A stretch of DNA of 64,000 nucleotides from Leptotrichia sp. oral taxon 223 (lineage in GTDB: Bacteria; Fusobacteriota; Fusobacteriia; Fusobacteriales; Leptotrichiaceae): the NCBI RefSeq assembly GCF_013394795.1, contig NZ_JABXYU010000001.1, forward strand, positions 930,001 to 994,000, given 5' to 3'. The translations under genes and the position numbers were made by a program. Numbering within the stretch: the first letter of the stretch is position 1; the number at the start of each line of letters is the position of its first letter. Shown here piece by piece: positions 1 through 64,000 of this stretch. The notes under the pieces are model-generated. The model was not told where the DNA came from and did not search any database. It was given only the letters and a program-made list of their open reading frames with translations.

Positions 1-264
1 TTTTAACAATTGTTTATACATCATTAAATACTGATTATTCCCACCTGTTTCTTCGATTACAATATTAGATACTTGAACTTTCGTAAAATCAAAATCATCT
101 AATGAAGTGAGTAAATATCCAAAAAGATATATTTTGAGCAATTTTTCTTTTTCGCTGCTATGTTTTTCTTCAGCGACTTTATAAAACTGCTCAACAACCT
201 CTACATCAAAATCTGAAGTTTCAGGAATATATTTTTTCAGTTCTTCCAAAGTTTCATCCGTCAT
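1..264 (-). CDS. Phage structural protein, partial (C-terminus off the left edge)
   Basis: This reading frame starts at ATG 264 and runs leftwards off the window, so only the first 88 codons are visible. The protein is acidic and begins MTDETLEELKKYIPETSDF. It follows the capsid gene and a 57-residue gene in the leftward head operon, and its ATG overlaps the upstream stop codon by one base (TAATG). A gene at this place is often a head-tail connector or head completion protein. I do not recognise the sequence itself, so that role comes from position only. Confidence 0.6.
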   Translation of the reverse strand, partial: MTDETLEELKKYIPETSDFDVEVVEQFYKVAEEKHSSEKEKLLKIYLFGYLLTSLDDFDFTKVQVSNIVIEETGGNNQYLMMYKQLLK

Positions 265-437
265 TACTCATCAACTCTTTCGCCGACAAGTTTATTTTCT
301 GACAAAACTTCAAATTCTTCCTCAGTTAATTCCAGCTTATCGCCAATTTCATATCTAACATCGTTGTGTCTCAAAGGCGTTAAAGCTACTGCTTCAACAA
401 TAGCTTTCACCTCTTCCTTTTTATTCTCTTTTGCCAT
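264..437 (-). CDS. Small phage head-region protein, DUF7210-like
   Basis: A 57-residue protein lying between the major capsid gene and the partial gene at the edge. A lysine/glutamate-rich start is followed by a segment reading VALTPLRHNDVRYEIGDKL and a helix rich in glutamate. Short proteins with this TPLRHN...Y..GD.L pattern are common beside phage capsid genes and are annotated as DUF7210 or hypothetical; this match is from memory and tentative. An AATTCACC-type spacer lies upstream (436-446) and there is no gap to the next gene. Confidence 0.65.
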   Translation of the reverse strand: MAKENKKEEVKAIVEAVALTPLRHNDVRYEIGDKLELTEEEFEVLSENKLVGERVDE

Positions 438-446
438 TCAATTCAC

Positions 447-1502
447 CTACCCAACTGTCGCTATGAACATACTGTTTATTATTGATGGATTTGGAGCAAC
501 TAAATCCTCGATTACAACGTTTACATTATTCACAACTCCCGCTGATTTTGATTCAGGCACAACTTCCACAGTTGCAAATGTTCCTGCTATATCTACAACT
601 TCTCTATCTCCTAAATATCCAAGTAATTCATCAGTTTTGGTTGGAGTTGGCCCATATTCCATTGTTCCTAATTGTCCATTCGGAATTAGTGTAACAACAT
701 TATCTGGAAATACATTTTTAGTCGTTTTTCCAGCTTTTATTTTTTCATCCCAGATCAATATTGTCATTCCGATTACGTCTTCAATAGTAGATTTAATAAG
801 TGCTGGAGTAACCGTAACAATGATATTCTTAAACAATGCTTTTACAGTATCGTGTTTTTTTAGCGTATTATATGTGGATTTTGACATTAAAGCTATTTCT
901 ACGTTTCCACCACCTTCTTCAACGGTTTCTTTCCATCTTTCTAAATCTTCAAGCGGTTTTGCTGTTGCGGTACTCCAAATATTAGTTCCCGCTAACGTTT
1001 CTTTATATTTATCAGCAAGTTTATAATTAATTGTCTGTCCTCCGCCATTTTCATCGACAAACGTTACCTTGGCTGTTGACAAAAATTGTGAAGCTGTATA
1101 AGCTGCAATTGCTCTTGCACTTCCTAAAAAACCGTTTTTCCCTGCGAATTTATTAAAAATATTTTCTGAATAACTAGCAATTATTGACTGATTATTTGTA
1201 TTCAAAATTTCTAGTAATTCTTTTCTACGTTTTTCATCAAGCTTCATACCTTCCCTAAAAAATTGTTTATCCCCTTTTGTTGTTGTTTTCAAATCCCAGT
1301 CTCTAAACATTACATCCGCATCCAGTTGGCTGCTTTGTAATACCTCAACTGCTCCACCGTCTAGACTTCCAAATGTATTTATGTCAAACGTGTTTGAAAA
1401 TACAGCTGGAAACATTGCTTCTACTAACGTAGTTCCTTTTACTCCTGCATAATACTTATTTAAACTCTTTGCATTTAATAAATCTGTTAAATTCATTGGC
1501 AT
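447..1502 (-). CDS. Phage major capsid protein, E-family (lambda gpE-like)
   Basis: A 351-residue protein that forms the icosahedral shell. The start at 1502 has an AGGAGG site eight bases upstream. It begins with MPMNLTDLLNAKSLNKYY, has the central FREGMKLDEKRRKELLEIL helix region, and ends with a region of the kind LLGYLGDREVVDIAGTFATVE, which resembles the E-family (PF03864) capsid C-terminus. It follows scaffold and decoration genes, the standard head order. Length is normal for the family (about 330-350). The family call rests on pattern and context, the capsid role on context, size and gene order together. Confidence 0.85.
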   Translation of the reverse strand: MPMNLTDLLNAKSLNKYYAGVKGTTLVEAMFPAVFSNTFDINTFGSLDGGAVEVLQSSQLDADVMFRDWDLKTTTKGDKQFFREGMKLDEKRRKELLEILNTNNQSIIASYSENIFNKFAGKNGFLGSARAIAAYTASQFLSTAKVTFVDENGGGQTINYKLADKYKETLAGTNIWSTATAKPLEDLERWKETVEEGGGNVEIALMSKSTYNTLKKHDTVKALFKNIIVTVTPALIKSTIEDVIGMTILIWDEKIKAGKTTKNVFPDNVVTLIPNGQLGTMEYGPTPTKTDELLGYLGDREVVDIAGTFATVEVVPESKSAGVVNNVNVVIEDLVAPNPSIINSMFIATVG

Positions 1503-1513
1503 TTCTTAACCTC

Positions 1514-1906
1514 CTATTTTCTATCCTTATAAATGTAAGTTATCCCTGCTGGTAACTCCGCTTTTGTAACTGTAATTGGTGTAGGATGTTCTTTCCCTAC
1601 TGCAATTAATTTATCTAAATATGCAACTCCTTCAAGTGAGACTGTTGCTTGTTCGTTGTCGTTATAATATTTAAACTCAACGTCATGCAACAATACAGCT
1701 TCCGCCTGTGTTCCTGTCCCTATTGGAGTTACAAATGCTCCTGTTTCTCTTAAATCTTCTCCATTTTTTGCTTTAACCAGCGTTCCGGCTAACAAATACT
1801 CTTTATTGGTATTTTTGTCTTTGTAAATGTAATTAGCAAAATCTGATTTTAATATTTTCACTTGCACATTTAGTTTTTCTTTGTGCATTACTGTTCTTTT
1901 TAACAT
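1514..1906 (-). CDS. Phage head decoration-like protein
   Basis: A 130-residue protein encoded between scaffold and capsid genes, where lambda gpD-type decoration proteins are usually found. It is beta-rich, with segments such as YLLAGTLVKAK and AVLLHDVEF that resemble the turn-rich core of head decoration proteins. It has no signal peptide or membrane segment. The ATG at 1906 follows an AGGAGGTTGAA ribosome site. The role is inferred from position and general shape. Confidence 0.65.
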   Translation of the reverse strand: MLKRTVMHKEKLNVQVKILKSDFANYIYKDKNTNKEYLLAGTLVKAKNGEDLRETGAFVTPIGTGTQAEAVLLHDVEFKYYNDNEQATVSLEGVAYLDKLIAVGKEHPTPITVTKAELPAGITYIYKDRK

Positions 1907-1915
1907 TTCAACCTC

Positions 1916-2506
1916 CTAAAATTTTGTAAGATCTGTTTCGTTGTTTTTGTTTTTCTCAATCATTCTGTCAACAAAATCTTTTTCATCTTTCTTTTTATCC
2001 TTTGGATTGAATCCTCCGTTTGTTATAGAGTTCTTTTTCAAGAAATCTGTTGTGAACTCTTTTTCTTTAGCTGCTACATTCTTAACCGCCAACTCAAGAC
2101 TTTCAATTGTCATTTCTGGTGTAATTTGTACTAAATCAGCAAACTGTGGACTAATTTTTAACTCTGTTATTAAAGAGTTTTTCTTAGTTTCCAGTGTTGT
2201 CAAATTATATTTATTCTTTATTTCAGCTAACTCTTTTTCTAACTTTTCTTTTTCCATATTTGCCAGCTCTTCTGCACTTTTCCCATTTTTCTGAAGCTCT
2301 TCAAGCTGTTTATTGCTATGTCCAAGCTGTGATTTTAAAGAATTAATTTCCTTATCTTTTTCAGCCTGTGCCTTTTTAAAATTCTCGATTTCAGCTTTTA
2401 AGTCGTCAAGCGTTGGCTCGTTTCTGCCTGTACCAACTCCTTCTCCGTTACCTTTCCCTTCTCCAGGCTCATCGTAATACAATTCCATTTGTTTAAAATT
2501 TCTCAT
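1916..2506 (-). CDS. Phage capsid scaffolding protein (DUF4355/Gp20-like)
   Basis: A 196-residue, highly charged protein with a predicted coiled coil over roughly residues 30-110 (heptad-like EIENFKKAQAEKDKEINSL and onward), a mixed alpha segment, and a lysine-rich tail containing FVDRMIEKNKNN. This layout (acidic N-terminus, long coiled coil, basic tail) and its place directly before decoration and capsid genes are typical of DUF4355/Gp20 scaffold proteins, which template procapsid assembly and leave before DNA packaging. The start follows AAGGAGAAATAAAA. Confidence 0.8.
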   Translation of the reverse strand: MRNFKQMELYYDEPGEGKGNGEGVGTGRNEPTLDDLKAEIENFKKAQAEKDKEINSLKSQLGHSNKQLEELQKNGKSAEELANMEKEKLEKELAEIKNKYNLTTLETKKNSLITELKISPQFADLVQITPEMTIESLELAVKNVAAKEKEFTTDFLKKNSITNGGFNPKDKKKDEKDFVDRMIEKNKNNETDLTKF

Positions 2507-2530
2507 TTTTATTTCTCCTTGCTTTTTAGA

Positions 2531-2635
2531 TTATTTGCTGTAACTCATAAATGATTTACAGTATTGATACTCTATAAATTTTTGAGATTTGACATCAAAC
2601 AACTCATGAATGATTTGTAATCTTTCAACTCTCAA
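2531..2635 (-). CDS. Possible small phage protein, TTG start
   Basis: A 34-codon frame starting at TTG 2635, overlapping the stop of the upstream head-morphogenesis gene by the usual four bases (TTGA). The product begins LRVERLQIIHELFDV and ends FMSYSK. No good ribosome site lies within 12 bases, so it would depend on translational coupling. The DNA carries two imperfect copies of CTCATRAATGATTT (from about 2544 and 2604), so the frame could also be a repeat-derived accident. Confidence 0.35.
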   Translation of the reverse strand: MRVERLQIIHELFDVKSQKFIEYQYCKSFMSYSK

Positions 2636-3207
2636 GAATTTTGATTTATGTCGTTGATTTCCTCTTGTGAATCGGGGAAATAAACAGTAGCCCAACATCT
2701 GCAACCTGGTTCTTCTCCAGGGACTATCTCGGCATTATCCCAGTTATAAATTTGTCCATCTCTTGCTTCGTGTGTTGGTCTAACACGTTCATCCCCCATC
2801 GTGTTCCACTCAAAATATTCACTTTCGCTTGCAATTATTTCTTTCAAAAAATCCTTATAATAATTGCCTAGCATGTTTCTAGATCTGAATTTAGCGTTAT
2901 TTCTCAATTTATCTTTTAAATTATCTTTTTCTTTATTTTCTTCAACATAATTATTTAGATTGTTTTGCCATTCTTTTATCTCTTTTATTTGTTTTATTGC
3001 TATTTCTATATGCTTTTTTACATCTATATTCTTTATTTTCTTAAATTTTTTCTCACAAGAAATGCTATAATTAACAAATATTTTCGTTAAATTTGAATAA
3101 TCAATATCTGTTTTTTTGCCGCTAAATATCGAAAATGCTGTTCTTCTAAAAAAATTAAACAACCTTTTCTCCACTTTATGTTCCCATTTAAAATCTATCT
3201 TAATCAT
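2632..3207 (-). CDS. Phage head morphogenesis protein, Mu F / SPP1 gp7-like
   Basis: A minor head protein of about 191 residues. Its C-terminal third carries the characteristic Mu F-like block: WNTMGDERVRPTHEARDGQ followed by a ...PGEEPGCRCWA ending, seen in minor head proteins that act with portal and capsid during head assembly. The N-terminal half is helical and basic. The family is often longer, so this is a short version. I chose ATG 3207, which overlaps the portal stop by eight bases; a GTG at 3216 is possible. It lies between portal and scaffold genes. Confidence 0.8.
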   Translation of the reverse strand: MIKIDFKWEHKVEKRLFNFFRRTAFSIFSGKKTDIDYSNLTKIFVNYSISCEKKFKKIKNIDVKKHIEIAIKQIKEIKEWQNNLNNYVEENKEKDNLKDKLRNNAKFRSRNMLGNYYKDFLKEIIASESEYFEWNTMGDERVRPTHEARDGQIYNWDNAEIVPGEEPGCRCWATVYFPDSQEEINDINQNS

Positions 3208-4432
3208 ACAAACCACTCAAATCTTGCAAAGTGTCATCTGTCACTTTTTCTATTAATTTTTTAAGTTTATATTCTTCATCAATATCTTTCGCCTTGCTTA
3301 TTACATCAAGAGCTAATGATAAAGTTGTTAATTTAGAGCTCTTTTCATTTTCCATAAATGTATCAAAATATGTATAATCATTTTCAGTTAATTCATCTGA
3401 ACTTCCTGACAATTCCAATGCAATTTTATCTGTTTCTAACAAACTTTTTATAAAATCCTCTCTAAAACTTGCCACTTTCGTTTTAAGTCCATTATTCTTT
3501 AATAAATAAGTTTCCTCACTAACATTTTGCGTCGCTGTATCTACGAGTAAATATTCAGGAAATAAATTTGATAATCTTTTTTCTAATCTCGCTATATCAT
3601 TTTGCATTTCGCTAATTAACGGATTTGTTAATTCAATATATTTGAAACTAGCTTCCATTTCTTTCGAATTCTGAGTATTGATAATTCTTTTGTTTTTGTA
3701 TCTAGCCTCTTCCAAAAGCTGTGCGTTCTTTTTAATTTTTGAATTACTAGAATTAACATCTGCAAATTGTTTTACTCCGTTTGCGTGCAGCCAAGGGTCT
3801 CCGTGTATTCCAAATATTCTCCCGATATAACATTCGGTTTCGTTAATTTTATCTATAATATTTAATGCCTCAATTATATTACTGTCGTTTTTAAATTTTG
3901 AAACAGGGATTTTATCCAAAATAAAAGGACTTTCAACTGTATCGTCATCTATTTTTTCAATTCTTTTAACAGTTCCAGTATCAAGTTTTATATATTCCCT
4001 CGAATACTCTCTGCCTTGTTCTTCTCCGTTATCATCAAAATAAACTTGCTCCCCTTCAACTTTGAACTTCTTAATCTCTCCAAACACTTCTGTGTATTCA
4101 ACATCATCCACATTATGTAAAATATATCTAATTTGATCATCAGGAGTTAATATAACTTCAACAAATACTTCTTCATTCAAATACATCTCTTTAGCAATTT
4201 TTTTGCTGAAAGTAGTCATTTGGTTAATTTCCCAAATTTCTTTTAATTTCTCATTTTCTATTCCTAAATCTTTTAAAGCTGTATTTGATAGAGCCTTTAC
4301 AATATCTCGAATCGGATTAAATATTTCCACAGTTCCGTCAAACAGTCCTGGCATATTCTTACTTAAATTTGATTTACTATATTGTTCCCTATCATAATAA
4401 GTTTTAATTCTTGTTCTTTCTTCTCTAGTCAT
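3200..4432 (-). CDS. Phage portal protein (SPP1 gp6-like)
   Basis: A 410-residue protein forming the dodecameric portal through which DNA enters the head. It starts MTREERTRIKTYYDREQYS, has long helical segments, and ends in an acidic helical crown region. It sits directly downstream of the large terminase and overlaps the head-morphogenesis gene, which is the classic terminase-portal-MuF order. Residue-level motifs of portals are weak, so the call rests on length, helical architecture and order. The start follows AGGAGGGTTA. Confidence 0.85.
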   Translation of the reverse strand: MTREERTRIKTYYDREQYSKSNLSKNMPGLFDGTVEIFNPIRDIVKALSNTALKDLGIENEKLKEIWEINQMTTFSKKIAKEMYLNEEVFVEVILTPDDQIRYILHNVDDVEYTEVFGEIKKFKVEGEQVYFDDNGEEQGREYSREYIKLDTGTVKRIEKIDDDTVESPFILDKIPVSKFKNDSNIIEALNIIDKINETECYIGRIFGIHGDPWLHANGVKQFADVNSSNSKIKKNAQLLEEARYKNKRIINTQNSKEMEASFKYIELTNPLISEMQNDIARLEKRLSNLFPEYLLVDTATQNVSEETYLLKNNGLKTKVASFREDFIKSLLETDKIALELSGSSDELTENDYTYFDTFMENEKSSKLTTLSLALDVISKAKDIDEEYKLKKLIEKVTDDTLQDLSGLYD

Positions 4433-4444
4433 TAACCCTCCTTC

Positions 4445-5647
4445 CTAATATAAATAAGCAATTCCACCTTCATCTTTTTTTAAGCTATATAAAACATATC
4501 TTATCGCATCCATTACATCATCATTTTCCTTAACTGGCTCATCATTCTTCCCCCAGACATAAGAATAAATCTCATCTTCAAATTTCCCTTTAAACGCTTT
4601 TTCTGTAATTTTTAAAGCATTTCTTTTATACATTGCACCAACCAAATCAATTCCTTCTTTTACATCTTTTTTTGCGTTTTCAGCATTTATTCCAAAATCT
4701 AATAACCCTTGTACATATTCAGTTCTAGCACTATCGCAAAATACTCTTGATACTTGATGTTCCTTATATTTTTGTAAAATCAGCATTTTCCAGTAATCAA
4801 AATACTTATGCTGTTTCGCTATAACTTCAACGATATAATAATTATCTTCAAAATCCACTCCAATAACTACCAATGTCCCATAATGCTCAAATCCCCAGTC
4901 AACTCCGATGTAATACTCTTTTATTTCGATATTTTCTATATTATTAATCACATTTTCTTTTTCAGAAAAATCAGCAAACACAACACCTTCCTGCGCAACC
5001 CACAATCCTAAAACATCTCTATCGTAAGTTGCTCCTCGTGGAGTTGTCTTTTTGATAGAATCCACATACTCTTTATTGAGAAAAACGTTATCATCTAACT
5101 TGAAATTACTGACTAAAATATTTAATCTGCCATTTTCTAATCTATCTCCAGCATTGTCGATATAATCTTTTTTTACAAAATGAGCTGGATTATCAGGATT
5201 GGTATCAATAAATATTTTTGCACCTTCTCCTGATGTTCTTGAAAACGCTTCTGTTATAAAAGTTTGATGCAATGCTGTTGCCTCATTTATATAAGTACCG
5301 TGAGAAGTCATCCCTCTCATCTTCCTCCAACTGTCTGCCTTTTCTCCACCGAATAAATAAACATTGTTTCCAAATAACTTAAAACTTCCGTCTTTTTTGG
5401 GCTTAAATTGCTTTCCTAACATTGTTTCCCAGTCGTTTAAAACGTTCCTCCAAATACTTCCGCTAGTTGCTCCAATTATGATGAAGTTAAGATTTTGATT
5501 GGCTAATTTTGCAATATGTGATAGCATCAGAAAATTATTTAAAAACGTTTTTCCGCTTCTTTTTGCTCCTGTTAAAATTGTTATTCTTGGCTGTTCTTTA
5601 TTAAATATTTTCAATACTTCATACTGTTTTGGAGTTAAATCATTCAT
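4445..5647 (-). CDS. terL: Phage terminase large subunit
   Basis: A 400-residue packaging motor and nuclease. Residues about 20-32 hold the Walker A motif (LTGAKRSGKTFLNNF). A conserved segment around MRGMTSHGTYINEATAL gives the Walker B acidic pair and coupling region. The C-terminal RNase H-like nuclease starts near EYYIGVDWGFEHYGTLVVIG, with acidic residues also at VFCDSARTEY and at DDVMDAIRY. It resembles the PBSX/XtmB group. The start overlaps the small terminase by eight bases. Confidence 0.95.
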   Translation of the reverse strand: MNDLTPKQYEVLKIFNKEQPRITILTGAKRSGKTFLNNFLMLSHIAKLANQNLNFIIIGATSGSIWRNVLNDWETMLGKQFKPKKDGSFKLFGNNVYLFGGEKADSWRKMRGMTSHGTYINEATALHQTFITEAFSRTSGEGAKIFIDTNPDNPAHFVKKDYIDNAGDRLENGRLNILVSNFKLDDNVFLNKEYVDSIKKTTPRGATYDRDVLGLWVAQEGVVFADFSEKENVINNIENIEIKEYYIGVDWGFEHYGTLVVIGVDFEDNYYIVEVIAKQHKYFDYWKMLILQKYKEHQVSRVFCDSARTEYVQGLLDFGINAENAKKDVKEGIDLVGAMYKRNALKITEKAFKGKFEDEIYSYVWGKNDEPVKENDDVMDAIRYVLYSLKKDEGGIAYLY

Positions 5648-6374
5648 TATTTTCCACCTTTTTAGTTATGTTTCTTAACAGCTGAATCACTTCTTTTTCT
5701 TTTTCTGAATCCTTGGCATCATCTTTTTTGATTTTAGCCTTTTCGATTTCTAATTTTTCTTTTTGTAACGCTTCCTCGGCAAGCTGTTTATCAATTTCAA
5801 GCACCTCATAAGCAGTAAGCATTTTTCCAGTCCTCATTAAATCATTTCCCATTTTTTTAATAGTTGTGTATGCTTTGTCATATTCTTGTACTTTTTTAGT
5901 ATCCATTTCTTGCGAATTTATCTCTTTAGTTGCTCTTACTACTAAATTTGCTTTTGCAGTTTCTGTCCCTTTTAGTATCCTGTATAATTCGCCTTTGTAA
6001 ACTTCTTCGACGATTTTTTCAAGATATTTTTCTGTACGTTCTTTTCTCAAATCTCTTGCATTTTTTGTTTTTCTGCTATAAGTACGTTCTGAAATGCCAT
6101 ACTCGGACATTATTTCTTGTTTGCTTTTGCCTTCCAAAATATCCTTTTGTATTTGTATTTCTTTATTGTCTACAGCCTTTTGCAACTGGTTGCAATTAGT
6201 GGTTGCATTTTTTCTCTTGCTGGTTGCAGTATTTTCTTTTTTTTTAATCCATTTTTCTCTGCTGATCCAGCTCTTAATAGTTCCTACTTTTTGATTATAT
6301 TTTTCTGACAAAACTCTTATACTTGTTCCATTCTCATATTTGTATCTGATTAATTCTTTTATGTTTTCATTCAT
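5640..6374 (-). CDS. terS: Phage terminase small subunit
   Basis: A protein of about 244 residues that recognises phage DNA for packaging. The N-terminus is a helix-turn-helix (RYKYENGTSIRVLSEKYN then VGTIKSWISREKW), and a second similar unit follows near GKSKQEIMSEYGISERTYS. The middle and C-terminus are lysine-rich helical oligomerisation segments. I chose ATG 6374, which has AAAGGAAAAGGTGGAA upstream, rather than GTG 6380. It overlaps terL and follows folE by 14 bases, so packaging genes seem cotranscribed with the base-modification genes. Confidence 0.85.
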   Translation of the reverse strand: MNENIKELIRYKYENGTSIRVLSEKYNQKVGTIKSWISREKWIKKKENTATSKRKNATTNCNQLQKAVDNKEIQIQKDILEGKSKQEIMSEYGISERTYSRKTKNARDLRKERTEKYLEKIVEEVYKGELYRILKGTETAKANLVVRATKEINSQEMDTKKVQEYDKAYTTIKKMGNDLMRTGKMLTAYEVLEIDKQLAEEALQKEKLEIEKAKIKKDDAKDSEKEKEVIQLLRNITKKVENNE

Positions 6375-6388
6375 TTCCACCTTTTCCT

Positions 6389-6958
6389 TTAACTTTTATT
6401 TCTATTATGCAGATTTTCATAACAGCCTGTTCTGTAAATTGTTCTGGTATCACTTCCTACACATTTGATTCCTCTCAATTCCATACACATATGCTTTGCG
6501 ATTATTTCAACTTCTACACCTAAACAATCTAAATTTTGCTGTATCGCATCTGCTATTTCTTTTGTTAATTTTTCTTGAATTTGCAATCTTTTTGCAAACA
6601 CTTCAACAACTCTAGGTATTTTAGATAATCCAACAACTCTACCATTTTTAGGTTTGTATTTGATATTTACAGTTCCATAAAAAGGCAACATATGGTGTTC
6701 GCACAAAGAATTGAAAGGTATGGATTCTATCGCTATTTCGTTTGAGTTATTGCTTTCAAAAGTAACTTTTAAAATTTCTGAAACTTCTTCATTATATCCT
6801 TTCGTCATTTCTTTAAATGCTTTCACAACTCTTTTCGGAGTATCTAATAAACCTTCTCTATTTGCATCTTCACCTAAAAAAAGTAATAATTTTTTTATTC
6901 CTTCTTTCGCTTCTATTTCACTTTCATCAATTTGTGCAATTGTATCGACACTTGCCAT
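6389..6958 (-). CDS. folE: GTP cyclohydrolase I, first step of phage 7-deazaguanine synthesis
   Basis: A 189-residue enzyme converting GTP to dihydroneopterin triphosphate. Zinc ligands are visible in SLCEHHMLPFYG (Cys, His) and in AKHMCMELRG (second Cys). The usual IPRVVEVFAKRLQIQEKLT segment is present. Length is normal for the family. The start ATG 6958 follows GAGAGGAAAAAGA and overlaps the end of queE by 46 bases. With queE and queD it makes 7-carboxy-7-deazaguanine; a folate role is less likely in this context. No queC is seen in the window. Confidence 0.93.
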   Translation of the reverse strand: MASVDTIAQIDESEIEAKEGIKKLLLFLGEDANREGLLDTPKRVVKAFKEMTKGYNEEVSEILKVTFESNNSNEIAIESIPFNSLCEHHMLPFYGTVNIKYKPKNGRVVGLSKIPRVVEVFAKRLQIQEKLTKEIADAIQQNLDCLGVEVEIIAKHMCMELRGIKCVGSDTRTIYRTGCYENLHNRNKS

Positions 6959-7527
6959 TCTTTTTCCTCTCTTTCGTTTAACTGTTGCCTAACTTTTGCT
7001 AAAGTTTCTAAATTTAAAAAATTAGCAGTTTCTGATTCTTCGACAGGAGATAGAAAAAATCTATCTGCTTCTATTTCATTCTCTATTTTTTTACAAAACT
7101 TAACGTATTCTTCAACATCATCATTGTCTACTACAATTCTTATTTCGTTAGCTTTTTTCAAATTTAATTTTACTAAATCTTTATAAAAGAATTTGGGACT
7201 TGTTGCTATATAATCTATAAATTCGTAACCAACATCATTTGTTCCGTTTGTTTCGATTCCTATCCAAAATCCTTTTTCTTTGAGCTTTTTACATAAAGGT
7301 TTTAAATCCTGCATCGTAGGTTCTCCACCTGTTATAATCACACTTTTACAATTTTCTTTTTCTATCTCATAAATTATATTTTCCAATTCTATTTTTTTAT
7401 ATTTATTCCAATCTGTATCACACCAAGGGCATTTTAAATTGCATTTCCCTAATCTTAAAAACACAACTTCTTTCCCAAAGTTAAATCCTTCTCCTTGAAT
7501 ACTTTTGAATATTTCTACTACTTTCAT
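6913..7527 (-). CDS. queE: 7-carboxy-7-deazaguanine synthase (radical SAM)
   Basis: A 204-residue radical SAM enzyme that contracts the ring of 6-carboxytetrahydropterin to 7-carboxy-7-deazaguanine. The sequence begins MKVVEIFKSIQGEGFNFGK, the usual QueE substrate-binding start, followed by the cluster motif CNLKCPWCDTDW (CxxxCxxC). The glycine-rich ITGGEPTMQ motif binds SAM. The ATG directly follows the queD stop at 7528, so the two are translationally linked. Length is typical of compact QueE proteins. Confidence 0.95.
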   Translation of the reverse strand: MKVVEIFKSIQGEGFNFGKEVVFLRLGKCNLKCPWCDTDWNKYKKIELENIIYEIEKENCKSVIITGGEPTMQDLKPLCKKLKEKGFWIGIETNGTNDVGYEFIDYIATSPKFFYKDLVKLNLKKANEIRIVVDNDDVEEYVKFCKKIENEIEADRFFLSPVEESETANFLNLETLAKVRQQLNEREEKEWQVSIQLHKLMKVK

Positions 7528-7962
7528 TTACTCCTCCGCATATCTTACAAACGATGTTTCTGTTTCATATAACGTAACTTCTATAAGTTTTATATTCTTT
7601 TTCAATAAAACTTCTTTTAATTTTTTAAAAATATATTTACTTATATTTTCAGCAGTGCTCCTGTTTTTTAATTCTAATATTTTTAAATTGTGTTTTTTTA
7701 ATACTCTTAATATATCTTTCTCTGTCTCTGAATCTGTCCCTACTATAAAGGCGTGATCGAATTTTTTTATGATTTCATCTTCTATTATCTTTTTTAAATC
7801 AGAAAAATCCATTATCATTCCTTCTGATGTTCCTATATTTTGCATTGTACCTTTACAAGTTACTATTAATTTGTATGTATGTCCGTGCAAATTTTTGCAT
7901 TGCCCTTTATGATTCGGCAATAAATGTGCTGCATCAAATTTAAACTTTTTATTTATTAACAT
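7528..7962 (-). CDS. queD: 6-carboxytetrahydropterin synthase
   Basis: A 144-residue enzyme turning dihydroneopterin triphosphate into 6-carboxytetrahydropterin. Zinc-binding histidines lie in FDAAHLLP and in NLHGHTYKL, and the catalytic cysteine is in GQCKNLHGH. The last conserved segment is YETETSFVRY near the C-terminus. It overlaps the upstream small membrane gene by 14 bases and abuts queE. The pterin-fold length is normal. Function as part of a phage DNA base-modification pathway is inferred from the neighbouring transferase gene. Confidence 0.95.
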   Translation of the reverse strand: MLINKKFKFDAAHLLPNHKGQCKNLHGHTYKLIVTCKGTMQNIGTSEGMIMDFSDLKKIIEDEIIKKFDHAFIVGTDSETEKDILRVLKKHNLKILELKNRSTAENISKYIFKKLKEVLLKKNIKLIEVTLYETETSFVRYAEE

Positions 7963-8176
7963 TTTTACCTCCGTTGTTATATAATTTATAAATATGTATG
8001 ATTATTAATATCGAATTTAATAACCAAACACTCAAAGCATTTGTTACCAAACCGTAAACAACAAATAATAAAGCTCCTATCACATTAATTATCCTTATGT
8101 GTTTTTCTTCAGAAAACGAAAAAGAAAGCAATACAAACAAAGTTGCAAGTATTCCTATAATTTCAATCATTTTCAA
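7949..8176 (-). CDS. Small YgjV-like membrane protein in the deazaguanine operon
   Basis: A 75-residue protein with about three membrane helices: residues 5-22 (IGILATLFVLLSFSF), 30-45 (NVIGALLFVVYGLV) and 50-65 (VWLLNSILIIIHIY). The pattern resembles YgjV/PQ-loop-like small membrane proteins. It overlaps both the transferase gene upstream (four bases) and queD downstream (14 bases), so it is translated with them. A role in precursor transport is possible but nothing in the sequence proves it. Confidence 0.75.
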   Translation of the reverse strand: MKMIEIIGILATLFVLLSFSFSEEKHIRIINVIGALLFVVYGLVTNALSVWLLNSILIIIHIYKLYNNGGKNVNK

Positions 8177-8922
8177 CTCCTTTCGATGTAATCTACGTAC
8201 TTATTCCATTCTTTTAAAGAATGTTTTATTACTACTCTTGTATCTATTTTTTTATTCAATTTATTTTTTGGTTTTTTAACTTCAACAATTTCTTTTCCGT
8301 TAAATTTGATTATCTGTCCTGTTCTTCCTGGAACTTTCCAACTAGTGCTGTCAGTTGTGTCAAAACGATATTTCAATATATCTTTAGGAGTAAAACCTAA
8401 TCCGTGAACTTTACAATTATTGCTGTGTGCTATTTTTATCAAAGGATTAAGATATTTGTATTCTGTTTTTTTTATGTGTTTTATCGCTAAACCTCCGATA
8501 GCAATAAAATCATATCCTTTAGATAAATTCACAAATTCTTCAAGCCCTCTGCTCTTGTGCCAAACAGGTATGCTTTTTTTATTTGTGCTTTTTTCTATAT
8601 ATTCCCTTATTTCTTTTACTTTTTCGTATCCTAAAATACTGTCCACATCTAGTTCAAAAAAATATTTGACATTCCATTTTTTAATAAATTCTATATACTC
8701 ATTAATATATGTTTCAAAATTTATTTTCGTTTTTTTAGAATTCATAAAAGTGAATGCGCCTGAATCTAACAAAAAATTTTCTAATTTTATTTTTTGTTCA
8801 ACAAATTTCATATAATCATTTTTATTTCCTCTCAAATAAAAATAACTTTCAAGGAGTCTTTTAGGCTTGACTCCTTCTTTTTCATATCCTTTTAACGCAG
8901 CTAAAAATATTTTTGCTCCCAT
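8173..8922 (-). CDS. dpdA: DpdA-like 7-deazaguanine DNA transglycosylase
   Basis: A protein of about 249 residues resembling phage DpdA, the TGT-related enzyme that exchanges guanine in DNA for a 7-deazaguanine base. It carries the DSGAFTFMN motif near residue 50, the FELDVDSILGYEKV segment with candidate nucleophile aspartates, an AIGGLA turn, and the DSTSWKVPGR segment typical of the group. I chose ATG 8922 because GGAAGGAAATATAAAA precedes it. It sits two bases after the ParB-like gene and ahead of queD, queE and folE. It lacks the RNA-binding domain of tRNA enzymes, as expected for phage forms. Confidence 0.82.
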   Translation of the reverse strand: MGAKIFLAALKGYEKEGVKPKRLLESYFYLRGNKNDYMKFVEQKIKLENFLLDSGAFTFMNSKKTKINFETYINEYIEFIKKWNVKYFFELDVDSILGYEKVKEIREYIEKSTNKKSIPVWHKSRGLEEFVNLSKGYDFIAIGGLAIKHIKKTEYKYLNPLIKIAHSNNCKVHGLGFTPKDILKYRFDTTDSTSWKVPGRTGQIIKFNGKEIVEVKKPKNKLNKKIDTRVVIKHSLKEWNKYVDYIERS

Positions 8923-8924
8923 TT

Positions 8925-9416
8925 TTATATTTCCTTCCCACAATGTGGACAAAGTTTTTTCTTTTCTTCTTTTTGCTCTTTTTCTTCTTCTGCAAAAAAA
9001 TCGTTAATGTCTACATTTTCAATTTCTAAAATATTTTCTAATTCCGCTTCATTAAAACCTAATAAATCTAAATCAAAGCCGTTTACCTCCAACTTATTCA
9101 ATTCATACTGTAACTTTTCAATATCAAATTCAGTATTCATTGTAAGTTTATTATGAGCAATAGCATAAGCTGTTTTCTGCTCCTCTGTTAAATGATTTAA
9201 CCTGATTACTTCAACTTCTGCATATCCAAGTTCTTTTAATGCTAAATATCTTCCGTGCCCTTCGATTATTATGCCTTTTTCATCAATTGCAATCGGATCA
9301 TTGAATCCAAATTCTCGAATACTGTTTTTAATCTGTTCAATTTGCCATTCAGGATGTTCTTTTGCATTTCCTGAATACTCAATTATTTCATTGATATTTA
9401 TTTTCTCAATCTTCAT
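8925..9416 (-). CDS. ParB/Srx-fold nuclease-like protein with C-terminal zinc knuckle
   Basis: A 163-residue protein. Residues 1-95 form a ParB N-terminal domain: ININEIIEYSGNAKEHPEWQ, then GIIIEGHGRYLALKELGY, the conserved GHxR-type loop. A glutamate-rich linker follows, and the protein ends CPHCGKEI, half of a zinc ribbon. ATG 9416 has AAAGGGGGCAAAA upstream. Phage proteins of this type often accompany DNA-modification enzymes. It is the first gene of the operon after a terminator, two bases before the dpdA-like gene. DNA recognition or guiding of modification is inferred. Confidence 0.8.
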   Translation of the reverse strand: MKIEKININEIIEYSGNAKEHPEWQIEQIKNSIREFGFNDPIAIDEKGIIIEGHGRYLALKELGYAEVEVIRLNHLTEEQKTAYAIAHNKLTMNTEFDIEKLQYELNKLEVNGFDLDLLGFNEAELENILEIENVDINDFFAEEEKEQKEEKKKLCPHCGKEI

Positions 9417-9452
9417 TTTTGCCCCCTTTCTTTGATTTTTAGACAAAAAAAG

Positions 9453-9508
9453 ACCGTATGTATAAAATCAAGGCTTTTCAGTTCCTTAAATTTATAAATA
9501 CGGTCATC
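9453..9508 (-). terminator. Leftward rho-independent terminator
   Basis: On the minus strand the arms GACCGTAT and ATACGGTC close a hairpin with an inner AAGG/CCTT stem, followed by a run of seven T residues. It lies after the small TTG gene and before the ParB-like gene, so it separates the two leftward transcripts or acts as a processive-antitermination point within one late transcript. Confidence 0.75.
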
Positions 9509-9564
9509 ATTTTGTGTACGTCGATATTTATACTTTATTCAATTGTTGTTTGAAACTTTTGAAA

Positions 9565-9720
9565 TCAGGTTACTTTTTTGCATACTCTGCTTTGATATTT
9601 CTTAGTTTCTGTTGTTTCTATTAATATAATCCCGTTGGGTCTTTTGTCAATAAAGATTTTTCCTATTTTTTCACTTTCTAAAAAATCTTTAATTTCTTTG
9701 AGTTCTTTTTTTGTGTTCAA
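9565..9720 (-). CDS. Small hypothetical phage protein, TTG start
   Basis: A 51-residue protein starting with TTG 9720, preceded by an ideal AGGAGG site five bases upstream (AGGAGGTAAAATTG). The product is charged: a helix LNTKKELKEIKDFLESEK, then a beta-like segment IFIDKRPNGIILIETTE, and a basic tail with one cysteine. It is followed by the terminator at 9453-9508. I do not recognise it. Codon use and the strong ribosome site support translation. Confidence 0.65.
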   Translation of the reverse strand: MNTKKELKEIKDFLESEKIGKIFIDKRPNGIILIETTETKKYQSRVCKKVT

Positions 9721-9800
9721 TTTTACCTCCTAATTATACCTTATTTTATTGTTTTTTTCAAGTGTTTGAGCTTTGTTTTTTCTTGAAAAAATTTAAAATT

Positions 9801-10481
9801 TTAAACAATAATTTTTTTTGATTTTTCCATTACTTCCTTTATGCCTTTCAAACAACTTTTCACATGTTTCAAATTATGATAGACTATATTACTTGCTCTT
9901 CGTTCAAATTGAAATCGTGCTTGCATAAAATACGACATATAAACTTTATGATTATTTAAAGTATCATTTGATAAAAATCCAATAAAATCTAATAACTCTT
10001 CTATATTTTCACCCTTTTTAAATAATTTAATTGCTTTAGTTATTTCGTTTTGTAATTCATCCAAACCTTTTTCAACGCTTTTATGTTTTGAATAATAATT
10101 TCCTAATCGACCATAATTAAGAACTCCACCATAGGTTTTATGTTCCTTTTTCGCTTTTTCTATATATGATCTCGTATTGTCTAGAGTGTTTTCTATCATT
10201 TGTTTAGTCTTTTGTTCTTTGTATCCTTTAACAAACCAGAAGTCTGCCCGTTCTTTAGGTGGAATAATTTTTCTAAAAGCTCCCAAAGAATCGCTTTCTA
10301 TTTCGCACTTTTCACAACAAAAAAAGTACTCATAGTCAGGCATTTTCTTTTTAAAAATTCTAAATTCTAAACATCCGTCATCAATAATTTTCATACCATT
10401 GTATTGTCTTATCGCTTTGATATAGTTCCCACACTTGCCACATCGAAAAAGTGTTTCGACAACTTTAAATTTCTTTTCCAT
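9801..10481 (-). CDS. Hypothetical phage protein with N-terminal zinc ribbon
   Basis: A 226-residue protein. Two CxxC-type pairs near residues 14-20 (CGKCG) and 55-60 (CCEKCE) form a likely treble-clef or zinc ribbon. The rest is helical and basic, with segments like KAIKLFKKGENIEELLDFIGFL. No enzyme motif is seen. The start follows AAGGAGACAAAA. It lies between two small membrane genes and the small TTG gene in the leftward operon. Nucleic-acid binding is a reasonable guess only. Confidence 0.7.
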   Translation of the reverse strand: MEKKFKVVETLFRCGKCGNYIKAIRQYNGMKIIDDGCLEFRIFKKKMPDYEYFFCCEKCEIESDSLGAFRKIIPPKERADFWFVKGYKEQKTKQMIENTLDNTRSYIEKAKKEHKTYGGVLNYGRLGNYYSKHKSVEKGLDELQNEITKAIKLFKKGENIEELLDFIGFLSNDTLNNHKVYMSYFMQARFQFERRASNIVYHNLKHVKSCLKGIKEVMEKSKKIIV

Positions 10482-10519
10482 TTTTGTCTCCTTTTTTAAA
10501 TATGATTAATTATACCATT

Positions 10520-10753
10520 TTACACTCTAATTGCAAAAAATACAATCAAATTTATTGTTGCATAAATCAGCAGGATATTTAAAAACCAAAATACTAAAAA
10601 ATACGCTACATTGTAATGTGTGTAATCAATTTTAGTTATTCCTCTTAATTTCTTCTTTACATCTTCAACTAAAGCATACAGATAGCTGACTAAAAAGAAA
10701 ACTAAAAATATTGTAACTGCTGCACTTAAAATTCTCATTATTATTTCTAGCAT
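10520..10753 (-). CDS. Small membrane protein (pair, second gene)
   Basis: A 77-residue protein with two hydrophobic helices, about residues 9-28 (AAVTIFLVFFLVSYLYALV) and 50-75 (AYFLVFWFLNILLIYATIN). A basic loop lies between them. It directly follows another small membrane gene (stop at 10754, start at 10753). Two adjacent small membrane genes can be holin components, but these sit in the DNA-metabolism block, not beside an endolysin, so that role is not supported. Confidence 0.65.
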   Translation of the reverse strand: MLEIIMRILSAAVTIFLVFFLVSYLYALVEDVKKKLRGITKIDYTHYNVAYFLVFWFLNILLIYATINLIVFFAIRV

Positions 10754-10978
10754 TTAATCCTCCTTAATCTTGAACAATCCGAATACAAAAGTTAAAATCT
10801 GAACTCCTACACCCCAAAAAACATATAATATAAAATCTATTAACATTAATTTTGCAAATTCTAATAATGTTTTTACATTTGAAATATCATTTATTGTTTT
10901 ATATACTAATAATCCTAAACTTCCTAAAATAATTGTTACATATAATATCGTTATTATTGCTGATACTACTTTTCTCAT
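10754..10978 (-). CDS. Small membrane protein (pair, first gene)
   Basis: A 74-residue protein with hydrophobic helices at about residues 5-26 (VSAIITILYVTIILGSLGLL) and 42-68 (AKLMLIDFILYVFWGVGVQI). The ATG at 10978 follows AGGAGGAATCAGT. It lies 11 bases downstream of the radical SAM gene and abuts the next membrane gene. Function is unknown. Confidence 0.65.
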   Translation of the reverse strand: MRKVVSAIITILYVTIILGSLGLLVYKTINDISNVKTLLEFAKLMLIDFILYVFWGVGVQILTFVFGLFKIKED

Positions 10979-10989
10979 ACTGATTCCTC

Positions 10990-11739
10990 CTATTTCTTTT
11001 TATAACTTTTCATCCAATCTTGAACAAACCACAATTGCCCGCAACCGCCACCAATTGTATCTTGTCCTGCTGGATCAAATATTCTAGTATTGTAACCTTT
11101 TATTTCTTCATCTGAAATATTATTACCGTCTATGCAATAATTCAAATAAACTGGACGTCCTGTATTTTCAGACCATTCGATTCCGTAATCCCTAATTTCT
11201 CTTAATGTTAATTTATTTTTATATGGTATTAATTTGTTTCTTTTTTCTTCATTTGCTTGATGTATAGAAAATTGTAAACCAATTTTATTAATTTCTATTG
11301 ATAATTTCATAAAATCATTTAATTCTTTATATTTTCTTAAACCTACTGTTGAAATTAATAATTGAGCATTTGGAAATAATTTATTTAATTTAACAATAGC
11401 TTCTTTAACTTGATAATAATTATCGAAAGGCTCTCCCATACTCATAAACATAATTTGAAATTTTTCAATTTCATTTGTATTTTTAATTTCATTTAATACT
11501 TTATTATTTATAACTATTTTTACTTGTTCAACAATTTCATCTGATGTTAAACTTCTAATAAATCTTTTTCCTGTTCCACAAAAAGTACAGCCCACCTTGC
11601 AACCACTTTGGACAGAGCAACAAATTACTGTTCTTTTTTTATAACTTTCATATTTGTACAAAACACTTTCTGCTACCATGTCTTGTTTAGTAAAAACAAA
11701 TTTACATACATTATGATCTTCTAAAATTCTATATTCCAT
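10990..11739 (-). CDS. RlmN/Cfr-like radical SAM methyltransferase, short phage form
   Basis: A 249-residue enzyme with the full catalytic set of the RlmN/Cfr family: the CCSVQSGCKVGCTFCGTG segment holds the CxxxCxxC cluster site plus the preceding conserved Cys, followed by SLTSDEIVEQV, the MSMGEPFDN motif, an ISTVGLRKY segment, a LQFSIHQANEE segment, and GGGCGQLWF, which contains the C-terminal methyl-carrier Cys. RlmN proteins are usually about 350 residues; here the N-terminal tRNA/rRNA-binding helical domain (about 90 residues) is missing. Host RlmN methylates A2503 of 23S rRNA and some tRNAs. The target of the phage form is unknown. Confidence 0.85.
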   Translation of the reverse strand: MEYRILEDHNVCKFVFTKQDMVAESVLYKYESYKKRTVICCSVQSGCKVGCTFCGTGKRFIRSLTSDEIVEQVKIVINNKVLNEIKNTNEIEKFQIMFMSMGEPFDNYYQVKEAIVKLNKLFPNAQLLISTVGLRKYKELNDFMKLSIEINKIGLQFSIHQANEEKRNKLIPYKNKLTLREIRDYGIEWSENTGRPVYLNYCIDGNNISDEEIKGYNTRIFDPAGQDTIGGGCGQLWFVQDWMKSYKKK

Positions 11740-11787
11740 TTCTACTCCTAACCTTTCTCTAATAAAAAGACTTTCTGCGACTGAACT

Positions 11788-12018
11788 TTATTTTTCCTCG
11801 TAAATTTCCAAAGTTCCTTGAATTTCGTCATCTTCGATTACAAACATTCTACTATTTGTAGTTTTGTAATAGAATAATGTAAATCCATCGCTATCTTCTT
11901 TTTTCTCATCTGATTCAAGCAGTTGACACATTTCAATCAGAAGTCCTTTTTCCAACAAATTATTATCCCAAACTTCTAAAAAAATTCTTTCATAATCTTG
12001 TCTTTCTTTATCAGTCAT
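11788..12018 (-). CDS. Hypothetical acidic phage protein
   Basis: A 76-residue, strongly acidic protein beginning MTDKERQDYERIFLEVWDN and ending GTLEIYEEK. It overlaps the HNH nuclease gene by four bases (ATGA), so the two are coupled. No recognised domain. The 48 bases to the next gene downstream contain no evident signal. Confidence 0.6.
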   Translation of the reverse strand: MTDKERQDYERIFLEVWDNNLLEKGLLIEMCQLLESDEKKEDSDGFTLFYYKTTNSRMFVIEDDEIQGTLEIYEEK

Positions 12019-12803
12019 TCTTTATCCTCCTTAAACGCCTTAAAATGATTTTTGTAAATCTTTTTCAATTCTTTTATCTGTTCATAATCCAAATAAATAC
12101 CCCTCACATTATACTTTCTTTCAAATGCTTCCACTCCAATATCGTGCTTTTCAGTATGATGTTGTCTACAAAGTGAAATATATCTTCCTTGTCCTTTATC
12201 ATTCGCATAACCTCCCAAACTTCCAGCCGACTGCCAATGTTCAAAGTCAACTGGAGTTCTATTGCATACCGCACAACGTTTATATTTTAATTTCGCATAA
12301 ATATATTTTTCTTCATTCTGCTGTTTATATAGCATTTGCATTTCTTCCCACATTGCTATATCATTTTGGAGAAAATAATCAAATAAATAATTAGTAAAGG
12401 CTATTGCTCCATTATTACTCATCATATCAAGTTTTAGACTGAATGTGCCTGTAAGAGTTAATAAAAATCTTTGCATTTCTTCCCGGACAAAATCTATTAA
12501 ATCATTTGTTACAATATTCACCTTAGTTTCCTTAGTATAATTTTTATCTAAAACTTCACTCAGCCTGATTCTTAATTTTTCTTCTATATTTTTAAAAGGC
12601 TTGTACCCTTTCAAATTAATTCCACTATGCCTGATATAAAGTTTTTTCAAATCTTCTTTTGCCTTATAAAGAAAATAATCAGAAATATTTGGTTTTTCCT
12701 TGCTACTTTTCCAGTTAATGTCTACTCCTTTCAAATGATAGGCGTAGCAGTCTATAAACCAGTAAATTAATTTTTGGTTTTCTCTGCTCATCCTCTTTGC
12801 CAT
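12015..12803 (-). CDS. Putative phage HNH endonuclease
   Basis: A 262-residue protein with a C-terminal HNH-type zinc-finger nuclease. Near residue 180 it has RCAVCNRTPVDFEHWQSAG, and later ISLCRQHHTEKHDIG, giving the Cys pair and catalytic histidines of an HNHc-type domain. The N-terminal 170 residues are helical and resemble phage putative HNHc nuclease proteins (PF16784-like, from memory). It lies among replication and recombination genes, so a role in processing replicating DNA is likely. ATG 12803 has AGGAAGG about ten bases upstream; ATG 12791 is an alternative. Confidence 0.75.
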   Translation of the reverse strand: MAKRMSRENQKLIYWFIDCYAYHLKGVDINWKSSKEKPNISDYFLYKAKEDLKKLYIRHSGINLKGYKPFKNIEEKLRIRLSEVLDKNYTKETKVNIVTNDLIDFVREEMQRFLLTLTGTFSLKLDMMSNNGAIAFTNYLFDYFLQNDIAMWEEMQMLYKQQNEEKYIYAKLKYKRCAVCNRTPVDFEHWQSAGSLGGYANDKGQGRYISLCRQHHTEKHDIGVEAFERKYNVRGIYLDYEQIKELKKIYKNHFKAFKEDKE

Positions 12804-12952
12804 TTCTTTTTAGCCTTCCTTTTCTTAATAAATTTAATATCCTTGAACAAATTAGCATTAAGTTTTGCAAACTCAAAATCACGTCTACTCATTTCTGTAT
12901 TGCATAATATACTTGCTTTTATTCTTTTGACTGTTTTCTCTTGCTCATCCAT
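12788..12952 (-). CDS. Small basic phage protein
   Basis: A 54-residue protein, MDEQEKTVKRIKASILCNT at the start and a very basic end (KFIKKRKAKKKWQRG). It overlaps the HNH gene by 16 bases and starts two bases after the Rha gene stop, with GAGGAACTGAT as the ribosome site. No family recognised; its charge suggests nucleic-acid contact. Confidence 0.6.
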   Translation of the reverse strand: MDEQEKTVKRIKASILCNTEMSRRDFEFAKLNANLFKDIKFIKKRKAKKKWQRG

Positions 12953-12953
12953 A

Positions 12954-13568
12954 TCAGTTCCTCAATTCTGCTTTTTCTATCCAGTTCTGTACATACGCCA
13001 ATGCTTCAGTTAAGTCCTTTCTCTTAATATCACGATAGCTTGCAACTCCAAACCTGTCCTTTAAATCCCTGTAAATTGCAGGGAACATTAAATTTCTGTC
13101 AGCGTCTATCACATCCAGCCTTTGGTAAACTCTTATCGAAACCGCTTTTTGTAATTTTCTTTGTTCTGTGTGGTCTATTCTTATCTCGTTGTCAACTTTG
13201 TTTTCTACGATGTCAATTCTATGCTTGACACTTTTCATTTCATTTGCCTGCAATATGATCATGTCTTCGATTGCCATTGGCTTTTTTAATTCTTCTATTT
13301 TTTCAATAAGTTTAAATCTAGTTTCAGCACTGTATCTTGCTCCAAGCTGCAAGACACCTTTGTAATTCAAAAGAAACATTGGTTGACTTCTGTTAAAATT
13401 ATCTATATAGGTGGTTGGCTGAAAAATTAGCCGACCTCTTTCTTCTCCTAATTTACTGATTTCATCCCTAATATCAGCTAAAATATTTTTGTGTTCTTTT
13501 TCTGCTATTTGTGCCACTTCCAAACTTGTCAATGTGTCTCTGCTTTTTACATTTATTAATTCGTTCAT
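12954..13568 (-). CDS. Rha-family phage regulatory protein with ORF6C domain
   Basis: A 204-residue protein. The N-terminal half is Rha-like: TSLEVAQIAEKEHKNILADI, followed by FNRSQPMFLLNYKGVLQLGARYS. The C-terminal half, from about residue 110, resembles ORF6C (LQANEMKSVKHRIDIVENKV, then LQKAVSIRVYQRLDVIDA and DLKDRFGVASYRDI). Rha proteins are phage regulators or antirepressors. I chose ATG 13568 because AGGAGGAATATTA lies directly upstream; an upstream in-frame start at 13616 has no ribosome site. Confidence 0.8.
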   Translation of the reverse strand: MNELINVKSRDTLTSLEVAQIAEKEHKNILADIRDEISKLGEERGRLIFQPTTYIDNFNRSQPMFLLNYKGVLQLGARYSAETRFKLIEKIEELKKPMAIEDMIILQANEMKSVKHRIDIVENKVDNEIRIDHTEQRKLQKAVSIRVYQRLDVIDADRNLMFPAIYRDLKDRFGVASYRDIKRKDLTEALAYVQNWIEKAELRN

Positions 13569-13619
13569 TAATATTCCTCCTAGTTTTTTCTTATGCATTT
13601 TTACTTGTGTATGCATAAG

Positions 13620-14117
13620 TTAATAATTTTCTTTCGTTCTCTCGTTCATATTTTTAAGCCATTTTTCGTGATGAACTTGTAAAAATTCCTTTTCAGTTGC
13701 TCCTACGTATTCAGCCACAATTAAAATTGCTGCTATTATTTTGTTTTCTCTTTCTTGAGAAAATTTTGATAAAAATATTAAAGCAATCTCTAAGTTCTCT
13801 ATACACCTTTTATAAAATTTAACATTTTTGCCTCCAGAATTTCTAAACAATCCTTGATTAATAAAACTCAAGTAAAAATGAAGGCAATCTGACAACTCTT
13901 CCAAAACTTTCCTTTTGTTTATTTTTTCTGTGTTATTTTTCCAATAATTCCATTCACTTTTGAGTTCTTGAGTTAGTTCTCCTAATTCAGCAATAAAAGC
14001 GACAAACGTTCTTATTTGTGTTCTTTCCCTTAAAGTTTTCTTTTCATCAAATTTCTTATCCAACATCGCTTGTCTTTTTAGTAGTTCATCCATATCAAAC
14101 TTTTTCAATGCTTCCAT
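13620..14117 (-). CDS. Dimeric (all-alpha) dUTPase
   Basis: A 165-residue all-helical nucleotide pyrophosphohydrolase that removes dUTP and supplies dUMP. Metal-binding acids are visible in AFIAELGELTQELKSEWNYW (ExxxE) and in LEELSDCLHFYLSFINQG (ExxD), the standard pattern of dimeric dUTPase (PF08761). Family length is about 160-180. The start follows AGGAGGAGTTGAAATAG. It is part of the DNA-metabolism block beside the RusA gene. Confidence 0.85.
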   Translation of the reverse strand: MEALKKFDMDELLKRQAMLDKKFDEKKTLRERTQIRTFVAFIAELGELTQELKSEWNYWKNNTEKINKRKVLEELSDCLHFYLSFINQGLFRNSGGKNVKFYKRCIENLEIALIFLSKFSQERENKIIAAILIVAEYVGATEKEFLQVHHEKWLKNMNERTKENY

Positions 14118-14136
14118 CTATTTCAACTCCTCCTGC

Positions 14137-14499
14137 TTATAAAATTTCTATTCTTACTCCTGCATTTTCCTTATCCACTTCATATCCTAGAAATACAGGT
14201 ATTATGTTTTCCATATTGTCATTCTCTATCCATCCGTTTTCCTGCATTAAATCTAATGGAAGCTGTGCAACGTTCACATAGTCAAATGACCTTTTGCTAT
14301 CACGTATAAAATAAAATCCAATCTTGTAAGGCTTTTCTTTGCCTTTTAGTATTTCCTTGAATTTTATGCCTTCCTGCCACCATTCATCAGCCGTATTTTT
14401 CTTGTATTTCATTACAGTTTCTGAATTTATCAGCCTTTTCCCTGTCCAGCGTTTGCTGTTTTTGGAACTTGGCACATTTCCAGATATAAAAATTCTCAT
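14137..14499 (-). CDS. rusA: RusA-like Holliday junction resolvase
   Basis: A 120-residue endonuclease that resolves recombination intermediates. The acidic active-site pattern is present: FDYVNVAQLPLDLMQENGWI matches the RusA D-x-D-N/L-x-K-x-x-x-D region, with the substitution YVN in place of PDN, and DNMENI continues the motif. N-terminal GNVPSSKNSKRWTGK is the usual P-x-x-x-R/K-P-like loop. Length matches the family (about 120). It lies in the recombination-replication block. Confidence 0.82.
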   Translation of the reverse strand: MRIFISGNVPSSKNSKRWTGKRLINSETVMKYKKNTADEWWQEGIKFKEILKGKEKPYKIGFYFIRDSKRSFDYVNVAQLPLDLMQENGWIENDNMENIIPVFLGYEVDKENAGVRIEIL

Positions 14500-14501
14500 T
14501 T

Positions 14502-14717
14502 TTACTTTTTTCTCCCTTCTTCCAGCTTAAATTTATAAAGTTCATCAAATGAATATTCCAAAGCCTTCTGCAATTTATTTTGTGGAATCTCCCAATTAAA
14601 TTGTTCTATGCTTTTTACATTACCACGATGCCTTTTTATGAATTTAAGCCATTCGTTTTTATCTGTTGTTTTTAGTTCGTTGTTGTCTATCCTTATACAA
14701 ATGAGTTTTATTTTCAT
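14502..14717 (-). CDS. Hypothetical phage protein
   Basis: A 71-residue protein beginning MKIKLICIRIDNNELKTTD, with a mixed alpha/beta start, an FNWEIPQNKL segment and a charged helical end. It overlaps the upstream 57-residue gene (ATGA) and ends two bases before rusA. No known domain recognised. Confidence 0.6.
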   Translation of the reverse strand: MKIKLICIRIDNNELKTTDKNEWLKFIKRHRGNVKSIEQFNWEIPQNKLQKALEYSFDELYKFKLEEGRKK

Positions 14718-14887
14718 TTAATCTGTTCCATTCCTCGCTTTGCAAAGAAGTTGTTGTTTCGTTCCAACTCCTGCAGAAGTTCGCTGTCTTCTTGTTGCAA
14801 CTCTGTTAATTTCTTTTCAATAACCTTTCTTCTTTTTAAGATTTGTTTGTTTCTTTTTACTAGATCATTTATTCTTACTGTTTTCAT
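14714..14887 (-). CDS. Small coiled-coil phage protein
   Basis: A 57-residue protein, mostly one charged helix: MKTVRINDLVKRNKQILKRR at the start, then EKKLTELQQEDSELLQELER in heptad-like spacing. Its start at 14887 follows TAGGAGGACGA, and its stop overlaps the next gene by four bases. Function unknown. Confidence 0.65.
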   Translation of the reverse strand: MKTVRINDLVKRNKQILKRRKVIEKKLTELQQEDSELLQELERNNNFFAKRGMEQIK

Positions 14888-14895
14888 TCGTCCTC

Positions 14896-15978
14896 CTAAA
14901 ATATTCTAATCTGTTCCGCTATAATCCTTTGTTTTCTTCTATGCTTCTTGAAAAATAAGTTTCTGAATATAGCTTCCAAAACTGTTGCCACTATGCTGTT
15001 TCCTGCCTGCTTGTATAATTGCGTATCCGAAATCCCCACAGACTTTGCGGCATAATAGTCCGTATCTCTGAATCCCATTAATCGCCAACATTCAAGTGGA
15101 GTTAATTTTCTTATTCTCGTGTTGTTGCTTAAAAAATTATTTTCCTGCCACGAACTCTTGGTTAAGACTGGAACTATATTTTCTTTTATTCCACCTTTGT
15201 TAAAACCGTGTCCTTTTTGAATTATGAAATTGTCAGTTGCCCTTTGCCCTGCTCTTGTTGTTATAGCAAACGCAGTATTACAATCTTCAAATTTTCTAGG
15301 ATTAAATTTTTCGCCCCTTGTAAATCCGTTTCTATTTTTCAAGTCAGAAAAACATTTCAGATATTTCTCAGATAAATAATACTTGTCATCTACCTTTTCC
15401 TCTAGCAAGTCTTTCATTTTAGATTTCAGTTCAACTGGCTTTGGAAATTTATAGTGCATATTCTCAAGACTACTTACCACAAATACTCTTTCCCTATTCT
15501 GTGGTATCCCGTAGTCTTTCGCATTCAACACTTCCCAGTTGCTGTAATATCCTAGACTGTTTAGAAAATTCAGCCATCTTTCAAAATCTTTGATGAACTT
15601 CTTGCCTACTAAATTCTTGACATTCTCTAATAGCAAGTGCTTTGGCAATGTTCCGTTTTCTTTTGCTTTCAGAAGCAATCTTTCAACTTCCAGTAAAAGT
15701 CCGCTTCTTGTATCCTTGCTTATCCCCTTCTGCTGCCCGGCAATGCTTAAATCCTGGCAAGGAAACGAATACGTGAGCAGGTCGCAGTATGGAAGTTTAT
15801 CGATTTTGGTTATATCTCCGAAATTTTTAACTTTTCCGTGTATTGCTTCATAAGACTTGTAAGCAAACTTGTCTATTTCGGAAATTCCTATGATTTCATA
15901 ATCGATTCCGATATTCCGTAAAGCCATAGCTTGACTTCCTATGCCGGCAAAAAGTTCTATGACTTTGATTTTTTGCAT
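14896..15978 (-). CDS. DNA (cytosine-5)-methyltransferase
   Basis: A 360-residue C5-methyltransferase. Motif I is ELFAGIGSQAMAL, motif IV has the catalytic cysteine in YSFPCQDLS, motif VI is LLLENVKNL, motif VIII is GIPQNRERVFVV, and motif X is KQAGNSIVATVLEAIF, so the enzyme looks intact. The region between VIII and IX, the target-recognition domain, is short. No restriction enzyme lies beside it, so it is an orphan methylase, probably protecting phage DNA. It sits between a DnaC-like loader and small phage genes. Recognition site cannot be read from the sequence. Confidence 0.95.
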   Translation of the reverse strand: MQKIKVIELFAGIGSQAMALRNIGIDYEIIGISEIDKFAYKSYEAIHGKVKNFGDITKIDKLPYCDLLTYSFPCQDLSIAGQQKGISKDTRSGLLLEVERLLLKAKENGTLPKHLLLENVKNLVGKKFIKDFERWLNFLNSLGYYSNWEVLNAKDYGIPQNRERVFVVSSLENMHYKFPKPVELKSKMKDLLEEKVDDKYYLSEKYLKCFSDLKNRNGFTRGEKFNPRKFEDCNTAFAITTRAGQRATDNFIIQKGHGFNKGGIKENIVPVLTKSSWQENNFLSNNTRIRKLTPLECWRLMGFRDTDYYAAKSVGISDTQLYKQAGNSIVATVLEAIFRNLFFKKHRRKQRIIAEQIRIF

Positions 15979-15986
15979 TTATCCTC

Positions 15987-16751
15987 CTAATATAATTCCT
16001 CAAAATCTTTTTTATATAAATCTTTTCTTCGGCTTTCCCAGTTAAAAATATATGTTTTGCATTTGCTGCGGATTCTGTCTAATAATTTATCACTGCCGTT
16101 TATGTTGAAAAAACTTGATAATTGCTCAGCATCTAAATTTGTGTTTATTATTAACGGCTTATTGTTCTCATAAATAAAATTCAGGATCATAAACATTTTT
16201 TCTTTTCCCCAGTCACTTAAAAATTCGTTTCCCAGGTCATCAAAAATTATCAATTCTGCTTTAGATAATCTTCTGAATAAAAAATCATCATTTTCGTTTT
16301 CAAAACTTTTATAGCTTTTTCTGATTTCTTCCAGCAAATCGGATAAAGTTGTCTTGTAAACAAGGTATTTTTGATTCAAAGCATTCATTATGCAGGTTGT
16401 ATAATAAGTCTTCCCAGTTCCAGGATTACCGCTCATTAATATTCCAAGTCCTTTTTGTTTGATTACTTCAAAGTTTTTGCAATATTTCTCAAACGACTTT
16501 TTATATTTAATTTCTTCAGGCGTTTTAGCTTCTGCATTCTCAAATCTTTTGTGCCAATCCTGTTCCGTCAATTTTGATAAACTCATATATTTTTCAATAT
16601 CTTGTTCTTTAAAAATACTAGCTGACACAGTTGGGGCACTAATTCCAGTCATCGAATCCCTTTGAGTAGTCCGGCTTATAATCATTGTGCTTGTCAAACC
16701 CCTTTTTCTCAGCATTTCCTGTATAGCTTCTCTTATTCCCTGTGTTTCCAT
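15987..16751 (-). CDS. DnaC/IstB-like replication ATPase (helicase loader)
   Basis: A 254-residue AAA+ ATPase, probably loading host replicative helicase at the phage origin. Walker A is MSGNPGTGKTYYTT (about residue 107), Walker B is LIIFDDLGNEF. The extra N-terminal 60 residues are low in structure. The start ATG 16751 has a strong GGGAGG site (eight bases upstream), although it makes the first 113 bases overlap the upstream replication gene in a different frame; a weaker ATG at 16652 is the alternative. The family length is about 240-270. Confidence 0.88.
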   Translation of the reverse strand: METQGIREAIQEMLRKRGLTSTMIISRTTQRDSMTGISAPTVSASIFKEQDIEKYMSLSKLTEQDWHKRFENAEAKTPEEIKYKKSFEKYCKNFEVIKQKGLGILMSGNPGTGKTYYTTCIMNALNQKYLVYKTTLSDLLEEIRKSYKSFENENDDFLFRRLSKAELIIFDDLGNEFLSDWGKEKMFMILNFIYENNKPLIINTNLDAEQLSSFFNINGSDKLLDRIRSKCKTYIFNWESRRKDLYKKDFEELY

Positions 16752-17451
16752 TTTTATTTCCTCCCTGTTTTTTATCTAGCGGAAAAATATCTTTCCAGCT
16801 GTTTATAGTCGATTTGTTTAATATTTCTATTGCTAATTGCTCATTATTCCCTGCTAATCTATGCAGCTTCATAAGAATTAAATCCTCTGCTGGTTTCGAT
16901 AATGGCTCTTTTTTACCAATTCTCATGATTTTAAAATCTGAAAATGCTTTTTGAAATTCCTTGCCCTTATATAAATATATAGAATCTATATTATTATATT
17001 CTATATTAGTATTATCTATATTATTATGGTGGGGAAAATCCAAGTTTGGGTTTTCCATATCAGGCTTTTCCAGATTTGGGTTATCCAAGTTTGGGTTTTC
17101 GGTATCAGGCTCCTTTTCTTCATTCTCTTTTCCCTCAATTTCTTCCTTATCCTGATAATCTCTTATATTGTTTTCTGACTTGTCCTCAAAAATATAATAA
17201 TTTATTGTTCCGTCAGCGTTTTTCTTTCTGCTTACATATCTTTCTTTTACCAATTCTTTTAGCCCTGAATAAACTGAATCCAGCCCGTCTTTAGAGTTTT
17301 TGGCAATTTCCTTTGCATTGTATCTCCAGTTGCTCGGTCTCGAAAGCATATAAAGTAGTATTCCTTTTGCCTTCCAGCTGATACTCTCGTCAAATATCAG
17401 ATTATTATGTACCATTGTAAAGTTTTCTGTCTTTTTTATTACAGTTTTCAT
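16639..17451 (-). CDS. Phage replication initiator-like protein (winged helix N-terminus)
   Basis: A 270-residue protein. The N-terminal 90 residues form a winged-helix domain (WKAKGILLYMLSRPSNWRY, then EIAKNSKDGLDSVYSGLKEL), as in phage replisome organisers. A repetitive acidic/asparagine-rich linker follows (PDTENPNLDNPNLEKPD), and a C-terminal helical domain with SKPAEDLILMKLHRLAGN. It heads the leftward replication operon just upstream of the DnaC-like gene. Origin binding is inferred from this arrangement. Confidence 0.8.
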   Translation of the reverse strand: MKTVIKKTENFTMVHNNLIFDESISWKAKGILLYMLSRPSNWRYNAKEIAKNSKDGLDSVYSGLKELVKERYVSRKKNADGTINYYIFEDKSENNIRDYQDKEEIEGKENEEKEPDTENPNLDNPNLEKPDMENPNLDFPHHNNIDNTNIEYNNIDSIYLYKGKEFQKAFSDFKIMRIGKKEPLSKPAEDLILMKLHRLAGNNEQLAIEILNKSTINSWKDIFPLDKKQGGNKNGNTGNKRSYTGNAEKKGFDKHNDYKPDYSKGFDDWN

Positions 17452-17462
17452 TTCTACACCTC

Positions 17463-17537
17463 TTTACTTAACTAATTAAATTTGATATAATCAAATTATG
17501 AAAATATTTGTATGCACTTCATTGGAAGTGCTTTTTT
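17463..17537 (+). promoter_or_regulatory. Palindrome with a rightward promoter and an immediate terminator
   Basis: TTTACT (17463-17468) and TATAAT (17486-17491) are separated by 17 bases, forming a rightward promoter. Its -10 lies inside the palindrome AATTTGAT-ata-ATCAAATT (17479-17497), a possible regulator site. About 15 bases after the expected start, GCACTTC-attg-GAAGTGC (17514-17531) plus six T residues forms a rho-independent terminator. The transcript would be about 40 nt and antisense to the leader of the leftward replication operon. Whether this RNA is made is unknown. Confidence 0.45.
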
Positions 17538-17547
17538 GTTTACTTTT

Positions 17548-17739
17548 TTAACTTTTTTTAATATTTTCAATTAAATTGGATAAATTCTTTATATTAAAAT
17601 TTGGCACAAAATTTCCAGTCATCGTATTGTATGCCCAGTTTATCTCTTCCTGCATATATCCCATTTTCCGTAACTCAAGAAAAGATCCGAGCAATTGTGC
17701 AAAACAATTTATCCCTTCTTCAAATTTTTTCTCATCCAT
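17548..17739 (-). CDS. Small hypothetical phage protein
   Basis: A 63-residue protein, helical, starting MDEKKFEEGINCFAQLLGSF and containing MQEEINWAYNTMTGNF. It lies upstream of the leftward replication operon. The ribosome site is AGGAGATATACAAA. Family not recognised. Confidence 0.55.
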   Translation of the reverse strand: MDEKKFEEGINCFAQLLGSFLELRKMGYMQEEINWAYNTMTGNFVPNFNIKNLSNLIENIKKS

Positions 17740-17789
17740 TTTGTATATCTCCTACTTTTTAACTTGATAATTTTTATATCTAAACGTTT

Positions 17790-17948
17790 TCACTTTTTTT
17801 TATTTCTATCTGAATAAAAATCTTCTAATTCTGCTTGAACTTTTAGACTAAATATATCTTCCTTCAATTCCTTATTCTCTTTTGTTAGTTTTGCAATAAA
17901 ACGTATAAGTAAAAATATTATTAACGTTTCTGAAATAATAAATACCAT
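17790..17948 (-). CDS. Small single-pass membrane protein
   Basis: A 52-residue protein with an N-terminal membrane helix (VFIISETLIIFLLIRFIA) and a charged helical cytoplasmic tail (KLTKENKELKEDIFSLKVQ). ATG 17948 is preceded by GGGAGGTGCGAA. It is the first leftward gene before the rightward small ORF at 18035. Function unknown. Confidence 0.6.
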   Translation of the reverse strand: MVFIISETLIIFLLIRFIAKLTKENKELKEDIFSLKVQAELEDFYSDRNKKK

Positions 17949-18034
17949 TTCGCACCTCCCTTATTTCATTTTTACCCCCTTTTGAGTTATAATAATATCG
18001 CCAAACATATTAAAATCGAAAGGAGGTATACCCT

Positions 18035-18223
18035 ATGGATCCAAAAGATTTTTTAAAAGATTTCCCTAACTTCAAAATATCTTCTAAATTAGCCGACGGA
18101 ATGTATGTTCAAGTGCTTCAACACACAAGTCAACTAAATCTTTGTCTAATAGCTTCAAAACGTCCACACCCTGAGAAACCAAGACGTAAGATTGGATTTT
18201 TAGTTGATTCTCAAGAAGATTAA
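18035..18223 (+). CDS. Small hypothetical phage protein (rightward)
   Basis: A 62-residue protein, MDPKDFLKDFPNFKISSKL at the start and a basic RPHPEKPRRKIGF end. The ribosome site AAAGGAGG lies eight bases before ATG, and a TATAAT at 17990 upstream gives a possible promoter. Its coding region is followed by a terminator at 18242-18280, so it seems an independent transcription unit. It overlaps a leftward frame on the other strand; the terminator and ribosome site favour this one. Confidence 0.6.
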   Translation: MDPKDFLKDFPNFKISSKLADGMYVQVLQHTSQLNLCLIASKRPHPEKPRRKIGFLVDSQED

Positions 18224-18299
18224 TCAACTTACCAATCTTGATGTCCAACAAATTTGTTTGGCTTTGTTGGGCATTTTTTTCTTTTGTTTCTAAATCCAT
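18084..18299 (-). CDS. Alternative leftward ORF overlapping the 18035 gene
   Basis: A 71-codon frame with GGAGTG upstream of ATG 18299, product MDLETKEKNAQQSQTNLLDI and a helical hydrophobic/acidic rest. It lies antiparallel over the gene at 18035-18223 and across that gene's terminator. Only one of the two is probably translated strongly. I keep it because its start signal is reasonable. Confidence 0.3.
   Translation of the reverse strand: MDLETKEKNAQQSQTNLLDIKIGKLINLLENQLKIQSYVLVSQGVDVLKLLDKDLVDLCVEALEHTFRRLI
18242..18280 (+). terminator. Rightward rho-independent terminator
   Basis: TGTCCAACAAA (18242-18252) pairs with TTTGTTGGGCA (18263-18273), with one G-U pair, followed by seven T residues. 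It is 19 bases after the stop of the small rightward gene. A second hairpin, AGTTGATT/AATCAACT (18202-18229), lies just before it. Confidence 0.8.
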
Positions 18300-18404
18300 T
18301 TTATTCACTCCTTTTTTTATCTTAACTTTATTTTTTTCCAATTTATTTTCATCTCACACCTCCTTCCTTTTCTTTTCAGGTTTTGTTTTTTTTGTAATTT
18401 TAAT

Positions 18405-18638
18405 TTAGTTACGCTTGACTTCAAAAAAAAATGAAAAAGGCACATTTAAAGCATCTGCCCATTTCTCGAGAGTTTTAGTATTTATGGTTTTGCCATTTTT
18501 TAATCTATTTAAAACAAAAGATAGTGCCGACTTTGAAATTCCTATTTCTTCGGCTAATTCTCCTTTTGTTAATCCTTTTCTATTTCTTGCGAGTTCTATA
18601 TTGGCATAAACGTTTCTATGATATTCACTCATTGTCAT
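18405..18638 (-). CDS. Small XRE-family repressor (Cro/CI-like)
   Basis: A 77-residue DNA-binding protein. The helix-turn-helix is residues about 15-45: ARNRKGLTKGELAEEIGIS followed by KSALSFVLNRLKNG. Only a short tail follows, so it has no oligomerisation or cleavage domain and resembles Cro or a minimal CI. I chose ATG 18638, eight bases after AGGAGG. Its promoter at 18657-18685 contains the same palindrome as the rightward early promoter at 22359-22387, implying shared or autoregulatory control. Confidence 0.85.
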   Translation of the reverse strand: MTMSEYHRNVYANIELARNRKGLTKGELAEEIGISKSALSFVLNRLKNGKTINTKTLEKWADALNVPFSFFFEVKRN

Positions 18639-18656
18639 TATCCTCACCTCCTATAC

Positions 18657-18685
18657 ATTGTAATTTATTTTTAGTTACAAGTCAA
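18657..18685 (-). promoter_or_regulatory. Leftward promoter with embedded operator
   Basis: Minus strand: TTGACT (18680-18685), 17-base spacer, TACAAT (18657-18662). The spacer contains the near-palindrome TTGTAACT-aaaaata-AATTACAA (18658-18680), identical except for one base to that at 22364-22386. It drives the small XRE gene. Confidence 0.8.
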
Positions 18686-18721
18686 GTATTTTTTTGAAAT
18701 TTTTACAAAAAACTCAATAAA

Positions 18722-18755
18722 AAAAGAAGCCTTTTACAGCTTCCTCTTTTTATTG
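18722..18755 (-). terminator. Leftward rho-independent terminator
   Basis: On the minus strand GAAGC-tgtaaaag-GCTTC is followed by seven T residues, with an A-run before the stem. It lies directly after the stop of the secreted FxLYD-like gene and ends the cargo operon before the small repressor gene. Confidence 0.75.
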
Positions 18756-18757
18756 CT

Positions 18758-19177
18758 TTAAAATCCTGAGACTTCTAATTTGTTCACATCGCAACTTGCT
18801 GGAGTTTCACTACCCATATATATGGCTTTGAATTTCCATTTTCCATTAGCTTCAATGTCGTTGACATTTGCTAAAGCGTCCCCTAACTTAGCACCATTTT
18901 TATCGTAACAAGGAACTGTTATTTGGACATATCCTTTTTTACCACCGTTATTTTTTAGAACTCCTGTTACATAAGTTGAAAATTCATCTTTTTCAATATC
19001 GACATTTTCAATTTCGTATTCTTTTTTTGCCTCTTTTGCATTTTCCTTTGTTTCTTGCTTAGTTGCATTCCCTTTTTCAGAAACGCTCGCATTGTCTTTC
19101 TTATCTCCTGATACACTTCCTACAGCTGAAATAACAAACAAGACACACCCTAAAATCAATCCTACTCTCTTTTTCAT
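18758..19177 (-). CDS. Secreted FxLYD-domain-like protein (prophage cargo)
   Basis: A 139-residue protein with a signal peptide (MKKRVGLILGCVLFVISAVG), a charged low-complexity linker, and a beta-rich domain from about residue 60 with YVTGVLKNNGGKKGYVQIT and YDKNGAKLGDALANVNDI, the pattern of FxLYD domains. It is not obviously a lipoprotein; its only Cys in the leader is C11, without a lipobox. Start overlaps the upstream membrane gene by four bases. It looks like lysogenic conversion cargo rather than a virion gene. Confidence 0.7.
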   Translation of the reverse strand: MKKRVGLILGCVLFVISAVGSVSGDKKDNASVSEKGNATKQETKENAKEAKKEYEIENVDIEKDEFSTYVTGVLKNNGGKKGYVQITVPCYDKNGAKLGDALANVNDIEANGKWKFKAIYMGSETPASCDVNKLEVSGF

Positions 19178-19587
19178 AATTTCTTTTCCTCCTCAAATTT
19201 TTTTATAAAGTACATTGCAATTAAATACAACGCAAACATATATATAACATCATATATATCAAAAGTTCCAACCACAAACCAAAGTTGTGATATTTCAGTT
19301 ATTATACTTCCAATAAAAATTACTGATAGAAGTATTCTATTTTTAAAATAAATGCTCAAAAACATTGTGAAAGAATATACCCACAATGCATCAGGCAATG
19401 AAAATAATATACTTTTTGAAATATACATTCTATACCCATAAAAATTATTTCTCAAAAAATCTATTATAAAATCCAATTTTAAATAACTGAACCAATCAAA
19501 CATTAATAAAGTCTTTTCTCTGAATAATATGTATATCATTGACCCAATAAAAATTGGTAAAATTACATGCAAAATCACTTTTTTCAA
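19174..19587 (-). CDS. VanZ-like small membrane protein (prophage cargo)
   Basis: A 137-residue membrane protein with about four helices. The C-terminal half contains DALWVYSFTMFLSIYF and EISQLWFVVGTFDIYDVIYM, which resembles the VanZ-like pattern (E..Q...GTFD..D). It overlaps the secreted FxLYD-like gene by four bases, so they are made together. VanZ-like proteins can affect envelope-targeting drugs, but the function here is unknown. Confidence 0.65.
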   Translation of the reverse strand: MKKVILHVILPIFIGSMIYILFREKTLLMFDWFSYLKLDFIIDFLRNNFYGYRMYISKSILFSLPDALWVYSFTMFLSIYFKNRILLSVIFIGSIITEISQLWFVVGTFDIYDVIYMFALYLIAMYFIKKFEEEKKL

Positions 19588-19657
19588 TTTCTTTTTACCT
19601 CTTATAAAATTTTACTAAATTATAGCATATTTCAAAGAAAAATAAAAGTATAAAAAA

Positions 19658-19690
19658 AGAACCATTTCAATTATGAAACAACTCTATGTT
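19658..19690 (-). terminator. Possible leftward terminator
   Basis: Minus strand: GTTGTTTCA-taat-TGAAATGGT with several G-U pairs, followed by TTCTTTTTTT. It comes right after the stop of the Excalibur-like gene (19695). The stem is partly wobble-paired, so strength is uncertain. Confidence 0.5.
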
Positions 19691-19694
19691 AAGT

Positions 19695-19880
19695 TTATTT
19701 ACTTTCACAGGCTATACCGTCTTTATCTCTATCCAAATGTTTAGCATATCCAGGCTCGCCTTTCTTAATATTTTTATACCCTTTCGCACGTGCTTCTTTA
19801 CAGTTTTTGAAATACAACGTTTCTGAAAATGTGTTAACACTAACAAATACTAATGTCAAAATCATAAAAATTTTTTTCAT
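19695..19880 (-). CDS. Secreted Excalibur-domain protein (prophage cargo)
   Basis: A 61-residue protein with a signal peptide (MKKIFMILTLVFVSVNTFS) and a compact Excalibur domain: a cysteine in FKNCKEARAKG and DRDKDGIACES at the end. In this family the two Cys form a disulfide and the DxDxDG loop binds calcium; both are intact. ATG follows AGGAAACCAAA. It is its own small cistron next to the DUF1828 gene. Confidence 0.85.
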   Translation of the reverse strand: MKKIFMILTLVFVSVNTFSETLYFKNCKEARAKGYKNIKKGEPGYAKHLDRDKDGIACESK

Positions 19881-19979
19881 TTTGGTTTCCTCCGTTTTTT
19901 TTATATTTTTAAACCAAAATTAACCCTATAAATTCATAATTTTTATTCTTTTTTGATTATTACTTTCTTTTCAGTTTTC

Positions 19980-20729
19980 TTATGCGATCATTTCTTTAAT
20001 CCATTTTTCTTTTTGTGTCCAGTTTAATAATTCTATTTTTTTATTCTTTAAAACATTTTCTAATTCACTGCTTAATTTTCGCTCGGTGTTATTAAAAATT
20101 ATTATATTTTCTGAATTTCTTTCTTCTAAATCTTCAAAAGCAAATATTGCAGAAATAATTTTATCTCTGTTGTTAGAATTAATAATTCTTATCAATTTTT
20201 CTTTTTTAGTTTTCGTTCTATTAATAATGTAATCAATATTATATTCTAAATTATTTTTCCCGATCAATTTTATATCAGGACTAGGAAAAAAATCATTTTT
20301 TTCAAAAAATAAAGCAACATCTTCTTTAAAAAAATGTTTTACATTAATGGAAGATGTTAGAAACATATCATCTATTGATAATATACCTTGTATAAAATCA
20401 TTAATATCTCTACCTATGTTTTGATAACTGCTTTTTCTGATTATCTCGTCTTTAGATGTTCTACTCAATCCATAAGATCTTAAAAATTTTTCGAAAATTT
20501 TTTTTCTTTTGGTAATATTCACTCCTGAAATTTCTAGATTAAACAAAGTTTCCCCGTCGTCAGATAAAATGATTTCGTTCTCAGTTTTTTTTACAATTAT
20601 ATCAATCAAATCATTATTTGAAAGTGCAAAAGGGGTAGTAATTATATTTACGCCATTTTTATTTTTTATTTTAGTATTACTCTTTATCCATTTGAAATAT
20701 TCGTCAACTATATTATTTATTTCCATCAT
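19980..20729 (-). CDS. DUF1828/DUF1829-domain protein
   Basis: A protein of about 249 residues. The N-terminal 90 residues match DUF1828 (ITTPFALSNNDLIDIIVKK, then EIILSDDGETLFNLEISG); the rest matches DUF1829, with NVKHFFKEDVALFFEKN. I chose ATG 20729 because AAAGGAGG sits just upstream. It overlaps the partner gene if the longer TTG start is used. Such pairs are found in phages and mobile islands; a defence or addiction role is suspected but not established. Confidence 0.75.
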   Translation of the reverse strand: MMEINNIVDEYFKWIKSNTKIKNKNGVNIITTPFALSNNDLIDIIVKKTENEIILSDDGETLFNLEISGVNITKRKKIFEKFLRSYGLSRTSKDEIIRKSSYQNIGRDINDFIQGILSIDDMFLTSSINVKHFFKEDVALFFEKNDFFPSPDIKLIGKNNLEYNIDYIINRTKTKKEKLIRIINSNNRDKIISAIFAFEDLEERNSENIIIFNNTERKLSSELENVLKNKKIELLNWTQKEKWIKEMIA

Positions 20730-20743
20730 TTTACCTCCTTTGT

Positions 20744-21259
20744 TCAAAATAAACTTTGATTTTTGTATTCTTGTGTTTTGTTTTTTTTATAAAAAGTTAT
20801 ATTGCTTTTTAAATTTATTTTGTTTTTAAAAAAAGCGGCAACCTTTTCAATTTTATTTATATCCTCTTTATTAAAAATTCTTTCTAAAGGAATTGCCCAA
20901 TTTTCTACTTTTTTATCTCCAACTTGTGCTATGTGAATATGGCTTTCTGAAATTATAGCACCCTTATATTCGTCTAGCAATGGATTACCTGTAAAGTAAT
21001 TAGGATTTTTGTGTTCAAATCCATTTATATCTATTCTGCATAAATTAAGTCCGTATAGAGAATAATTTAAATTCAACGTATATTTATCTTTTATATTTTC
21101 AGAAAAAAATGTATTTAGCTTAAATTTTATTTTATTATTTTCTGATGATTTCAATTCAAACGTCTGTTTTCTAATACACGTTATTATTAAATCTTTATTG
21201 TCTTTTTCGATTTTTTCAATCTCCAAAAGTTTTGCTATTTCTTCTTGCGTTATATCCAT
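20744..21259 (-). CDS. Hypothetical partner of the DUF1828 protein (DUF6978-like)
   Basis: A 171-residue protein with no signal peptide or membrane segment. It begins MDITQEEIAKLLEIEKIEK and contains YSLYGLNLCRIDINGFEHKN and SESHIHIAQVGDKKVENWAI, which resemble proteins seen beside DUF1828 genes (possibly DUF6978; from memory). It has histidines in SHIHIA, but no clear enzyme motif. It is directly upstream of, and overlapping or nearly overlapping, the DUF1828 gene, so they probably act as a unit. Confidence 0.65.
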   Translation of the reverse strand: MDITQEEIAKLLEIEKIEKDNKDLIITCIRKQTFELKSSENNKIKFKLNTFFSENIKDKYTLNLNYSLYGLNLCRIDINGFEHKNPNYFTGNPLLDEYKGAIISESHIHIAQVGDKKVENWAIPLERIFNKEDINKIEKVAAFFKNKINLKSNITFYKKNKTQEYKNQSLF

Positions 21260-21375
21260 ATTTTACCTTATCTTTCTTAAAATTTCAAATAATATTATAT
21301 TTGTTTTTTCTCTTTATTTCTCAAACCTACTTCTCAACTCCACCAGCCTCATCAATGCTTTTTTGCACAAATATC

Positions 21376-21801
21376 CTAATATTTTATATATCTTTTCATT
21401 TCTTCTAATACTTGCAATCCTAAATCACAATTTCTAGCAACTTCATAACTAACTTCTTCCTGATACTTCATTAATTCTGCCGCAAATTCGTTGGCTTCAT
21501 TTTCCAATTCTAAACTATAATTAAAAAAATTTGTTTTCATAAGAAGTTTATTTTTTGAACTATGATAAAGAGCATGTCCTAATTCGTGACACAAAACAAC
21601 TAATTGCGAATATTCGTCTAATTTCTCGTTTATAACTATATATTTTCTTTTTAACACTCTACTAAAAAAACCTTTTACATCTTTGTAATAAACGTATTTA
21701 ATCTCAATGCCCAATCTTTCGCACAACACATATGGATTACTCGTATTGTATTTTTCTATCAAGTTTTTTACTCTGAGTTTCATATTTCTGCATTTTCTCA
21801 T
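21376..21801 (-). CDS. ImmA/IrrE-like metalloprotease
   Basis: A 141-residue protein with the zinc-protease motif HELGHA (in VVLCHELGHALYHSS) and a downstream glutamate in ELENEANEFAAELM, the standard HExxH...E arrangement. Length and fold match ImmA, the protease that cleaves the ImmR repressor to start excision in ICEBs1-type elements. It is nine bases downstream of the XRE repressor gene, the usual repressor-protease order. AGAGG precedes ATG 21801. Cleavage of the neighbouring repressor is inferred. Confidence 0.88.
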   Translation of the reverse strand: MRKCRNMKLRVKNLIEKYNTSNPYVLCERLGIEIKYVYYKDVKGFFSRVLKRKYIVINEKLDEYSQLVVLCHELGHALYHSSKNKLLMKTNFFNYSLELENEANEFAAELMKYQEEVSYEVARNCDLGLQVLEEMKRYIKY

Positions 21802-21809
21802 ATAAACCT

Positions 21810-22268
21810 CTATTTTCTTTTATTTTTCATTTTAGCGTCAAAAAAAAGTTCTTGCAAAGTATCATGTAACCTTTTCTTGTCTTCATCACTCACGCTGGCA
21901 TCATTAAAAAAATAAGCTGCACTATTCATAACTTCATCCAATTGAACTCTTTCGCGCTTGTTTAGACGTGAAATCCTGTCAAGTTCTTCATTTTTTCCGA
22001 TAGTTTCTCTTCTTTGTTTTTCTAACTTCTTTAACTTTTCAATTTTTTTATCTTTTTCCAACATTCCCATTAATTCTGATTCTTTTTTGGCACATTCTGG
22101 AAATTTTTTTACCAAATTTTCGACAAATTTTTTGGAAGCTGTCTTTTTTCCATTTTTTATATTAGATACATAAACGTGTGTAACTTCCATCTTTTTGGAA
22201 AAATCTGTTAATGTCATATTCTTTTTATTCAAAAATTCTGTTAAGAATTTCTCTATTTGATAACTCAT
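21810..22268 (-). CDS. XRE-family phage repressor (ImmR/CI-like)
   Basis: A 152-residue repressor. The N-terminal helix-turn-helix covers residues 15-50 (NKKNMTLTDFSKKMEVTHV, then YVSNIKNGKKTASKKFV). A coiled-coil C-terminal region follows (KDKKIEKLKKLEKQRRETIG), probably for oligomerisation. It is read leftwards, divergent from the early operon, with the promoter at 22359-22387 between. It likely binds the palindrome in that promoter and its copy at 18658-18680. The protease gene next door suggests induction by cleavage. Confidence 0.85.
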   Translation of the reverse strand: MSYQIEKFLTEFLNKKNMTLTDFSKKMEVTHVYVSNIKNGKKTASKKFVENLVKKFPECAKKESELMGMLEKDKKIEKLKKLEKQRRETIGKNEELDRISRLNKRERVQLDEVMNSAAYFFNDASVSDEDKKRLHDTLQELFFDAKMKNKRK

Positions 22269-22358
22269 GGATTTAACTTCCTTTCATTTATTTACACTAT
22301 ATTTTACCACATTTTTTCACACTTTTTAGAAAAAGTTTAAAAAATTTCAAAAAAACAC

Positions 22359-22387
22359 TTGACTTGTAACTAAAAATAAGTTACAAT
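22359..22387 (+). promoter_or_regulatory. Rightward early promoter with operator
   Basis: TTGACT (22359-22364), 17-base spacer, TACAAT (22382-22387). The operator TTGTAACT-aaaaata-AGTTACAA (22364-22386) covers the spacer and most of the -10, so repressor binding would block RNA polymerase. It drives the early operon starting at 22507. The same element occurs at 18657-18685. Confidence 0.85.
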
Positions 22388-22506
22388 ATGTTTGTAAATG
22401 AGAAAAATATATATTCCTTTATTTTTTTTACACAATTATGTAACCAAAATATAGATACAGAACCAATTTAAAGTTACAAAAGATCAATAAATAGGAGTTG
22501 AATAAA

Positions 22507-22722
22507 ATGAGAAAAGAATTAATTAACAAAATGAAAAAAAGAGGATATGAATTAAAAGATGAGTTTAACTTGAGAAATGAAACAAGTTTTATTTTTGACA
22601 AAGAATTTAAAAAGAACACATTGAGCATAATGTTCACATACAATAACGCAGAGAAAAAATTTAACAGAAATTTCGGAAAATTAAAAATTGAAAAAGATGA
22701 CGGAAGCATAGAAATATTTTAG
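22507..22722 (+). CDS. Early phage protein, hypothetical
   Basis: A 71-residue basic protein, MRKELINKMKKRGYELKDE then a short beta-like second half (KKNTLSIMFTYNNAEKKFN). It is the first gene of the rightward early operon, 120 bases after its promoter. ATG 22507 has AGGAGTTGAATAAA upstream. No family recognised. Confidence 0.65.
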   Translation: MRKELINKMKKRGYELKDEFNLRNETSFIFDKEFKKNTLSIMFTYNNAEKKFNRNFGKLKIEKDDGSIEIF

Positions 22723-22735
22723 GAGATGATAAAAA

Positions 22736-23041
22736 ATGGTTGAAAAACAAAAGATAATAAGAGAATGGACAAAAGAAAATTGCTTTGGTTACCCACAACA
22801 AGGCATTGCAAAAATGGAATACTACGATTGGGGATTTGAAAAATTAAAAAAGAAAATTCCCAGTATAACAGAAAAAGAAATAAAGGGCTTTGAATATGAT
22901 GGAATATATGATGAATATGAAATGACACCTTCCGAATACGGAAACGAAGATTTGGCAAAGATTATGAAAAAATCGGATATGATTCACAACGTATCAAAAA
23001 TAAAATGTGTAATCATAGGAAAAAAAGAAAATTTAATTTAG
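22736..23041 (+). CDS. Early phage protein, hypothetical
   Basis: A 101-residue protein. It contains NCFGYPQQGIAKMEYYDWGF and a charged middle with KEIKGFEYDGIYDEYEMTP. Ribosome site AGGAGATGATAAAA. Second gene in the rightward early operon. Function unknown; no domain recognised. Confidence 0.65.
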   Translation: MVEKQKIIREWTKENCFGYPQQGIAKMEYYDWGFEKLKKKIPSITEKEIKGFEYDGIYDEYEMTPSEYGNEDLAKIMKKSDMIHNVSKIKCVIIGKKENLI

Positions 23042-23053
23042 GAGGAATGTAAA

Positions 23054-23161
23054 ATGAAATTTGAAGCATTAACAATTGTAAATGAAAACAACAAAAAGGT
23101 TTTAAAAGAAAGAGAAGCTAAGAAATTAGTAAATAGAATCAAAAAATTATTCAAAAAATAA
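23054..23161 (+). CDS. Very small basic early protein
   Basis: A 35-residue protein starting MKFEALTIVNENNKKVLKER and ending KLFKK. AGGAGGAATGTAAA precedes ATG 23054. It is 12 bases after the previous gene and 21 before the next. Its size and charge are common in early operons. Confidence 0.55.
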   Translation: MKFEALTIVNENNKKVLKEREAKKLVNRIKKLFKK

Positions 23162-23182
23162 ACTTTTAAGGAGATGATTGGA

Positions 23183-23494
23183 ATGTCAAAGGTTACAAAA
23201 ATGATTACAGAAGTATTTAACGATAAGGAATTAGAAAAAAGAATTGAATATTCTCTGAATAACAGATATAGAGAATTCTATCCAAATGGATATGGGGTTT
23301 CAATCATTCCTGATATTGATAACTCCAGTTTTTACGAAGTTGCTGTGCTGAAAGGTACAGAAGACAACTTTGAATGGTGTGATGAAACACCTATCACCAA
23401 TGATGTTATCAAAGGCTTAACAATCCTAGAAGCTCACGAAATTGCAAAACAGATTTCAGAGCTTGAGGCGAACTTCTCTGGAACGTTGAATTGA
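23183..23494 (+). CDS. Early phage protein, hypothetical
   Basis: A 103-residue protein, MSKVTKMITEVFNDKELEKR at the start, with a beta-like middle (GYGVSIIPDIDNSSFYEVAV) and an acidic helical C-terminus. I chose ATG 23183, after AAGGAGATGATTGGA; ATG 23174 lies inside that ribosome site. Unknown family. Confidence 0.65.
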   Translation: MSKVTKMITEVFNDKELEKRIEYSLNNRYREFYPNGYGVSIIPDIDNSSFYEVAVLKGTEDNFEWCDETPITNDVIKGLTILEAHEIAKQISELEANFSGTLN

Positions 23495-23577
23495 TGTTTT
23501 ACCAAGCTCATTGTAAATATTGCAGTGGGTTTGGATAAGATATTAATTATCTTAAATAAATTTCGGGAGGAAAAATT

Positions 23578-23745
23578 ATGGATATTCAAAAAATTGTTGA
23601 AAAACGAAAAAGCAAATTCTTAGAAGATATGAGCTTTAACGAATTAAAAGAATATATTGAAACTTTGGAAAAAGCTATTTTCAACATTTCAAGTGTAAAA
23701 CAATCGCTTGAACTTGTCGATGAATTACAAAAATTAATTAAATAA
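23578..23745 (+). CDS. Small helical early protein
   Basis: A 55-residue helical protein (MDIQKIVEKRKSKFLEDMSF, then ELKEYIETLEKAIFNISSVK). ATG 23578 has GGGAGGAAAAATT upstream. It is the last gene before an unusual inverted-repeat region at 23752-24132. No family recognised. Confidence 0.6.
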   Translation: MDIQKIVEKRKSKFLEDMSFNELKEYIETLEKAIFNISSVKQSLELVDELQKLIK

Positions 23746-23751
23746 TATAAC

Positions 23752-23947
23752 GTGGGCTTATTAACTAATTTTATAAATACATTACTGCTTTAGCAAATAA
23801 TTCGTTATAAGCTGTTTGCAGATCTTCAGACGAAGAAAGCACTCTTAAATTTTCAATTTCGAGAGACAAAACAAATATTTCGTCTGCTGGATTATTAAGA
23901 ATTTTTATATCAACATTTGATATTTCTTTCTTTTCAATAAGCCCACA
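23752..23947 (-). other. Inverted-repeat segment with a start-less leftward reading frame
   Basis: GTGGGCTTATT (23752-23762) and AATAAGCCCAC (23936-23946) are perfect 11-base inverted repeats. Between them, a leftward frame is open from 23947 to a stop at 23771 and reads like a real protein (DIKILNNPADEIFVLSLEI, then LQTAYNELFAKAVMYL), but it has no ATG, GTG or TTG start near its beginning and no ribosome site. It is probably a gene remnant. Confidence 0.35.
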
Positions 23948-23976
23948 CTATATTGTAACTTAAATAACCCAAAGTG

Positions 23977-24132
23977 TTAATTTAATCGTGCTATCTATTA
24001 CCCTGCATATCGTACACACAGTACACTACTTGAGGTATGCAGAAAAAAACTGGTATTTTTCATTACCAGCTCCTTTCCTAGTTTATTAATTTTTATATAT
24101 TTCTTTACAGATAGATAGCACAATTAAGTTAA
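23977..24132 (+). repeat. 156-bp inverted-repeat element, possible structured RNA or MITE
   Basis: The 22-base ends (23977-23998 and 24111-24132) match as inverted repeats at 20 of 22 positions. Inside are two more hairpins: CTGCATA (24003-24009) with TATGCAG (24036-24042), itself holding GTAC/GTAC, and CTGGTA (24050-24055) with TACCAG (24064-24069). As RNA this would be a branched structure upstream of the methyltransferase gene; as DNA it resembles a miniature inverted-repeat element. Both ends begin with TTAA. No gene is seen in it. Confidence 0.6.
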
Positions 24133-24165
24133 TACAAAAATTTAAAATTTTATTTTAGGAGGAAT

Positions 24166-24963
24166 ATGGATAATAAAAATAAATATGTCAAGAAAATAAA
24201 ATGCGAGTTATTTAACGATAACTTTCAGAACTACAAAAAGTATCACATACCTAAAAAAGCGCAGCTTGTAATTGCAGATATTCCTTACAATTTGGGGAAC
24301 AATGCCTTTGCAAGCAGTCCAGAATGGTATGTGGATGGCGACAACAGAAAAGGCGAAAGCAAAAAGGCAAACTCAAGTTTTTTCAAGACTGATGTAAACT
24401 TCAACCTTGCCGAATATATGCACTTCTGCTCAAAACTATTAATAAAAGAGCCGAAAGAAAAAGGCAAAGCACCAGCAATGATAATATTCTGTGCATTCCA
24501 GCAAATTGAAACATTAGTGAAGTACGCTAAAAAGCACGGATTTAATAATTATTATCCACTAGTTTTCATAAAACATAGCAGCTCACAAGTGTTAAAAGCT
24601 AATATGAAAATAGTAGGGGCGACAGAATATGCTTTAGTATTTTACAGGGATAAATTACCGAAATTCAATAACAATGGCAAAATGATTAAGAACTGGTTTG
24701 AGTGGAAGCCGGATTCAAAATCAATATATCCAAAAGTGCACCCAACACAAAAGCCGATAAACTTGTTAAAAACATTAATAAGAATATTTACAGATCCTGG
24801 AGATACTGTAATTGATCCAGTCGCCGGAAGTGGAAGCACATTAAGAGCAGCGAGAGAACTGAATAGAAATAGCTACGGATTTGAAGTAGAAAAAGAGTTT
24901 TATAAAAAAGCAACTACAGAAATGTTAAGAGAGGACGAATTAAAGCAATTAAATTTATTTTAG
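24166..24963 (+). CDS. DNA amino-methyltransferase, beta class (N6-A or N4-C)
   Basis: A 265-residue methyltransferase. Motif IV is ADIPYNLGNN near residue 38 (the usual DPPY appears as DIPY), and motif I is DPVAGSGSTLRAA near the end, so motif order (IV first, I last) is that of the beta class. HPTQKPINLLKTLI lies just before motif I, as normal. No restriction partner is present, so it probably protects phage DNA or regulates. The start follows AGGAGGAAT. An inverted-repeat element lies 33 bases upstream. Confidence 0.9.
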   Translation: MDNKNKYVKKIKCELFNDNFQNYKKYHIPKKAQLVIADIPYNLGNNAFASSPEWYVDGDNRKGESKKANSSFFKTDVNFNLAEYMHFCSKLLIKEPKEKGKAPAMIIFCAFQQIETLVKYAKKHGFNNYYPLVFIKHSSSQVLKANMKIVGATEYALVFYRDKLPKFNNNGKMIKNWFEWKPDSKSIYPKVHPTQKPINLLKTLIRIFTDPGDTVIDPVAGSGSTLRAARELNRNSYGFEVEKEFYKKATTEMLREDELKQLNLF

Positions 24964-24976
24964 GAGGATGATTGAA

Positions 24977-25215
24977 ATGGACGAAAAAATAACAAAAGAA
25001 TTGAACAGCTTGGAATCAGCTGAATTAATACAGATTGCAAAAAAGTAAAATCAATTTTCAGAAAATATTATTCTGTTGAGTCTTATACACTTGACAGGAA
25101 TAAAAGAATATTAGAGCTGGAAACAAAAGGTAGAAATATAATCAAAGTTAAATTTAAAAAGGTAACAAATAAAAATAAATTTAAAATAGTAAATTATGAA
25201 ATTAAGGAGGAATAA
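24977..25215 (+). CDS. Small early gene joined by a -1 frameshift at A-AAA-AAG
   Basis: The zero frame encodes 23 residues (MDEKITKELNSLESAELIQI...KK) and stops at TAA 25046. The heptamer A-AAA-AAG (25039-25045), in correct phase for -1 slippage, comes directly before the stop. The -1 frame continues 56 codons, VKSIFRKYYSVESYTLD... to TAA 25213-25215, giving about 79 residues. The ribosome site of the next gene lies at the end of this second frame. Either a programmed frameshift or a one-base indel in a homopolymer explains this. Function unknown. Confidence 0.55.
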
Positions 25216-25352
25216 TGACAATAAGAGAACAGCTTGAAGCTGAAATGGATCAAGAAGAAATTAAGGAACTGGAGGAAAACAGCATTGATGACAACAAAGG
25301 ATATGATGAAATGGATGATTTTGATACTGACATCAATTTGGATTCAGATTGA
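25215..25352 (+). CDS. Small acidic early protein
   Basis: A 45-residue, extremely acidic protein: MTIREQLEAEMDQEEIKELE, then a tail rich in aspartate (YDEMDDFDTDINLDSD). ATG 25215 overlaps the stop of the frameshifted gene by one base and follows AAGGAGG. It could act as a DNA mimic, though that is only suggested by charge. Another gene begins inside it in a different frame. Confidence 0.6.
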   Translation: MTIREQLEAEMDQEEIKELEENSIDDNKGYDEMDDFDTDINLDSD

Positions 25353-25485
25353 AGCAATCAGAGTTAAAGGGCATTGGATAGCAGGAGGTAATATAGCTTT
25401 TCCGTTTTTAATGGCATTGCTATTATGGTATGTGCCAAACAGAATTAGAGATTTTAAGGATATTTTAAAACCAAGAAAGGATTGA
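25288..25485 (+). CDS. Small membrane protein overlapping the acidic gene
   Basis: About 65 residues, with hydrophobic segments MILILTSIWIQIEAI and GGNIAFPFLMALLLWYVP and a basic tail. It begins inside the preceding gene in the +1 frame. Starts at ATG 25288 or 25303 are both possible; neither has an ideal ribosome site. The C-terminal half beyond 25352 is free of overlap and clearly coding-like. Confidence 0.5.
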   Translation: MTTKDMMKWMILILTSIWIQIEAIRVKGHWIAGGNIAFPFLMALLLWYVPNRIRDFKDILKPRKD

Positions 25486-25491
25486 TTTAAA

Positions 25492-25647
25492 ATGTTTGAT
25501 GATTATATAAAAAAGCAAAATGCAAGTCTTAACTTTTTTAAGAACGCTGTTAAGAGTTTGCAGGAACTTAACAAGGAATTGAAACAAGACAATGATAAAT
25601 GGGAGGAAAAGAACGATGAATATTTACGAAAAATTACAAAAGGCTAG
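25492..25647 (+). CDS. Small helical early protein
   Basis: A 51-residue charged helical protein (MFDDYIKKQNASLNFFKNAV, then LQELNKELKQDNDKWEEKN). Its end overlaps the start of the ERF gene by 32 bases in a different frame, and the ERF ribosome site lies inside it. Its own ribosome site is weak (GGATTGATTTAAA). Similar short proteins precede phage recombinases. Confidence 0.55.
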   Translation: MFDDYIKKQNASLNFFKNAVKSLQELNKELKQDNDKWEEKNDEYLRKITKG

Positions 25648-26209
25648 AGTTGAATTGCAAAGTTTAGGATTAAAAATGGGAGGATATAATAAATTTGTTG
25701 ACTTTAAATATTTTGAACTAAAAGACTTCTTGCCAAAAGTGAATGAAATATTTGAAAACTTAAAACTTTTTTCAAAATTTGATTTGCTAGAAAACGAAGG
25801 TGTATTAACTGTAATTAATACAGAGAAAACAGACGAAACAATCACTTTTGTAACTCCAAAGGCTGAAATAGTTTTAAAAGGACAGAATGGATTACAAATG
25901 ATAGGAAGTACACACACTTATTTAAAACGTTACTGTTATCTAAACGCTTTAGAAATAGTGGAAGACGATATGATTAATGCAACAATTGACAAAGATAAGC
26001 AACAAAATAAACCTAAAGAATATTTGACAGAAGAGGAGAAAATCCAAAAAGCAGTTAAATATATAAATGAACATTTAAAAGGAAATGAAAAAGAAATAGA
26101 CAAATATTTACTCGCTAATTCGACAGACAATTTAAGCAAAGTTCCAATTAAAGATTTAGAAAAATTATGTAACTATATAAAAAACAATAAGCAAAAGAAA
26201 GGAGCATAG
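25616..26209 (+). CDS. erf: ERF-family single-strand annealing recombinase
   Basis: A protein of about 197 residues promoting strand annealing in phage recombination. The ERF core is visible: LGLKMGGYNKFVDFKYFELK, PKVNEIFENLKLFSKF, then GLQMIGSTHTYLKRYCYLNA and IVEDD. ERF domain length is about 140, and the remaining C-terminus is charged. ATG 25616 follows GGGAGGAAAAGAACG. It is next to SSB and the Gp157-like gene, the standard recombination cassette. Confidence 0.85.
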   Translation: MNIYEKLQKARVELQSLGLKMGGYNKFVDFKYFELKDFLPKVNEIFENLKLFSKFDLLENEGVLTVINTEKTDETITFVTPKAEIVLKGQNGLQMIGSTHTYLKRYCYLNALEIVEDDMINATIDKDKQQNKPKEYLTEEEKIQKAVKYINEHLKGNEKEIDKYLLANSTDNLSKVPIKDLEKLCNYIKNNKQKKGA

Positions 26210-26212
26210 ATT

Positions 26213-26578
26213 ATGAATATAGCAATATTAATGGGAAGACTAACACGAGATCCTGAATTAAAATACACAACAGGAGGGAAAGCATATGCCAATTTCACGT
26301 TAGCTGTACAGAAAACAAGAGATGAAGCTGAATTTATCGACTGTGTGGCTTGGGAAAAGACGGCTGAGAATATAGCTGAATATTTTAGAAAAGGCAACAG
26401 AATATTGATACAGGGACGTCTGAATGTAAGCAGTTACGAACAGAACGGAGAAAAAAGGAAATTTACAAGAGTTTTAGTGAATAGTTTTGAATTTGTTGAT
26501 AGTAAAAATTCTGGAAACAGTCAAAACAGCAACAGAAATAATTATGATTCTGATGAGGACGAAGGATTTCCTTTTTGA
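26213..26578 (+). CDS. ssb: Single-stranded DNA-binding protein
   Basis: A 121-residue SSB. The OB-fold covers residues 1-100: MNIAILMGRLTRDPELKYT, YANFTLAVQKTRDE, IDCVAWEKTAENIAEYFRKG, then ILIQGRLNVSSYEQNGEKR. A short asparagine/serine linker leads to the acidic tip DEDEGFPF, the protein-interaction tail. It is shorter than host SSB, as usual for phage. The start follows AAAGGAGCATAGATT, close after erf. Confidence 0.95.
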   Translation: MNIAILMGRLTRDPELKYTTGGKAYANFTLAVQKTRDEAEFIDCVAWEKTAENIAEYFRKGNRILIQGRLNVSSYEQNGEKRKFTRVLVNSFEFVDSKNSGNSQNSNRNNYDSDEDEGFPF

Positions 26579-26642
26579 TAAAAAATAATTGTAGAAAAAT
26601 ATAAAACAAAAAAATATTAAAAATGAGATAGGAGAAAATAAA

Positions 26643-27242
26643 ATGAGTAAAGAATTAAATTTATATCCGTTGAGTGCAGCAGGAAAAAATATTGAAAGAG
26701 CATTTTTAGAAGACGAAATTGACGAGCAGACATTAAAAGATACAAGAGAGATGTTGGTAACGGAAATTGAGGACGAAGGAGAGGCAATTGTTCAAATTTA
26801 TAATAAATTTATAAATTATCTAGGACAAGGAACAGGAGAAAACAAGATTGTTGGAGCAATTGACAAGGAAATTGAAAGGCTGAAAAATTTAAAACAATTT
26901 TATATAAAAGGGTTTGAAAGATTTTCAAAAAATGTCGTCGACGTAATGCGAAGCTGTGGGATTGAATCAGGACAGTCGAATGGAGTACAAACAGAAAGCG
27001 GAAGAATAATTTTTTTAAGAAAAAGTACCAGGGAAATAAAACCAAATCCAGAGGATGTGCCTAGCGAATATCAAATATATAAATTTAAGCCTTTTCAGCT
27101 TAGTTTTGAAGAATATTCCCAACTGCCTGATAACTTAAAGAAAAAATTGCAAATAAGTGAAGTGAGCATTGATAAAAATCCTTTTCAGGAAGTGTTTGGG
27201 GATTTTGAAAAAGAAGAATGTTATAAATTAAAAATAAAATAA
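26643..27242 (+). CDS. Gp157-like phage protein
   Basis: A 199-residue protein resembling the siphovirus Gp157 family: a helical N-terminus (GKNIERAFLEDEIDEQTLKD), a long helix with ENKIVGAIDKEIERLKNLKQ, and a beta segment with SGRIIFLRKSTREIKPNPE. Members occur in phage recombination cassettes with SSB and annealing proteins, as here. The biochemical role is not well established. ATG 26643 follows AGGAGAAAATAAA. Confidence 0.75.
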   Translation: MSKELNLYPLSAAGKNIERAFLEDEIDEQTLKDTREMLVTEIEDEGEAIVQIYNKFINYLGQGTGENKIVGAIDKEIERLKNLKQFYIKGFERFSKNVVDVMRSCGIESGQSNGVQTESGRIIFLRKSTREIKPNPEDVPSEYQIYKFKPFQLSFEEYSQLPDNLKKKLQISEVSIDKNPFQEVFGDFEKEECYKLKIK

Positions 27243-27254
27243 GGGAGAATAAAA

Positions 27255-27764
27255 ATGGAAAGAGAAAGTGTGTTAAAAATAGAATTTAAGCCTGTTTGGG
27301 ATAAATGGGCTTGGAAAATTACAAAACAGAACGAAGAAATATTGAGAAGAAATGAATTCATAGATAAAGAATTGAATGTTGAATCTTTTCGTTCTCCAGA
27401 ATTTTATACAATTCAGGATAAATTATTTATAAGAGGTTCTTCTAAAAAAGAAGATGAGGATATTCAGTTTTGTACATCAGAAGAAAAAGAATTAATAGAA
27501 GAAAAAGTAAGAGCGATAAACGAAAAATACGGTATTAAGAAACGTTGGAGAGCTGAAAAAAGCGGAAAACAATTGATAAAGTACGCCGAAATACACAAAA
27601 TTAAAATTGAAAATGAAATAAGATATATAGCAAAAATGTATATTGAAAGAGAAGAAATAGAAGATGAGAGTTTCAGCAGTCCAACTTTTGAAGAGACTGC
27701 TAAACACGTTTTGAAAGATTGTGTTATATCAAGTTATGTTGATATGACGGAAATGGAGGAATAG
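27255..27764 (+). CDS. Hypothetical early phage protein
   Basis: A 169-residue charged protein beginning MERESVLKIEFKPVWDKWAW, with EEKELIEEKVRAINEKYGIK and an acidic tail. It follows the Gp157-like gene by 12 bases (ribosome site AAGGGAGAATAAAA) and lies in the same operon. No known domain seen; helical and probably soluble. Confidence 0.65.
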   Translation: MERESVLKIEFKPVWDKWAWKITKQNEEILRRNEFIDKELNVESFRSPEFYTIQDKLFIRGSSKKEDEDIQFCTSEEKELIEEKVRAINEKYGIKKRWRAEKSGKQLIKYAEIHKIKIENEIRYIAKMYIEREEIEDESFSSPTFEETAKHVLKDCVISSYVDMTEMEE

Positions 27765-27766
27765 TG

Positions 27767-27838
27767 ATGAAAAACAAAGAAGAAATATTAAAACTATTAT
27801 ACAAAATCAAAGCAGAACAGGACAAAAGGAGAGCATAG
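27767..27838 (+). CDS. Tiny ORF before the integrase
   Basis: A 23-codon frame, MKNKEEILKLLYKIKAEQDK...RRA, starting two bases after the preceding stop and ending directly at the integrase ATG. GGAGG (27757-27761) precedes it. It contains the integrase ribosome site AAAGGAGAGC, so it may be a translated leader coupling integrase to the early operon. Confidence 0.4.
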   Translation: MKNKEEILKLLYKIKAEQDKRRA

Positions 27839-29194
27839 ATGAAAGCGATTATATATGCAAGAGTTAGTACAGAAATGCAAGAAGAGGGGCGTTCACTTGA
27901 GTTCCAGATAAAAAAATGTGAAGACTTTTGTAAAATGAGCGGTTATAAGTTAAAAGAAGTTATACAGGACGTAGAAAGCGGAGGTAATGACAACCGTGAG
28001 GGCTTTCTTAAATTACAGCAGGAAATCAAAAAGAAATCATTTGATGTACTTGTAGTTTATGAGAGTTCCCGTATCTCCCGTATAACTTTAACTATGCTGA
28101 ATTTTGTTTTAGAATTACAAAAAAGCAATATAAAGTTTGTATCTATTTCACAATCTGAAATAAACACAACAACCCCTACCGGTATGTTATTCTTTCAAAT
28201 ATTTGCCGTGCTAGCAGATTACGAAAGAAAACAAATATCAATGAGGGTAAAATCAAATAAATGGGCTAGAGCTAAAGCTGGAATATGGCAAGGTGGAAAT
28301 ATTCCAATTGGCTATAAAAAAGACGAACACAATAATATTGTAATAGATCCTGAAACTTCTGAAGATGTAATAAGTATTTTCAATACATACTTAAATACTA
28401 AAAGTTTGTCCGAAACTGCAAATATCTTTAATAGAAATATATCATCCATTAAATGGATTCTACAAAATGAGTTTTATATCGGCAATCTTATGTATGGTAG
28501 AAAAGAAAACAATATTAATACTGGAGAAGTTAAGATAAACAAAGAAATAACAATATTCAAAGGAAATCACGAAGCATTAATAAGCGAAGAAGTGTTTAGG
28601 GAAGCGCAACGGCAAATGTTATTTAAGCAACGTGTAATACGCAAAGAAGGCAAATTTTTATTCACAGGCATATTAGAGTGTACCTGTGGCGGTAAAATGT
28701 TTAAAAATGGCGTTAATTACAGATGTGATAAATGTAAAAAGGCAATCTCTATGAAAAAGGCTGAAAAATTTATAATACATAAACTGTTAAATTTAAAAGA
28801 ATTAGAATTTTTAAATGAAAAGCCTAATTTAGAAAAGTATAAAAAAGATAGAGAAAATATAGACAAGCAAATCAAAAAAATAGATAGAGAAAGAACTAAG
28901 TATTTAGAATTATTTACTAAAGAATTGATAAATGAATTTGAATTAAATGATAAACTTGAGGAACTGAAAAATAGAAAACGAGTATTTGAAGATTCCTTGA
29001 ATGATATTGATAGAATAATAAAAGATAAAACAATAAGCGAAGAAAAATTGGACAATATAAAAATCTTAAAAGAAGTGTTAGAAAATATGGATGAAACAGA
29101 TAGATATAATTTGTTTTTGATGTTCAGAATGCTAATAAAAAGGGTGAAAATAAAAAAATATCAACCTTTAGAAGTGCTGATATTACTGAACTAA
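27839..29194 (+). CDS. int: Large serine integrase
   Basis: A 451-residue site-specific recombinase. The catalytic domain holds the nucleophile serine in YARVSTEMQEEGRSLEFQ, with VVYESSRISRITLTMLNF supplying arginines and RKQISMRVKSN ending it. A recombinase domain follows around GGNIPIGYKKDEHN. The zinc ribbon is CTCGGKMFKNGVNYRCDKC, and a long coiled coil occupies residues 320-410, the direction-control element of large serine integrases. It is the last phage gene, ending 25 bases before tRNA-Leu. Length is typical (450-500). Confidence 0.95.
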   Translation: MKAIIYARVSTEMQEEGRSLEFQIKKCEDFCKMSGYKLKEVIQDVESGGNDNREGFLKLQQEIKKKSFDVLVVYESSRISRITLTMLNFVLELQKSNIKFVSISQSEINTTTPTGMLFFQIFAVLADYERKQISMRVKSNKWARAKAGIWQGGNIPIGYKKDEHNNIVIDPETSEDVISIFNTYLNTKSLSETANIFNRNISSIKWILQNEFYIGNLMYGRKENNINTGEVKINKEITIFKGNHEALISEEVFREAQRQMLFKQRVIRKEGKFLFTGILECTCGGKMFKNGVNYRCDKCKKAISMKKAEKFIIHKLLNLKELEFLNEKPNLEKYKKDRENIDKQIKKIDRERTKYLELFTKELINEFELNDKLEELKNRKRVFEDSLNDIDRIIKDKTISEEKLDNIKILKEVLENMDETDRYNLFLMFRMLIKRVKIKKYQPLEVLILLN

Positions 29195-29222
29195 TCCACC
29201 ATTTCGTGTGGGCTTTTATGGT
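29195..29222. other. Probable right boundary of the prophage (att region)
   Basis: The integrase stop is at 29194 and chromosomal tRNA-Leu begins with its 3' CCA at 29219. The crossover must be in or near this short stretch. CCAC-cattttcgt-like pairing with GTGG and GCTTTT gives a weak hairpin, possibly an integrase terminator. The left att copy is outside the window, so the core cannot be defined. Confidence 0.45.
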
Positions 29223-29302
29223 GCGAAAGGTGGGACTCGAACCCACATGTCGAAGACGCTAGATCCTAAGTCTAGTGCGTATACCAATTTCGCCACTCTC
29301 GC
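29219..29302 (-). tRNA. tRNA-Leu (anticodon TAG)
   Basis: Minus strand: acceptor GCGAGAG pairs with CTTTCGC, CCA is encoded, the anticodon stem-loop is CTAGA-ctTAGga-TCTAG, and a variable arm is present as for leucine. T-loop GGTTCGAGTCCC. It is the last of five tRNAs on this strand and abuts the prophage. Confidence 0.95.
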
Positions 29303-29324
29303 AAATTTATATTAAATTTTCAAA

Positions 29325-29400
29325 TGGTGAGCCATACTGGGATCGAACCAGTGACACCTTGATTAAAAGTCAAGTGCTCTACCGACTGAGCTAATGGCTC
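29325..29400 (-). tRNA. tRNA-Lys (anticodon TTT)
   Basis: Acceptor GAGCCAT, D-arm TAGCTCAGTCGGTAGAGCA, anticodon loop around TTT, T-arm CTGGTTCGATCCCAG and encoded CCA are all intact on the minus strand. Confidence 0.96.
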
Positions 29401-29402
29401 AA

Positions 29403-29479
29403 TGGGGTGACCGACGGGATTTGAACCCGCGACAACCAGTGCCACAAACTGGCGCTCTACCAACTGAACTACGGTCACC
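29403..29479 (-). tRNA. tRNA-His (anticodon GTG)
   Basis: Acceptor GGTGACC/GGTCACC, anticodon stem-loop CCAGTTTGTGGCACTGG, T-arm GCGGGTTCAAATCCCG and CCA are intact. It is three bases from tRNA-Lys. Confidence 0.95.
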
Positions 29480-29514
29480 ATATATCTATAAAAAATTTAT
29501 CCTTATAAATAAAA

Positions 29515-29590
29515 TGGAGCGGGAGACGAGGGTCGAACTCGCGACATTCAGCTTGGAAGGCTGACGCTCTACCAACTGAGCTACTCCCGC
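29515..29590 (-). tRNA. tRNA-Gly (anticodon TCC)
   Basis: Acceptor GCGGGAG/CTCCCGC, D-arm TAGCTCAGTTGGTAGAGCG, anticodon loop CTTCCAA, T-arm GCGAGTTCGACCCTCG, encoded CCA. Confidence 0.96.
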
Positions 29591-29602
29591 AAAATCTATA
29601 AA

Positions 29603-29679
29603 TGGTCGGTGTAGTAGGATTTGAACCTACGACCCCCTGCTCCCAAGGCAGGTGCGCTACCGAACTGCGCTATACACCG
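29603..29679 (-). tRNA. tRNA-Pro (anticodon TGG)
   Basis: Acceptor CGGTGTA/TACACCG, anticodon loop CTTGGGA in stem CCTGC/GCAGG, T-arm GTAGGTTCAAATCCTAC, encoded CCA. First tRNA of the cluster after the promoter at 29726-29754. Confidence 0.96.
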
Positions 29680-29725
29680 TTCTAAAGAACAATTTTTATC
29701 TTTCAATTACTCTCAGACAAGAAAT

Positions 29726-29754
29726 ATAATATCATAAATCAAAATAAATGTCAA
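29726..29754 (-). promoter_or_regulatory. Promoter of the tRNA cluster
   Basis: Minus strand TTGACA (29749-29754), 17-base spacer, TATTAT (29726-29731), about 45 bases before tRNA-Pro. A near-consensus promoter as expected for stable RNA genes. Confidence 0.85.
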
Positions 29755-29840
29755 CACTTTTTTTCCGATAATTTCAATTTTTCTTGGATTTTTGCCCAAA
29801 TACAGTCTTTTGGTTTTGTTTATACATATTTTCAGCTAAA

Positions 29841-29866
29841 ATAAGGGTATATTAAACATACCCCTA
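29841..29866 (-). terminator. Terminator after rho
   Basis: Minus strand GGGTAT-gtttaat-ATACCC followed by TTATTTTA, 100 bases beyond the rho stop. It closes the miaB-rho operon. The stem is short but G/C-containing. Confidence 0.65.
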
Positions 29867-29965
29867 TTTGTCTTATTATTTTTTTACTAATTTAAAATAT
29901 TCTTAAGTAAACAGCAATCCTGCCTCATTTTTTATATTTCCAAGCATTTTTCACCCATTTATATT

Positions 29966-31423
29966 TTACTTAGCTTTTTTGATTTTATATAAATTTTCTA
30001 ACAGTTCATCATTGCTTCTGTATCTTTTTATAAGCTCAATTAAGTTTCTCATCCCTTCAACTTCTGACATTTCACTCAGTTCTCTTCGTAACTTCCAGAT
30101 TTTTTCCAGCTTTTCTTTAGGGATTAAAAGATCTTCACGTCTTGTGCCACTTTTTAGTACGTCAATTGCTGGAAATATTCTTAGCTGCTCAAGCGTACGG
30201 CTTAAAATAATTTCCATATTTCCTGTTCCTTTAAATTCTTCAAAAATTACTTCATCCATTCTGCTTCCTGTTTCAATAAGAGCAGTTGCGATAATTGTCA
30301 AGCTTCCGCCTTTTTTTATATTTCTGGCCGCTCCTAAAAATCTTTTTGGATAATAAAGGGCATTCGGATCAATTCCCCCTGAAATCAATTTTCCACTTGA
30401 TGGAATAGTTATGTTGTATGAACGTGCCAATCTTGTCAGGCTGTCCATCAAAATCAGTATGTCTTTTCCTCGTTCCACTTGTCTTTTTGCCATTTGCAGC
30501 ACATTTTCAGTAACTTCCGTGTGTACTCTCGGATCTTCATCAAAAGTCGCTGAATATACTTCTGCATCCTTTACATTTTCCTTAATGTCTGTAACTTCCT
30601 CAGGACGCTCGTCAATCAGCAGTATCCACACATCAATTTCTGGGTTATATTTTATAATATCATTTGCGAGTGTTGAAAGAAGTACGGTTTTCCCAGCCTT
30701 TGGCGGTGCAACTATAAGCCCTCTCTGCCCTTTTCCAATCGGTGAAATCAGATCAATAATTCTTGAAGAGATTTCCCCACCTCCTAAATTTAACTTTTCA
30801 TCTGGATACGATGGAATCAAATCGTCAAAATATGGACGCTCCAATGATTTTTCAGGCAAATCCCCATTTACTAGCAAAACTTTTAAAATTCCGTAATTTT
30901 TTTCTGTCCCAATCGGAATTCTTAGTTCTCCAAATACAATATCTTCATTTCTTAAAAAAAATCTTTTTATTTGTGAAATTGAAACGTAAACATCAGGGCC
31001 AATCGAAGTATCTCTCAAAAATCCATAATTTCCGTCGCCGATTACATCCAGTTTCCCAAACCCATAAGTTTTCCCTCTTTCTTTCCCTTTTTCAATCAAA
31101 ATTGCATTTATTAATTCAAGTTTTGACATTCCCGAAAAATTTTCAATTTTATATTCTTTTGCCATTTTTTTTAATTTAGTCACATTTTGGGAAAGAATAT
31201 CCTTTATCATCTCCTCTTCAGCGCTTAAATTTTCTACATTATTTTTTTTCTCTGTTTCCTCTTCCTTTTCACTTTGTTTTTTTTCGTCTAAATTTTTGCT
31301 AATTTCCAGAACCTCCTTTGATTCAGACGCTTTTGGACGTCCCCTTTTCTTTTTTGCAGGCTCTGTCTGCTCCTGCTGTTTTTTTCCCATTTCTATTTCT
31401 GCATCCTTTTCTTTCTTCTCCAT
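29966..31423 (-). CDS. rho: Transcription termination factor Rho
   Basis: A 485-residue RNA-dependent ATPase that ends transcripts. A charged N-terminal extension (about 70 residues, with KKKRGRPK) precedes the Rho N-terminal helical domain, the RNA-binding fold near YGFLRDTSIGPDVYVSISQI, and the motor. Walker A is VAPPKAGKTVLLS, the Walker B region is ILILMDSLTRLARSYN, and GGIDPNALYYPKRFLGAARN is the Q/R-loop region. Longer than E. coli Rho (419) because of the extension, as in many Fusobacteria. ATG directly follows the miaB stop; its GGAGG lies inside miaB. Confidence 0.97.
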   Translation of the reverse strand: MEKKEKDAEIEMGKKQQEQTEPAKKKRGRPKASESKEVLEISKNLDEKKQSEKEEETEKKNNVENLSAEEEMIKDILSQNVTKLKKMAKEYKIENFSGMSKLELINAILIEKGKERGKTYGFGKLDVIGDGNYGFLRDTSIGPDVYVSISQIKRFFLRNEDIVFGELRIPIGTEKNYGILKVLLVNGDLPEKSLERPYFDDLIPSYPDEKLNLGGGEISSRIIDLISPIGKGQRGLIVAPPKAGKTVLLSTLANDIIKYNPEIDVWILLIDERPEEVTDIKENVKDAEVYSATFDEDPRVHTEVTENVLQMAKRQVERGKDILILMDSLTRLARSYNITIPSSGKLISGGIDPNALYYPKRFLGAARNIKKGGSLTIIATALIETGSRMDEVIFEEFKGTGNMEIILSRTLEQLRIFPAIDVLKSGTRREDLLIPKEKLEKIWKLRRELSEMSEVEGMRNLIELIKRYRSNDELLENLYKIKKAK

Positions 31424-32845
31424 TTATTCCTCCACCAACTCTCCATATAATGTCCATGTTTTTGCATCATAAATTTTTGTATTTACAAATTGTCCTTTCA
31501 AATCTTTTCTGTCACTTTTAAATAAAACTATTTTATGTGTAGAACTTCTTCCAGTCAGCATTTCAGGATTTTTTCTGCTGGGCCCTTCAACAAGCACCTT
31601 GACAATCTTTCCAAGATATTTCTGACTTTCCTCTTTCGCCTTCATATTCTGCAATCTCATAAGTTGCTGCAATCTCTCGTTTTTTACCTGCTCGTCAACT
31701 TGCTCACCCATTGCGGCCGCAGGAGTTCCTGCCCGTTTAGAATACATAAACATAAACGCATTTTCAAATCCAACTTCGTTTACAACATCCATCGTATCTT
31801 GAAAATCTTCATCTGTTTCTCCTGGAAAGCCTACGATAATATCCGTTGTAAGTCCAATATCAGGCACTCTTTCCTTAATTTTTCTAGCAAGCGCTATAAA
31901 CTCCTCTTTTGTGTATCCTCTGTTCATTGCGTCCAGAATTTTTGTAGAACCAGATTGCAACGGCAAATGAAGCATTCTAGCTATTTTAGGATTTCTTGCG
32001 ATTGTATCTATTACTTCATCACTAAAGTCCTTTGGATGAGGCGAAACGTATTTTATCCAGAAATCCCCTTCCACATTTGCACTCTTTTCTAATAATTCTG
32101 CAAAATTATCCTGCCCGTTTGCAAAATCGCTTCCGTATGAATTTACATTCTGCCCTAAAAACAATATTTCCTTATATCCTTTTTTTGTATACTGCTCAAC
32201 ATCCCTAACCACTTCATTAAGCGGTACAGAACGCTCCATTCCTCGTACATATGGCACAATGCAGAATGTACAGTAATTATTGCACCCATAAGTTATAGAA
32301 ATCGAAGCCACAATATCATCCCCAAAGTCAGCATCAACTCTAGCTGGCAATTCATCCTCATCATCCACCATGACAATATGCGTTTCTTCCCCTCCTTCAA
32401 TTCTTTCCAAAATGTCAGGTATTCTCCCAATGTTCTGATTTCCGAGCACCAAATCCACATAAGGTGTCTTTTTAATAAACTCATCCCGTACTTCCTGAGC
32501 AAGACATCCTGTAACTCCAATAATCATTTTCCCATCTTTTTCTTCCTTTATCCTTTTCAAATCTCCAAGTTTTCCATAAACTTTAACAGCTGCACCTTCT
32601 CTTACTGTACATGTATTCAAAAACACTAAATCCGCTTTTTCAATATCTTCCGTCATGCTGTATCCCATTGTCTGCAACATATGTTTCATTTTTGCACTTT
32701 CATTTACATTCATCTGACATCCATAAGTTATTATTGCTGCTCTCTTTTCCAATGTTTTTCCTCCAAATTCTGTTCTACTTTTTTTAAAATTTATTATTTC
32801 CTCTCGAATAGCTTTTGAATTGCCTAAATTGATATTTCCTGCCAC
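31424..32845 (-). CDS. miaB: tRNA-2-methylthio-N6-dimethylallyladenosine synthase
   Basis: A 473-residue radical SAM methylthiotransferase acting on A37 of tRNAs. N-terminal cluster cysteines are in ITYGCQMNVNES, LNTCTVREGA and GVTGCLAQ; the radical SAM motif is YGCNNYCTFCIVPYVRG; the C-terminal TRAM domain follows KILVKGPSRKNPE-like sequence. It starts with GTG 32845, preceded by GAGGG. Family length is 440-480. It forms an operon with rho, with promoter at 32909-32937. Confidence 0.96.
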   Translation of the reverse strand: MAGNINLGNSKAIREEIINFKKSRTEFGGKTLEKRAAIITYGCQMNVNESAKMKHMLQTMGYSMTEDIEKADLVFLNTCTVREGAAVKVYGKLGDLKRIKEEKDGKMIIGVTGCLAQEVRDEFIKKTPYVDLVLGNQNIGRIPDILERIEGGEETHIVMVDDEDELPARVDADFGDDIVASISITYGCNNYCTFCIVPYVRGMERSVPLNEVVRDVEQYTKKGYKEILFLGQNVNSYGSDFANGQDNFAELLEKSANVEGDFWIKYVSPHPKDFSDEVIDTIARNPKIARMLHLPLQSGSTKILDAMNRGYTKEEFIALARKIKERVPDIGLTTDIIVGFPGETDEDFQDTMDVVNEVGFENAFMFMYSKRAGTPAAAMGEQVDEQVKNERLQQLMRLQNMKAKEESQKYLGKIVKVLVEGPSRKNPEMLTGRSSTHKIVLFKSDRKDLKGQFVNTKIYDAKTWTLYGELVEE

Positions 32846-32908
32846 TTAAATAGCCCTCACTATCCAAGTATAAATCCTTAGTTTTCAAGTTTATTTTTTC
32901 TTATCATA

Positions 32909-32937
32909 ATAGTATCATTTCTATTTTGGAATTTCAA
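32909..32937 (-). promoter_or_regulatory. miaB-rho promoter
   Basis: Minus strand TTGAAA (32932-32937), 17-base spacer, TACTAT (32909-32914), about 60 bases upstream of miaB. The remaining sequence to 33140 is AT-rich and shows no gene. Confidence 0.65.
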
Positions 32938-33143
32938 GAATTTTTTATTCTTTTTTTTATTGACAGTTATTCTATAATAGCTTTTTTCATTAACTTATTT
33001 TAAAAATTTATCCTTAATTGTCCACCTTAAAGACTTTTATAATTTTATTTATAAGCGTTATGATTAATAATAGTTTTTTCTATTTTTTATTGAAATTTTT
33101 TTAAATAGAAATAGTATTAAACTTAAGGAAAAATTTAATATAA

Positions 33144-33170
33144 TAAAAAACACCCTAAAAATGTAGAGTG
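33144..33170 (-). terminator. Terminator after tRNA-Leu (CAA)
   Basis: Minus strand CACTCT-acatttttAGGGTG (one G-U pair) followed by six T residues, about 33 bases after the tRNA. It prevents read-through into the miaB leader. Confidence 0.8.
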
Positions 33171-33202
33171 CAATTTATTATGAAAAAATTTAATTATATT
33201 AT

Positions 33203-33288
33203 TGGTGCCCGAGGCCGGAGTCGAACCGGCACGATATAAAATCGACGGATTTTGAGTCCGTTGCGTCTACCAATTTCACCACTCGGGC
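33203..33288 (-). tRNA. tRNA-Leu (anticodon CAA)
   Basis: Minus strand acceptor GCCCGAG/CTCGGGC, anticodon loop CTCAAAA in stem ACGGA/TCCGT, long variable arm and T-arm GCCGGTTCGACTCCGGC, encoded CCA. Confidence 0.96.
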
Positions 33289-33397
33289 GCATTTTTTAAA
33301 TTACTTACTTAGTATAATATATTTTTTTGATTTTGTCAACTCATTTTAAAAAATTTTTTTGATACTTTTTTGTTAATTTATATTATAGAAAAAAGTT

Positions 33398-33431
33398 AAA
33401 AAAGAGATGAAAAAATCTCCCATCTCTTTTT
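33398..33431 (-). terminator. Terminator after the outer-membrane protein gene
   Basis: Minus strand AAGAGATG-ggagattttttCATCTCTT with a T run behind, 26 bases past the stop. A flanking A run makes it usable in both directions. Confidence 0.85.
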
Positions 33432-33456
33432 GTTATAAAAACAGAATAATTAAAAA

Positions 33457-34560
33457 CTATTTAACTTCTAAACCAACGTTTAATCCTGCTCTTAATTCAT
33501 TATATTCTCTTGTATATTTATCAGAATTTTTATAACGTCCATCATTAGCATATCCTTTAACAGTTTCTTTATGAACAACTTTATATTTAACTACAGGATT
33601 TAATGTCAATGTTCCTACTGGCAAGTCGATTCCTGCCTTATATCCTAATCCAGTCCACACTGAGAAGTTATTTGAGAATCCATGTCTAGCTGTTTGTTTT
33701 TCCCATTCATTTTCAGTATTTACTAATCCGTAGAATCCACCAAATTCAGGTGTTTTATAAGTTGCTCCTACTACGTAGTCTAAGTATACGCTAGATTTAG
33801 CATCTTTTCCAGTTTCAGTTAATTCACCTTTTGCATCTCTTAAATGGTTGTTTAATGTAACATAGTATCCTAAGTTTCCTGCTCCATTATCAAAAACTTT
33901 ACCATCAGTTGCTAAATCAAAGTTAGCTCCTACACCACTTGTTTTTCCTCTTCTGAATTCTTTTCCAGACCATGCATTATCAGCATCTTTGTTTCCTGAT
34001 TCATCAAAATATACGAATTGAGCTTTTCCTTTGAAGCTTTGTCCAAAGAAATCAATTCCAAATGTAGGTCCTACATAAATTTCATTTGATGTTCCTCTGT
34101 GTCCAGAATATCTTCCTCTTCCACTTGTAGATTTATATTTCCATCCTAAATCCCATTTATTAGTCCAAGAACCTAATGTAATATCTCTGTATAATGCAAT
34201 ATCATTTTCCCAAGTTTGAGCTTTGTCATAAGTTCCTTTTGTTCCTACTTTATTTTCATAATCAAATTTATTTTTAGATCTGTCTTGATCATTTTGGAAC
34301 TCAAATCTTAATCCTAAGTCTCCTTCATCTACTAAATGTAAATCTCCACCAAAAATGTTTCTCCATCTAGTTCTTTCTTTGTTGTCCCCTTTGAATCCTG
34401 CAATTCCTAATCCATTTCCTGTATTTGATTTTTTGTCTGTATAACTTTGTCTAAGTTCACTAGAGAAATGAATTTCTTTTAATGTATCTTGATCTTGATC
34501 AGCTAAGGCAAGATTAGATACGCTTAATGCTAATGCTAATACTCCTAATACTTTTTTCAT
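33457..34560 (-). CDS. Outer-membrane beta-barrel protein (porin-like)
   Basis: A 367-residue secreted protein. The signal peptide is MKKVLGVLALALSVSNLALA with cleavage before DQDQDTL. The rest is made of alternating hydrophobic/charged strands with many aromatic residues (GDLGLRFEFQNDQDRSKNK, GSWTNKWDLGWKYKS), ending in a strand GLNVGLEVK typical of barrel C-termini. It resembles fusobacterial major outer-membrane proteins. ATG 34560 follows AGGAGGAAAAACA. A single-gene unit with its own promoter and terminator, so probably highly expressed. Confidence 0.85.
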   Translation of the reverse strand: MKKVLGVLALALSVSNLALADQDQDTLKEIHFSSELRQSYTDKKSNTGNGLGIAGFKGDNKERTRWRNIFGGDLHLVDEGDLGLRFEFQNDQDRSKNKFDYENKVGTKGTYDKAQTWENDIALYRDITLGSWTNKWDLGWKYKSTSGRGRYSGHRGTSNEIYVGPTFGIDFFGQSFKGKAQFVYFDESGNKDADNAWSGKEFRRGKTSGVGANFDLATDGKVFDNGAGNLGYYVTLNNHLRDAKGELTETGKDAKSSVYLDYVVGATYKTPEFGGFYGLVNTENEWEKQTARHGFSNNFSVWTGLGYKAGIDLPVGTLTLNPVVKYKVVHKETVKGYANDGRYKNSDKYTREYNELRAGLNVGLEVK

Positions 34561-34614
34561 TGTTTTTCCTCCTAAAAATAATTTTAACAAATATATCTTA
34601 ACAATTCACAGTTA

Positions 34615-34643
34615 ATTTTAGCACAATAATATGAATTTGTAAA
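34615..34643 (-). promoter_or_regulatory. Promoter of the outer-membrane protein gene
   Basis: Minus strand TTTACA (34638-34643), 17-base spacer, TAAAAT (34615-34620), about 55 bases before ATG 34560. The remaining region up to the tuf stop (34644-35075) is AT-rich and shows no gene. Confidence 0.65.
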
Positions 34644-35075
34644 GTTTTTTTTAAAAAAAGGCAATTTATTCAATAATAAAGTCAAAAAAAATTTAAAAAT
34701 CAAATTAAATACTTTGGTATCACAGTATATCTACTTTAAATTAAGCAAAAATTTCAATAAAAACAAATACAACTTTAGTACTGAAACACTTCTTTCAAAA
34801 TGCACCTTAATCTAAGATATATAAATATTTTCAATATCAAATATTTATAGATAACATAAAGCGTAATATTTCTATAAATTCTCATAAATATTATACCTTA
34901 TAAACTGAAAAAAAACAATAGCACCATAAATAAATCCAAAAAAAATTTTAATAATTTAATTAAGTGCTATCATTAGTTATATTTTAATTATAAACATCTT
35001 ATTTTTTTAAAAAATTATAAAACTATAAAATATATATTTTTACTTTTATATTTCAGGAAAGTTTTTTACAGAAAA

Positions 35076-36260
35076 CTATTTAATAATAGTTGCTACTACT
35101 CCTGAAGCTACTGTTCTTCCACCTTCTCTTATCGCAAATCTCAATCCTTCTTCCATTGCGATTGGGTGAATTAATTCCACTGTCATTTCAATGTTATCTC
35201 CAGGCATTACCATTTCCACACCTTCTGGCAAGTTTACTTCTCCTGTGATGTCAGTAGTTCTGAAATAGAATTGTGGCTTGTATCCTGTAAAGAATGGTGT
35301 ATGTCTTCCTCCTTCATCTTTTGTAAGCACGTATACTTCTGACTTGAATCCTGTATGTGGAGTGATTGTTCCTGGTTTAGCAAGCACTTGTCCTCTTTCT
35401 ACTTCTTCTTTCTTAGTTCCTCTTAACAATGCTCCAATATTGTCTCCAGCCTGTCCTGAATCCAACAGTTTTCTGAACATTTCCACTCCTGTTACAGTTG
35501 TTCTTGAAGTCGGCTTGATTCCTACGATTTCCACTTCTTCACCAACCTTGATTACTCCTCTTTCCACTCTTCCTGTTACTACTGTCCCTCTTCCTGTAAT
35601 TGTAAATACATCTTCAATTGGCATAAGGAATGGTTGGTCAACCGGTCTTTCTGGTGTCGGGATATATTCGTCAACTGCATCCATCAATTCCATAATCTTT
35701 TCTACCCATTTTGCTTCACCATTTAATGCCCCTAATGCTGATCCAGCTATTATTGGAACGTCATCTCCTGGGAAATCATATTCATTAAGCAGTTCCCTTA
35801 CTTCCATTTCAACCAGCTCTAATAACTCGTCATCGTCTACCATGTCAACTTTGTTTAAGAATACTACAATGTAAGGCACCCCTACTTGTCTTGCAAGCAG
35901 GATATGTTCTCTTGTTTGAGGCATTGGCCCGTCAGCCGCTGATACTACCAGGATTGCTCCGTCCATTTGCGCCGCCCCTGTAATCATGTTCTTTACATAG
36001 TCCGCATGGCCTGGGCAGTCAACGTGGGCATAGTGTCTTTTATCTGTTTCGTACTCAATGTGCGCTGTGTTGATTGTAATTCCTCTTTCTCTTTCTTCAG
36101 GAGCCTGATCGATATTTTCAAAATCAACTTTTTCAGCCAGCCCCTTGTCAGACAGCACTTTTGAGATCGCCGCTGTCAAAGTAGTTTTTCCGTGATCTAC
36201 GTGTCCGATTGTTCCTACGTTTACGTGTGGTTTGCTTCTTTCAAATTTAGCTTTTGCCAT
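35076..36260 (-). CDS. tuf: Elongation factor Tu
   Basis: A 394-residue GTPase delivering aminoacyl-tRNA to the ribosome. G1 is [10 protein letters not shown], switch regions [10 protein letters not shown]3 DCPGHADY, G4 NKVD, G5 GSALGAL, followed by domain II ([13 protein letters not shown]) and domain III ending [11 protein letters not shown]. Length is exactly typical. Its own promoter lies at 36320-36348, and there is no fusA or rps gene beside it in the window, so it is either a stand-alone copy or lies apart from the str operon. The start follows GGAGG. Confidence 0.98.
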
Positions 36261-36319
36261 TTTAATTTTTCCTCCATTATTTTATTTTTTTATTTTTTAT
36301 ATGAATTTTTATCATTTTG

Positions 36320-36348
36320 ATTATAACATATTTAAAAAATAATTGCAA
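36320..36348 (-). promoter_or_regulatory. tuf promoter
   Basis: Minus strand TTGCAA (36343-36348), 17-base spacer, TATAAT (36320-36325), 60 bases before tuf. A strong -10. Confidence 0.85.
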
Positions 36349-36584
36349 GCACTGAAATTATAGCCATTAACTCCTTAAAAACCAAACTAAACAAGGACAA
36401 AATCACTTACTATAACTTTTAAGCCCTATTTTATGTATTATTACTATGGGAAAAAATTTTATAGTTGAAAAATAGCCTGAAAATAGTGTATAATTTGTAA
36501 ATAAAGAAATAAAGAAATGAGGAGGGGCTATTGAAATATATATTATAGAACAGAATATCATATAAATTAAGGAGTTGATGGAAG

Positions 36585-36760
36585 ATGATATTGTCCAAAA
36601 AAATTAGAATTTATCCGACAGAAACTCAAGAGAAAAAACTAAAGCAAGCAATAAATACGAAAAAAATAAAATTGTGAAAGGAGGAAGTTGCCAATATATA
36701 AAAACTAAGAATATAGAAAAACTTGAAAACATGTTTTTATAGATTTTTGGCAACGGCGTT
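36585..36760 (+). pseudogene. Remnant of an IS200/IS605-type tnpB with terminal hairpin
   Basis: ATG 36585 (preceded by GGAG) starts MILSKKIRIYPTETQEKKLK, which matches the first residues of TnpB/OrfB proteins, and stops after 30 codons (36675-36677). About 10 bases on, a long stem-loop begins: GTTGCCAA plus TATAAAAAC (36687-36705) pairs with GTTTTTATA plus TTGGCAAC (36733-36754). This looks like the right-end hairpin of such an element after internal deletion. It ends six bases before the DUF262 start. Confidence 0.65.
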
Positions 36761-38470
36761 ATGGTTGCAACAATACAAGTAAATAAGCAAAGTATAAAGC
36801 AGCTGCTCGAAAGCGGTAAAGATCAGACGTTCTTAATACCTGAATATCAAAGGCCATATTCCTGGACTGAAAATGAAACTAAGACGTTATTTTATGATTT
36901 ACTGGAATTTACAGAAAGTGAAACTAAAAAAAGCAATAACATAGAAGGAACATATTTTTTGGGAAGTATTGTTTCTTATGAAAATGAAGATGGGGAGCAG
37001 GAAATTATTGACGGGCAGCAGAGAATAACTTCCCTCTTCCTGCTTTTGCGGGCAATTTATACAAAATTGACTTCCTATGAGAAAAAAACTGTGGAACAGG
37101 AAAATTTTATAAGACAGATTCAGCCAGCATTATGGAAGCAGGAAAAACTTACTGGAGAAGTTGACTACACAAGTGTACTAATTAATTCAAGAGTTATTGA
37201 CAATGAAGGGAATAAAATTTTACAGAATATTTTGGAAACAGGCGCTGCTGATCCTAAAGCCACTGACAATTATTCCAAAAACTACATTTTATTTCAAAAG
37301 CTATTCGACAAGCTTTGTGAATTAAGTCCGACATTAATGCTGGAGTTTATTTACTACACTTTAAACAGGGCAGTTATTTTCCCGATAAAGACAGATTCGC
37401 AGGACGATGCCTTAAGTGTATTTTCAACATTGAATGACAGAGGGCTGCCTCTTTCTGAAGCCGACATTTTTAAGGCAAAAATGTATAACCGAATAAAAAA
37501 AGAATACAAGAAAATGTTTATAAAGCAATGGAAAAATCTGAGTGAACGGGCAATTTATGCCAAAGAAAATGTAAAGCAGCTGTTTTATTATTACATGTTC
37601 TATTTAAGGGCTGCGGAAAAGGATATGGCGACTATGACTCTTGGACTGAGGCGTTTTTATTCGAAAGGCGGATTTGCACGACTTTATAAATCAAATTTAT
37701 TAAAAAATTTGGATCAAATTCTGGATTTATGGGTTGTTATGAACAGACGTGAGTCAATTGACGAAAAACCTTGGACGGAAAATATCCAGATTATTAAAAT
37801 TTTAGACACTTTGTCGGCTTATCCGAATGAATCTTGGAAATATCCTGTTGTTGTATACTATCTGGCTCATGGCGATAAAGAAAACTTTGAAACATATTTC
37901 TTGAAATTTTTGCGAAAGCTGTTTTTGGAATTAACTGCAAATTATCTTGTAACACCAAGCGTTTCAGCTGTAAAATCTGATATTCTAAAATTAAATGTAG
38001 ACATAATCGATAATATTTCACCAAAAATCGCATTCAAAAACATTCCAATTTCTGTACTTCAGGAAAAAGTAAAAACGCCTAACAAAAATCTTGTGCGTAT
38101 GATCTTGAAAATGGTTGTCTATAATAATCAGGATGAACTTTTGCCTGAAAAATGGGAAATTGAATACATTTTACCACAAAAATGGAGCAACCGTTTCTCA
38201 GAAAGCATAGAAAACAAGCAGGTTAAAGAGTATATAAACTACATTGGAAATAAGATTCCTTTTGAGAAAAAACTGTCAATTAAGGCTTCAGAAAACTTTT
38301 TTGACAAAAAGAAAGCAAGTTATAAAAAATCTAAAATTAAATATGTAAGGGAATTGATTCCAGCAGATAAGACTGACTGGACTTTTGAAGACATTAACAT
38401 TAGAAACAAAAAAGTAGCGGAAGAGCTTGTTAAACTGTTCATTACGTGGAACGGGGAATATGAATTTTAA
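36761..38470 (+). CDS. DUF262/DUF1524 protein with a changed nuclease motif
   Basis: A 569-residue protein. The DUF262 (ParB-fold) domain is residues 1-240: FLIPEYQRPYSWTENETKTL and then EIIDGQQRITSLFLLLRAIY, DDALSVFSTLNDRGLPLSEAD. The DUF1524 HNH-like region is near residue 465: the usual IEHILPQ appears as IEYILPQ (Tyr469), with YINYIGNKIPF following. DUF262/DUF1524 proteins such as GmrSD restrict modified DNA. Loss of the histidine may abolish cleavage. No clear ribosome site precedes ATG 36761. Closed by a terminator at 38489-38521. Confidence 0.85.
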   Translation: MVATIQVNKQSIKQLLESGKDQTFLIPEYQRPYSWTENETKTLFYDLLEFTESETKKSNNIEGTYFLGSIVSYENEDGEQEIIDGQQRITSLFLLLRAIYTKLTSYEKKTVEQENFIRQIQPALWKQEKLTGEVDYTSVLINSRVIDNEGNKILQNILETGAADPKATDNYSKNYILFQKLFDKLCELSPTLMLEFIYYTLNRAVIFPIKTDSQDDALSVFSTLNDRGLPLSEADIFKAKMYNRIKKEYKKMFIKQWKNLSERAIYAKENVKQLFYYYMFYLRAAEKDMATMTLGLRRFYSKGGFARLYKSNLLKNLDQILDLWVVMNRRESIDEKPWTENIQIIKILDTLSAYPNESWKYPVVVYYLAHGDKENFETYFLKFLRKLFLELTANYLVTPSVSAVKSDILKLNVDIIDNISPKIAFKNIPISVLQEKVKTPNKNLVRMILKMVVYNNQDELLPEKWEIEYILPQKWSNRFSESIENKQVKEYINYIGNKIPFEKKLSIKASENFFDKKKASYKKSKIKYVRELIPADKTDWTFEDINIRNKKVAEELVKLFITWNGEYEF

Positions 38471-38488
38471 AATTTCCATTTTTCATAA

Positions 38489-38521
38489 AATAAGGGCGTG
38501 CCAAAATGCCCTTATTTTTTT
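38489..38521 (+). terminator. Terminator after the DUF262 gene
   Basis: AATAAGGGC-gtgccaaaat-GCCCTTATT followed by a T run, 18 bases after the stop. Strong rho-independent terminator. Confidence 0.92.
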
Positions 38522-38568
38522 GGTAAAACTATTTTTTAACATTCATTTTATTTAATTTGATTATATTC

Positions 38569-38597
38569 TTGTAATTTAAAATAAAAAGGTATATAAT
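38569..38597 (+). promoter_or_regulatory. Promoter of the HMA-like/P-type ATPase operon
   Basis: TTGTAA (38569-38574), 17-base spacer, TATAAT (38592-38597), 30 bases before the first gene. No obvious metal-regulator palindrome in the spacer. Confidence 0.7.
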
Positions 38598-38626
38598 AAA
38601 TTATAAAAATATTTAAGGAGTCAGTT

Positions 38627-39112
38627 ATGCTGCAAAATTTTTATGGCGTTATTCAGGTAAAGCATTACCAGAATGGACGTTTGAGGCTTCAAACAGATGC
38701 GTTAAAGGAGAACCTGGAACTGGAGCAGGAATTTTTAAATAATACACGGCAATTACCTGGGATATATTCAGTGAAAGTCAATACTATTACTGGAAGCATC
38801 TTGATTTATTTTGATGAAAAAATTATCGAGAGTTCGTTTTTATATTTAATTGTTATAAAATTACTCCATCTGGAAAAAGAAGCTTTAAAAAATAAACCTG
38901 GAAAAATAAAAATATTGTTAAAACAAACATTTGAAGCGGTGGATATGGCTATTTACAATAAAAGTAAAGGTTATCTGGACTTAAAGACAGCAGTTGCAGG
39001 GATTTTTGCTTTTTATGGAATTAAAAAATTAAGAAAAATTCCAGAATTGCCTGCAGGAGCCACTTTATTGTGGTGGGCTTTTATTTTTTTATCAGAAGGG
39101 AAAAGAAAATAA
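38627..39112 (+). CDS. HMA-like domain protein 1 (no CxxC)
   Basis: A 161-residue protein. Residues about 8-70 have the pattern VKHYQNGRLRLQTDAL, ..QLPGIYSVKVNTITGSILI..YFDE, like a heavy-metal-associated (HMA_2-type) fold but without its CxxC metal site. The C-terminal part contains a membrane-compatible segment (AGATLLWWAFIFLSEG). It opens a five-gene operon with a P-type ATPase, and its stop overlaps the next ATG. Partner or regulatory domain of the ATPase is inferred. Ribosome site AAGGAG. Confidence 0.75.
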   Translation: MLQNFYGVIQVKHYQNGRLRLQTDALKENLELEQEFLNNTRQLPGIYSVKVNTITGSILIYFDEKIIESSFLYLIVIKLLHLEKEALKNKPGKIKILLKQTFEAVDMAIYNKSKGYLDLKTAVAGIFAFYGIKKLRKIPELPAGATLLWWAFIFLSEGKRK

Positions 39113-39483
39113 TGTTGGAAAATTTATTTAAGGCTACATATCTGATGTTTAACCAAATAAAGGTTGTACACAGTATTCCTGGCAGATTAAGGCTTTCTGT
39201 CCCAAATTTATCAGATATTCCGGAAGAATTAAAAAAATATGATTATCAGGTTACAGAACTTATTTTATCAAAAAAAGGTATAAAAAGTATTGAGTATTCA
39301 TATATAACAAATAAAATTCTGCTTTATTATGATATAAGGCTGATTTCAGAAAAACAGATACTGGACTGGCTGAATAAAGTCTGGAAAACGGTGATTAATC
39401 ATTCCGAATTATATGAAAATAAATCCTTGAAGGAAATAGAAGATAACTTGGATACTTTTTATAACATAATTAAAGAACTTTAA
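39112..39483 (+). CDS. HMA-like domain protein 2 (no CxxC)
   Basis: A 123-residue protein. It repeats the same pattern: VVHSIPGRLRLSVPNLSD, then GIKSIEYSYITNKILLYYD, in the HMA-like arrangement without cysteines. No signal peptide or membrane helix is visible. ATG 39112 overlaps the stop of the previous gene (TAATG), so they are translationally coupled. Same operon as the P-type ATPase. Confidence 0.75.
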   Translation: MLENLFKATYLMFNQIKVVHSIPGRLRLSVPNLSDIPEELKKYDYQVTELILSKKGIKSIEYSYITNKILLYYDIRLISEKQILDWLNKVWKTVINHSELYENKSLKEIEDNLDTFYNIIKEL

Positions 39484-39518
39484 TTATTGCAAAAATAAAA
39501 GAAAAGAAAGGGAATTCT

Positions 39519-41699
39519 ATGTTAAATAAGAACTATTTGCTGGATTGCGAGATTCTACACGAAATTCGTGGAAGAATCAGAATAAAATCAAGGGCTTTGA
39601 AATATCTTGGAGTTCATAAGGAAGAAATAACAAAGCAGCTGATGCAGGTTCATTATATCCAAAGTGTCGAAATTTCAAATATCACAGGTACTATTCTTGT
39701 TTATTTTGACAATTTCTCATTAACTGGCGAAAATCTGATATCCTTGATTCAAAATACATTAAATACATATCTGGTAGACATATATAAAAATGAGAAAAGA
39801 CAGGTATCAAACAAATACGTGATTGAAAGACGCCTGCAGGAAGAATCTCCAAGGAAAATTATAAAAAACATTGGCGCCGCTGCGCTGTTACTTCTGCTGC
39901 CAAATCCAAAGACAAAATTAACAGGAATTAGAAGGCTATTCAACTACAAGACTTTGTCAACAGTTTCCTTAGCCCTGCCTGTTTTAAAAAATGGAATTTA
40001 CTCCTTGATTCAGAATAAGCGTCCTAATGCAGATACACTAAGCTCCACAGCTATTGTCAGCAGCATTATCTTAGGAAGCGAACGCACAGCTTTGACAATT
40101 ATGATTTTAGAAAGATTTGCGGAACTGCTGACTGTTTATACAATGAAAAAAACACGTGGCGTAATTAAAGATATGTTAAGCGTTGGGGAAAGCTATGTCT
40201 GGAAACAGTCTGATGATGCGGAAACAGCCAGAAAAGTTCCAATTGAAGAAATTAGCAAGGGAGATTTGATACTTGTTCAGACTGGGGAAAAAATAAGTGT
40301 AGACGGAATAATTGAAAAAGGCGAGGCAATAATTGATCAGTCACCAATTACAGGGGAATATATGCCTGTCACCAAAAGGATTGGGGAAGAAGTTTTTGCA
40401 GGAACACTTTTAAAAAACGGAAATATTACTGTAAAAGCTGAAAAAGTCGGAGATGACAGGACAGCTTCCAGAATTATAAAATTAGTGGAAGATGCCTCCT
40501 TTAATAAAGCTGACATTCAATCTTATGCCGATACATTTTCCGCACAGTTAATCCCGCTAAACTTCTTACTTGCTGGAATTGTCTACGTTTCAACCAGAAA
40601 CTTGCAAAAAGCCCTCAGCATGCTTGTGATCGACTATTCATGCGGAATAAGGCTATCAACGGCAACAGCATTTTCAGCTTCAATTAATACAGCGGCTAAA
40701 AATGGTATCCTAATCAAAGGAAGCAACTATCTGGAAGAACTTTCAAAATCTGACACAGTGATATTTGACAAAACAGGTACAATTACAGAAGGAAAACCTA
40801 AAATTCAAACGTTAAAAACTTTTGGAAAAAATATGAAGGATAACAGAATGCTCGCACTGGCTTCCGCAGCTGAAGAAACTTCATCACATCCATTGGCAAG
40901 CGCAATTTTGAATGAAATTAAAAATAGAGGATTAAAAATCCCAAAACATAAGGAATCCGTTGTCAAAGTGGCAAGAGGAATAGAAACTTTTGTAAATAAG
41001 GATATTATCCGTGTGGGAAGCCAGAAATATATGGAAGAAAATGATATTTCACTTAAAATGGCAGGTGATATAGTCAAAGGAATGCAAAATCGCGGGGAAA
41101 TTGTAATTTATGTGGCTAAAAACAGTGATTTAATAGGTGTTATCGGCGTTTCAGATCCTCCTAGGGAAAATATAAAAAAGGCAATGAATCGACTAAGAAA
41201 TCAAGGAATAGACGATATTGTGCTGCTAACAGGAGATTTAAGACAGCAGGCTGAAACCATTGCTTCAAGAATGTCGATGGACAGATACGAATCTGAACTG
41301 CTGCCTGAGGACAAGGCTAAAGATATTTTAAAATTCCGTTCAATCGGTTCAAAAGTTATTATGATAGGTGACGGAATAAACGATGCTCCTGCCCTTTCCT
41401 ACGCAAATGTGGGAATAGCTCTGGGAAGTTCACGAACAGATATTGCAATGGAAGCTGCCGATGTTACAATAACTTCTGATGATCCGCTACTAATACCGGG
41501 TGTGGTAGGTTTAGCCAAAAGCACTGTAAAAATAATAAAACAGAATTTTGCAATGGCAATAGGGATAAACAGCTTTGCCCTTGTGTTAGGCGCAACAGGG
41601 CTTCTGCCTGCAATATACAGCTCAATCTTACATAATTCAATAACGATTTTAGTAGTTGGAAATTCATTGCGTCTATTAAAATATGATGTTAATAAATAG
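39519..41699 (+). CDS. P1B-like heavy-metal P-type ATPase with YSC motif in M4
   Basis: A 726-residue transporter. Residues 5-70 are an HMA-like domain without CxxC (LHEIRGRIRIKSRALKYLG, ITGTILVYFDN). The actuator motif is DQSPITGEYMPV, phosphorylation motif FDKTGTITEG, nucleotide-binding SHPLASAILNEI (HP motif), and hinge MIGDGINDAPALSYANVG. The M4 motif, usually CPC or a Pro-containing variant, reads DYSCGIRLSTATAFS: no proline. Helices before and after the catalytic unit fit a P1B type. The substrate cannot be told from this. Encoded between HMA-like genes. Confidence 0.9.
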   Translation: MLNKNYLLDCEILHEIRGRIRIKSRALKYLGVHKEEITKQLMQVHYIQSVEISNITGTILVYFDNFSLTGENLISLIQNTLNTYLVDIYKNEKRQVSNKYVIERRLQEESPRKIIKNIGAAALLLLLPNPKTKLTGIRRLFNYKTLSTVSLALPVLKNGIYSLIQNKRPNADTLSSTAIVSSIILGSERTALTIMILERFAELLTVYTMKKTRGVIKDMLSVGESYVWKQSDDAETARKVPIEEISKGDLILVQTGEKISVDGIIEKGEAIIDQSPITGEYMPVTKRIGEEVFAGTLLKNGNITVKAEKVGDDRTASRIIKLVEDASFNKADIQSYADTFSAQLIPLNFLLAGIVYVSTRNLQKALSMLVIDYSCGIRLSTATAFSASINTAAKNGILIKGSNYLEELSKSDTVIFDKTGTITEGKPKIQTLKTFGKNMKDNRMLALASAAEETSSHPLASAILNEIKNRGLKIPKHKESVVKVARGIETFVNKDIIRVGSQKYMEENDISLKMAGDIVKGMQNRGEIVIYVAKNSDLIGVIGVSDPPRENIKKAMNRLRNQGIDDIVLLTGDLRQQAETIASRMSMDRYESELLPEDKAKDILKFRSIGSKVIMIGDGINDAPALSYANVGIALGSSRTDIAMEAADVTITSDDPLLIPGVVGLAKSTVKIIKQNFAMAIGINSFALVLGATGLLPAIYSSILHNSITILVVGNSLRLLKYDVNK

Positions 41700-41746
41700 G
41701 AATTTTTGTATTTTTTAGTATAATTTTGAAGGAGTTTGAATAAATT

Positions 41747-42493
41747 ATGAAAAAACTAACCTTAACAATACTGCATAAATTACCAAACCGTGTCAGATTC
41801 AAAATCTCACATGGCATTATTAACCAGAAAAAATTTTTTGAAACGATAGAAGTAGAAACAAAAAATACAGCCTTGCGATATAACAAAATTATAAATACTT
41901 TACTTATTACATTTGAACCCGAGGAAATTTCAATAGATGAAATAATTTACCGAACTGCAACCGCCCTGTCGGTTGAGCATAATATGATTTCAGTAAGACT
42001 TGTCGAAGATTTTGAGGAAAAATCAGTAGATTCACTGTCTGTTTATTCTGGAGCCGCAATATTGCTCTCTTTCCTGTATGGGCTTGGCAAAAGCAAAGTT
42101 GAAAAATTACAGATAGACATAAACAACTTTACAGCAGGACTGACAACCGCAGCAATTATAGAGCATGCTTACAGGGAAACACAGCGCAAAGGATTTTTTG
42201 ACATTGAAATACTGCCTGCATTGTACTTGCTCAAATCTTACATGGCAAACAGATCGGTTACAGCGATAGCGCTTATGTGGCTTACAACTTTTGGACGGCA
42301 TCTCGTACTGAATAACTTTTCAAACAAGGAAGTGAGAATTTATCGTCTAAAAGCCAATAATGGAAAATTTCATTATGTCGTTGACGTAAAAAACGATAAT
42401 TCTATTGAAAACTTAAGCGACTTGATAGATCATATATTTTTTAACAACAGGATGGGTAATGAATCGGATGATAAATATATAGATTTACAGTAA
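41747..42493 (+). CDS. HMA-like membrane protein 3
   Basis: A 248-residue protein. The N-terminus shows the operon's HMA-like pattern (ILHKLPNRVRFKISHGIINQ, later NKIINTLLITFEPEEI) without CxxC. A hydrophobic region follows (SVYSGAAILLSFLYGLG, FTAGLTTAAIIEHAYR, ALYLLKSYMANRSVTAIALM), like the first helices of the ATPase, and the end is a soluble beta-like domain (VRIYRLKANNGKFHYVVDV). Possible accessory subunit derived from a P-type ATPase N-terminus. Ribosome site GAAGGAG. Confidence 0.75.
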   Translation: MKKLTLTILHKLPNRVRFKISHGIINQKKFFETIEVETKNTALRYNKIINTLLITFEPEEISIDEIIYRTATALSVEHNMISVRLVEDFEEKSVDSLSVYSGAAILLSFLYGLGKSKVEKLQIDINNFTAGLTTAAIIEHAYRETQRKGFFDIEILPALYLLKSYMANRSVTAIALMWLTTFGRHLVLNNFSNKEVRIYRLKANNGKFHYVVDVKNDNSIENLSDLIDHIFFNNRMGNESDDKYIDLQ

Positions 42494-42533
42494 ATAAAAA
42501 TAATAATAAATGAAAATTTGGAGGTATAAAAAA

Positions 42534-42821
42534 ATGATAAAATTCGGAAACATTAAAAAGGAACACTTGGTAGGCGCAGCAATTGGAGTAGGAACTGTGG
42601 CAGCAGGCTACTACCTGTATAAAAAAAATCAAAATAAAGTTGACAGTTTTTTAAGAAAACAAGGGATAAACATAAAAACATCTTCGGAAGCGACTTATGA
42701 TAACATGAATCTTGAAGAATTAATGGCAACAAAAGAACATCTTGAAGATTTAATCGCTGAAAAAGAGCTATCTACAACTACAGCTGTTACAGAAACAGTT
42801 ATAGAAACTGAAACAAAATAG
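42534..42821 (+). CDS. Small membrane-anchored protein of the ATPase operon
   Basis: A 95-residue protein with one hydrophobic helix (LVGAAIGVGTVAAGYYLY) near the N-terminus and a charged, threonine-rich C-terminus containing NLEELMATKEHLEDLIAEKE. ATG 42534 follows GGAGGTATAAAAAA. It ends the five-gene operon. It resembles no enzyme; it may be a tether or assembly factor. Confidence 0.65.
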   Translation: MIKFGNIKKEHLVGAAIGVGTVAAGYYLYKKNQNKVDSFLRKQGINIKTSSEATYDNMNLEELMATKEHLEDLIAEKELSTTTAVTETVIETETK

Positions 42822-42877
42822 TAAAATAAAGCCGCTTTTTATTAGTTCAACTGGGGCTTTATCAGGAGGAGGAAACA

Positions 42878-43564
42878 ATGAAACTAGTATTAATTCGACA
42901 TGGTGAAAGCCAATGGAATCTAGAAAACAAATTTACAGGATGGAAAGATGTGGATTTAAGTCCAAAAGGAATTGAAGAGGCAAAGGCTGGCGGTAAAGCA
43001 TTAAAGGAAATGGGATTAGTTTTTGATGTCGCCTATACGTCTTATTTAAAGAGAGCTATTAAAACTTTAAACTATGTTCTGGAAGAACTGGATGAGCTGT
43101 ACATTCCAGTCTACAAATCTTGGAGATTGAATGAGCGTCATTATGGAGCATTACAAGGCTTAAACAAAGCTGAAACTGCCAAGAAATACGGTGACGAGCA
43201 AGTCCTTATCTGGAGAAGAAGTTTTGACGTTGCTCCGCCTGCAATAGACAAATCAAGTGAATATTATCCAAAGGCGGACAGAAGATATGCTGGCTTGTCT
43301 GATTCCGAAGCGCCGCTAGGAGAAAGCCTGAAAGATACAATTGCAAGAGTTTTACCATATTGGCATTCACATATTTCTAAAAGTTTGCAGGAAGGAAAGA
43401 ACGTTATTGTGGCAGCTCACGGAAACAGTTTACGAGCTTTGATAAAATATTTATTAAATATTTCCGATGATGATATTTTAAAACTGAACTTAACAACAGG
43501 AAAACCTTTAATATTTGAAATAGACAAGGACTTAAATGTATTATCGTCACCAGATTCCTTTTAA
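42878..43564 (+). CDS. gpmA: 2,3-bisphosphoglycerate-dependent phosphoglycerate mutase
   Basis: A 228-residue glycolytic enzyme interconverting 3- and 2-phosphoglycerate. The phosphohistidine motif is [20 protein letters not shown], with [20 protein letters not shown] and [15 protein letters not shown] as the second histidine region. Length is normal (228-250). The ribosome site AGGAGGAGGAAACA precedes ATG. The intergenic region from the previous gene lacks a terminator, but the next gene is separated by one at 43589-43619. Confidence 0.97.
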
Positions 43565-43588
43565 TCTTAATAAATAAAATTATTTTAA

Positions 43589-43619
43589 GCAAGGGCAGAC
43601 TTACAGTCCTTGCGTTTTT
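43589..43619 (+). terminator. Terminator after gpmA
   Basis: GCAAGG (43589-43594) pairs with CCTTGC (43608-43613), followed by GTTTTT. It lies 25 bases after the gpmA stop. Confidence 0.85.
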
Positions 43620-43726
43620 ATTTTACATTTTTTAATAATTTCAATTATAATTAAAATAAAACACAATATTGAAATTTTAATTATTAAACAAATTTACTAT
43701 AAAAATTTAAAAGGATGGTGAAAAAT

Positions 43727-44134
43727 ATGACTTTGGAAATAACTACGCCTGCAGTTCTTTTTCCTACGGTATCTCTTCTTTTGCTGGCATACACTAACAG
43801 ATTTCTGGCTCTTACAGCGATTGTAAGACAGATGGATTCGAGTGGGGAAGTGGAGCATGAATTTTATCAGGTTAAAAATTTGAGAAAAAGATTGAATTAT
43901 ATTAAGAAGATGCAGTATTTCGGAGTTTCAAGTTTATTAATGTGTGCTATTTCGATGTTATTTCTATTTTTTCAGGTAGATTTTGTTGGGAAAATCAGTT
44001 TTGCAGCAAGTCTGGTGTTGCTTATAATTTCACTGCTGTTTTCTCTTCTGGAAATACAGATTTCTCTCGAGGCTTTAAGGATTCATTTGAATTATAATGA
44101 GAGTGATACTGAAATTGAGGAAAAAAATAAATAA
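43727..44134 (+). CDS. DUF2721 membrane protein
   Basis: A 135-residue membrane protein with three helices: residues 5-24 (TPAVLFPTVSLLLLAYTNRF), 65-85 (YFGVSSLLMCAISMLFLFFQ) and 90-112 (ISFAASLVLLIISLLFSLLE). The basic loop NLRKRLNYIKKMQ and the C-terminal ALRIHLNY are typical of DUF2721. I chose ATG 43727, as the other ATG (43715) overlaps the ribosome site AAGGATGGTG. Function not known. Confidence 0.75.
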   Translation: MTLEITTPAVLFPTVSLLLLAYTNRFLALTAIVRQMDSSGEVEHEFYQVKNLRKRLNYIKKMQYFGVSSLLMCAISMLFLFFQVDFVGKISFAASLVLLIISLLFSLLEIQISLEALRIHLNYNESDTEIEEKNK

Positions 44135-44237
44135 TTGATTTGTCTAAAAACTGTATGTATTTAAAATTACAATAAAATAAATAAAAAACTCAAATTATTG
44201 AACATATATAAATAATAAATATTTTGATGGAGAAAAA

Positions 44238-45185
44238 ATGAAAGAATTTTTATTAAATTTAAAAAATAAAGATAAAATTGGAATTTACAGATTTGATACT
44301 GATGGATTTTCTGTTGGAAATATTCTAAAAATTTGGGACAATTACTTGCTTTTAAAGTCTTATGATACTCAAAATAATGAAGATGGAATGAAAATTTATC
44401 AAATTAATAAAATTCAAAGAATTATTTTTGATTCAGACTATATAAAAAATTTAGGAACTAACTTATTAGATAAGACAGAAAGCAGCTATAAATGGTTGTA
44501 TAAAGAGAATTTAAACTTCATTGATGATATTTTAGAAAATATTATAAAAAATAAAACATTAGTTTTTCTGCATTTAAAAGATGAAACAACAGAAATTTGC
44601 TATATTACTAAAAAAGTTGGCGAAAAATATTTTTTGGAAATATTGGATTACAATTTGAATGTAACTTCTAAAGAAATTATTTTTAAAGACTATATTCGGC
44701 TGATAAAATTTTTTGATAGAAAAAAGATAAATAAAAATTTTGAGATTCATAAAATTAAATTATTTGCTGGAAAAACTTATATTGGAAATATTGTTATGGA
44801 AAACGAAAATTTTTTAGTTTTAAAAGAAATTCCTGATTTTGCAGCTGAAAAATTTGTAACAGTTATCCAAAAAGAATTTATTGAAGAAATATCTAAACCA
44901 TTTACTGAGATTAAGTATATTGAAAAAATAAACTTAAATAAATATTTTGAAAACATTAACAAACTAGATTATCTTTCAATTTTAAAAATTTGTCAGAAAA
45001 ATAAGTTATTTATTTTTATTGACAATGAAGATTTTGAAGACAGTAAAGTTGGGATAGTAACAAAATTGGAAAATAAAAGACTACAATTAAAAGTATTGGA
45101 TAAAAATTTACAATTTATTAAAACGTTGAATATAAATTATTTAGATATTCATATTTTATATATAACAGATTATTGTTATGCATAA
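44238..45185 (+). CDS. Hypothetical protein with four internal repeats
   Basis: A 315-residue protein, very rich in Lys, Ile and Asn. Four segments of about 55 residues look alike: KDKIGIYRFDTDGFSVGNIL, NKTLVFLHLKDETTEICYIT, IHKIKLFAGKTYIGNIVMEN, and NKLFIFIDNEDFEDSKVGIV, each followed by a beta-strand-rich stretch and then a helix-like or I..I region. No signal peptide. This suggests a beta-barrel (Sm/WYL-like) repeat, but this is inference only. It stands alone, 130 bases from the next gene. Confidence 0.6.
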   Translation: MKEFLLNLKNKDKIGIYRFDTDGFSVGNILKIWDNYLLLKSYDTQNNEDGMKIYQINKIQRIIFDSDYIKNLGTNLLDKTESSYKWLYKENLNFIDDILENIIKNKTLVFLHLKDETTEICYITKKVGEKYFLEILDYNLNVTSKEIIFKDYIRLIKFFDRKKINKNFEIHKIKLFAGKTYIGNIVMENENFLVLKEIPDFAAEKFVTVIQKEFIEEISKPFTEIKYIEKINLNKYFENINKLDYLSILKICQKNKLFIFIDNEDFEDSKVGIVTKLENKRLQLKVLDKNLQFIKTLNINYLDIHILYITDYCYA

Positions 45186-45254
45186 GGTTACATCTCGTTA
45201 AATTTAAAGTTTTTTGCAATACATTTTAACAAATAAAAAACTTTTCCATAATAT

Positions 45255-45332
45255 TTGAATAAATCAGAAAAAATTGATATAATTAACTTGTAAAATAATT
45301 TTAATGTTAGGCTCAAAAATTTGAGTTTTTTT
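45255..45332 (+). promoter_or_regulatory. glmU promoter and leader with a weak hairpin
   Basis: TTGAAT (45255-45260), 17-base spacer, TATAAT (45278-45283). About 25 bases downstream, GCTCAA-AAAT-TTGAGT plus seven T residues (45311-45332) forms a weak terminator-like hairpin before glmU. It may attenuate transcription, or end a transcript from the upstream gene. Confidence 0.5.
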
Positions 45333-45410
45333 AAACACTATATTTTTTTATAGCTTGAGTAAATTAAAGACAAATGTTTTATTGTTGATTATTGAATTGA
45401 AGGAGGAATG

Positions 45411-46748
45411 ATGATTTCGTTAATTTTGGCGGCGGGAAAAGGGACTCGTATGAAGTCCGATCAATCAAAGGTTTTACACAAGGTGAATGGTATTCCGATG
45501 ATTAAAAGAGTTGTGAGCGTGCTTGAAAATATTGGGAATGAAAAAAATATTTTTATTCTAGGGCATAAAAAAGAGGATGTTCTGGCTGAAATGGGAAATA
45601 TCGCTTATGTTACGCAGGAACAGCAACTTGGGACAGGTCATGCAATTTTGATTGCAAAGGATAAAATTAAGGAATATGATGAAGATGTCCTTATCACTTA
45701 TGGTGATACACCATTATTAAAAGAAAAAACATTGGAAGAACTGAAAAAAGTATTTAAGGAAAAAAATCTTGACTGCATTGTGCTTTCATGTAAAGTTAAA
45801 AACCCATTCGGATACGGACGAATTGTTAAAGAAAATGGCACAATTTCAAATATTGTCGAAGAAAAGGAAGCGAATGAAGACGAGAGAAAGATAGATGAAA
45901 TTAATACAGGCGTATATATCTTTAAGAAAGAAAGTTTGCTCTATGCAATTGAAAAAATTGACAATAATAACTCAAAAGGTGAGTATTATTTAACAGACGC
46001 CATAAAAATTTTATCAACAGAAGGCTATAAAGTTGACAGCTTTCAAATTGAAGATGAAGATGAAATCTTAGGAGTAAACTCAAAAGCCCAGTTGGCACAG
46101 GCAAGTAAAATTTCAAGAAATAGAAAAAATACTGAACTTATGGACAATGGCGTAATTCTAATTGATCCAGATGCAACTTATATTGAAGATAGCGTTGAAA
46201 TTGGGCAAGATACTATAATTTATCCAAATGTTACAATTCAAGGAAATACAAAAATCGGAAAAAACTGTGAAATCCTGGGAAATACAAGAATTGAAAATTC
46301 TGTAATTGCTGATAATGTGAAAATAGAGGCTTCTGTTGTCGAAAAATCTACTCTTGAAGAAGGAGTAACTGTTGGGCCGTTTGCACATTTACGTCCAAAG
46401 GCGCATTTAAAACAGACTGTACATGTGGGAAACTTTGTGGAAATAAAAAATGCTACGCTTGAAAAAGGTGTAAAAACAGGGCATTTGACTTATATCGGAG
46501 ATGCTGAAATCGGGGAAGATACAAATATTGGCGCAGGGACAATTACTTGCAACTATGACGGAAAAAATAAACATAAGACAAAAATTGGAAAAAATGCCTT
46601 TATTGGAAGCAATTCAATAATTGTAGCACCTGTGGAAATCGGGGCTAAAGTCTTAACAGCTGCAGGTTCTGTCATCACAAAGGATATTCCTGATGAAACG
46701 CTTGCATTTGGAAGGGCAAGACAAGTAAATAAAGAAAAAAACAAGTAA
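45411..46748 (+). CDS. glmU: Bifunctional UDP-GlcNAc pyrophosphorylase / GlcN-1-P acetyltransferase
   Basis: A protein of about 445 residues making UDP-GlcNAc for peptidoglycan and lipopolysaccharide. The N-terminal pyrophosphorylase motif is [34 protein letters not shown] and YGDTPLL follow. The C-terminal half is a left-handed beta-helix of hexapeptide repeats ([20 protein letters not shown]) with [13 protein letters not shown] and [11 protein letters not shown] chose ATG 45411, four bases after AGGAGG; ATG 45408 is also possible. Full length for the family. Confidence 0.97.
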
Positions 46749-46881
46749 AACATTTGGAAAAATGTCAAAAAATCAGAAAATGTTATAAAACATTTATTAT
46801 GTAAATTTAATACCTTATAATTTAATGGAAAATAAAAATGCTTTAATAAAAATTCAAAATATAGAGAGAAAGGGAAATGAA

Positions 46882-47874
46882 ATGATAACATTAACCAAGG
46901 AAGACAAGAGCAGAATAAGAATATTTGCAGGAACATCAAGTGAAGTTTTAGCGCAAAAAATTGCAAAATATTTGGATATGGATTTATCATCTGCTGAAAT
47001 TGTAAGATTTGCTGATGGAGAAACTTTTGCAAAGTCAAATGAAAGTGTACGTGGATGCAAGGTGTTTATCATCCAATCTACTTCAAAACCTGTAAATGAA
47101 AGTATTATGGAGCTTTTAGTTTTTATTGATGCGATTAAAAGATCATCAGCCAGAGAAATTATTGCGATAATTCCTTATTACGGATATGCAAGGCAGGACA
47201 GAAAGGCAAGTCCGCGTGAGCCAATCACATCAAAACTTGTTGCAAACCTGCTTACTGTTGCAGGAGCTACAAGAGTAGTTACAATGGATTTACATGCAAG
47301 ACAAATTCAAGGATTTTTTGACATTCCAGTGGATCATATGGAAGCATTGCCAATTTTGGCTAAACACTTTATAAAATATGGATTCCACCCGGAAGATACT
47401 GTTGTTGTTTCACCTGACGTTGGAGGCGTAAAAAGAGCAAGAGGGCTTGCAAACTGGCTTCATACACCGCTTGCAATAATTGACAAAAGACGTGCGAAGG
47501 CAAATGTTTCGGAAGTTATGAACATTATTGGAGATATAAAAGGGAAAAAAGCCATTTTAATTGACGACATGATTGACACGGCAGGAACAATTTGCAATGC
47601 GGCGCAGGCTCTGATTGACAAAGGAGCATCGGAAGTTTACGCATGTGCTACACACGCCGTATTCTCAGATCCTGCAATCGAAAGATTAAAAAACTCAGCC
47701 TTTACAGAAGTTGTGGTAACTGACACAATCCAATTGCCTGAAGACAGAAAATTCGACAAATTGAAAATTTTATCAACAAGTAAAATGTTGGCGGAAATAA
47801 TAAAAAGAATTGCTACAAATAATCCAATAAGCGACTTATTTGAAATGCCGGTTGATGATGGTAACGATGACTAA
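46882..47874 (+). CDS. prs: Ribose-phosphate pyrophosphokinase
   Basis: A 330-residue enzyme making PRPP. It has the RIFAGTSSEVLAQKIAKYLD N-terminus, YGYARQDRKASPREPITSKL, the DLHARQIQGFFDIPVDH segment, and the PRPP loop ILIDDMIDTAGTICNAAQAL. Length is close to the usual 315-330. ATG 46882 follows AAAGGGAAATGAA; an upstream in-frame ATG (46825) would add 19 residues without support from family length. It is followed by sua5 with overlap. Confidence 0.96.
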   Translation: MITLTKEDKSRIRIFAGTSSEVLAQKIAKYLDMDLSSAEIVRFADGETFAKSNESVRGCKVFIIQSTSKPVNESIMELLVFIDAIKRSSAREIIAIIPYYGYARQDRKASPREPITSKLVANLLTVAGATRVVTMDLHARQIQGFFDIPVDHMEALPILAKHFIKYGFHPEDTVVVSPDVGGVKRARGLANWLHTPLAIIDKRRAKANVSEVMNIIGDIKGKKAILIDDMIDTAGTICNAAQALIDKGASEVYACATHAVFSDPAIERLKNSAFTEVVVTDTIQLPEDRKFDKLKILSTSKMLAEIIKRIATNNPISDLFEMPVDDGNDD

Positions 47875-48469
47875 AATTCAAAATGCAGTAAATATTTTAA
47901 AAAAGGGAGGAGTTGCCATATTTCCAACGGACACTGTTTACGGGATAGGCACTCTTCCAGAAAAAAAATATGTGGAAAAAATTTATAAAATAAAAAAAAG
48001 GGATTTTTCAAAAAAAATAATTGCATTAATCAGCGATAAAAAAATTTTGTCAGAATTAATAGATGAAACCGATGAAAATATGAAAAAAATTGAAAATATC
48101 CTTGAAAAATACTGGCCAGGAGAACTAACTGTCATCTTTCAGGCAAATCAGAATTTCACAAAAAATTTTGACAAAAATATGGAAACAATCGGAATTCGCA
48201 TTCCAAAAAACAAAACTGCCCTGGAAATAATAAAAAAATCTGGAGGCGTTTTATTAACCACAAGTGCAAATATCTCAGGTGAAAATGCTGTTACCAAGGC
48301 TAAAAGCCTGAGTAAAGAACTGTTAAAAAATGTGGATGCCGTCGTTCAAAATGAAAATACGGAATTGACAGGCAACCCCTCTACAATTGTGAAATATGAA
48401 AATGGAAAATTCTCGTTATTGAGGGAAGGTAATGTTTCATTTACAGAAATAATGGAAAATTTTAAATAA
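47867..48469 (+). CDS. L-threonylcarbamoyladenylate synthase (Sua5/YrdC family)
   Basis: A protein of about 200 residues making threonylcarbamoyl-AMP for tRNA t6A37. It has KKGGVAIFPTDTVYGIGTLP, KRDFSKKIIALISDKK, ILEKYWPGELTVIF and GIRIPKNKTALEIIKKSGGV, followed by TTSANISGENAVTKAKSL. It lacks the extra Sua5 C-terminal domain, so it is TsaC-like. I chose ATG 47867, which overlaps the prs end by eight bases; earlier in-frame starts cannot be excluded. Confidence 0.92.
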   Translation: MTKIQNAVNILKKGGVAIFPTDTVYGIGTLPEKKYVEKIYKIKKRDFSKKIIALISDKKILSELIDETDENMKKIENILEKYWPGELTVIFQANQNFTKNFDKNMETIGIRIPKNKTALEIIKKSGGVLLTTSANISGENAVTKAKSLSKELLKNVDAVVQNENTELTGNPSTIVKYENGKFSLLREGNVSFTEIMENFK

Positions 48470-48593
48470 CTACACTGAATTAAACTATTAAAGTTAAACA
48501 ATTTTAATATGAGCAAGTAAAAAATAGTTTTTTATTTTAGTTTTAAGATAAATTGCTATAAATATAGAAATAATAAAACAGAAAGGAGCTTTT

Positions 48594-49067
48594 ATGGCAA
48601 AAATGGTAAATCCTAACACAGTAAGCAACATGGATTTAATAAATGCAAAATCGCAGGCTAAAATGCAGCAGATTGTACAGAAAATTGGAAAGGGAAAAAG
48701 AAAAGTCAATGTTACATTTTCTAAAATGTCAAGAAGTTATTTGACAAGAATGATCGAGGAAATGAGAAAAATGATGATCCAGTATGAAAAACAGCTGCCA
48801 AATGTATTTAGTTTCTTCAAATATTTGGAAAATGAAGTAAAAATAACAAAGGCAAATAAAAAGGAAAAAACTAAAAACGTAAAACTTTCTTATGAAGAAG
48901 TTGACTTTTTTAAATTGCAGCTAAAGGAAACATTAAAGGGGATTGACGCTCAACGTGCCACTTTGAAATGGTACAATTTAATTAAGAAGGCATTGTTTAA
49001 AACATTGAAAAAACAGACAGAATTAGTGCTGGAAGAATTTAATGCCGGAAGCGTAAAAAAGAAATAA
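48594..49067 (+). CDS. Hypothetical helical basic protein
   Basis: A 157-residue, very basic and helical protein (MAKMVNPNTVSNMDLINAKS start; LTRMIEEMRKMMIQYEKQL). Neither signal peptide nor membrane helix is apparent. The ribosome site AAAGGAGCTTTT precedes it. It stands 43 bases before the GspE-like gene (with a possible TTG start). Family not recognised; probably lineage-specific. Confidence 0.65.
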   Translation: MAKMVNPNTVSNMDLINAKSQAKMQQIVQKIGKGKRKVNVTFSKMSRSYLTRMIEEMRKMMIQYEKQLPNVFSFFKYLENEVKITKANKKEKTKNVKLSYEEVDFFKLQLKETLKGIDAQRATLKWYNLIKKALFKTLKKQTELVLEEFNAGSVKKK

Positions 49068-49119
49068 TTAAAAATAAATACACTAAAAAATATAAAATTG
49101 GGAAGGAAAATTGAGGACA

Positions 49120-50328
49120 ATGAATGAAAAAATAACTGAAAAAGTAAAACTGAAGGATATTTCTGATAATAAAAAAAATAATATGTTATCAAACGACACA
49201 GTTTCTTATCTAAATGAAATTGTAAAAACAGGATTTAGGGAGCGTGCCAGCGATATTCACATAAAATTTGACTTGCTGGAAGGAATGGAAATAAAATACC
49301 GTGTTGACGGATACCTTAAAGAAAGCCAGAAATTATATGAATCTGTAAATAAAAAGATTCTTGAAAAAAATATTACAGAAATTATTGCCAGAATAAAAAT
49401 TTTGGCGGGAATGAATGTTGCAGAGAAAAGAAAGCCGCAAGATGGCAGCTTTTCTTTTTTATTGAATATAAAAAATCTTAACAAGCGTTACGACATAAGA
49501 GCCGCCTATATGCCGACAATTGGTGGAGAAAGCGTAGTTTTACGTATTCTGGAAAACTATCTGGAAGATATAAGCCTTGAAACACTGGGATTTTCAAATC
49601 AAAGCATAGCAATGTTAGATGAAATTTTAACTAGGAAATACGGAATGATACTCGTGAGCGGACCAACAGGCTCTGGAAAATCTACGACTTTAAAATCCTT
49701 AATAAATATGTTAAATGACGGAAGAAAAAAAATTATAACTGTGGAAGATCCTGTTGAAAGCAAAATCGACGGAATTGTTCAGATACAGGTAAACCAGAAT
49801 ATCGGAGTAACATTTGCCGAAGTGCTGAAAGCCACATTAAGAAATGATCCTGATATTATCGTAATTTCAGAAATCAGGGACGAAGTTACTGCAGAAATCG
49901 CTGTAAGGGCAGCATTAACAGGACATCTCGTAATTTCCACAATTCACACAAACGATGCAGTTTCCACATTAATTAGGCTAATGGATATGGGCATTCCGAA
50001 ATATTTGATACTAGATTCATTAATTGGGGTAATTGGACAGCGGCTCGTTGGTAAAAAATGCCAGAAATGTATGGGAAAAGGCTGTGATGAATGTTCCAGC
50101 GGATACAGCGGCAGAATTTCAATAAATGAAGTGCTTGTGCTGAATCAGGATGTACGGAATATTTTAAAGGAGGACAACCATCTTGGATCTGAAACTAAGG
50201 ATAAATTGAAAATATTGAATCATAAATATGAAAATCAGAAATGCTTTATTGATTTTATGGAAGATGCGGATGAGAAAATTGAAAAAAATTTGATTTTTGA
50301 AAAGGAAAAGACAAGTATTATTTTTTAA
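49120..50328 (+). CDS. GspE/PilB-like secretion or pilus ATPase
   Basis: A protein of about 402 residues powering type II secretion or type IV pilus assembly. The core has RASDIHIKF, Walker A VSGPTGSGKSTTLK (residue about 185), the Asp box DPVESKIDGIVQIQVN, Walker B PDIIVISEIRDEVTAEIAVR, the His box TGHLVISTIHTND, and the zinc tetracysteine CQKCMGKGCDEC. It lacks the long N-terminal domain (about 150 residues) of PilB/GspE, so it is a short form, closer to ComGA-type. A TTG start at 49111 is possible. No other pilus genes are nearby. Confidence 0.9.
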   Translation: MNEKITEKVKLKDISDNKKNNMLSNDTVSYLNEIVKTGFRERASDIHIKFDLLEGMEIKYRVDGYLKESQKLYESVNKKILEKNITEIIARIKILAGMNVAEKRKPQDGSFSFLLNIKNLNKRYDIRAAYMPTIGGESVVLRILENYLEDISLETLGFSNQSIAMLDEILTRKYGMILVSGPTGSGKSTTLKSLINMLNDGRKKIITVEDPVESKIDGIVQIQVNQNIGVTFAEVLKATLRNDPDIIVISEIRDEVTAEIAVRAALTGHLVISTIHTNDAVSTLIRLMDMGIPKYLILDSLIGVIGQRLVGKKCQKCMGKGCDECSSGYSGRISINEVLVLNQDVRNILKEDNHLGSETKDKLKILNHKYENQKCFIDFMEDADEKIEKNLIFEKEKTSIIF

Positions 50329-50331
50329 AAA

Positions 50332-50366
50332 AATGCAAGGATTTTTATTTTTATTATCCTTGCACA
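50332..50366 (-). terminator. Terminator after rnfD (leftward)
   Basis: Minus strand TGCAAGGAT-aataaaaataaaa-ATCCTTGCA followed by seven T residues, about 50 bases after the rnfD stop. It overlaps the end of the rightward gene. Confidence 0.75.
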
Positions 50367-50378
50367 AATTTATTTTTC

Positions 50379-50417
50379 AGGAAATTAAGCCAGTTATTTG
50401 ACTAATTTCCTTTTTTT
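50379..50417 (+). terminator. Terminator after the GspE-like gene (rightward)
   Basis: AGGAAATTA (50379-50387) pairs with TAATTTCCT (50403-50411), followed by a T run. It overlaps the rnfD stop codon on the other strand, separating convergent units. Confidence 0.8.
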
Positions 50418-51909
50418 ATTTGAATTTTCTGTTTTTATTTCTGTCGTTTCTTATTAATCTCAGTGTTAATACTAAAATATATAAATAAACTAGATATGGA
50501 ATAGCTCCTATTTTATGTAATCCTATAAAAATTAGTGCAAAAGCAAGTATTCCCAGCGTAAGCAATATTCCTTTTCCAATCTGTTTCCCCGCTTCTTCTT
50601 TCACATCGTACCCAAATACAACTGGACGGAACACCTTATTTATAAATCTCGTAAATGGATTTAGGATTAACAGTACATACGATAACGTTTCATTTTTTAT
50701 TCCAAGCACTGACAGAAGCGCAATTACAATACCCATCATTATTCCATAATAAATCTTTCCGCCTGCAAATGCTGGACTTGTCGGCATATCAGTCGCCATA
50801 AATATTCCTGTTAGCAAAAGTCCTCCCGTTGAAACAGAAATTCCACCTTTTAAAAACATTGTAGCAATAAACGATGTAACAAGCAAAGTTACTGGAATGT
50901 GCCATGAAATGCGGTTCTTTAGTAATAAGTACAACCCTCCCAGAACTAATGCAAATACAGAATATGAACCTAACGAACCTGAAGAAGTTAGCAATAGTTC
51001 ATCTAAATAGCTCATAAGCGGTGTTTTCTGAAAATTTACAAAGAAATTTATTTTTGATAATCTTAGTGCTTCCTGACTAAACCAGATTGTTCCAGAGGAC
51101 ATTACCGCTGGAAAAAAAACTATCATAAATTCACGTCCTACTACCGCCGGATTAAGCACATTTTTCCCAATCCCCCCATACATCAGCTTCCCAAAAATTA
51201 TAGCCATGCTCGCCCCAAAAGCGGCAACTGGCAATGGAGTCAGCGGCGCTAACGTCAAAGCCAGCAAAATTCCAGTTATAACTGCCGATAAATCGTGTGT
51301 GGAATTCTTGTCATTCAAAAATATTCCTGAAAACAGCTTTTCAGTTACTGCTGCTGATAAAACCGAAACCGCTATTACTAGGAGGGCTGTTAGCCCATAA
51401 ACGATCCCAGCCGCAATTATAGCTGGAAATAAGGCTATAATTACATCTTTCATAACGTCTCTCACTTCAACATCTGTTCGCACGAATGGAGTAAATGAAA
51501 TTTTTGTCTTTTGTCTTTTTTTAAAAAAGTTTCTTATTATTTTTTTTCGTTTAAGCTTTTCATCCTGTTTCTCTAAATTTTTTTCATTCGTTGCATTTGA
51601 TTTTTCCTGTAATTTTGATTTACTTGTATTTGCACTTACGATTGCCTTTATATTTTGCTTTTCCTCATTTTTTACTTTTTTATTTTCTTCTTTTTCAATT
51701 GTTCCTCTTTTTAATTTCTCATTCCGTGTTTTTTCCAGTTTTATTATTTTTCCGCTATTATTCAAACTTGACTGGCTAATCTTTCTTTTTCCCCATAATC
51801 TTTCATTTTCTGAATTTGAAACTGTATCATCACTCTCTAAAAGCCCATTTTTAATTTTCTTGTTTTTTACATCCAGTATTTCTTCCAGCAACGATTTTTC
51901 ATCTGTCAT
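50416..51909 (-). CDS. rnfD: Rnf electron-transport complex subunit D, with extended N-terminus
   Basis: A 497-residue membrane protein. From about residue 150 it follows RnfD: DVMKDVIIALFPAIIAAGIV, then DLSAVITGILLALTLAPLTP, GGIGKNVLNPAVVGREFM, and FMATDMPTSPAFAGGKIYYG, whose Thr region covalently binds FMN. RnfD is usually about 320-350 residues; the first 130 here are a charged, low-complexity extension of unknown purpose. The Rnf complex couples ferredoxin:NAD oxidoreduction to Na+ or H+ transport. ATG 51909 overlaps the rnfC stop by one base. Other rnf genes (A, B, E, G) are absent in the window. Confidence 0.9.
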   Translation of the reverse strand: MTDEKSLLEEILDVKNKKIKNGLLESDDTVSNSENERLWGKRKISQSSLNNSGKIIKLEKTRNEKLKRGTIEKEENKKVKNEEKQNIKAIVSANTSKSKLQEKSNATNEKNLEKQDEKLKRKKIIRNFFKKRQKTKISFTPFVRTDVEVRDVMKDVIIALFPAIIAAGIVYGLTALLVIAVSVLSAAVTEKLFSGIFLNDKNSTHDLSAVITGILLALTLAPLTPLPVAAFGASMAIIFGKLMYGGIGKNVLNPAVVGREFMIVFFPAVMSSGTIWFSQEALRLSKINFFVNFQKTPLMSYLDELLLTSSGSLGSYSVFALVLGGLYLLLKNRISWHIPVTLLVTSFIATMFLKGGISVSTGGLLLTGIFMATDMPTSPAFAGGKIYYGIMMGIVIALLSVLGIKNETLSYVLLILNPFTRFINKVFRPVVFGYDVKEEAGKQIGKGILLTLGILAFALIFIGLHKIGAIPYLVYLYILVLTLRLIRNDRNKNRKFK

Positions 51910-53282
51910 CACTTACTCTCCTCCATTTCCGACAAGATTGCTTTTCCTGTTTTTATGCTTTCTATTAGCGGAACTCTGGACGGACACACAAATTCGCACG
52001 CTCCGCATTCAATGCAGTTCTGAATATTTGCTGCGACCATCTGTTCGTATTTCCCCTTTTCATAATAATCTGCAAACTCAAAAGGCATAAGGTTCATTGG
52101 ACAGGCTTCCACACAATAACCACAAGAAATACAGTTTTTCCTTTCAATTTCTTCTGCGCTTAAAAACAATATTCCAGAAGTCCCTTTAATCACAGGCACT
52201 CGTGAATCAAAAATTTCCATTCCCATCATAGGCCCGCCAAAAATAACCTTTTCTTCATTCCGAATATCCAATTCTTTTACAATATGATAAAGCGGCGTCC
52301 CGAATTTTATTTTGTAATTACCTATATTTCTCGCTTCTTCCCCAGAAACTGTAACAACTCTCTCTATAAGCGGTTTACCTTCAAAAAACGCATCATAAAT
52401 CGCTTTTACTGTACTTACATTGCTCACAACTACGCCTTTTTCCAGCGGCAGTTCTCCTTTTCGGATTTTTTTGCCTGTAACGGTGTTTATCAGCTGCAGT
52501 TCGCTCCCCTGTGGATAAATTGTCGGTAACAGCTGAATTTTCAAGTCAAATTCTTCCTCTTCTCCCATTTCTTCAAATACTTTGACTAACTCGCTATTTT
52601 CCTCTTCTATTCCAATTACTATTTCCTTCGGGCTCAGCAATTTCTGTATAACTTTCAGCCCACGGAAAATTTCCTTCGTGTAATTTTTCATAACTGAATA
52701 ATCAGAAGTCAGATACGGCTCACATTCCGCCCCATTTATTATAAGCGTTTCCACTTTCCTAAATTTTATATCATATTTTATATGGGTTGGAAACTGTACC
52801 CCTCCAAGCCCGACTATTCCAGCCTCTTTTATTATCTTAAAAATTTCATCTTTTTTTATTAGCTTCAAATCTCTAAGTTCCCTTTTTACAAGGCTTTCTT
52901 CACTATTCTTAAAATCATTTGCAATAATAACGGTTTTTACTTTATTTCCATTTGCAATAAAATGCTCAACAACATCAACAACATCCCCAGACACTGGCGA
53001 ATGTATATTAGCCGATATGCTGCCTGAAATTTCTCCTATTTTCTCATATTTTTTTACGTAATCACCAATTTCCACTACTGGAATCGACGGGCTTCCTATA
53101 TGCTGTAAAAGCGGAACATACAAAAGACTTGAATCGTTAAGTTCCTTTAATTTAGTATTTTTTGTCATCGGCTTCATTGACTGATGCTTTTTTGCTGACT
53201 TTTTCTTCTTTTTCTCTGTTTCATCGACATTTTTATCCAGGAGAATATCTATTACTCTCCTTATGCTTATATTTCTAGCCAT
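51909..53282 (-). CDS. rnfC: Rnf electron-transport complex subunit C
   Basis: A 457-residue NADH-binding subunit. It has the N-terminal GDYVKKYEKIGEISGSISANIHSPVSG barrel (in two parts, YVKKYEKIGEI and ANIHSPVSGDVVDV), the NADH/FMN motif GIVGLGGVQFPTHIK, and two 4Fe-4S sites in ISCGYCVEACPMNLM and CIECGACEFVCPSRVP. Length is like that of other RnfC. I chose ATG 53282, with GGAGAGAGAA upstream; another ATG at 53294 is weaker. It forms a two-gene operon with rnfD. Confidence 0.94.
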   Translation of the reverse strand: MARNISIRRVIDILLDKNVDETEKKKKKSAKKHQSMKPMTKNTKLKELNDSSLLYVPLLQHIGSPSIPVVEIGDYVKKYEKIGEISGSISANIHSPVSGDVVDVVEHFIANGNKVKTVIIANDFKNSEESLVKRELRDLKLIKKDEIFKIIKEAGIVGLGGVQFPTHIKYDIKFRKVETLIINGAECEPYLTSDYSVMKNYTKEIFRGLKVIQKLLSPKEIVIGIEEENSELVKVFEEMGEEEEFDLKIQLLPTIYPQGSELQLINTVTGKKIRKGELPLEKGVVVSNVSTVKAIYDAFFEGKPLIERVVTVSGEEARNIGNYKIKFGTPLYHIVKELDIRNEEKVIFGGPMMGMEIFDSRVPVIKGTSGILFLSAEEIERKNCISCGYCVEACPMNLMPFEFADYYEKGKYEQMVAANIQNCIECGACEFVCPSRVPLIESIKTGKAILSEMEESK

Positions 53283-53467
53283 TTCTCTCTCCATTTTTTA
53301 TTCTCAATTTTTTAATTTATAATCTCAATTCTTTAATAAAAGACAATTTTTCCTATAATAAATTTTGACTTTTACTAAAAAACTTAAATTTAACAATTAA
53401 AACATTTCGATTGCCTTATTTAAACTTTAATTTCCTTTTTAATCTTAGAATGCAAATAAAAGTAGAA

Positions 53468-53496
53468 AACAAGGGGACTTGAATTTACCCCTTGTT
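53468..53496 (-). terminator. Terminator after the flavin oxidoreductase gene
   Basis: Minus strand AACAAGGGG-taaattcaagt-CCCCTTGTT followed by a T-rich tract, 20 bases beyond the stop. Strong stem. Confidence 0.85.
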
Positions 53497-53516
53497 CCTG
53501 ATCATCCACTGTAATC

Positions 53517-54665
53517 CTAACTAATTCCTGCCATAAGTTCATCTATTAAATCCTTTACAGGCACAAGTTCTTTCAATCTCCAGCCGTTGGCTCCCGAGAA
53601 AAACAATCCGCTTTGAAGTCTGCCTAAATAAGCATCTCCAAGACTGTCGGCAATACAATATCCTACTGCTCTTGCACCTTTTCCACGTTCACACGGGAAT
53701 ATGCAGTTGCTTATACATTGTATTTTTTTTGTATTAGGCTCCAATGTTTGAATTAAGTTTGTTTTTACGGCACGCCCCGGATAGCCGACTGGCGAACTTA
53801 CAATTACAATATCCTCTTCCTTTGAGTCAAGCAGGACTTGTTTCAGCACATCACTTGCATCACATTCGTAAGTACCGATAAACCTTGTTCCCATCTGAAC
53901 AGCATCCGCTCCAAGCGCCATAACATTTTTTATATCGTTACTATCCCAGATTCCTCCTGCCGCAATAATGGGAAAATCCCCCCATTTATCACGTTCCTCT
54001 TTAATAGGCGGTAAAATTGCTTCCAGCTGATGCTCTGGAGCAAACAGTTCTTCGTATTTGGCACCTTGGTGTCCTCCGCTTTTTGGTCCTTCCACAATTA
54101 CTGCTCCCGGCATTTTCCCAGCCGCCTTCCATTTTTTACAGATTATTTTCAAGGCTCTGGCTGATGAAACTATTGGCACGATTTCCACATCTGGGTAATC
54201 TTTTACAAGTTTCGGAAGTTCCAGCGGAAGTCCCGCTCCTGTAACAATAATATTTGCCCCTGCTTCAAGTGCATCCTGCACCACTCTTCCATAATCATTT
54301 ATCGCATGCAGAATATTGCAAGCAAGCGGCTTGTCCCCACAAATTTTTCTTGCATTTTTAAATATTTCAAAAAGTGCTTCACGGCTATAGGTGTTTTCCG
54401 TTCCAAGAGGCCGCCCATTTACAGCCTTTTTAACAAATTTCATATTTTGGTAGTACCCAGTGCAAATTGCACTTATTGTTCCAAGACATCCGTTTTTTGC
54501 GACATTCCCAGCAAGCCTGTCCCAGCTTATTCCAACACCCATTCCGCCTTGAACTATTGGTTTTTCAATAAAATATTTCCCTATTTTTATCCCTTTTACC
54601 TCTATTTTGTTTTTTTTATTTGAAATTTCTGAATTTTCCTCTTTAATTTCCTTTATTTCATTCAC
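53517..54665 (-). CDS. Nitronate monooxygenase-like flavin oxidoreductase
   Basis: A 382-residue TIM-barrel flavoprotein of the NPD/FabK group. Motifs include KPIVQGGMGVGISWDRLAG, ANIIVTGAGLPLELPKLVK, VIVEGPKSGGHQGAKYEEL (FMN/substrate region), FPIIAAGGIWDSNDI, and ALGADAVQMGTRFIGTYEC. It is similar to nitronate monooxygenases and to FabK enoyl-ACP reductases. Length supports NPD more than FabK (about 310), but substrate is open. AGGAAATTAAAGTGA precedes ATG. A single gene with a terminator. Confidence 0.88.
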   Translation of the reverse strand: MNEIKEIKEENSEISNKKNKIEVKGIKIGKYFIEKPIVQGGMGVGISWDRLAGNVAKNGCLGTISAICTGYYQNMKFVKKAVNGRPLGTENTYSREALFEIFKNARKICGDKPLACNILHAINDYGRVVQDALEAGANIIVTGAGLPLELPKLVKDYPDVEIVPIVSSARALKIICKKWKAAGKMPGAVIVEGPKSGGHQGAKYEELFAPEHQLEAILPPIKEERDKWGDFPIIAAGGIWDSNDIKNVMALGADAVQMGTRFIGTYECDASDVLKQVLLDSKEEDIVIVSSPVGYPGRAVKTNLIQTLEPNTKKIQCISNCIFPCERGKGARAVGYCIADSLGDAYLGRLQSGLFFSGANGWRLKELVPVKDLIDELMAGIS

Positions 54666-54717
54666 TTTAATTTCCTCCGATTTTATAATTTTTATAAATA
54701 ATTAACTGCGATTATCT

Positions 54718-55179
54718 TTAAAAATTATACGGCGGAGCCCTGCTAATCTTCTTTTTTTCACTTACCGAAGTATAATTCAGAATTACATTGCAAAAATGTA
54801 ACTTCGGCAATATATATATCAATTTTGTTATTTTTTCAATTATTTTTTTTCTAATATCATTTTCAATAAAATTTATGTACCCGTTGGCACAAAGCCGCTC
54901 AAAATTTTCTACCAGCCTTTTTAAATCAACATTTTCCAAAAATGATAAATCAATCCCCGAATTTGAAATATGTCTATCCAGCATTTTCAAAAATTCATCA
55001 CTTTTATTTATTACAATTTTTTTATTTTTCTCATATAATAAAGCAACGTTTTCAATATTCAAAAAACTTATTTTAGAAAAAGTTGAAAAATAATCTTTTT
55101 TTGTAACTTGCTCAAAAAAGTGTGTAACAACTGTTTGCACAACTTTCGATAACTTCTTCACCCGAAATTTTTCAAACAT
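54718..55179 (-). CDS. Hypothetical protein
   Basis: A 153-residue helical protein, MFEKFRVKKLSKVVQTVVTH at the start, with charged/hydrophobic alternation (LKRLVENFERLCANGYINF) and ending ISRAPPYNF. No signal peptide, motif or family recognised. AAGGAGGTTTT precedes ATG 55179. It is read in the same direction as the flavin oxidoreductase gene, 52 bases upstream of its start. Confidence 0.6.
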   Translation of the reverse strand: MFEKFRVKKLSKVVQTVVTHFFEQVTKKDYFSTFSKISFLNIENVALLYEKNKKIVINKSDEFLKMLDRHISNSGIDLSFLENVDLKRLVENFERLCANGYINFIENDIRKKIIEKITKLIYILPKLHFCNVILNYTSVSEKKKISRAPPYNF

Positions 55180-55548
55180 AAAACCTCCTTTATTAATTCA
55201 TATATTAGCCATTTATAAAAATATAAAAATTCCAGTAAACACAGCATTTTTAAATTTTTAGCTTGATTTTTTTAATTAAAAAAATATTCCAAAAACTTGT
55301 AACACACGTTATTTTTATTTAATTATATAATGTTTTTGAACTTTTTACAATTAAATATTTTTATTTTGATAACCAAAATATTTTTATGATTAATTTTTTC
55401 AATTTTCTTCCCAAGAATACCTTATCAAATAATGAAAATCAATTTTTTATTCTATTTTTATGTTAATACTAAATCTCGTTTAAATAACGAATTTATTACA
55501 AACTTTTCCAACAAAGGATAAAAATCTGGTATTTCCAAATAATTAAAA
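55180..55548. other. Intergenic region, no gene seen
   Basis: AT-rich DNA between two divergent genes. Apart from scattered A/T runs and the trx promoter at 55549-55577 I see no coding frame, hairpin or repeat. Confidence 0.5.
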
Positions 55549-55577
55549 TTGCAGAAATGAACTAAAATTGGTATAAT
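55549..55577 (+). promoter_or_regulatory. Thioredoxin gene promoter
   Basis: TTGCAG (55549-55554), 17-base spacer, TATAAT (55572-55577), 38 bases before the thioredoxin gene. Confidence 0.82.
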
Positions 55578-55615
55578 ATTAGAAAATATAAATTTAAAAA
55601 TCGAGGTGAAGTTAT

Positions 55616-55933
55616 ATGAGCAATATCATCAATTATGCTGGAGAAGACTTTGAAAATGAAACAGTTTCACAAACCGGGCTTACTCTTGTGGATTTTTATG
55701 CTATCTGGTGCGGACCTTGTCAAATGCTTGAAAAGGTTCTTGCTGAAGTGGCTAATAGTTCAGATTGCAAGATTGTCAGAGTTGATGTTGATGATTATCC
55801 AGAGTTTGGGGCAAAATTTAAAATACGGGGTCTGCCTATGCTTTTACTTTTTAAAGACGGTAAAATTGCAGAAACTTTGAACGGGTTTCAAACTTTTGAT
55901 GAAATTATGGAAAAAATTAATTTACACAGTTAG
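55616..55933 (+). CDS. trxA: Thioredoxin
   Basis: A 105-residue disulfide reductase with active site AIWCGPCQMLEKVLAE (residue about 31), the VDVDDYPEFGAKFKIRGLPMLLLF segment (in which GLP carries the cis-proline) and the GFQTFDEIMEKINL end. Length is standard. ATG follows GAGGTGAAGTTAT. It precedes galE by 64 bases and may be cotranscribed with it. Confidence 0.95.
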   Translation: MSNIINYAGEDFENETVSQTGLTLVDFYAIWCGPCQMLEKVLAEVANSSDCKIVRVDVDDYPEFGAKFKIRGLPMLLLFKDGKIAETLNGFQTFDEIMEKINLHS

Positions 55934-55997
55934 TTTGATAATTTTAAAATTTGCTTAAATATGAAAACAGAAAATTTTAGAAGGGAAGGATGTCTTT

Positions 55998-57020
55998 ATG
56001 AAAACAATTTTAGTGCCTGGAGGAGCGGGATATATCGGCTCTCACACAGTTTTAGACTTGATAAAGAAAGGATTTCATCCAATTATAGTTGATGATTTCA
56101 GCAATTCAAGCAGAAAGGTTATTCCAATTTTAGAAGAACTTTCTGGAACAAAAATATCTTTTTATGAGCTTGATGTGAAAAATAAGGAAGGCTTGAGAAA
56201 AATCTTCAGCGAAAATAAAATTGATGCTGTAATTAATTTTGCAGGATTCAAGGCAGTTGGGGAATCCGTGGAAAAACCTCTTATGTACTATGAGAATAAT
56301 CTATTTGGAATGATTACTTTGCTTGAAGTGATGAAGGAATTTGATATAAAAAACATTGTGTTCAGTTCTTCTGCCACTGTTTATGGAATTTCTGATAAAG
56401 TGCCTTTTGTGGAAACTGATCCAATGGGAGAAGCTACAAATCCTTACGGACGCACAAAAGTAATAATCGAACATATTTTAATGGACTTGGCAAAATCCGA
56501 CAAGACTTGGAACATCATCGCACTTAGATACTTTAATCCATTAGGTGCCCATGAAAGTGGAAGAATCGGGGAAGATCCAAATGGAATCCCAAACAATCTT
56601 TCACCTTACATAACTCAAGTTGCAGTAGGAAAACTGGAAAAGCTGCACGTTTTTGGAAATGACTACGACACTCCTGACGGAACTTGCATAAGAGATTTTA
56701 TTCATATAAACGATTTAGCTGCAGGACATTCAGCCGCAATAAATTACTTATTTAACGGAAATGTAGGATTTGAGGCAATAAATCTGGGAAGTGAAAAAGG
56801 TTACAGCGTTCTTGAAATCCTGCATAATTTTGAAAAGGCTGTCGGAAAACCAATCCCTTATGTAATTGAAGGCCGAAGAGCGGGAGATATTGCCATCTGC
56901 TATGCCGATGCCTCAAAAGCCAAAAAATTATTAAACTGGGAAGCAAAATACACTATTGAGGATATGTGCAGAGATTCCTGGAACTGGCAGAAAAAAAATC
57001 CAAATGGATTTGAAGATTAA
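55998..57020 (+). CDS. galE: UDP-glucose 4-epimerase
   Basis: A 340-residue NAD-dependent short-chain epimerase interconverting UDP-Glc and UDP-Gal. The NAD motif is VPGGAGYIGSHTVLDL, the serine/tyrosine/lysine catalytic residues are in FSSSATVYG and NPYGRTKVIIE, and the nucleotide-sugar segment has RYFNPLGAHESGRIGED and DGTCIRDFIHINDLA. Full length. AAGGGAAGGATG precedes ATG. A putative lipoprotein gene follows 20 bases later. Confidence 0.97.
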   Translation: MKTILVPGGAGYIGSHTVLDLIKKGFHPIIVDDFSNSSRKVIPILEELSGTKISFYELDVKNKEGLRKIFSENKIDAVINFAGFKAVGESVEKPLMYYENNLFGMITLLEVMKEFDIKNIVFSSSATVYGISDKVPFVETDPMGEATNPYGRTKVIIEHILMDLAKSDKTWNIIALRYFNPLGAHESGRIGEDPNGIPNNLSPYITQVAVGKLEKLHVFGNDYDTPDGTCIRDFIHINDLAAGHSAAINYLFNGNVGFEAINLGSEKGYSVLEILHNFEKAVGKPIPYVIEGRRAGDIAICYADASKAKKLLNWEAKYTIEDMCRDSWNWQKKNPNGFED

Positions 57021-57040
57021 TTTCTTCTTACGGAGGCACT

Positions 57041-58069
57041 ATGAAAAAAATTTTTTTGTTAATTTTGACTATTATTCTTATTTTTAGCTGTAATAATGGT
57101 TCTAATTTAAAAGAAACGCAATCTGATAAAATGACTAAAGAAGAAAAAATAAAATTTGAAAAATTTCAAAATATGCCGTTAAATGAATTAAGAACTTTAA
57201 GTTCATTAAAAGATGTTAGGCAATTTGAAGATCTATTTTTTGAATATGAATTAAGATATGACATGTATTTTAGGATAAAAAAAGGGAAAAAAGAAGAATT
57301 TTTTATTCCTTCAGAAATGAACATACGGGAATTTGTAGCAAAATATCCAGTAAATCCAATAGAAAAAGAATATTTAAAAACAAAGAAATATTTCAAAAAT
57401 ATGATTCAAAATAATAGTGTTTTAAAAGATTTTGAAAAACCATTAAATGAATATTTTGAATATGCTGAAAAGAAAATTTCAAAAATGAAAGAAATTGAGA
57501 ATTATTATAAAAGTAACGAATATAAGAAAGATAATTTTCAAAAAGGCAGAATTTTAGATAAAGAATACGAAGAAATCTGTATATCATACGATTCTTATGA
57601 CATTGAATCAAAATTTCAAAATTTAGAGTCCCTATCAGCTAAATATTTACTAAATAATTTAAAAACTAGCGGGCAAATCGCCGCATACAATATTTATCGA
57701 ATAAAATTCATTATTTCTCTAATTAATAAAAAATTTTATGATATTGACTTTGCAGATGAAAAAAACGATAATTTTTTAAATCAACTGGAAATACTGGGAA
57801 AAGATTTTAAATTAGCAATTTCTCAAGCCGAGAAAGTAAAAAATTCAGAAATTGAAAAAGAAAAAATGGATGTTGAGAAATATAGAACTTATGTAAAAGA
57901 AGCCAAAAAATCTGTAAAAAAATTTTGCAAAGGACTTAAAAAATTAAAAAAGAAGAATTCAAATTCTGACGATGATGAACTTGTTATTTTTGAAAATGAA
58001 AAATACAATGATTTGCAGTTTTATCAAGATAATGAAAAAAATGAGAAAATGAAAGTATTTTACCAGTAA
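57041..58069 (+). CDS. Hypothetical lipoprotein
   Basis: A 342-residue protein with a lipoprotein signal (MKKIFLLILTIILIFSCNNG; lipobox IFSC, Cys17). The mature part is strongly charged, helical and Lys/Glu-rich (EFFIPSEMNIREFVAKYP; IEKEKMDVEKYRTYVKEAKK). No known domain. Anchoring to the inner or outer membrane is inferred. Its start follows CGGAGGCACT, 20 bases after galE. Only the lipobox is firm. Confidence 0.75.
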   Translation: MKKIFLLILTIILIFSCNNGSNLKETQSDKMTKEEKIKFEKFQNMPLNELRTLSSLKDVRQFEDLFFEYELRYDMYFRIKKGKKEEFFIPSEMNIREFVAKYPVNPIEKEYLKTKKYFKNMIQNNSVLKDFEKPLNEYFEYAEKKISKMKEIENYYKSNEYKKDNFQKGRILDKEYEEICISYDSYDIESKFQNLESLSAKYLLNNLKTSGQIAAYNIYRIKFIISLINKKFYDIDFADEKNDNFLNQLEILGKDFKLAISQAEKVKNSEIEKEKMDVEKYRTYVKEAKKSVKKFCKGLKKLKKKNSNSDDDELVIFENEKYNDLQFYQDNEKNEKMKVFYQ

Positions 58070-58192
58070 TAAAGGAAACATTCTAGCCCTACTAAAAAAT
58101 ACAAAGATACATTTTCAGATACTCTAATATCATTTGAATTTGAGTATGCTCTTAAACATGAATAATAACAAATTTTGAAAGGAAAAAATAAA

Positions 58193-59428
58193 ATGAACAA
58201 CTTTGAAGAAAAATTAAGTAAATACGCAGAAGTAATTGTAAAAATTGGGGCAAATGTACAGAAAGGACAGAAAGTTTGGGTAAACTGTACAACCGATGCT
58301 TTGCCGCTAGTCTATAAAGTTACAGAATTAGCTTATCAAGTGGGAGCAAGTGATGTTCACGTAAAATTGACTGATGACAAATTATCAAGATTTCACGCTG
58401 AATATCAGTCAAAAGAAATCTATTCACACATCCCGCAATGGGTAATTGACGAAAGAAATGACTATCTTGACAACAATGTCGTATTTATCCATATTTTAAG
58501 CAGTTCCCCAAATTTATTTGCTGGAATTGACGCTGAAAAATTGGGAGCATTGACAAAAAATGCTGGAGAAGCCTATAAACATTACAGAACATGCATTATG
58601 ACAGATGTAAATTCCTGGACAATCGCAAGCTATCCTTCGGCAGACTGGGCAAAACTTGTATTCCCAGATGAAACAGATGCTGACATTGCACAGGAAAAGC
58701 TGCTTGACGCAATATTAAAGACTGTAAGAGTCGATAAAGCCGATCCTGTAAAAGCTTGGGAAGAACATAGAAAGAACTTGACTGAAAAAGCTGATTTTTT
58801 GAATGATAAAAAATTTGTAGCACTTCACTATACTTCAAAGGGTACTGACTTGACAGTGGGACTTCCTAAAAATCACATCTGGGTGGCAGCTGGAAGTAAA
58901 AATGCAAAAGGAGTAGATTTCTTGCCAAATATGCCGACAGAAGAAGTGTTTACAGCTGGAGACAGGGATCGTGTCGATGGATATGTTTCAAATAAAAAAC
59001 CGCTTTCTTATCAAGGAAATATTATTGACAACTTTAAATTGACTTTTGAGGACGGAAAAGTTGTGGATTTTGAAGCGGAGCAAGGATATGAAATTTTGAA
59101 ACAGCTGCTTGATACTGATGAAGGTTCAAGAAGAATAGGAGAAGTTGCTCTTGTGCCGAATGACTCGCCTATTTCCAACTCAGGACTTCTTTACTATCAA
59201 ACATTATTTGACGAAAACGCCTCAAACCATCTGGCATTGGGTGCCGCATATCCAACTAACGTAAAAAACGGTACCAAAATGACTGAAAAAGAATTGGAAA
59301 AAGCTCATATTAACCAGTCAATTTCACACGTTGACTTTATGATTGGTGACGCAGAAATGGATATTGACGGGATTCTGGAGGATGGGACAAGAGTTCCCGT
59401 ATTTAGAAAGGGCAATTGGGCTTTTTAA
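58193..59428 (+). CDS. M29-family aminopeptidase
   Basis: A protein of about 411 residues of the AmpS/PepS (thermophilic aminopeptidase, M29) family. The N-terminus carries NFEEKLSKYAEVIVKIGANVQKG in two blocks. Metal-binding candidates are glutamates in TEEVFTAGDRDRVDGYV and the His/Asp residues of HLALGAAYPTN, NQSISHVDFMIGD and AEMDIDGIL. Length and block order are typical. ATG 58193 follows GAAAGGAAAAAATAAA. It hydrolyses N-terminal residues of peptides in the cytoplasm. Confidence 0.92.
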   Translation: MNNFEEKLSKYAEVIVKIGANVQKGQKVWVNCTTDALPLVYKVTELAYQVGASDVHVKLTDDKLSRFHAEYQSKEIYSHIPQWVIDERNDYLDNNVVFIHILSSSPNLFAGIDAEKLGALTKNAGEAYKHYRTCIMTDVNSWTIASYPSADWAKLVFPDETDADIAQEKLLDAILKTVRVDKADPVKAWEEHRKNLTEKADFLNDKKFVALHYTSKGTDLTVGLPKNHIWVAAGSKNAKGVDFLPNMPTEEVFTAGDRDRVDGYVSNKKPLSYQGNIIDNFKLTFEDGKVVDFEAEQGYEILKQLLDTDEGSRRIGEVALVPNDSPISNSGLLYYQTLFDENASNHLALGAAYPTNVKNGTKMTEKELEKAHINQSISHVDFMIGDAEMDIDGILEDGTRVPVFRKGNWAF

Positions 59429-59452
59429 AATAATTAAAAATTTATAAAATTG

Positions 59453-59480
59453 ACTGTCTTGAATTAAGGCAGTTTTTTTT
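59453..59480 (+). terminator. Terminator after the aminopeptidase gene
   Basis: ACTGTCTT-gaatt-AAGGCAGT (one G-U pair) followed by eight T residues, 24 bases after the stop. Confidence 0.9.
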
Positions 59481-59585
59481 TATAAAAAAATAAATATAAA
59501 CAAAAGAAAAACAGCAAACCCTTTTGATTTACTGTTCAATAAATTTCTGTGTTATTCTTTTTCCTGTTAATCCACTTGAAAATTT

Positions 59586-59733
59586 TTATTTATGAATTAT
59601 CCAATAATCTTTGTATGAGTATCCATCATGTGTTCCTATCAAAAGATTATCCGATTTTGTAAATCTATTAAATATAATACCATTTTCAATGCTTTCTGCT
59701 GCCAAAATTTCTACTTATCTTCAAATCTGCCAT
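59586..59733 (-). pseudogene. Remnant of a small leftward gene
   Basis: A leftward frame reads VEILAAESIENGIIFNRFTK and ends YKDYWIIHK at stop 59588-59586. A stop and a frame change lie just before it; joining it to ATGGCAGATTTGAAGAT in another frame would give a plausible start. It looks like the decayed C-terminus of a gene. The rest of 59481-59797 shows nothing else. Confidence 0.4.
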
Positions 59734-59797
59734 AAAAATTGATAAGATAGAAAAAAAAATAATAATCACTGGCCACATCAACTTTAATCCGTAAAAA

Positions 59798-59935
59798 TTA
59801 CAATTTCAAATAGTTTATAATAACCATAAAAATAATAATCACAAAAAAGAAAAACAATATTTTTTTAGTAATTTTTATAAGTATCTTCAATAAAAATATA
59901 AATACGATTAAACCAATTATTACTTTTAGTTCCAT
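59798..59935 (-). CDS. Small membrane protein
   Basis: A 45-residue, almost wholly hydrophobic protein with two short helices (MELKVIIGLIVFIFLLKILI, then KKILFFFFVIIIFMVIINYL). ATG 59935 follows AAAAGGGAGAGTTGAAA. It follows the rel gene by 29 bases on the same strand, so it could be cotranscribed. No family recognised; small toxic-like peptides can look similar but no partner is visible. Confidence 0.5.
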   Translation of the reverse strand: MELKVIIGLIVFIFLLKILIKITKKILFFFFVIIIFMVIINYLKL

Positions 59936-59964
59936 TTTCAACTCTCCCTTTTAAAATTAATTTT

Positions 59965-62226
59965 TTATTTCTTTATGACATCTATCACTTCCGGCATTGA
60001 TTTTAGGCTGTTTGCCAATCTGTCAAAATCTTCCCTGCTTCGGATAGTTATTCTTAGATGGATAAAAATCCGCTTGTTTCCATTTTCTTTAAAGTTATTT
60101 GTATTTACAGTTATCAAGTTCATTTTGTATTCGTTTAAGATTCGGATAATGTCAAGTAGCAGTCCATTTCTGTCTGAGGCTTTTACTGTGAAATTAAATT
60201 CGTATGAACTGTTGGCTGAGATTGCAGATTCATCCCAATAGACATCAACTTCCCTTTCTGGCTCTTTTTCCATGAGGGAGATAAAATTATCACAGTCAGC
60301 ACGGTGAATTGCGATTCCACGTCCACGTGTCACATAGCCACATATTTCATCGCCGGGAAGCGGACTGCAGCATTTTGCAAAACGGTACATTGTGTTTTCT
60401 GTTCCAGAAATTTTTACACCGCCCTGATTCCGTTCCTTTTGACGATTCCCTTTTTCAGTTTCCTCTTCAAGCACCTTTTCCAATGCCTTTTCTTCTTTTT
60501 TCTCAAACTTGTTCAAAAAGCCGTCAAGCGACAAATCTCCGTTTCCAAATCTATAAAATAATGTTTTATCATCAGCAATATTGTACTTTTTCATATAAAG
60601 GAAAACACGCTCATCTTCCATCATATCCTTCAATTTAAGGCCAAGCCGCTCAAATTCCTTTTCTAAAATCTGTTCCCCTTCCTTCGACTTTTCCTCAAAT
60701 TCCTTGTCCTTGAACCATTTTCTTATCTTCACACGGGAACTATGGTTATTTACCATTTCAATCCAGTCTTTTCCAGGCCCTTTCATATTCTTGGAAGTTA
60801 TCACTTCGACTTTATCCCCAGTTTTTAATACCTGATTAAGCTGAGTAATCCGTCCATTGACTTTTGCCCCAATCGTTCTGTACCCAATTTGAGTATGAAC
60901 CTGAAATGCAAAGTCAAGTGCAGTAGAATTTCGCGGCATTTCTACAATATCATCCTTTGGTGTAAACACAAATATCGTCTGTTTTAATACATCTCCTGTA
61001 ACTTCCTGCGCAAATTCCATCTGTTTTTCATTATCTTTCTTATTTTGAACAGAATCTTTCAGTTTTTTTACGTCTGCATAAAATTTTTCATTTTTGGATT
61101 TTGATTTCTTTTCTTTGTATTTCCAGTGCGCCGCAACCCCTTCTTCCGCTATTTCGTGCATTTTCTGCGTTCTGATTTGAATTTCCACATTCTGATTATT
61201 AGGGCCCTTTACTGTTGTATGAATTGACTGGTAGCCATTCGGCTTCGGCTGTGAAATATAATCCTTGAACCTGTTAAAAACAGGCACGAACAAATCGTGA
61301 ATTATTCCCAGCACATTGTAGCATTCATTCTTTTTACCGACAATAATCCTTATTGCAATCAAATCATACAGATCTATAAATCTTTTTTCTTTTTCAATCA
61401 TTTTACGATAAATGCTGTACAGATGTTTTGGACGTCCTGTAACTTCACCCTTTATATTATTTTTTTCAAGTTCCGCCTTTATTTTTTCAATAAATTTTGC
61501 CGTATATTCCTCACGCTCACGTCTTTTTGAATTTACAAGCTCTTTAATCTCATAATAATCCTTTGGATACAAAAATCTGAAACTTATGTCTTCCAGTTCC
61601 CATTTTATCCTAGCCATTCCTATCCTATGAGCAATCGGCGCATAAATTTCAATTGTTTCCTTTGATTTTTCCTGCTGCTTCTCAGGTTTCATATACTTTA
61701 GTGTCCGCATATTGTGAAGCCTGTCCGCCAGCTTTATAATTACAACCCGAATGTCCTCCGACATTGCCACTACCATTTTTCTTATATTTTCCAATTTTTT
61801 ACTGTCCGTTCTTGGCAAATTTCTAAGCTTTGTAACCCCATCTACAAGCTTTTTTGCATCTTCTCCAAAACTGTACTCTATATCCGGCAAAGTTATAAGC
61901 GTATCTTCCACCACATCGTGCAAAAGCCCAGCCACAATCGTATCCGTATCCATTTTCATGTCAGCCAGTATTTCCGCCACTTCCACAGGATGTAAAATAT
62001 AATCCTCCCCGCTTTTTCTCTTCTGTCCCACATGCGACTCATAAGCAAGCATAAAAGCATGTGCAATCTTCTCCATATCCACATCCAGTTTATTTTCTCT
62101 AATCCTGTCCGCCAGCTGCTTAAACAGTTCGTCATAACTTTTATTTACAATTACAGGCACTCTCATATCTTCAATTTCATCATCCGTCATCTTCCAGTCA
62201 TTTTTCAGCACTTTTCTCTCTTCCAT
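59965..62226 (-). CDS. rel: Bifunctional (p)ppGpp synthetase/hydrolase (Rel/SpoT)
   Basis: A protein of about 753 residues controlling the stringent response. The hydrolase domain has the HD motif in GLLHDVVEDTLITL and the SGEDYILHPVEVAEIL block. The synthetase domain has YQSIHTTVKGPNNQNVEIQIRT and EEGVAAHWKYKEKK. The TGS domain starts at IFVFTPKDDIVEMPRNST, and a C-terminal ACT domain ends in NSLKSMPEVIDVIKK. Both activities look intact. The start is uncertain (ATG 62226, ATG 62238, or TTG 62268). A single long gene. Confidence 0.95.
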   Translation of the reverse strand: MEERKVLKNDWKMTDDEIEDMRVPVIVNKSYDELFKQLADRIRENKLDVDMEKIAHAFMLAYESHVGQKRKSGEDYILHPVEVAEILADMKMDTDTIVAGLLHDVVEDTLITLPDIEYSFGEDAKKLVDGVTKLRNLPRTDSKKLENIRKMVVAMSEDIRVVIIKLADRLHNMRTLKYMKPEKQQEKSKETIEIYAPIAHRIGMARIKWELEDISFRFLYPKDYYEIKELVNSKRREREEYTAKFIEKIKAELEKNNIKGEVTGRPKHLYSIYRKMIEKEKRFIDLYDLIAIRIIVGKKNECYNVLGIIHDLFVPVFNRFKDYISQPKPNGYQSIHTTVKGPNNQNVEIQIRTQKMHEIAEEGVAAHWKYKEKKSKSKNEKFYADVKKLKDSVQNKKDNEKQMEFAQEVTGDVLKQTIFVFTPKDDIVEMPRNSTALDFAFQVHTQIGYRTIGAKVNGRITQLNQVLKTGDKVEVITSKNMKGPGKDWIEMVNNHSSRVKIRKWFKDKEFEEKSKEGEQILEKEFERLGLKLKDMMEDERVFLYMKKYNIADDKTLFYRFGNGDLSLDGFLNKFEKKEEKALEKVLEEETEKGNRQKERNQGGVKISGTENTMYRFAKCCSPLPGDEICGYVTRGRGIAIHRADCDNFISLMEKEPEREVDVYWDESAISANSSYEFNFTVKASDRNGLLLDIIRILNEYKMNLITVNTNNFKENGNKRIFIHLRITIRSREDFDRLANSLKSMPEVIDVIKK

Positions 62227-62525
62227 CTCGCATCCCATCCTCTCAGTATCAAATAAAACCTTCCCCAATTTTTTTATTCAATCACTTTTTCTTAAAATTA
62301 TTTTACTATACATTTAAAAAAAAATCCATTATAAAGTGTGAATATTATTAATTATTTTTCTTTTGAGCGGCTAAATTGCCAAAAAAAATCTATTTATTTT
62401 AATTTTACGACTTTTTCCTCCTGTCTAAATATAGCAGATTTGTTGTTTTTTTCTTTGTCGTGTAGTATAATAATATTAATATGCATATTTATGTATAAAA
62501 TTATTTGCAAGCGAGGGGATAAGAT

Positions 62526-63104
62526 ATGATAGATATAAATAAAATCAAAAAAAATGTGAAAAAGTATTTGGATGAAAAAAGATACAATCATGTGGAAAGA
62601 GTTGCAAAATGTGCTGTGAAACTGGCAAAAATTTATAATGCCGATGTGGAAAAAACAGAAGCTTCAGCCTGGCTGCATGATGTGGCAAAATTTTTTGACT
62701 TGTCGGTTATGATTGACTTGACAAGGGGAAAATATCCTGAGATTGAGGATAAGTTGTCGAAATCTACGGCTGTACTGCATGGATTTGCAGGAGCTGAGTT
62801 TGTACGGCAAAATTATGAACTGTTTGGAATTGACGACGAGGAAATTTTGGATGGAATAAAATATCATACAATTGGAAAGGAAAATATGAATACGCTTGCC
62901 AAGATTATTTATCTTTCAGATGCAATTGAGGAAGGCAGAAGCTGGGAAGGTGTGGAAACAGCTAGAGAACTCGCAAAAACTGATTTAGATAAGGCAATAA
63001 AATTTGAAATAGAAGAAAAATTAAAATATTTACTTTCAAAGGATTCGATTATTCATCCCAATATTATAAAATTTAGAAATTCAATAATAGCGAATCAGCT
63101 CTAA
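62526..63104 (+). CDS. yqeK: YqeK-family HD-domain phosphohydrolase
   Basis: A 192-residue HD protein. YqeK members are symmetrical Ap4A hydrolases. Motifs: HVERVAKCAVKLAKIYNAD, then AWLHDVAKFFDLS (HD), KYHTIGKENMNTLAKIIYLS with a second His and Asp. The C-terminus ends in a short helix. Start ATG 62526 follows GAGGGGATAAGAT. It is divergent from rel and upstream of rnr, as is common for nucleotide-signalling genes. Confidence 0.9.
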   Translation: MIDINKIKKNVKKYLDEKRYNHVERVAKCAVKLAKIYNADVEKTEASAWLHDVAKFFDLSVMIDLTRGKYPEIEDKLSKSTAVLHGFAGAEFVRQNYELFGIDDEEILDGIKYHTIGKENMNTLAKIIYLSDAIEEGRSWEGVETARELAKTDLDKAIKFEIEEKLKYLLSKDSIIHPNIIKFRNSIIANQL

Positions 63105-63334
63105 AATTAAAAAAAATCAGATTTAATCTAAAAAATAAAAATTACTTTAGAATACATCTGAAAATTCATTGCTTTGTCAATTTATAGGTATATTTTACTA
63201 GAATTTTATAATTTAGATTAATACTAAACTTCATTAAAAATAATAAATTATAATAATCACAAGAAATTTCAAATACTTGTTATTTAAATGAGAAATAGTA
63301 CAATTTGATACATTGAACAAGACAGAGGGAAAAT

Positions 63335-64000
63335 ATGGGAAATAAAAAAAAGAAAGAAAAACATAAAAATAAAAATATTGAAAATAATGAGAAAAATTTT
63401 CATAAGGGGAATAAATTTAATAATAAAAAAGAAAATCAGAAAACTCATAAGATGGAACTTAGGGAAGAGCGTGAATTAAAATATTTGCGACAAGTGCTGG
63501 CAGAATATGAGTTTACTTTTCAGGAAATATTGCAGCTGTTGGAATGGAGCCAGAAAAAGCGGAAAATGTATAAGCAGCTCTTGAATGCGTGGGAAGAAAG
63601 CGGCGATATTTATTTAAAAAGAAATGGAAAATATACCTTGCCTGAGAAGGAAGGTTTTGTGAAGGGAGAAATTTCCATTTCTAGCGGGAATTTTGGATTT
63701 CTTGATATTGACGGAGAAACCAGCGTTTTTATCCCTGGATCTTACCTAAATACGGCTATGAATAGCGATACTGTTTTAGTGCGTATTTTGAAGGAAAGTT
63801 CTGATGGAAAGAAGCGTGAAGGTGAAGTTTGCAAGGTTGTAAAAAGAAATCGCAATGTCATTGTTGGAGTTTTTGAACATAGTTTAAGTTTTGGCTTTGT
63901 ACGTCCAAGAAACTCACCAAAGGACATTTACATTCCGAAAAAATTGATAAAAGGCGCAAAAACTGGAGATTTAGTGGCTGTAAAGGTGGATTTCTGGGGA
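63335..64000 (+). CDS. rnr: Ribonuclease R, N-terminal part (runs off the right edge)
   Basis: The first 222 codons of a 3'-to-5' exoribonuclease. A basic asparagine/lysine-rich start precedes a winged-helix segment (LREERELKYLRQVLAEYEF; FQEILQLLEWSQKKRKM), then two cold-shock-like domains (GEISISSGNFGFLDIDGET and VGVFEHSLSFGFVRPRN, ending at IYIPKKLIKGAKTGDLVAV). The catalytic RNB domain lies outside. ATG 63335 follows GAGGGAAAAT. Confidence 0.93.
   Translation, partial: MGNKKKKEKHKNKNIENNEKNFHKGNKFNNKKENQKTHKMELREERELKYLRQVLAEYEFTFQEILQLLEWSQKKRKMYKQLLNAWEESGDIYLKRNGKYTLPEKEGFVKGEISISSGNFGFLDIDGETSVFIPGSYLNTAMNSDTVLVRILKESSDGKKREGEVCKVVKRNRNVIVGVFEHSLSFGFVRPRNSPKDIYIPKKLIKGAKTGDLVAVKVDFWG

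What the first reader, a model, noticed from the sequence alone, without database searches (positions are those of the whole stretch)
6389..8922. Phage deazaguanine operon with FolE, QueE, QueD and DpdA-like genes but no QueC
The four genes, with overlaps or tiny gaps, give the enzymes for GTP to 7-carboxy-7-deazaguanine (CDG) plus a DNA transferase. QueC, which would turn CDG into preQ0, is not in the window. Phage DNA could therefore carry CDG itself or a further derivative, or the phage uses host QueC. Known phages use preQ0, preQ1, archaeosine-like, CDG and plain deazaguanine bases, so the product here is open. The operon continues straight into terminase, suggesting modification is timed with packaging.
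Basis: partly seen in the sequence, partly recalled or inferred. Interest (0 to 1): 0.75.

Follow-up and report, generated by a model that had tools for sequence, protein, structure and literature searches.

The report
Prophage 7-deazaguanine DNA operon without QueC
A dormant virus in a bacterial genome carries genes to make the modified base 7-carboxy-7-deazaguanine and swap it into its own DNA; neither virus nor bacterium has the enzyme for the usual next step, so the viral DNA probably carries the acid itself or a derivative of it.

Summary
Window 6389-8922 (minus strand) holds intact DpdA, QueD, QueE and FolE genes in one tight operon that runs into TerS-TerL, with no QueC. The operon lies in a ~49-kb prophage. 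The host (99.3% complete) has no QueC, QueF or chromosomal QueD, but has Tgt, QueA and a YhhQ-type transporter. Host QueC is thus excluded; dCDG or a non-amidated derivative is the best prediction (about 0.5).

DpdA has the TGT fold and is 9g-type. In 138 distinct relatives ParB is next to DpdA in 104 of 112 and TerL downstream in 106 of 108. The dpdA-queD interval is a swappable slot: QueC, a QueC-like protein, a methyltransferase-like protein, mem75 or nothing. QueC-less pathways recur and look independent. mem75-like genes lie inside the cassette in 13 of 13 relatives that have one. A DpdA pocket-loop difference tracks QueC but fails phylogenetic correction. No chemistry was measured. dCDG and dDG are known phage bases (recalled; that paper was not held), so this is a variant of a known kind.

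The parts
8925..9416 (-). ParB-N-like DNA-binding protein, probable partner or targeting subunit of DpdA (role inferred)
   Evidence: phrog_620 E 3e-57 and the ParB part of phrog_498 (DNA methyltransferase), PF02195 weak. ParB adjacent to dpdA in 104 of 112 relatives, most often overlapping by 4 nt.
8173..8922 (-). dpdA: DNA-guanine transglycosylase, 9g type, 249 aa, much shorter than tRNA Tgt
   Evidence: phrog_887 E 1e-47, a family that holds phage 9g DpdA at E 7e-98. AlphaFold pLDDT 91, the 50 PDB matches listed are all TGTs, best E 4e-7. DSGA, ELDxD, GG and DS motifs conserved; 9g His196 equivalent kept.
7949..8170 (-). mem75: 73-aa, three-helix membrane protein, half of a YgjV (PQ-loop/SemiSWEET-like), sits where QueC sits in relatives
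   Evidence: PF10688 profile positions 89-153, 23.3 bits against cut-off 23.5; predicted three helices, pLDDT 89; homologues in 13 related cassettes, always between DpdA and TerL.
7528..7962 (-). queD: 6-carboxytetrahydropterin synthase
   Evidence: TIGR03367 98 bits against cut-off 89; Cys...HGH and other motif residues kept.
6913..7527 (-). queE: 7-carboxy-7-deazaguanine synthase, radical SAM
   Evidence: phrog_2076 E 9e-42; CxxxCxxC, QGEG and GGEP motifs kept.
6389..6958 (-). folE: GTP cyclohydrolase I
   Evidence: PF01227 E 8e-62, TIGR00063 over cut-off. The host has its own FolE elsewhere.
5640..6380 (-). terminase small subunit (probable)
   Evidence: phrog_25288 E 1e-82 (unknown function), weak phrog_509 TerS; directly between folE and TerL.
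4445..5647 (-). terminase large subunit
   Evidence: TIGR01547 182 bits against cut-off 105.
27839..29194 (+). serine integrase of the prophage
   Evidence: PF00239 E 1.5e-34 and PF07508.
29218..29229 (.). right att core ATGGTGCGAAAG at the 3' end of tRNA-Leu; the other copy is at G000:C1:910276 (L004:276), giving a prophage of ~49 kb
   Evidence: tRNA; host truA just beyond the left core.

Best explanation
FolE, QueD and QueE turn GTP into CDG. DpdA, helped by the ParB-like protein, then swaps guanine for the deazaguanine base in phage DNA after replication. Since neither phage nor host has QueC, the base inserted is most likely CDG itself (2'-deoxy-7-carboxy-7-deazaguanosine in the DNA). Shown by sequence: the intact genes, the absence of QueC, the TGT fold of DpdA, the conserved cassette. 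Inferred: enzyme activities, the base inserted, the ParB role, protection from restriction. mem75 is a recurrent accessory of these cassettes; I guess that it moves a deazaguanine or pterin compound across the membrane, since it most often stands beside YhhQ, but this is weak.
For: Intact pathway to CDG with catalytic motifs. No QueC, QueF or second QueD in a 99.3% complete genome. DpdA model is a TGT of the 9g type. QueC-less pathway cassettes recur: window, L032, L072, L128, L134, L174, L190, also L142/L149 and Mycobacterium phage Bipper. No PF06508 in the records of L032, L072 and Bipper or of L128, L134, L174 and L190; L142/L149 show none in the DNA held. On the best tree each is a separate change (7 changes for 7 rows). 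In L032, L072 and L128 DpdA abuts QueD with nothing in the slot, so a pathway ending at CDG is an arrangement met more than once. Hutinet et al. 2019 (PMC6884629) already noted that Bipper could carry the QueC substrate.
Against: No nucleoside has been measured. A decarboxylase (DpdL, recalled from Cui et al. 2023, paper not held) or another tailoring enzyme of unknown sequence could act on CDG; unknown prophage ORFs remain (e.g. 9801-10481). The host's YhhQ-type transporter could supply preQ0 or preQ1 to DpdA. The L141/L142 pair has nearly the same DpdA with QueC in one and a methyltransferase-like gene in the other, so DpdA may not be strict about its base.
Confidence: 0.5

Rival explanations
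1. CDG is decarboxylated (or otherwise tailored) and the DNA carries plain 7-deazaguanine or another CDG derivative, made by an unrecognised phage or host enzyme.
For: dDG and a CDG decarboxylase (DpdL) were reported in phages (recalled, Cui et al. 2023; only its title and reference seen here). In related cassettes the slot holds a methyltransferase-like protein (L134, L142, L174, L190), so tailoring CDG directly is plausible.
Against: No decarboxylase or methyltransferase-like gene in the operon; the methyltransferase HMM finds nothing in the prophage; Pfam scans of other prophage ORFs show no decarboxylase. L032, L072 and L128 have no extra gene in the slot.
Confidence: 0.22
2. DpdA uses preQ1 or preQ0 salvaged by the host, and QueD/QueE/FolE are leftovers or boosters.
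For: Host has Tgt, QueA and a YhhQ-type transporter and lacks its own preQ0 pathway, so it looks like a salvager. Many relatives are salvage-type: DpdA-YhhQ without QueDE, including Fusobacterium phage phiFN37.
Against: All three synthesis genes are intact with overlapping frames and conserved motifs, unlike a decaying operon; the prophage itself has no YhhQ.
Confidence: 0.15
3. The operon is inactive or not about DNA (e.g. pterin or folate supply, or tRNA queuosine).
For: No chemistry shown; FolE also serves folate (general knowledge).
Against: Host cannot turn CDG into preQ1 (no QueC, QueF); folate would not need QueD/QueE/DpdA; DpdA stands in this cassette with ParB and TerL throughout the 138 relatives.
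Confidence: 0.08

Closest known systems
Mycobacterium phage Bipper (KU728633)
   Same: Temperate; dpdA - one small gene - queD - queE - folE - one further gene - terminase, and no QueC in the 77.8-kb genome.
   Different: The slot gene is a 141-aa protein without Pfam match, not mem75; DpdA is only distantly related.
QueC-carrying cassettes in IMG/VR (e.g. L010, L015) and Enterobacteria phage 9g
   Same: Same DpdA family (phrog_887), same FolE/QueD/QueE; the L010 type has the same gene order apart from the slot.
   Different: They carry QueC (9g a long one, 5207-6622), so preQ0 or its derivatives are expected.
Fusobacterium phage phiFN37 (OR492271)
   Same: ParB-like gene next to DpdA, 44-46% identical DpdA.
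   Different: Salvage version: DUF6884 protein and YhhQ-type transporter, no QueD/QueE/FolE in the stretch read.
Cassettes L017/L018 with mem75
   Same: mem75 57% identical over 61 residues, in the dpdA operon.
   Different: No synthesis genes; YhhQ precedes mem75.

Membership tests
Phage DpdA, 9g type (DpdA1) | TGT fold | tested here: met
   AlphaFold model pLDDT 91.2; Foldseek PDB, the 50 matches listed all TGT, best E 3.8e-7
Phage DpdA, 9g type (DpdA1) | Conserved catalytic aspartates (DSG motif and nucleophile Asp) | tested here: met
   DSGA and the DS motif invariant in the family alignments; mapping to TGT by motif, hhalign to host Tgt aligns DSGA with DSGG but with low probability
Phage DpdA, 9g type (DpdA1) | Histidine equivalent to 9g His196, absent in DpdA2 (PMC6884629) | tested here: met
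   KVHGLGFT aligns with 9g KVHGFGIT, H196
Phage DpdA, 9g type (DpdA1) | Inserts a 7-deazaguanine base into DNA | not testable with these tools
   needs LC-MS or in vitro assay
dPreQ0-type phage pathway | QueC in phage (or available from host) | tested here: not met
   No PF06508 protein except ThiI and MnmA in the genome; QueC HMM negative on prophage
dCDG-type phage pathway | FolE, QueD, QueE, DpdA present and QueC absent | tested here: met
dCDG-type phage pathway | dCDG in phage DNA | not testable with these tools
   no mass spectrometry
dDG-type phage pathway | CDG decarboxylase DpdL | not tested
YgjV / PQ-loop (SemiSWEET-like) small membrane proteins (mem75) | PF10688 match above cut-off | tested here: inconclusive
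   23.3 bits against 23.5; matches only the C-terminal half; Fusobacteriota homologues are mostly full-length frames of 204-221 aa, one of 80 aa
YgjV / PQ-loop (SemiSWEET-like) small membrane proteins (mem75) | Three-helix SemiSWEET fold | tested here: inconclusive
   three helices predicted; SemiSWEET/SWEET among best Foldseek hits but E 0.9 or worse

The most novel reading that the evidence does not exclude
The dpdA-queD interval is a swappable tailoring slot, and this phage dispenses with amidation altogether: its DNA carries CDG, with DpdA's pocket loop (GGLAIK instead of GGIVT/S) tuned to a non-preQ0 base and a dedicated small membrane transporter (mem75) in place of QueC. In relatives the slot holds a methyltransferase-like protein, which would predict a new base such as a CDG methyl ester.
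Probability: 0.2. Interest if true: 0.75.

Novelty: new variant of a known kind. Interest (0 to 1): 0.52.

Why it matters
It gives a clean test case for what a phage does with a 7-deazaguanine pathway that stops at CDG, because host QueC is ruled out by genome content. The comparative part shows that the last step of the pathway is exchanged as a module (QueC, methyltransferase-like protein, membrane protein or nothing) while ParB-DpdA stays fixed, so phage bases may be predictable from one slot. mem75 and the ParB-like protein are two candidate components that can be tested directly.

Tried and rejected
Host QueC: rejected, the two PF06508 hits are ThiI and MnmA. DpdA2 membership: rejected, the His196 equivalent is kept and phrog_887 holds 9g DpdA. 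DpdA pocket loop as proof of specificity: the three loop positions rank at the top of a scan of all 247 positions (A at position 144 in 2 of 83 QueC-positive and 18 of 49 QueC-negative loci), but of 7 independent, supported pairs about 2 go the same way, the rest do not differ, and significance is not reached; L141 and L142 share the loop with and without QueC. Kept as a lead only. Loop mapping by hhalign to host Tgt: right motifs aligned but low probability. mem75 as a DpdA-specific mark: two GenBank phages with a homologue show no DpdA nearby, so it is enriched, not diagnostic. mem75 in the host: only the prophage copy was found; other Fusobacteriota mostly have full-length YgjV; I did not examine their neighbourhood. 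PADLOC: only weak viperin hits to QueE (radical SAM background) and a Type II methyltransferase model matching the ParB-like protein. Sequence search of the PDB with the DpdA profile found no TGT, only chance Homer hits; the fold comparison did. The key paper on dCDG/dDG (Cui et al. 2023) was not held.

Full report
Observation. Spacing is operon-like: ParB/DpdA and DpdA/mem75 2 bp apart, mem75/QueD overlap 14 bp, QueD/QueE touch, QueE/FolE overlap 46 bp, FolE/TerS 8 bp (dpdA is taken here from the ATG at 8922). FolE, QueD and QueE keep their motif residues in alignment with phage 9g, Bipper and metagenomic phages.

Setting. The window is C1:930001-994000 of a 2.58-Mb, 99.3% complete genome. 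A serine integrase ends next to tRNA-Leu; the 12-bp core ATGGTGCGAAAG occurs at window 29218 and at C1:910276, with host truA beyond, so the prophage is ~49 kb. It has capsid, tape-measure, baseplate J and endolysin genes. Among 98 genomes of the phylum only this one encodes this DpdA.

QueC. PF06508 over the whole genome gives only ThiI and MnmA. QueD exists only in the prophage and QueF is absent, while Tgt, QueA, a YhhQ-family transporter and a second FolE are present. The host therefore looks like a queuosine-precursor salvager that cannot take CDG further.

DpdA. Pfam has no match and NCBIfam DpdA is weak, but phrog_887, which contains 9g DpdA, matches at E 1e-47. The AlphaFold model (pLDDT 91) is a TGT by Foldseek, bacterial and archaeosine TGTs alike. 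The histidine used to tell 9g-type DpdA from DpdA2 is kept (criterion from PMC6884629).

Relatives. Four scans of viral contigs, one of genome contigs and the phage records gave 138 distinct DpdA loci, the window included, annotated with HMMs built here from window and locus proteins. ParB is within 250 bp of DpdA in 104 of 112 loci with enough upstream sequence, 48 times with a 4-nt overlap; TerL is downstream in 106 of 108. Classes: synthesis with QueC 59; synthesis without QueC 7 (window, L032, L072, L128, L134, L174, L190; Bipper and L142/L149 are further cases); YhhQ salvage with QueC 24 and without 42; other 5. No PF06508 match was found in the records of the QueC-less loci tested, though most of these records are fragments. 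On the best tree the QueC-less loci are separate from one another.

The slot. Between dpdA and queD sit QueC, a QueC-like protein (L007, L022, L137), a methyltransferase-like protein (L134, L142, L174, L190; L190 just passes Methyltransf_23, L174 and L134 are below the cut-off, L142 was found by an HMM of the other three), mem75 (window), an unknown protein (Bipper) or nothing. L141 and L142 are 95.7% identical over a 3.6-kb stretch ending after dpdA and 99% over queE-folE, yet one has QueC-QueD and the other methyltransferase-QueD: a recent exchange at exactly this slot.

mem75. The family matches the second half of YgjV (PF10688), has three predicted helices, and its best PDB fold matches are SemiSWEETs without significance. 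It occurs in 13 related cassettes, all between DpdA and TerL, an interval that makes up 28% of the bases examined. Most of those also have YhhQ. In 50,697 phage records only two hits were found, neither with DpdA nearby in the DNA read. A transport role is a guess.

DpdA pocket. The loop after the conserved GG corresponds by motif to Leu231-Ala232-Val233 of Zymomonas Tgt, which lines the pocket of the 7-substituent and flips on preQ1 binding (PMC3660597). Over 247 positions this loop gives the strongest association with QueC presence, and the window has the form GGLAIK, rare among QueC-positive loci. The association does not survive phylogenetic pairing. It is a lead for mutagenesis, not evidence of the base.

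Mechanism and verdict. Best reading: GTP to CDG by FolE, QueD, QueE; CDG put into phage DNA by DpdA with ParB help; product dCDG (0.5), with a decarboxylated or otherwise tailored CDG as chief rival (0.22) and salvage of preQ1/preQ0 next (0.15). A ParBc-domain protein is also reported near another phage base-modification enzyme, CmoX (PMC12783734), which fits a general targeting role, not tested. dCDG and dDG as phage bases are known (recalled from Cui et al. 2023), so the novelty is in the QueC-less configuration with host QueC excluded, the slot, and mem75.

Noticed in passing
L134:6890-7462, L142:6822-7394, L174:2198-2785, L190:1795-2361: A methyltransferase-like protein (VADYGGANG motif) occupies the QueC slot of QueC-less deazaguanine cassettes; it could make a methylated CDG base.
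   Followed up: partly
L141 and L142: Closely related phage stretches (96-99% identical around it) carry QueC plus QueD in one and a methyltransferase-like gene plus QueD in the other at the slot.
   Followed up: yes
L035, L047, L052, L053, L060, L073, L090, L095, L098: Salvage cassettes with YhhQ transporter and QueC but no QueD/QueE/FolE; the substrate of such a QueC is unclear (imported CDG?).
   Followed up: no
window 10990-11739: RlmN/Cfr-like radical SAM protein of 249 aa, short at the N-terminus, ending in a GGGCGQL motif, in the prophage upstream of the operon.
   Followed up: no
window 14896-15978 and 24166-24963: The prophage also carries a C5-cytosine and an N6/N4 DNA methyltransferase, so its DNA may be modified in several ways.
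   Followed up: no
L021 (Fusobacterium phage phiFN37), L009: DUF6884 (YaaA-like) protein between DpdA and YhhQ in salvage cassettes; function in this setting unknown.
   Followed up: no
L007:10687-11646: QueC-like protein with a C-terminal extension in the slot of a cassette in a Clostridia metagenome-assembled genome.
   Followed up: no
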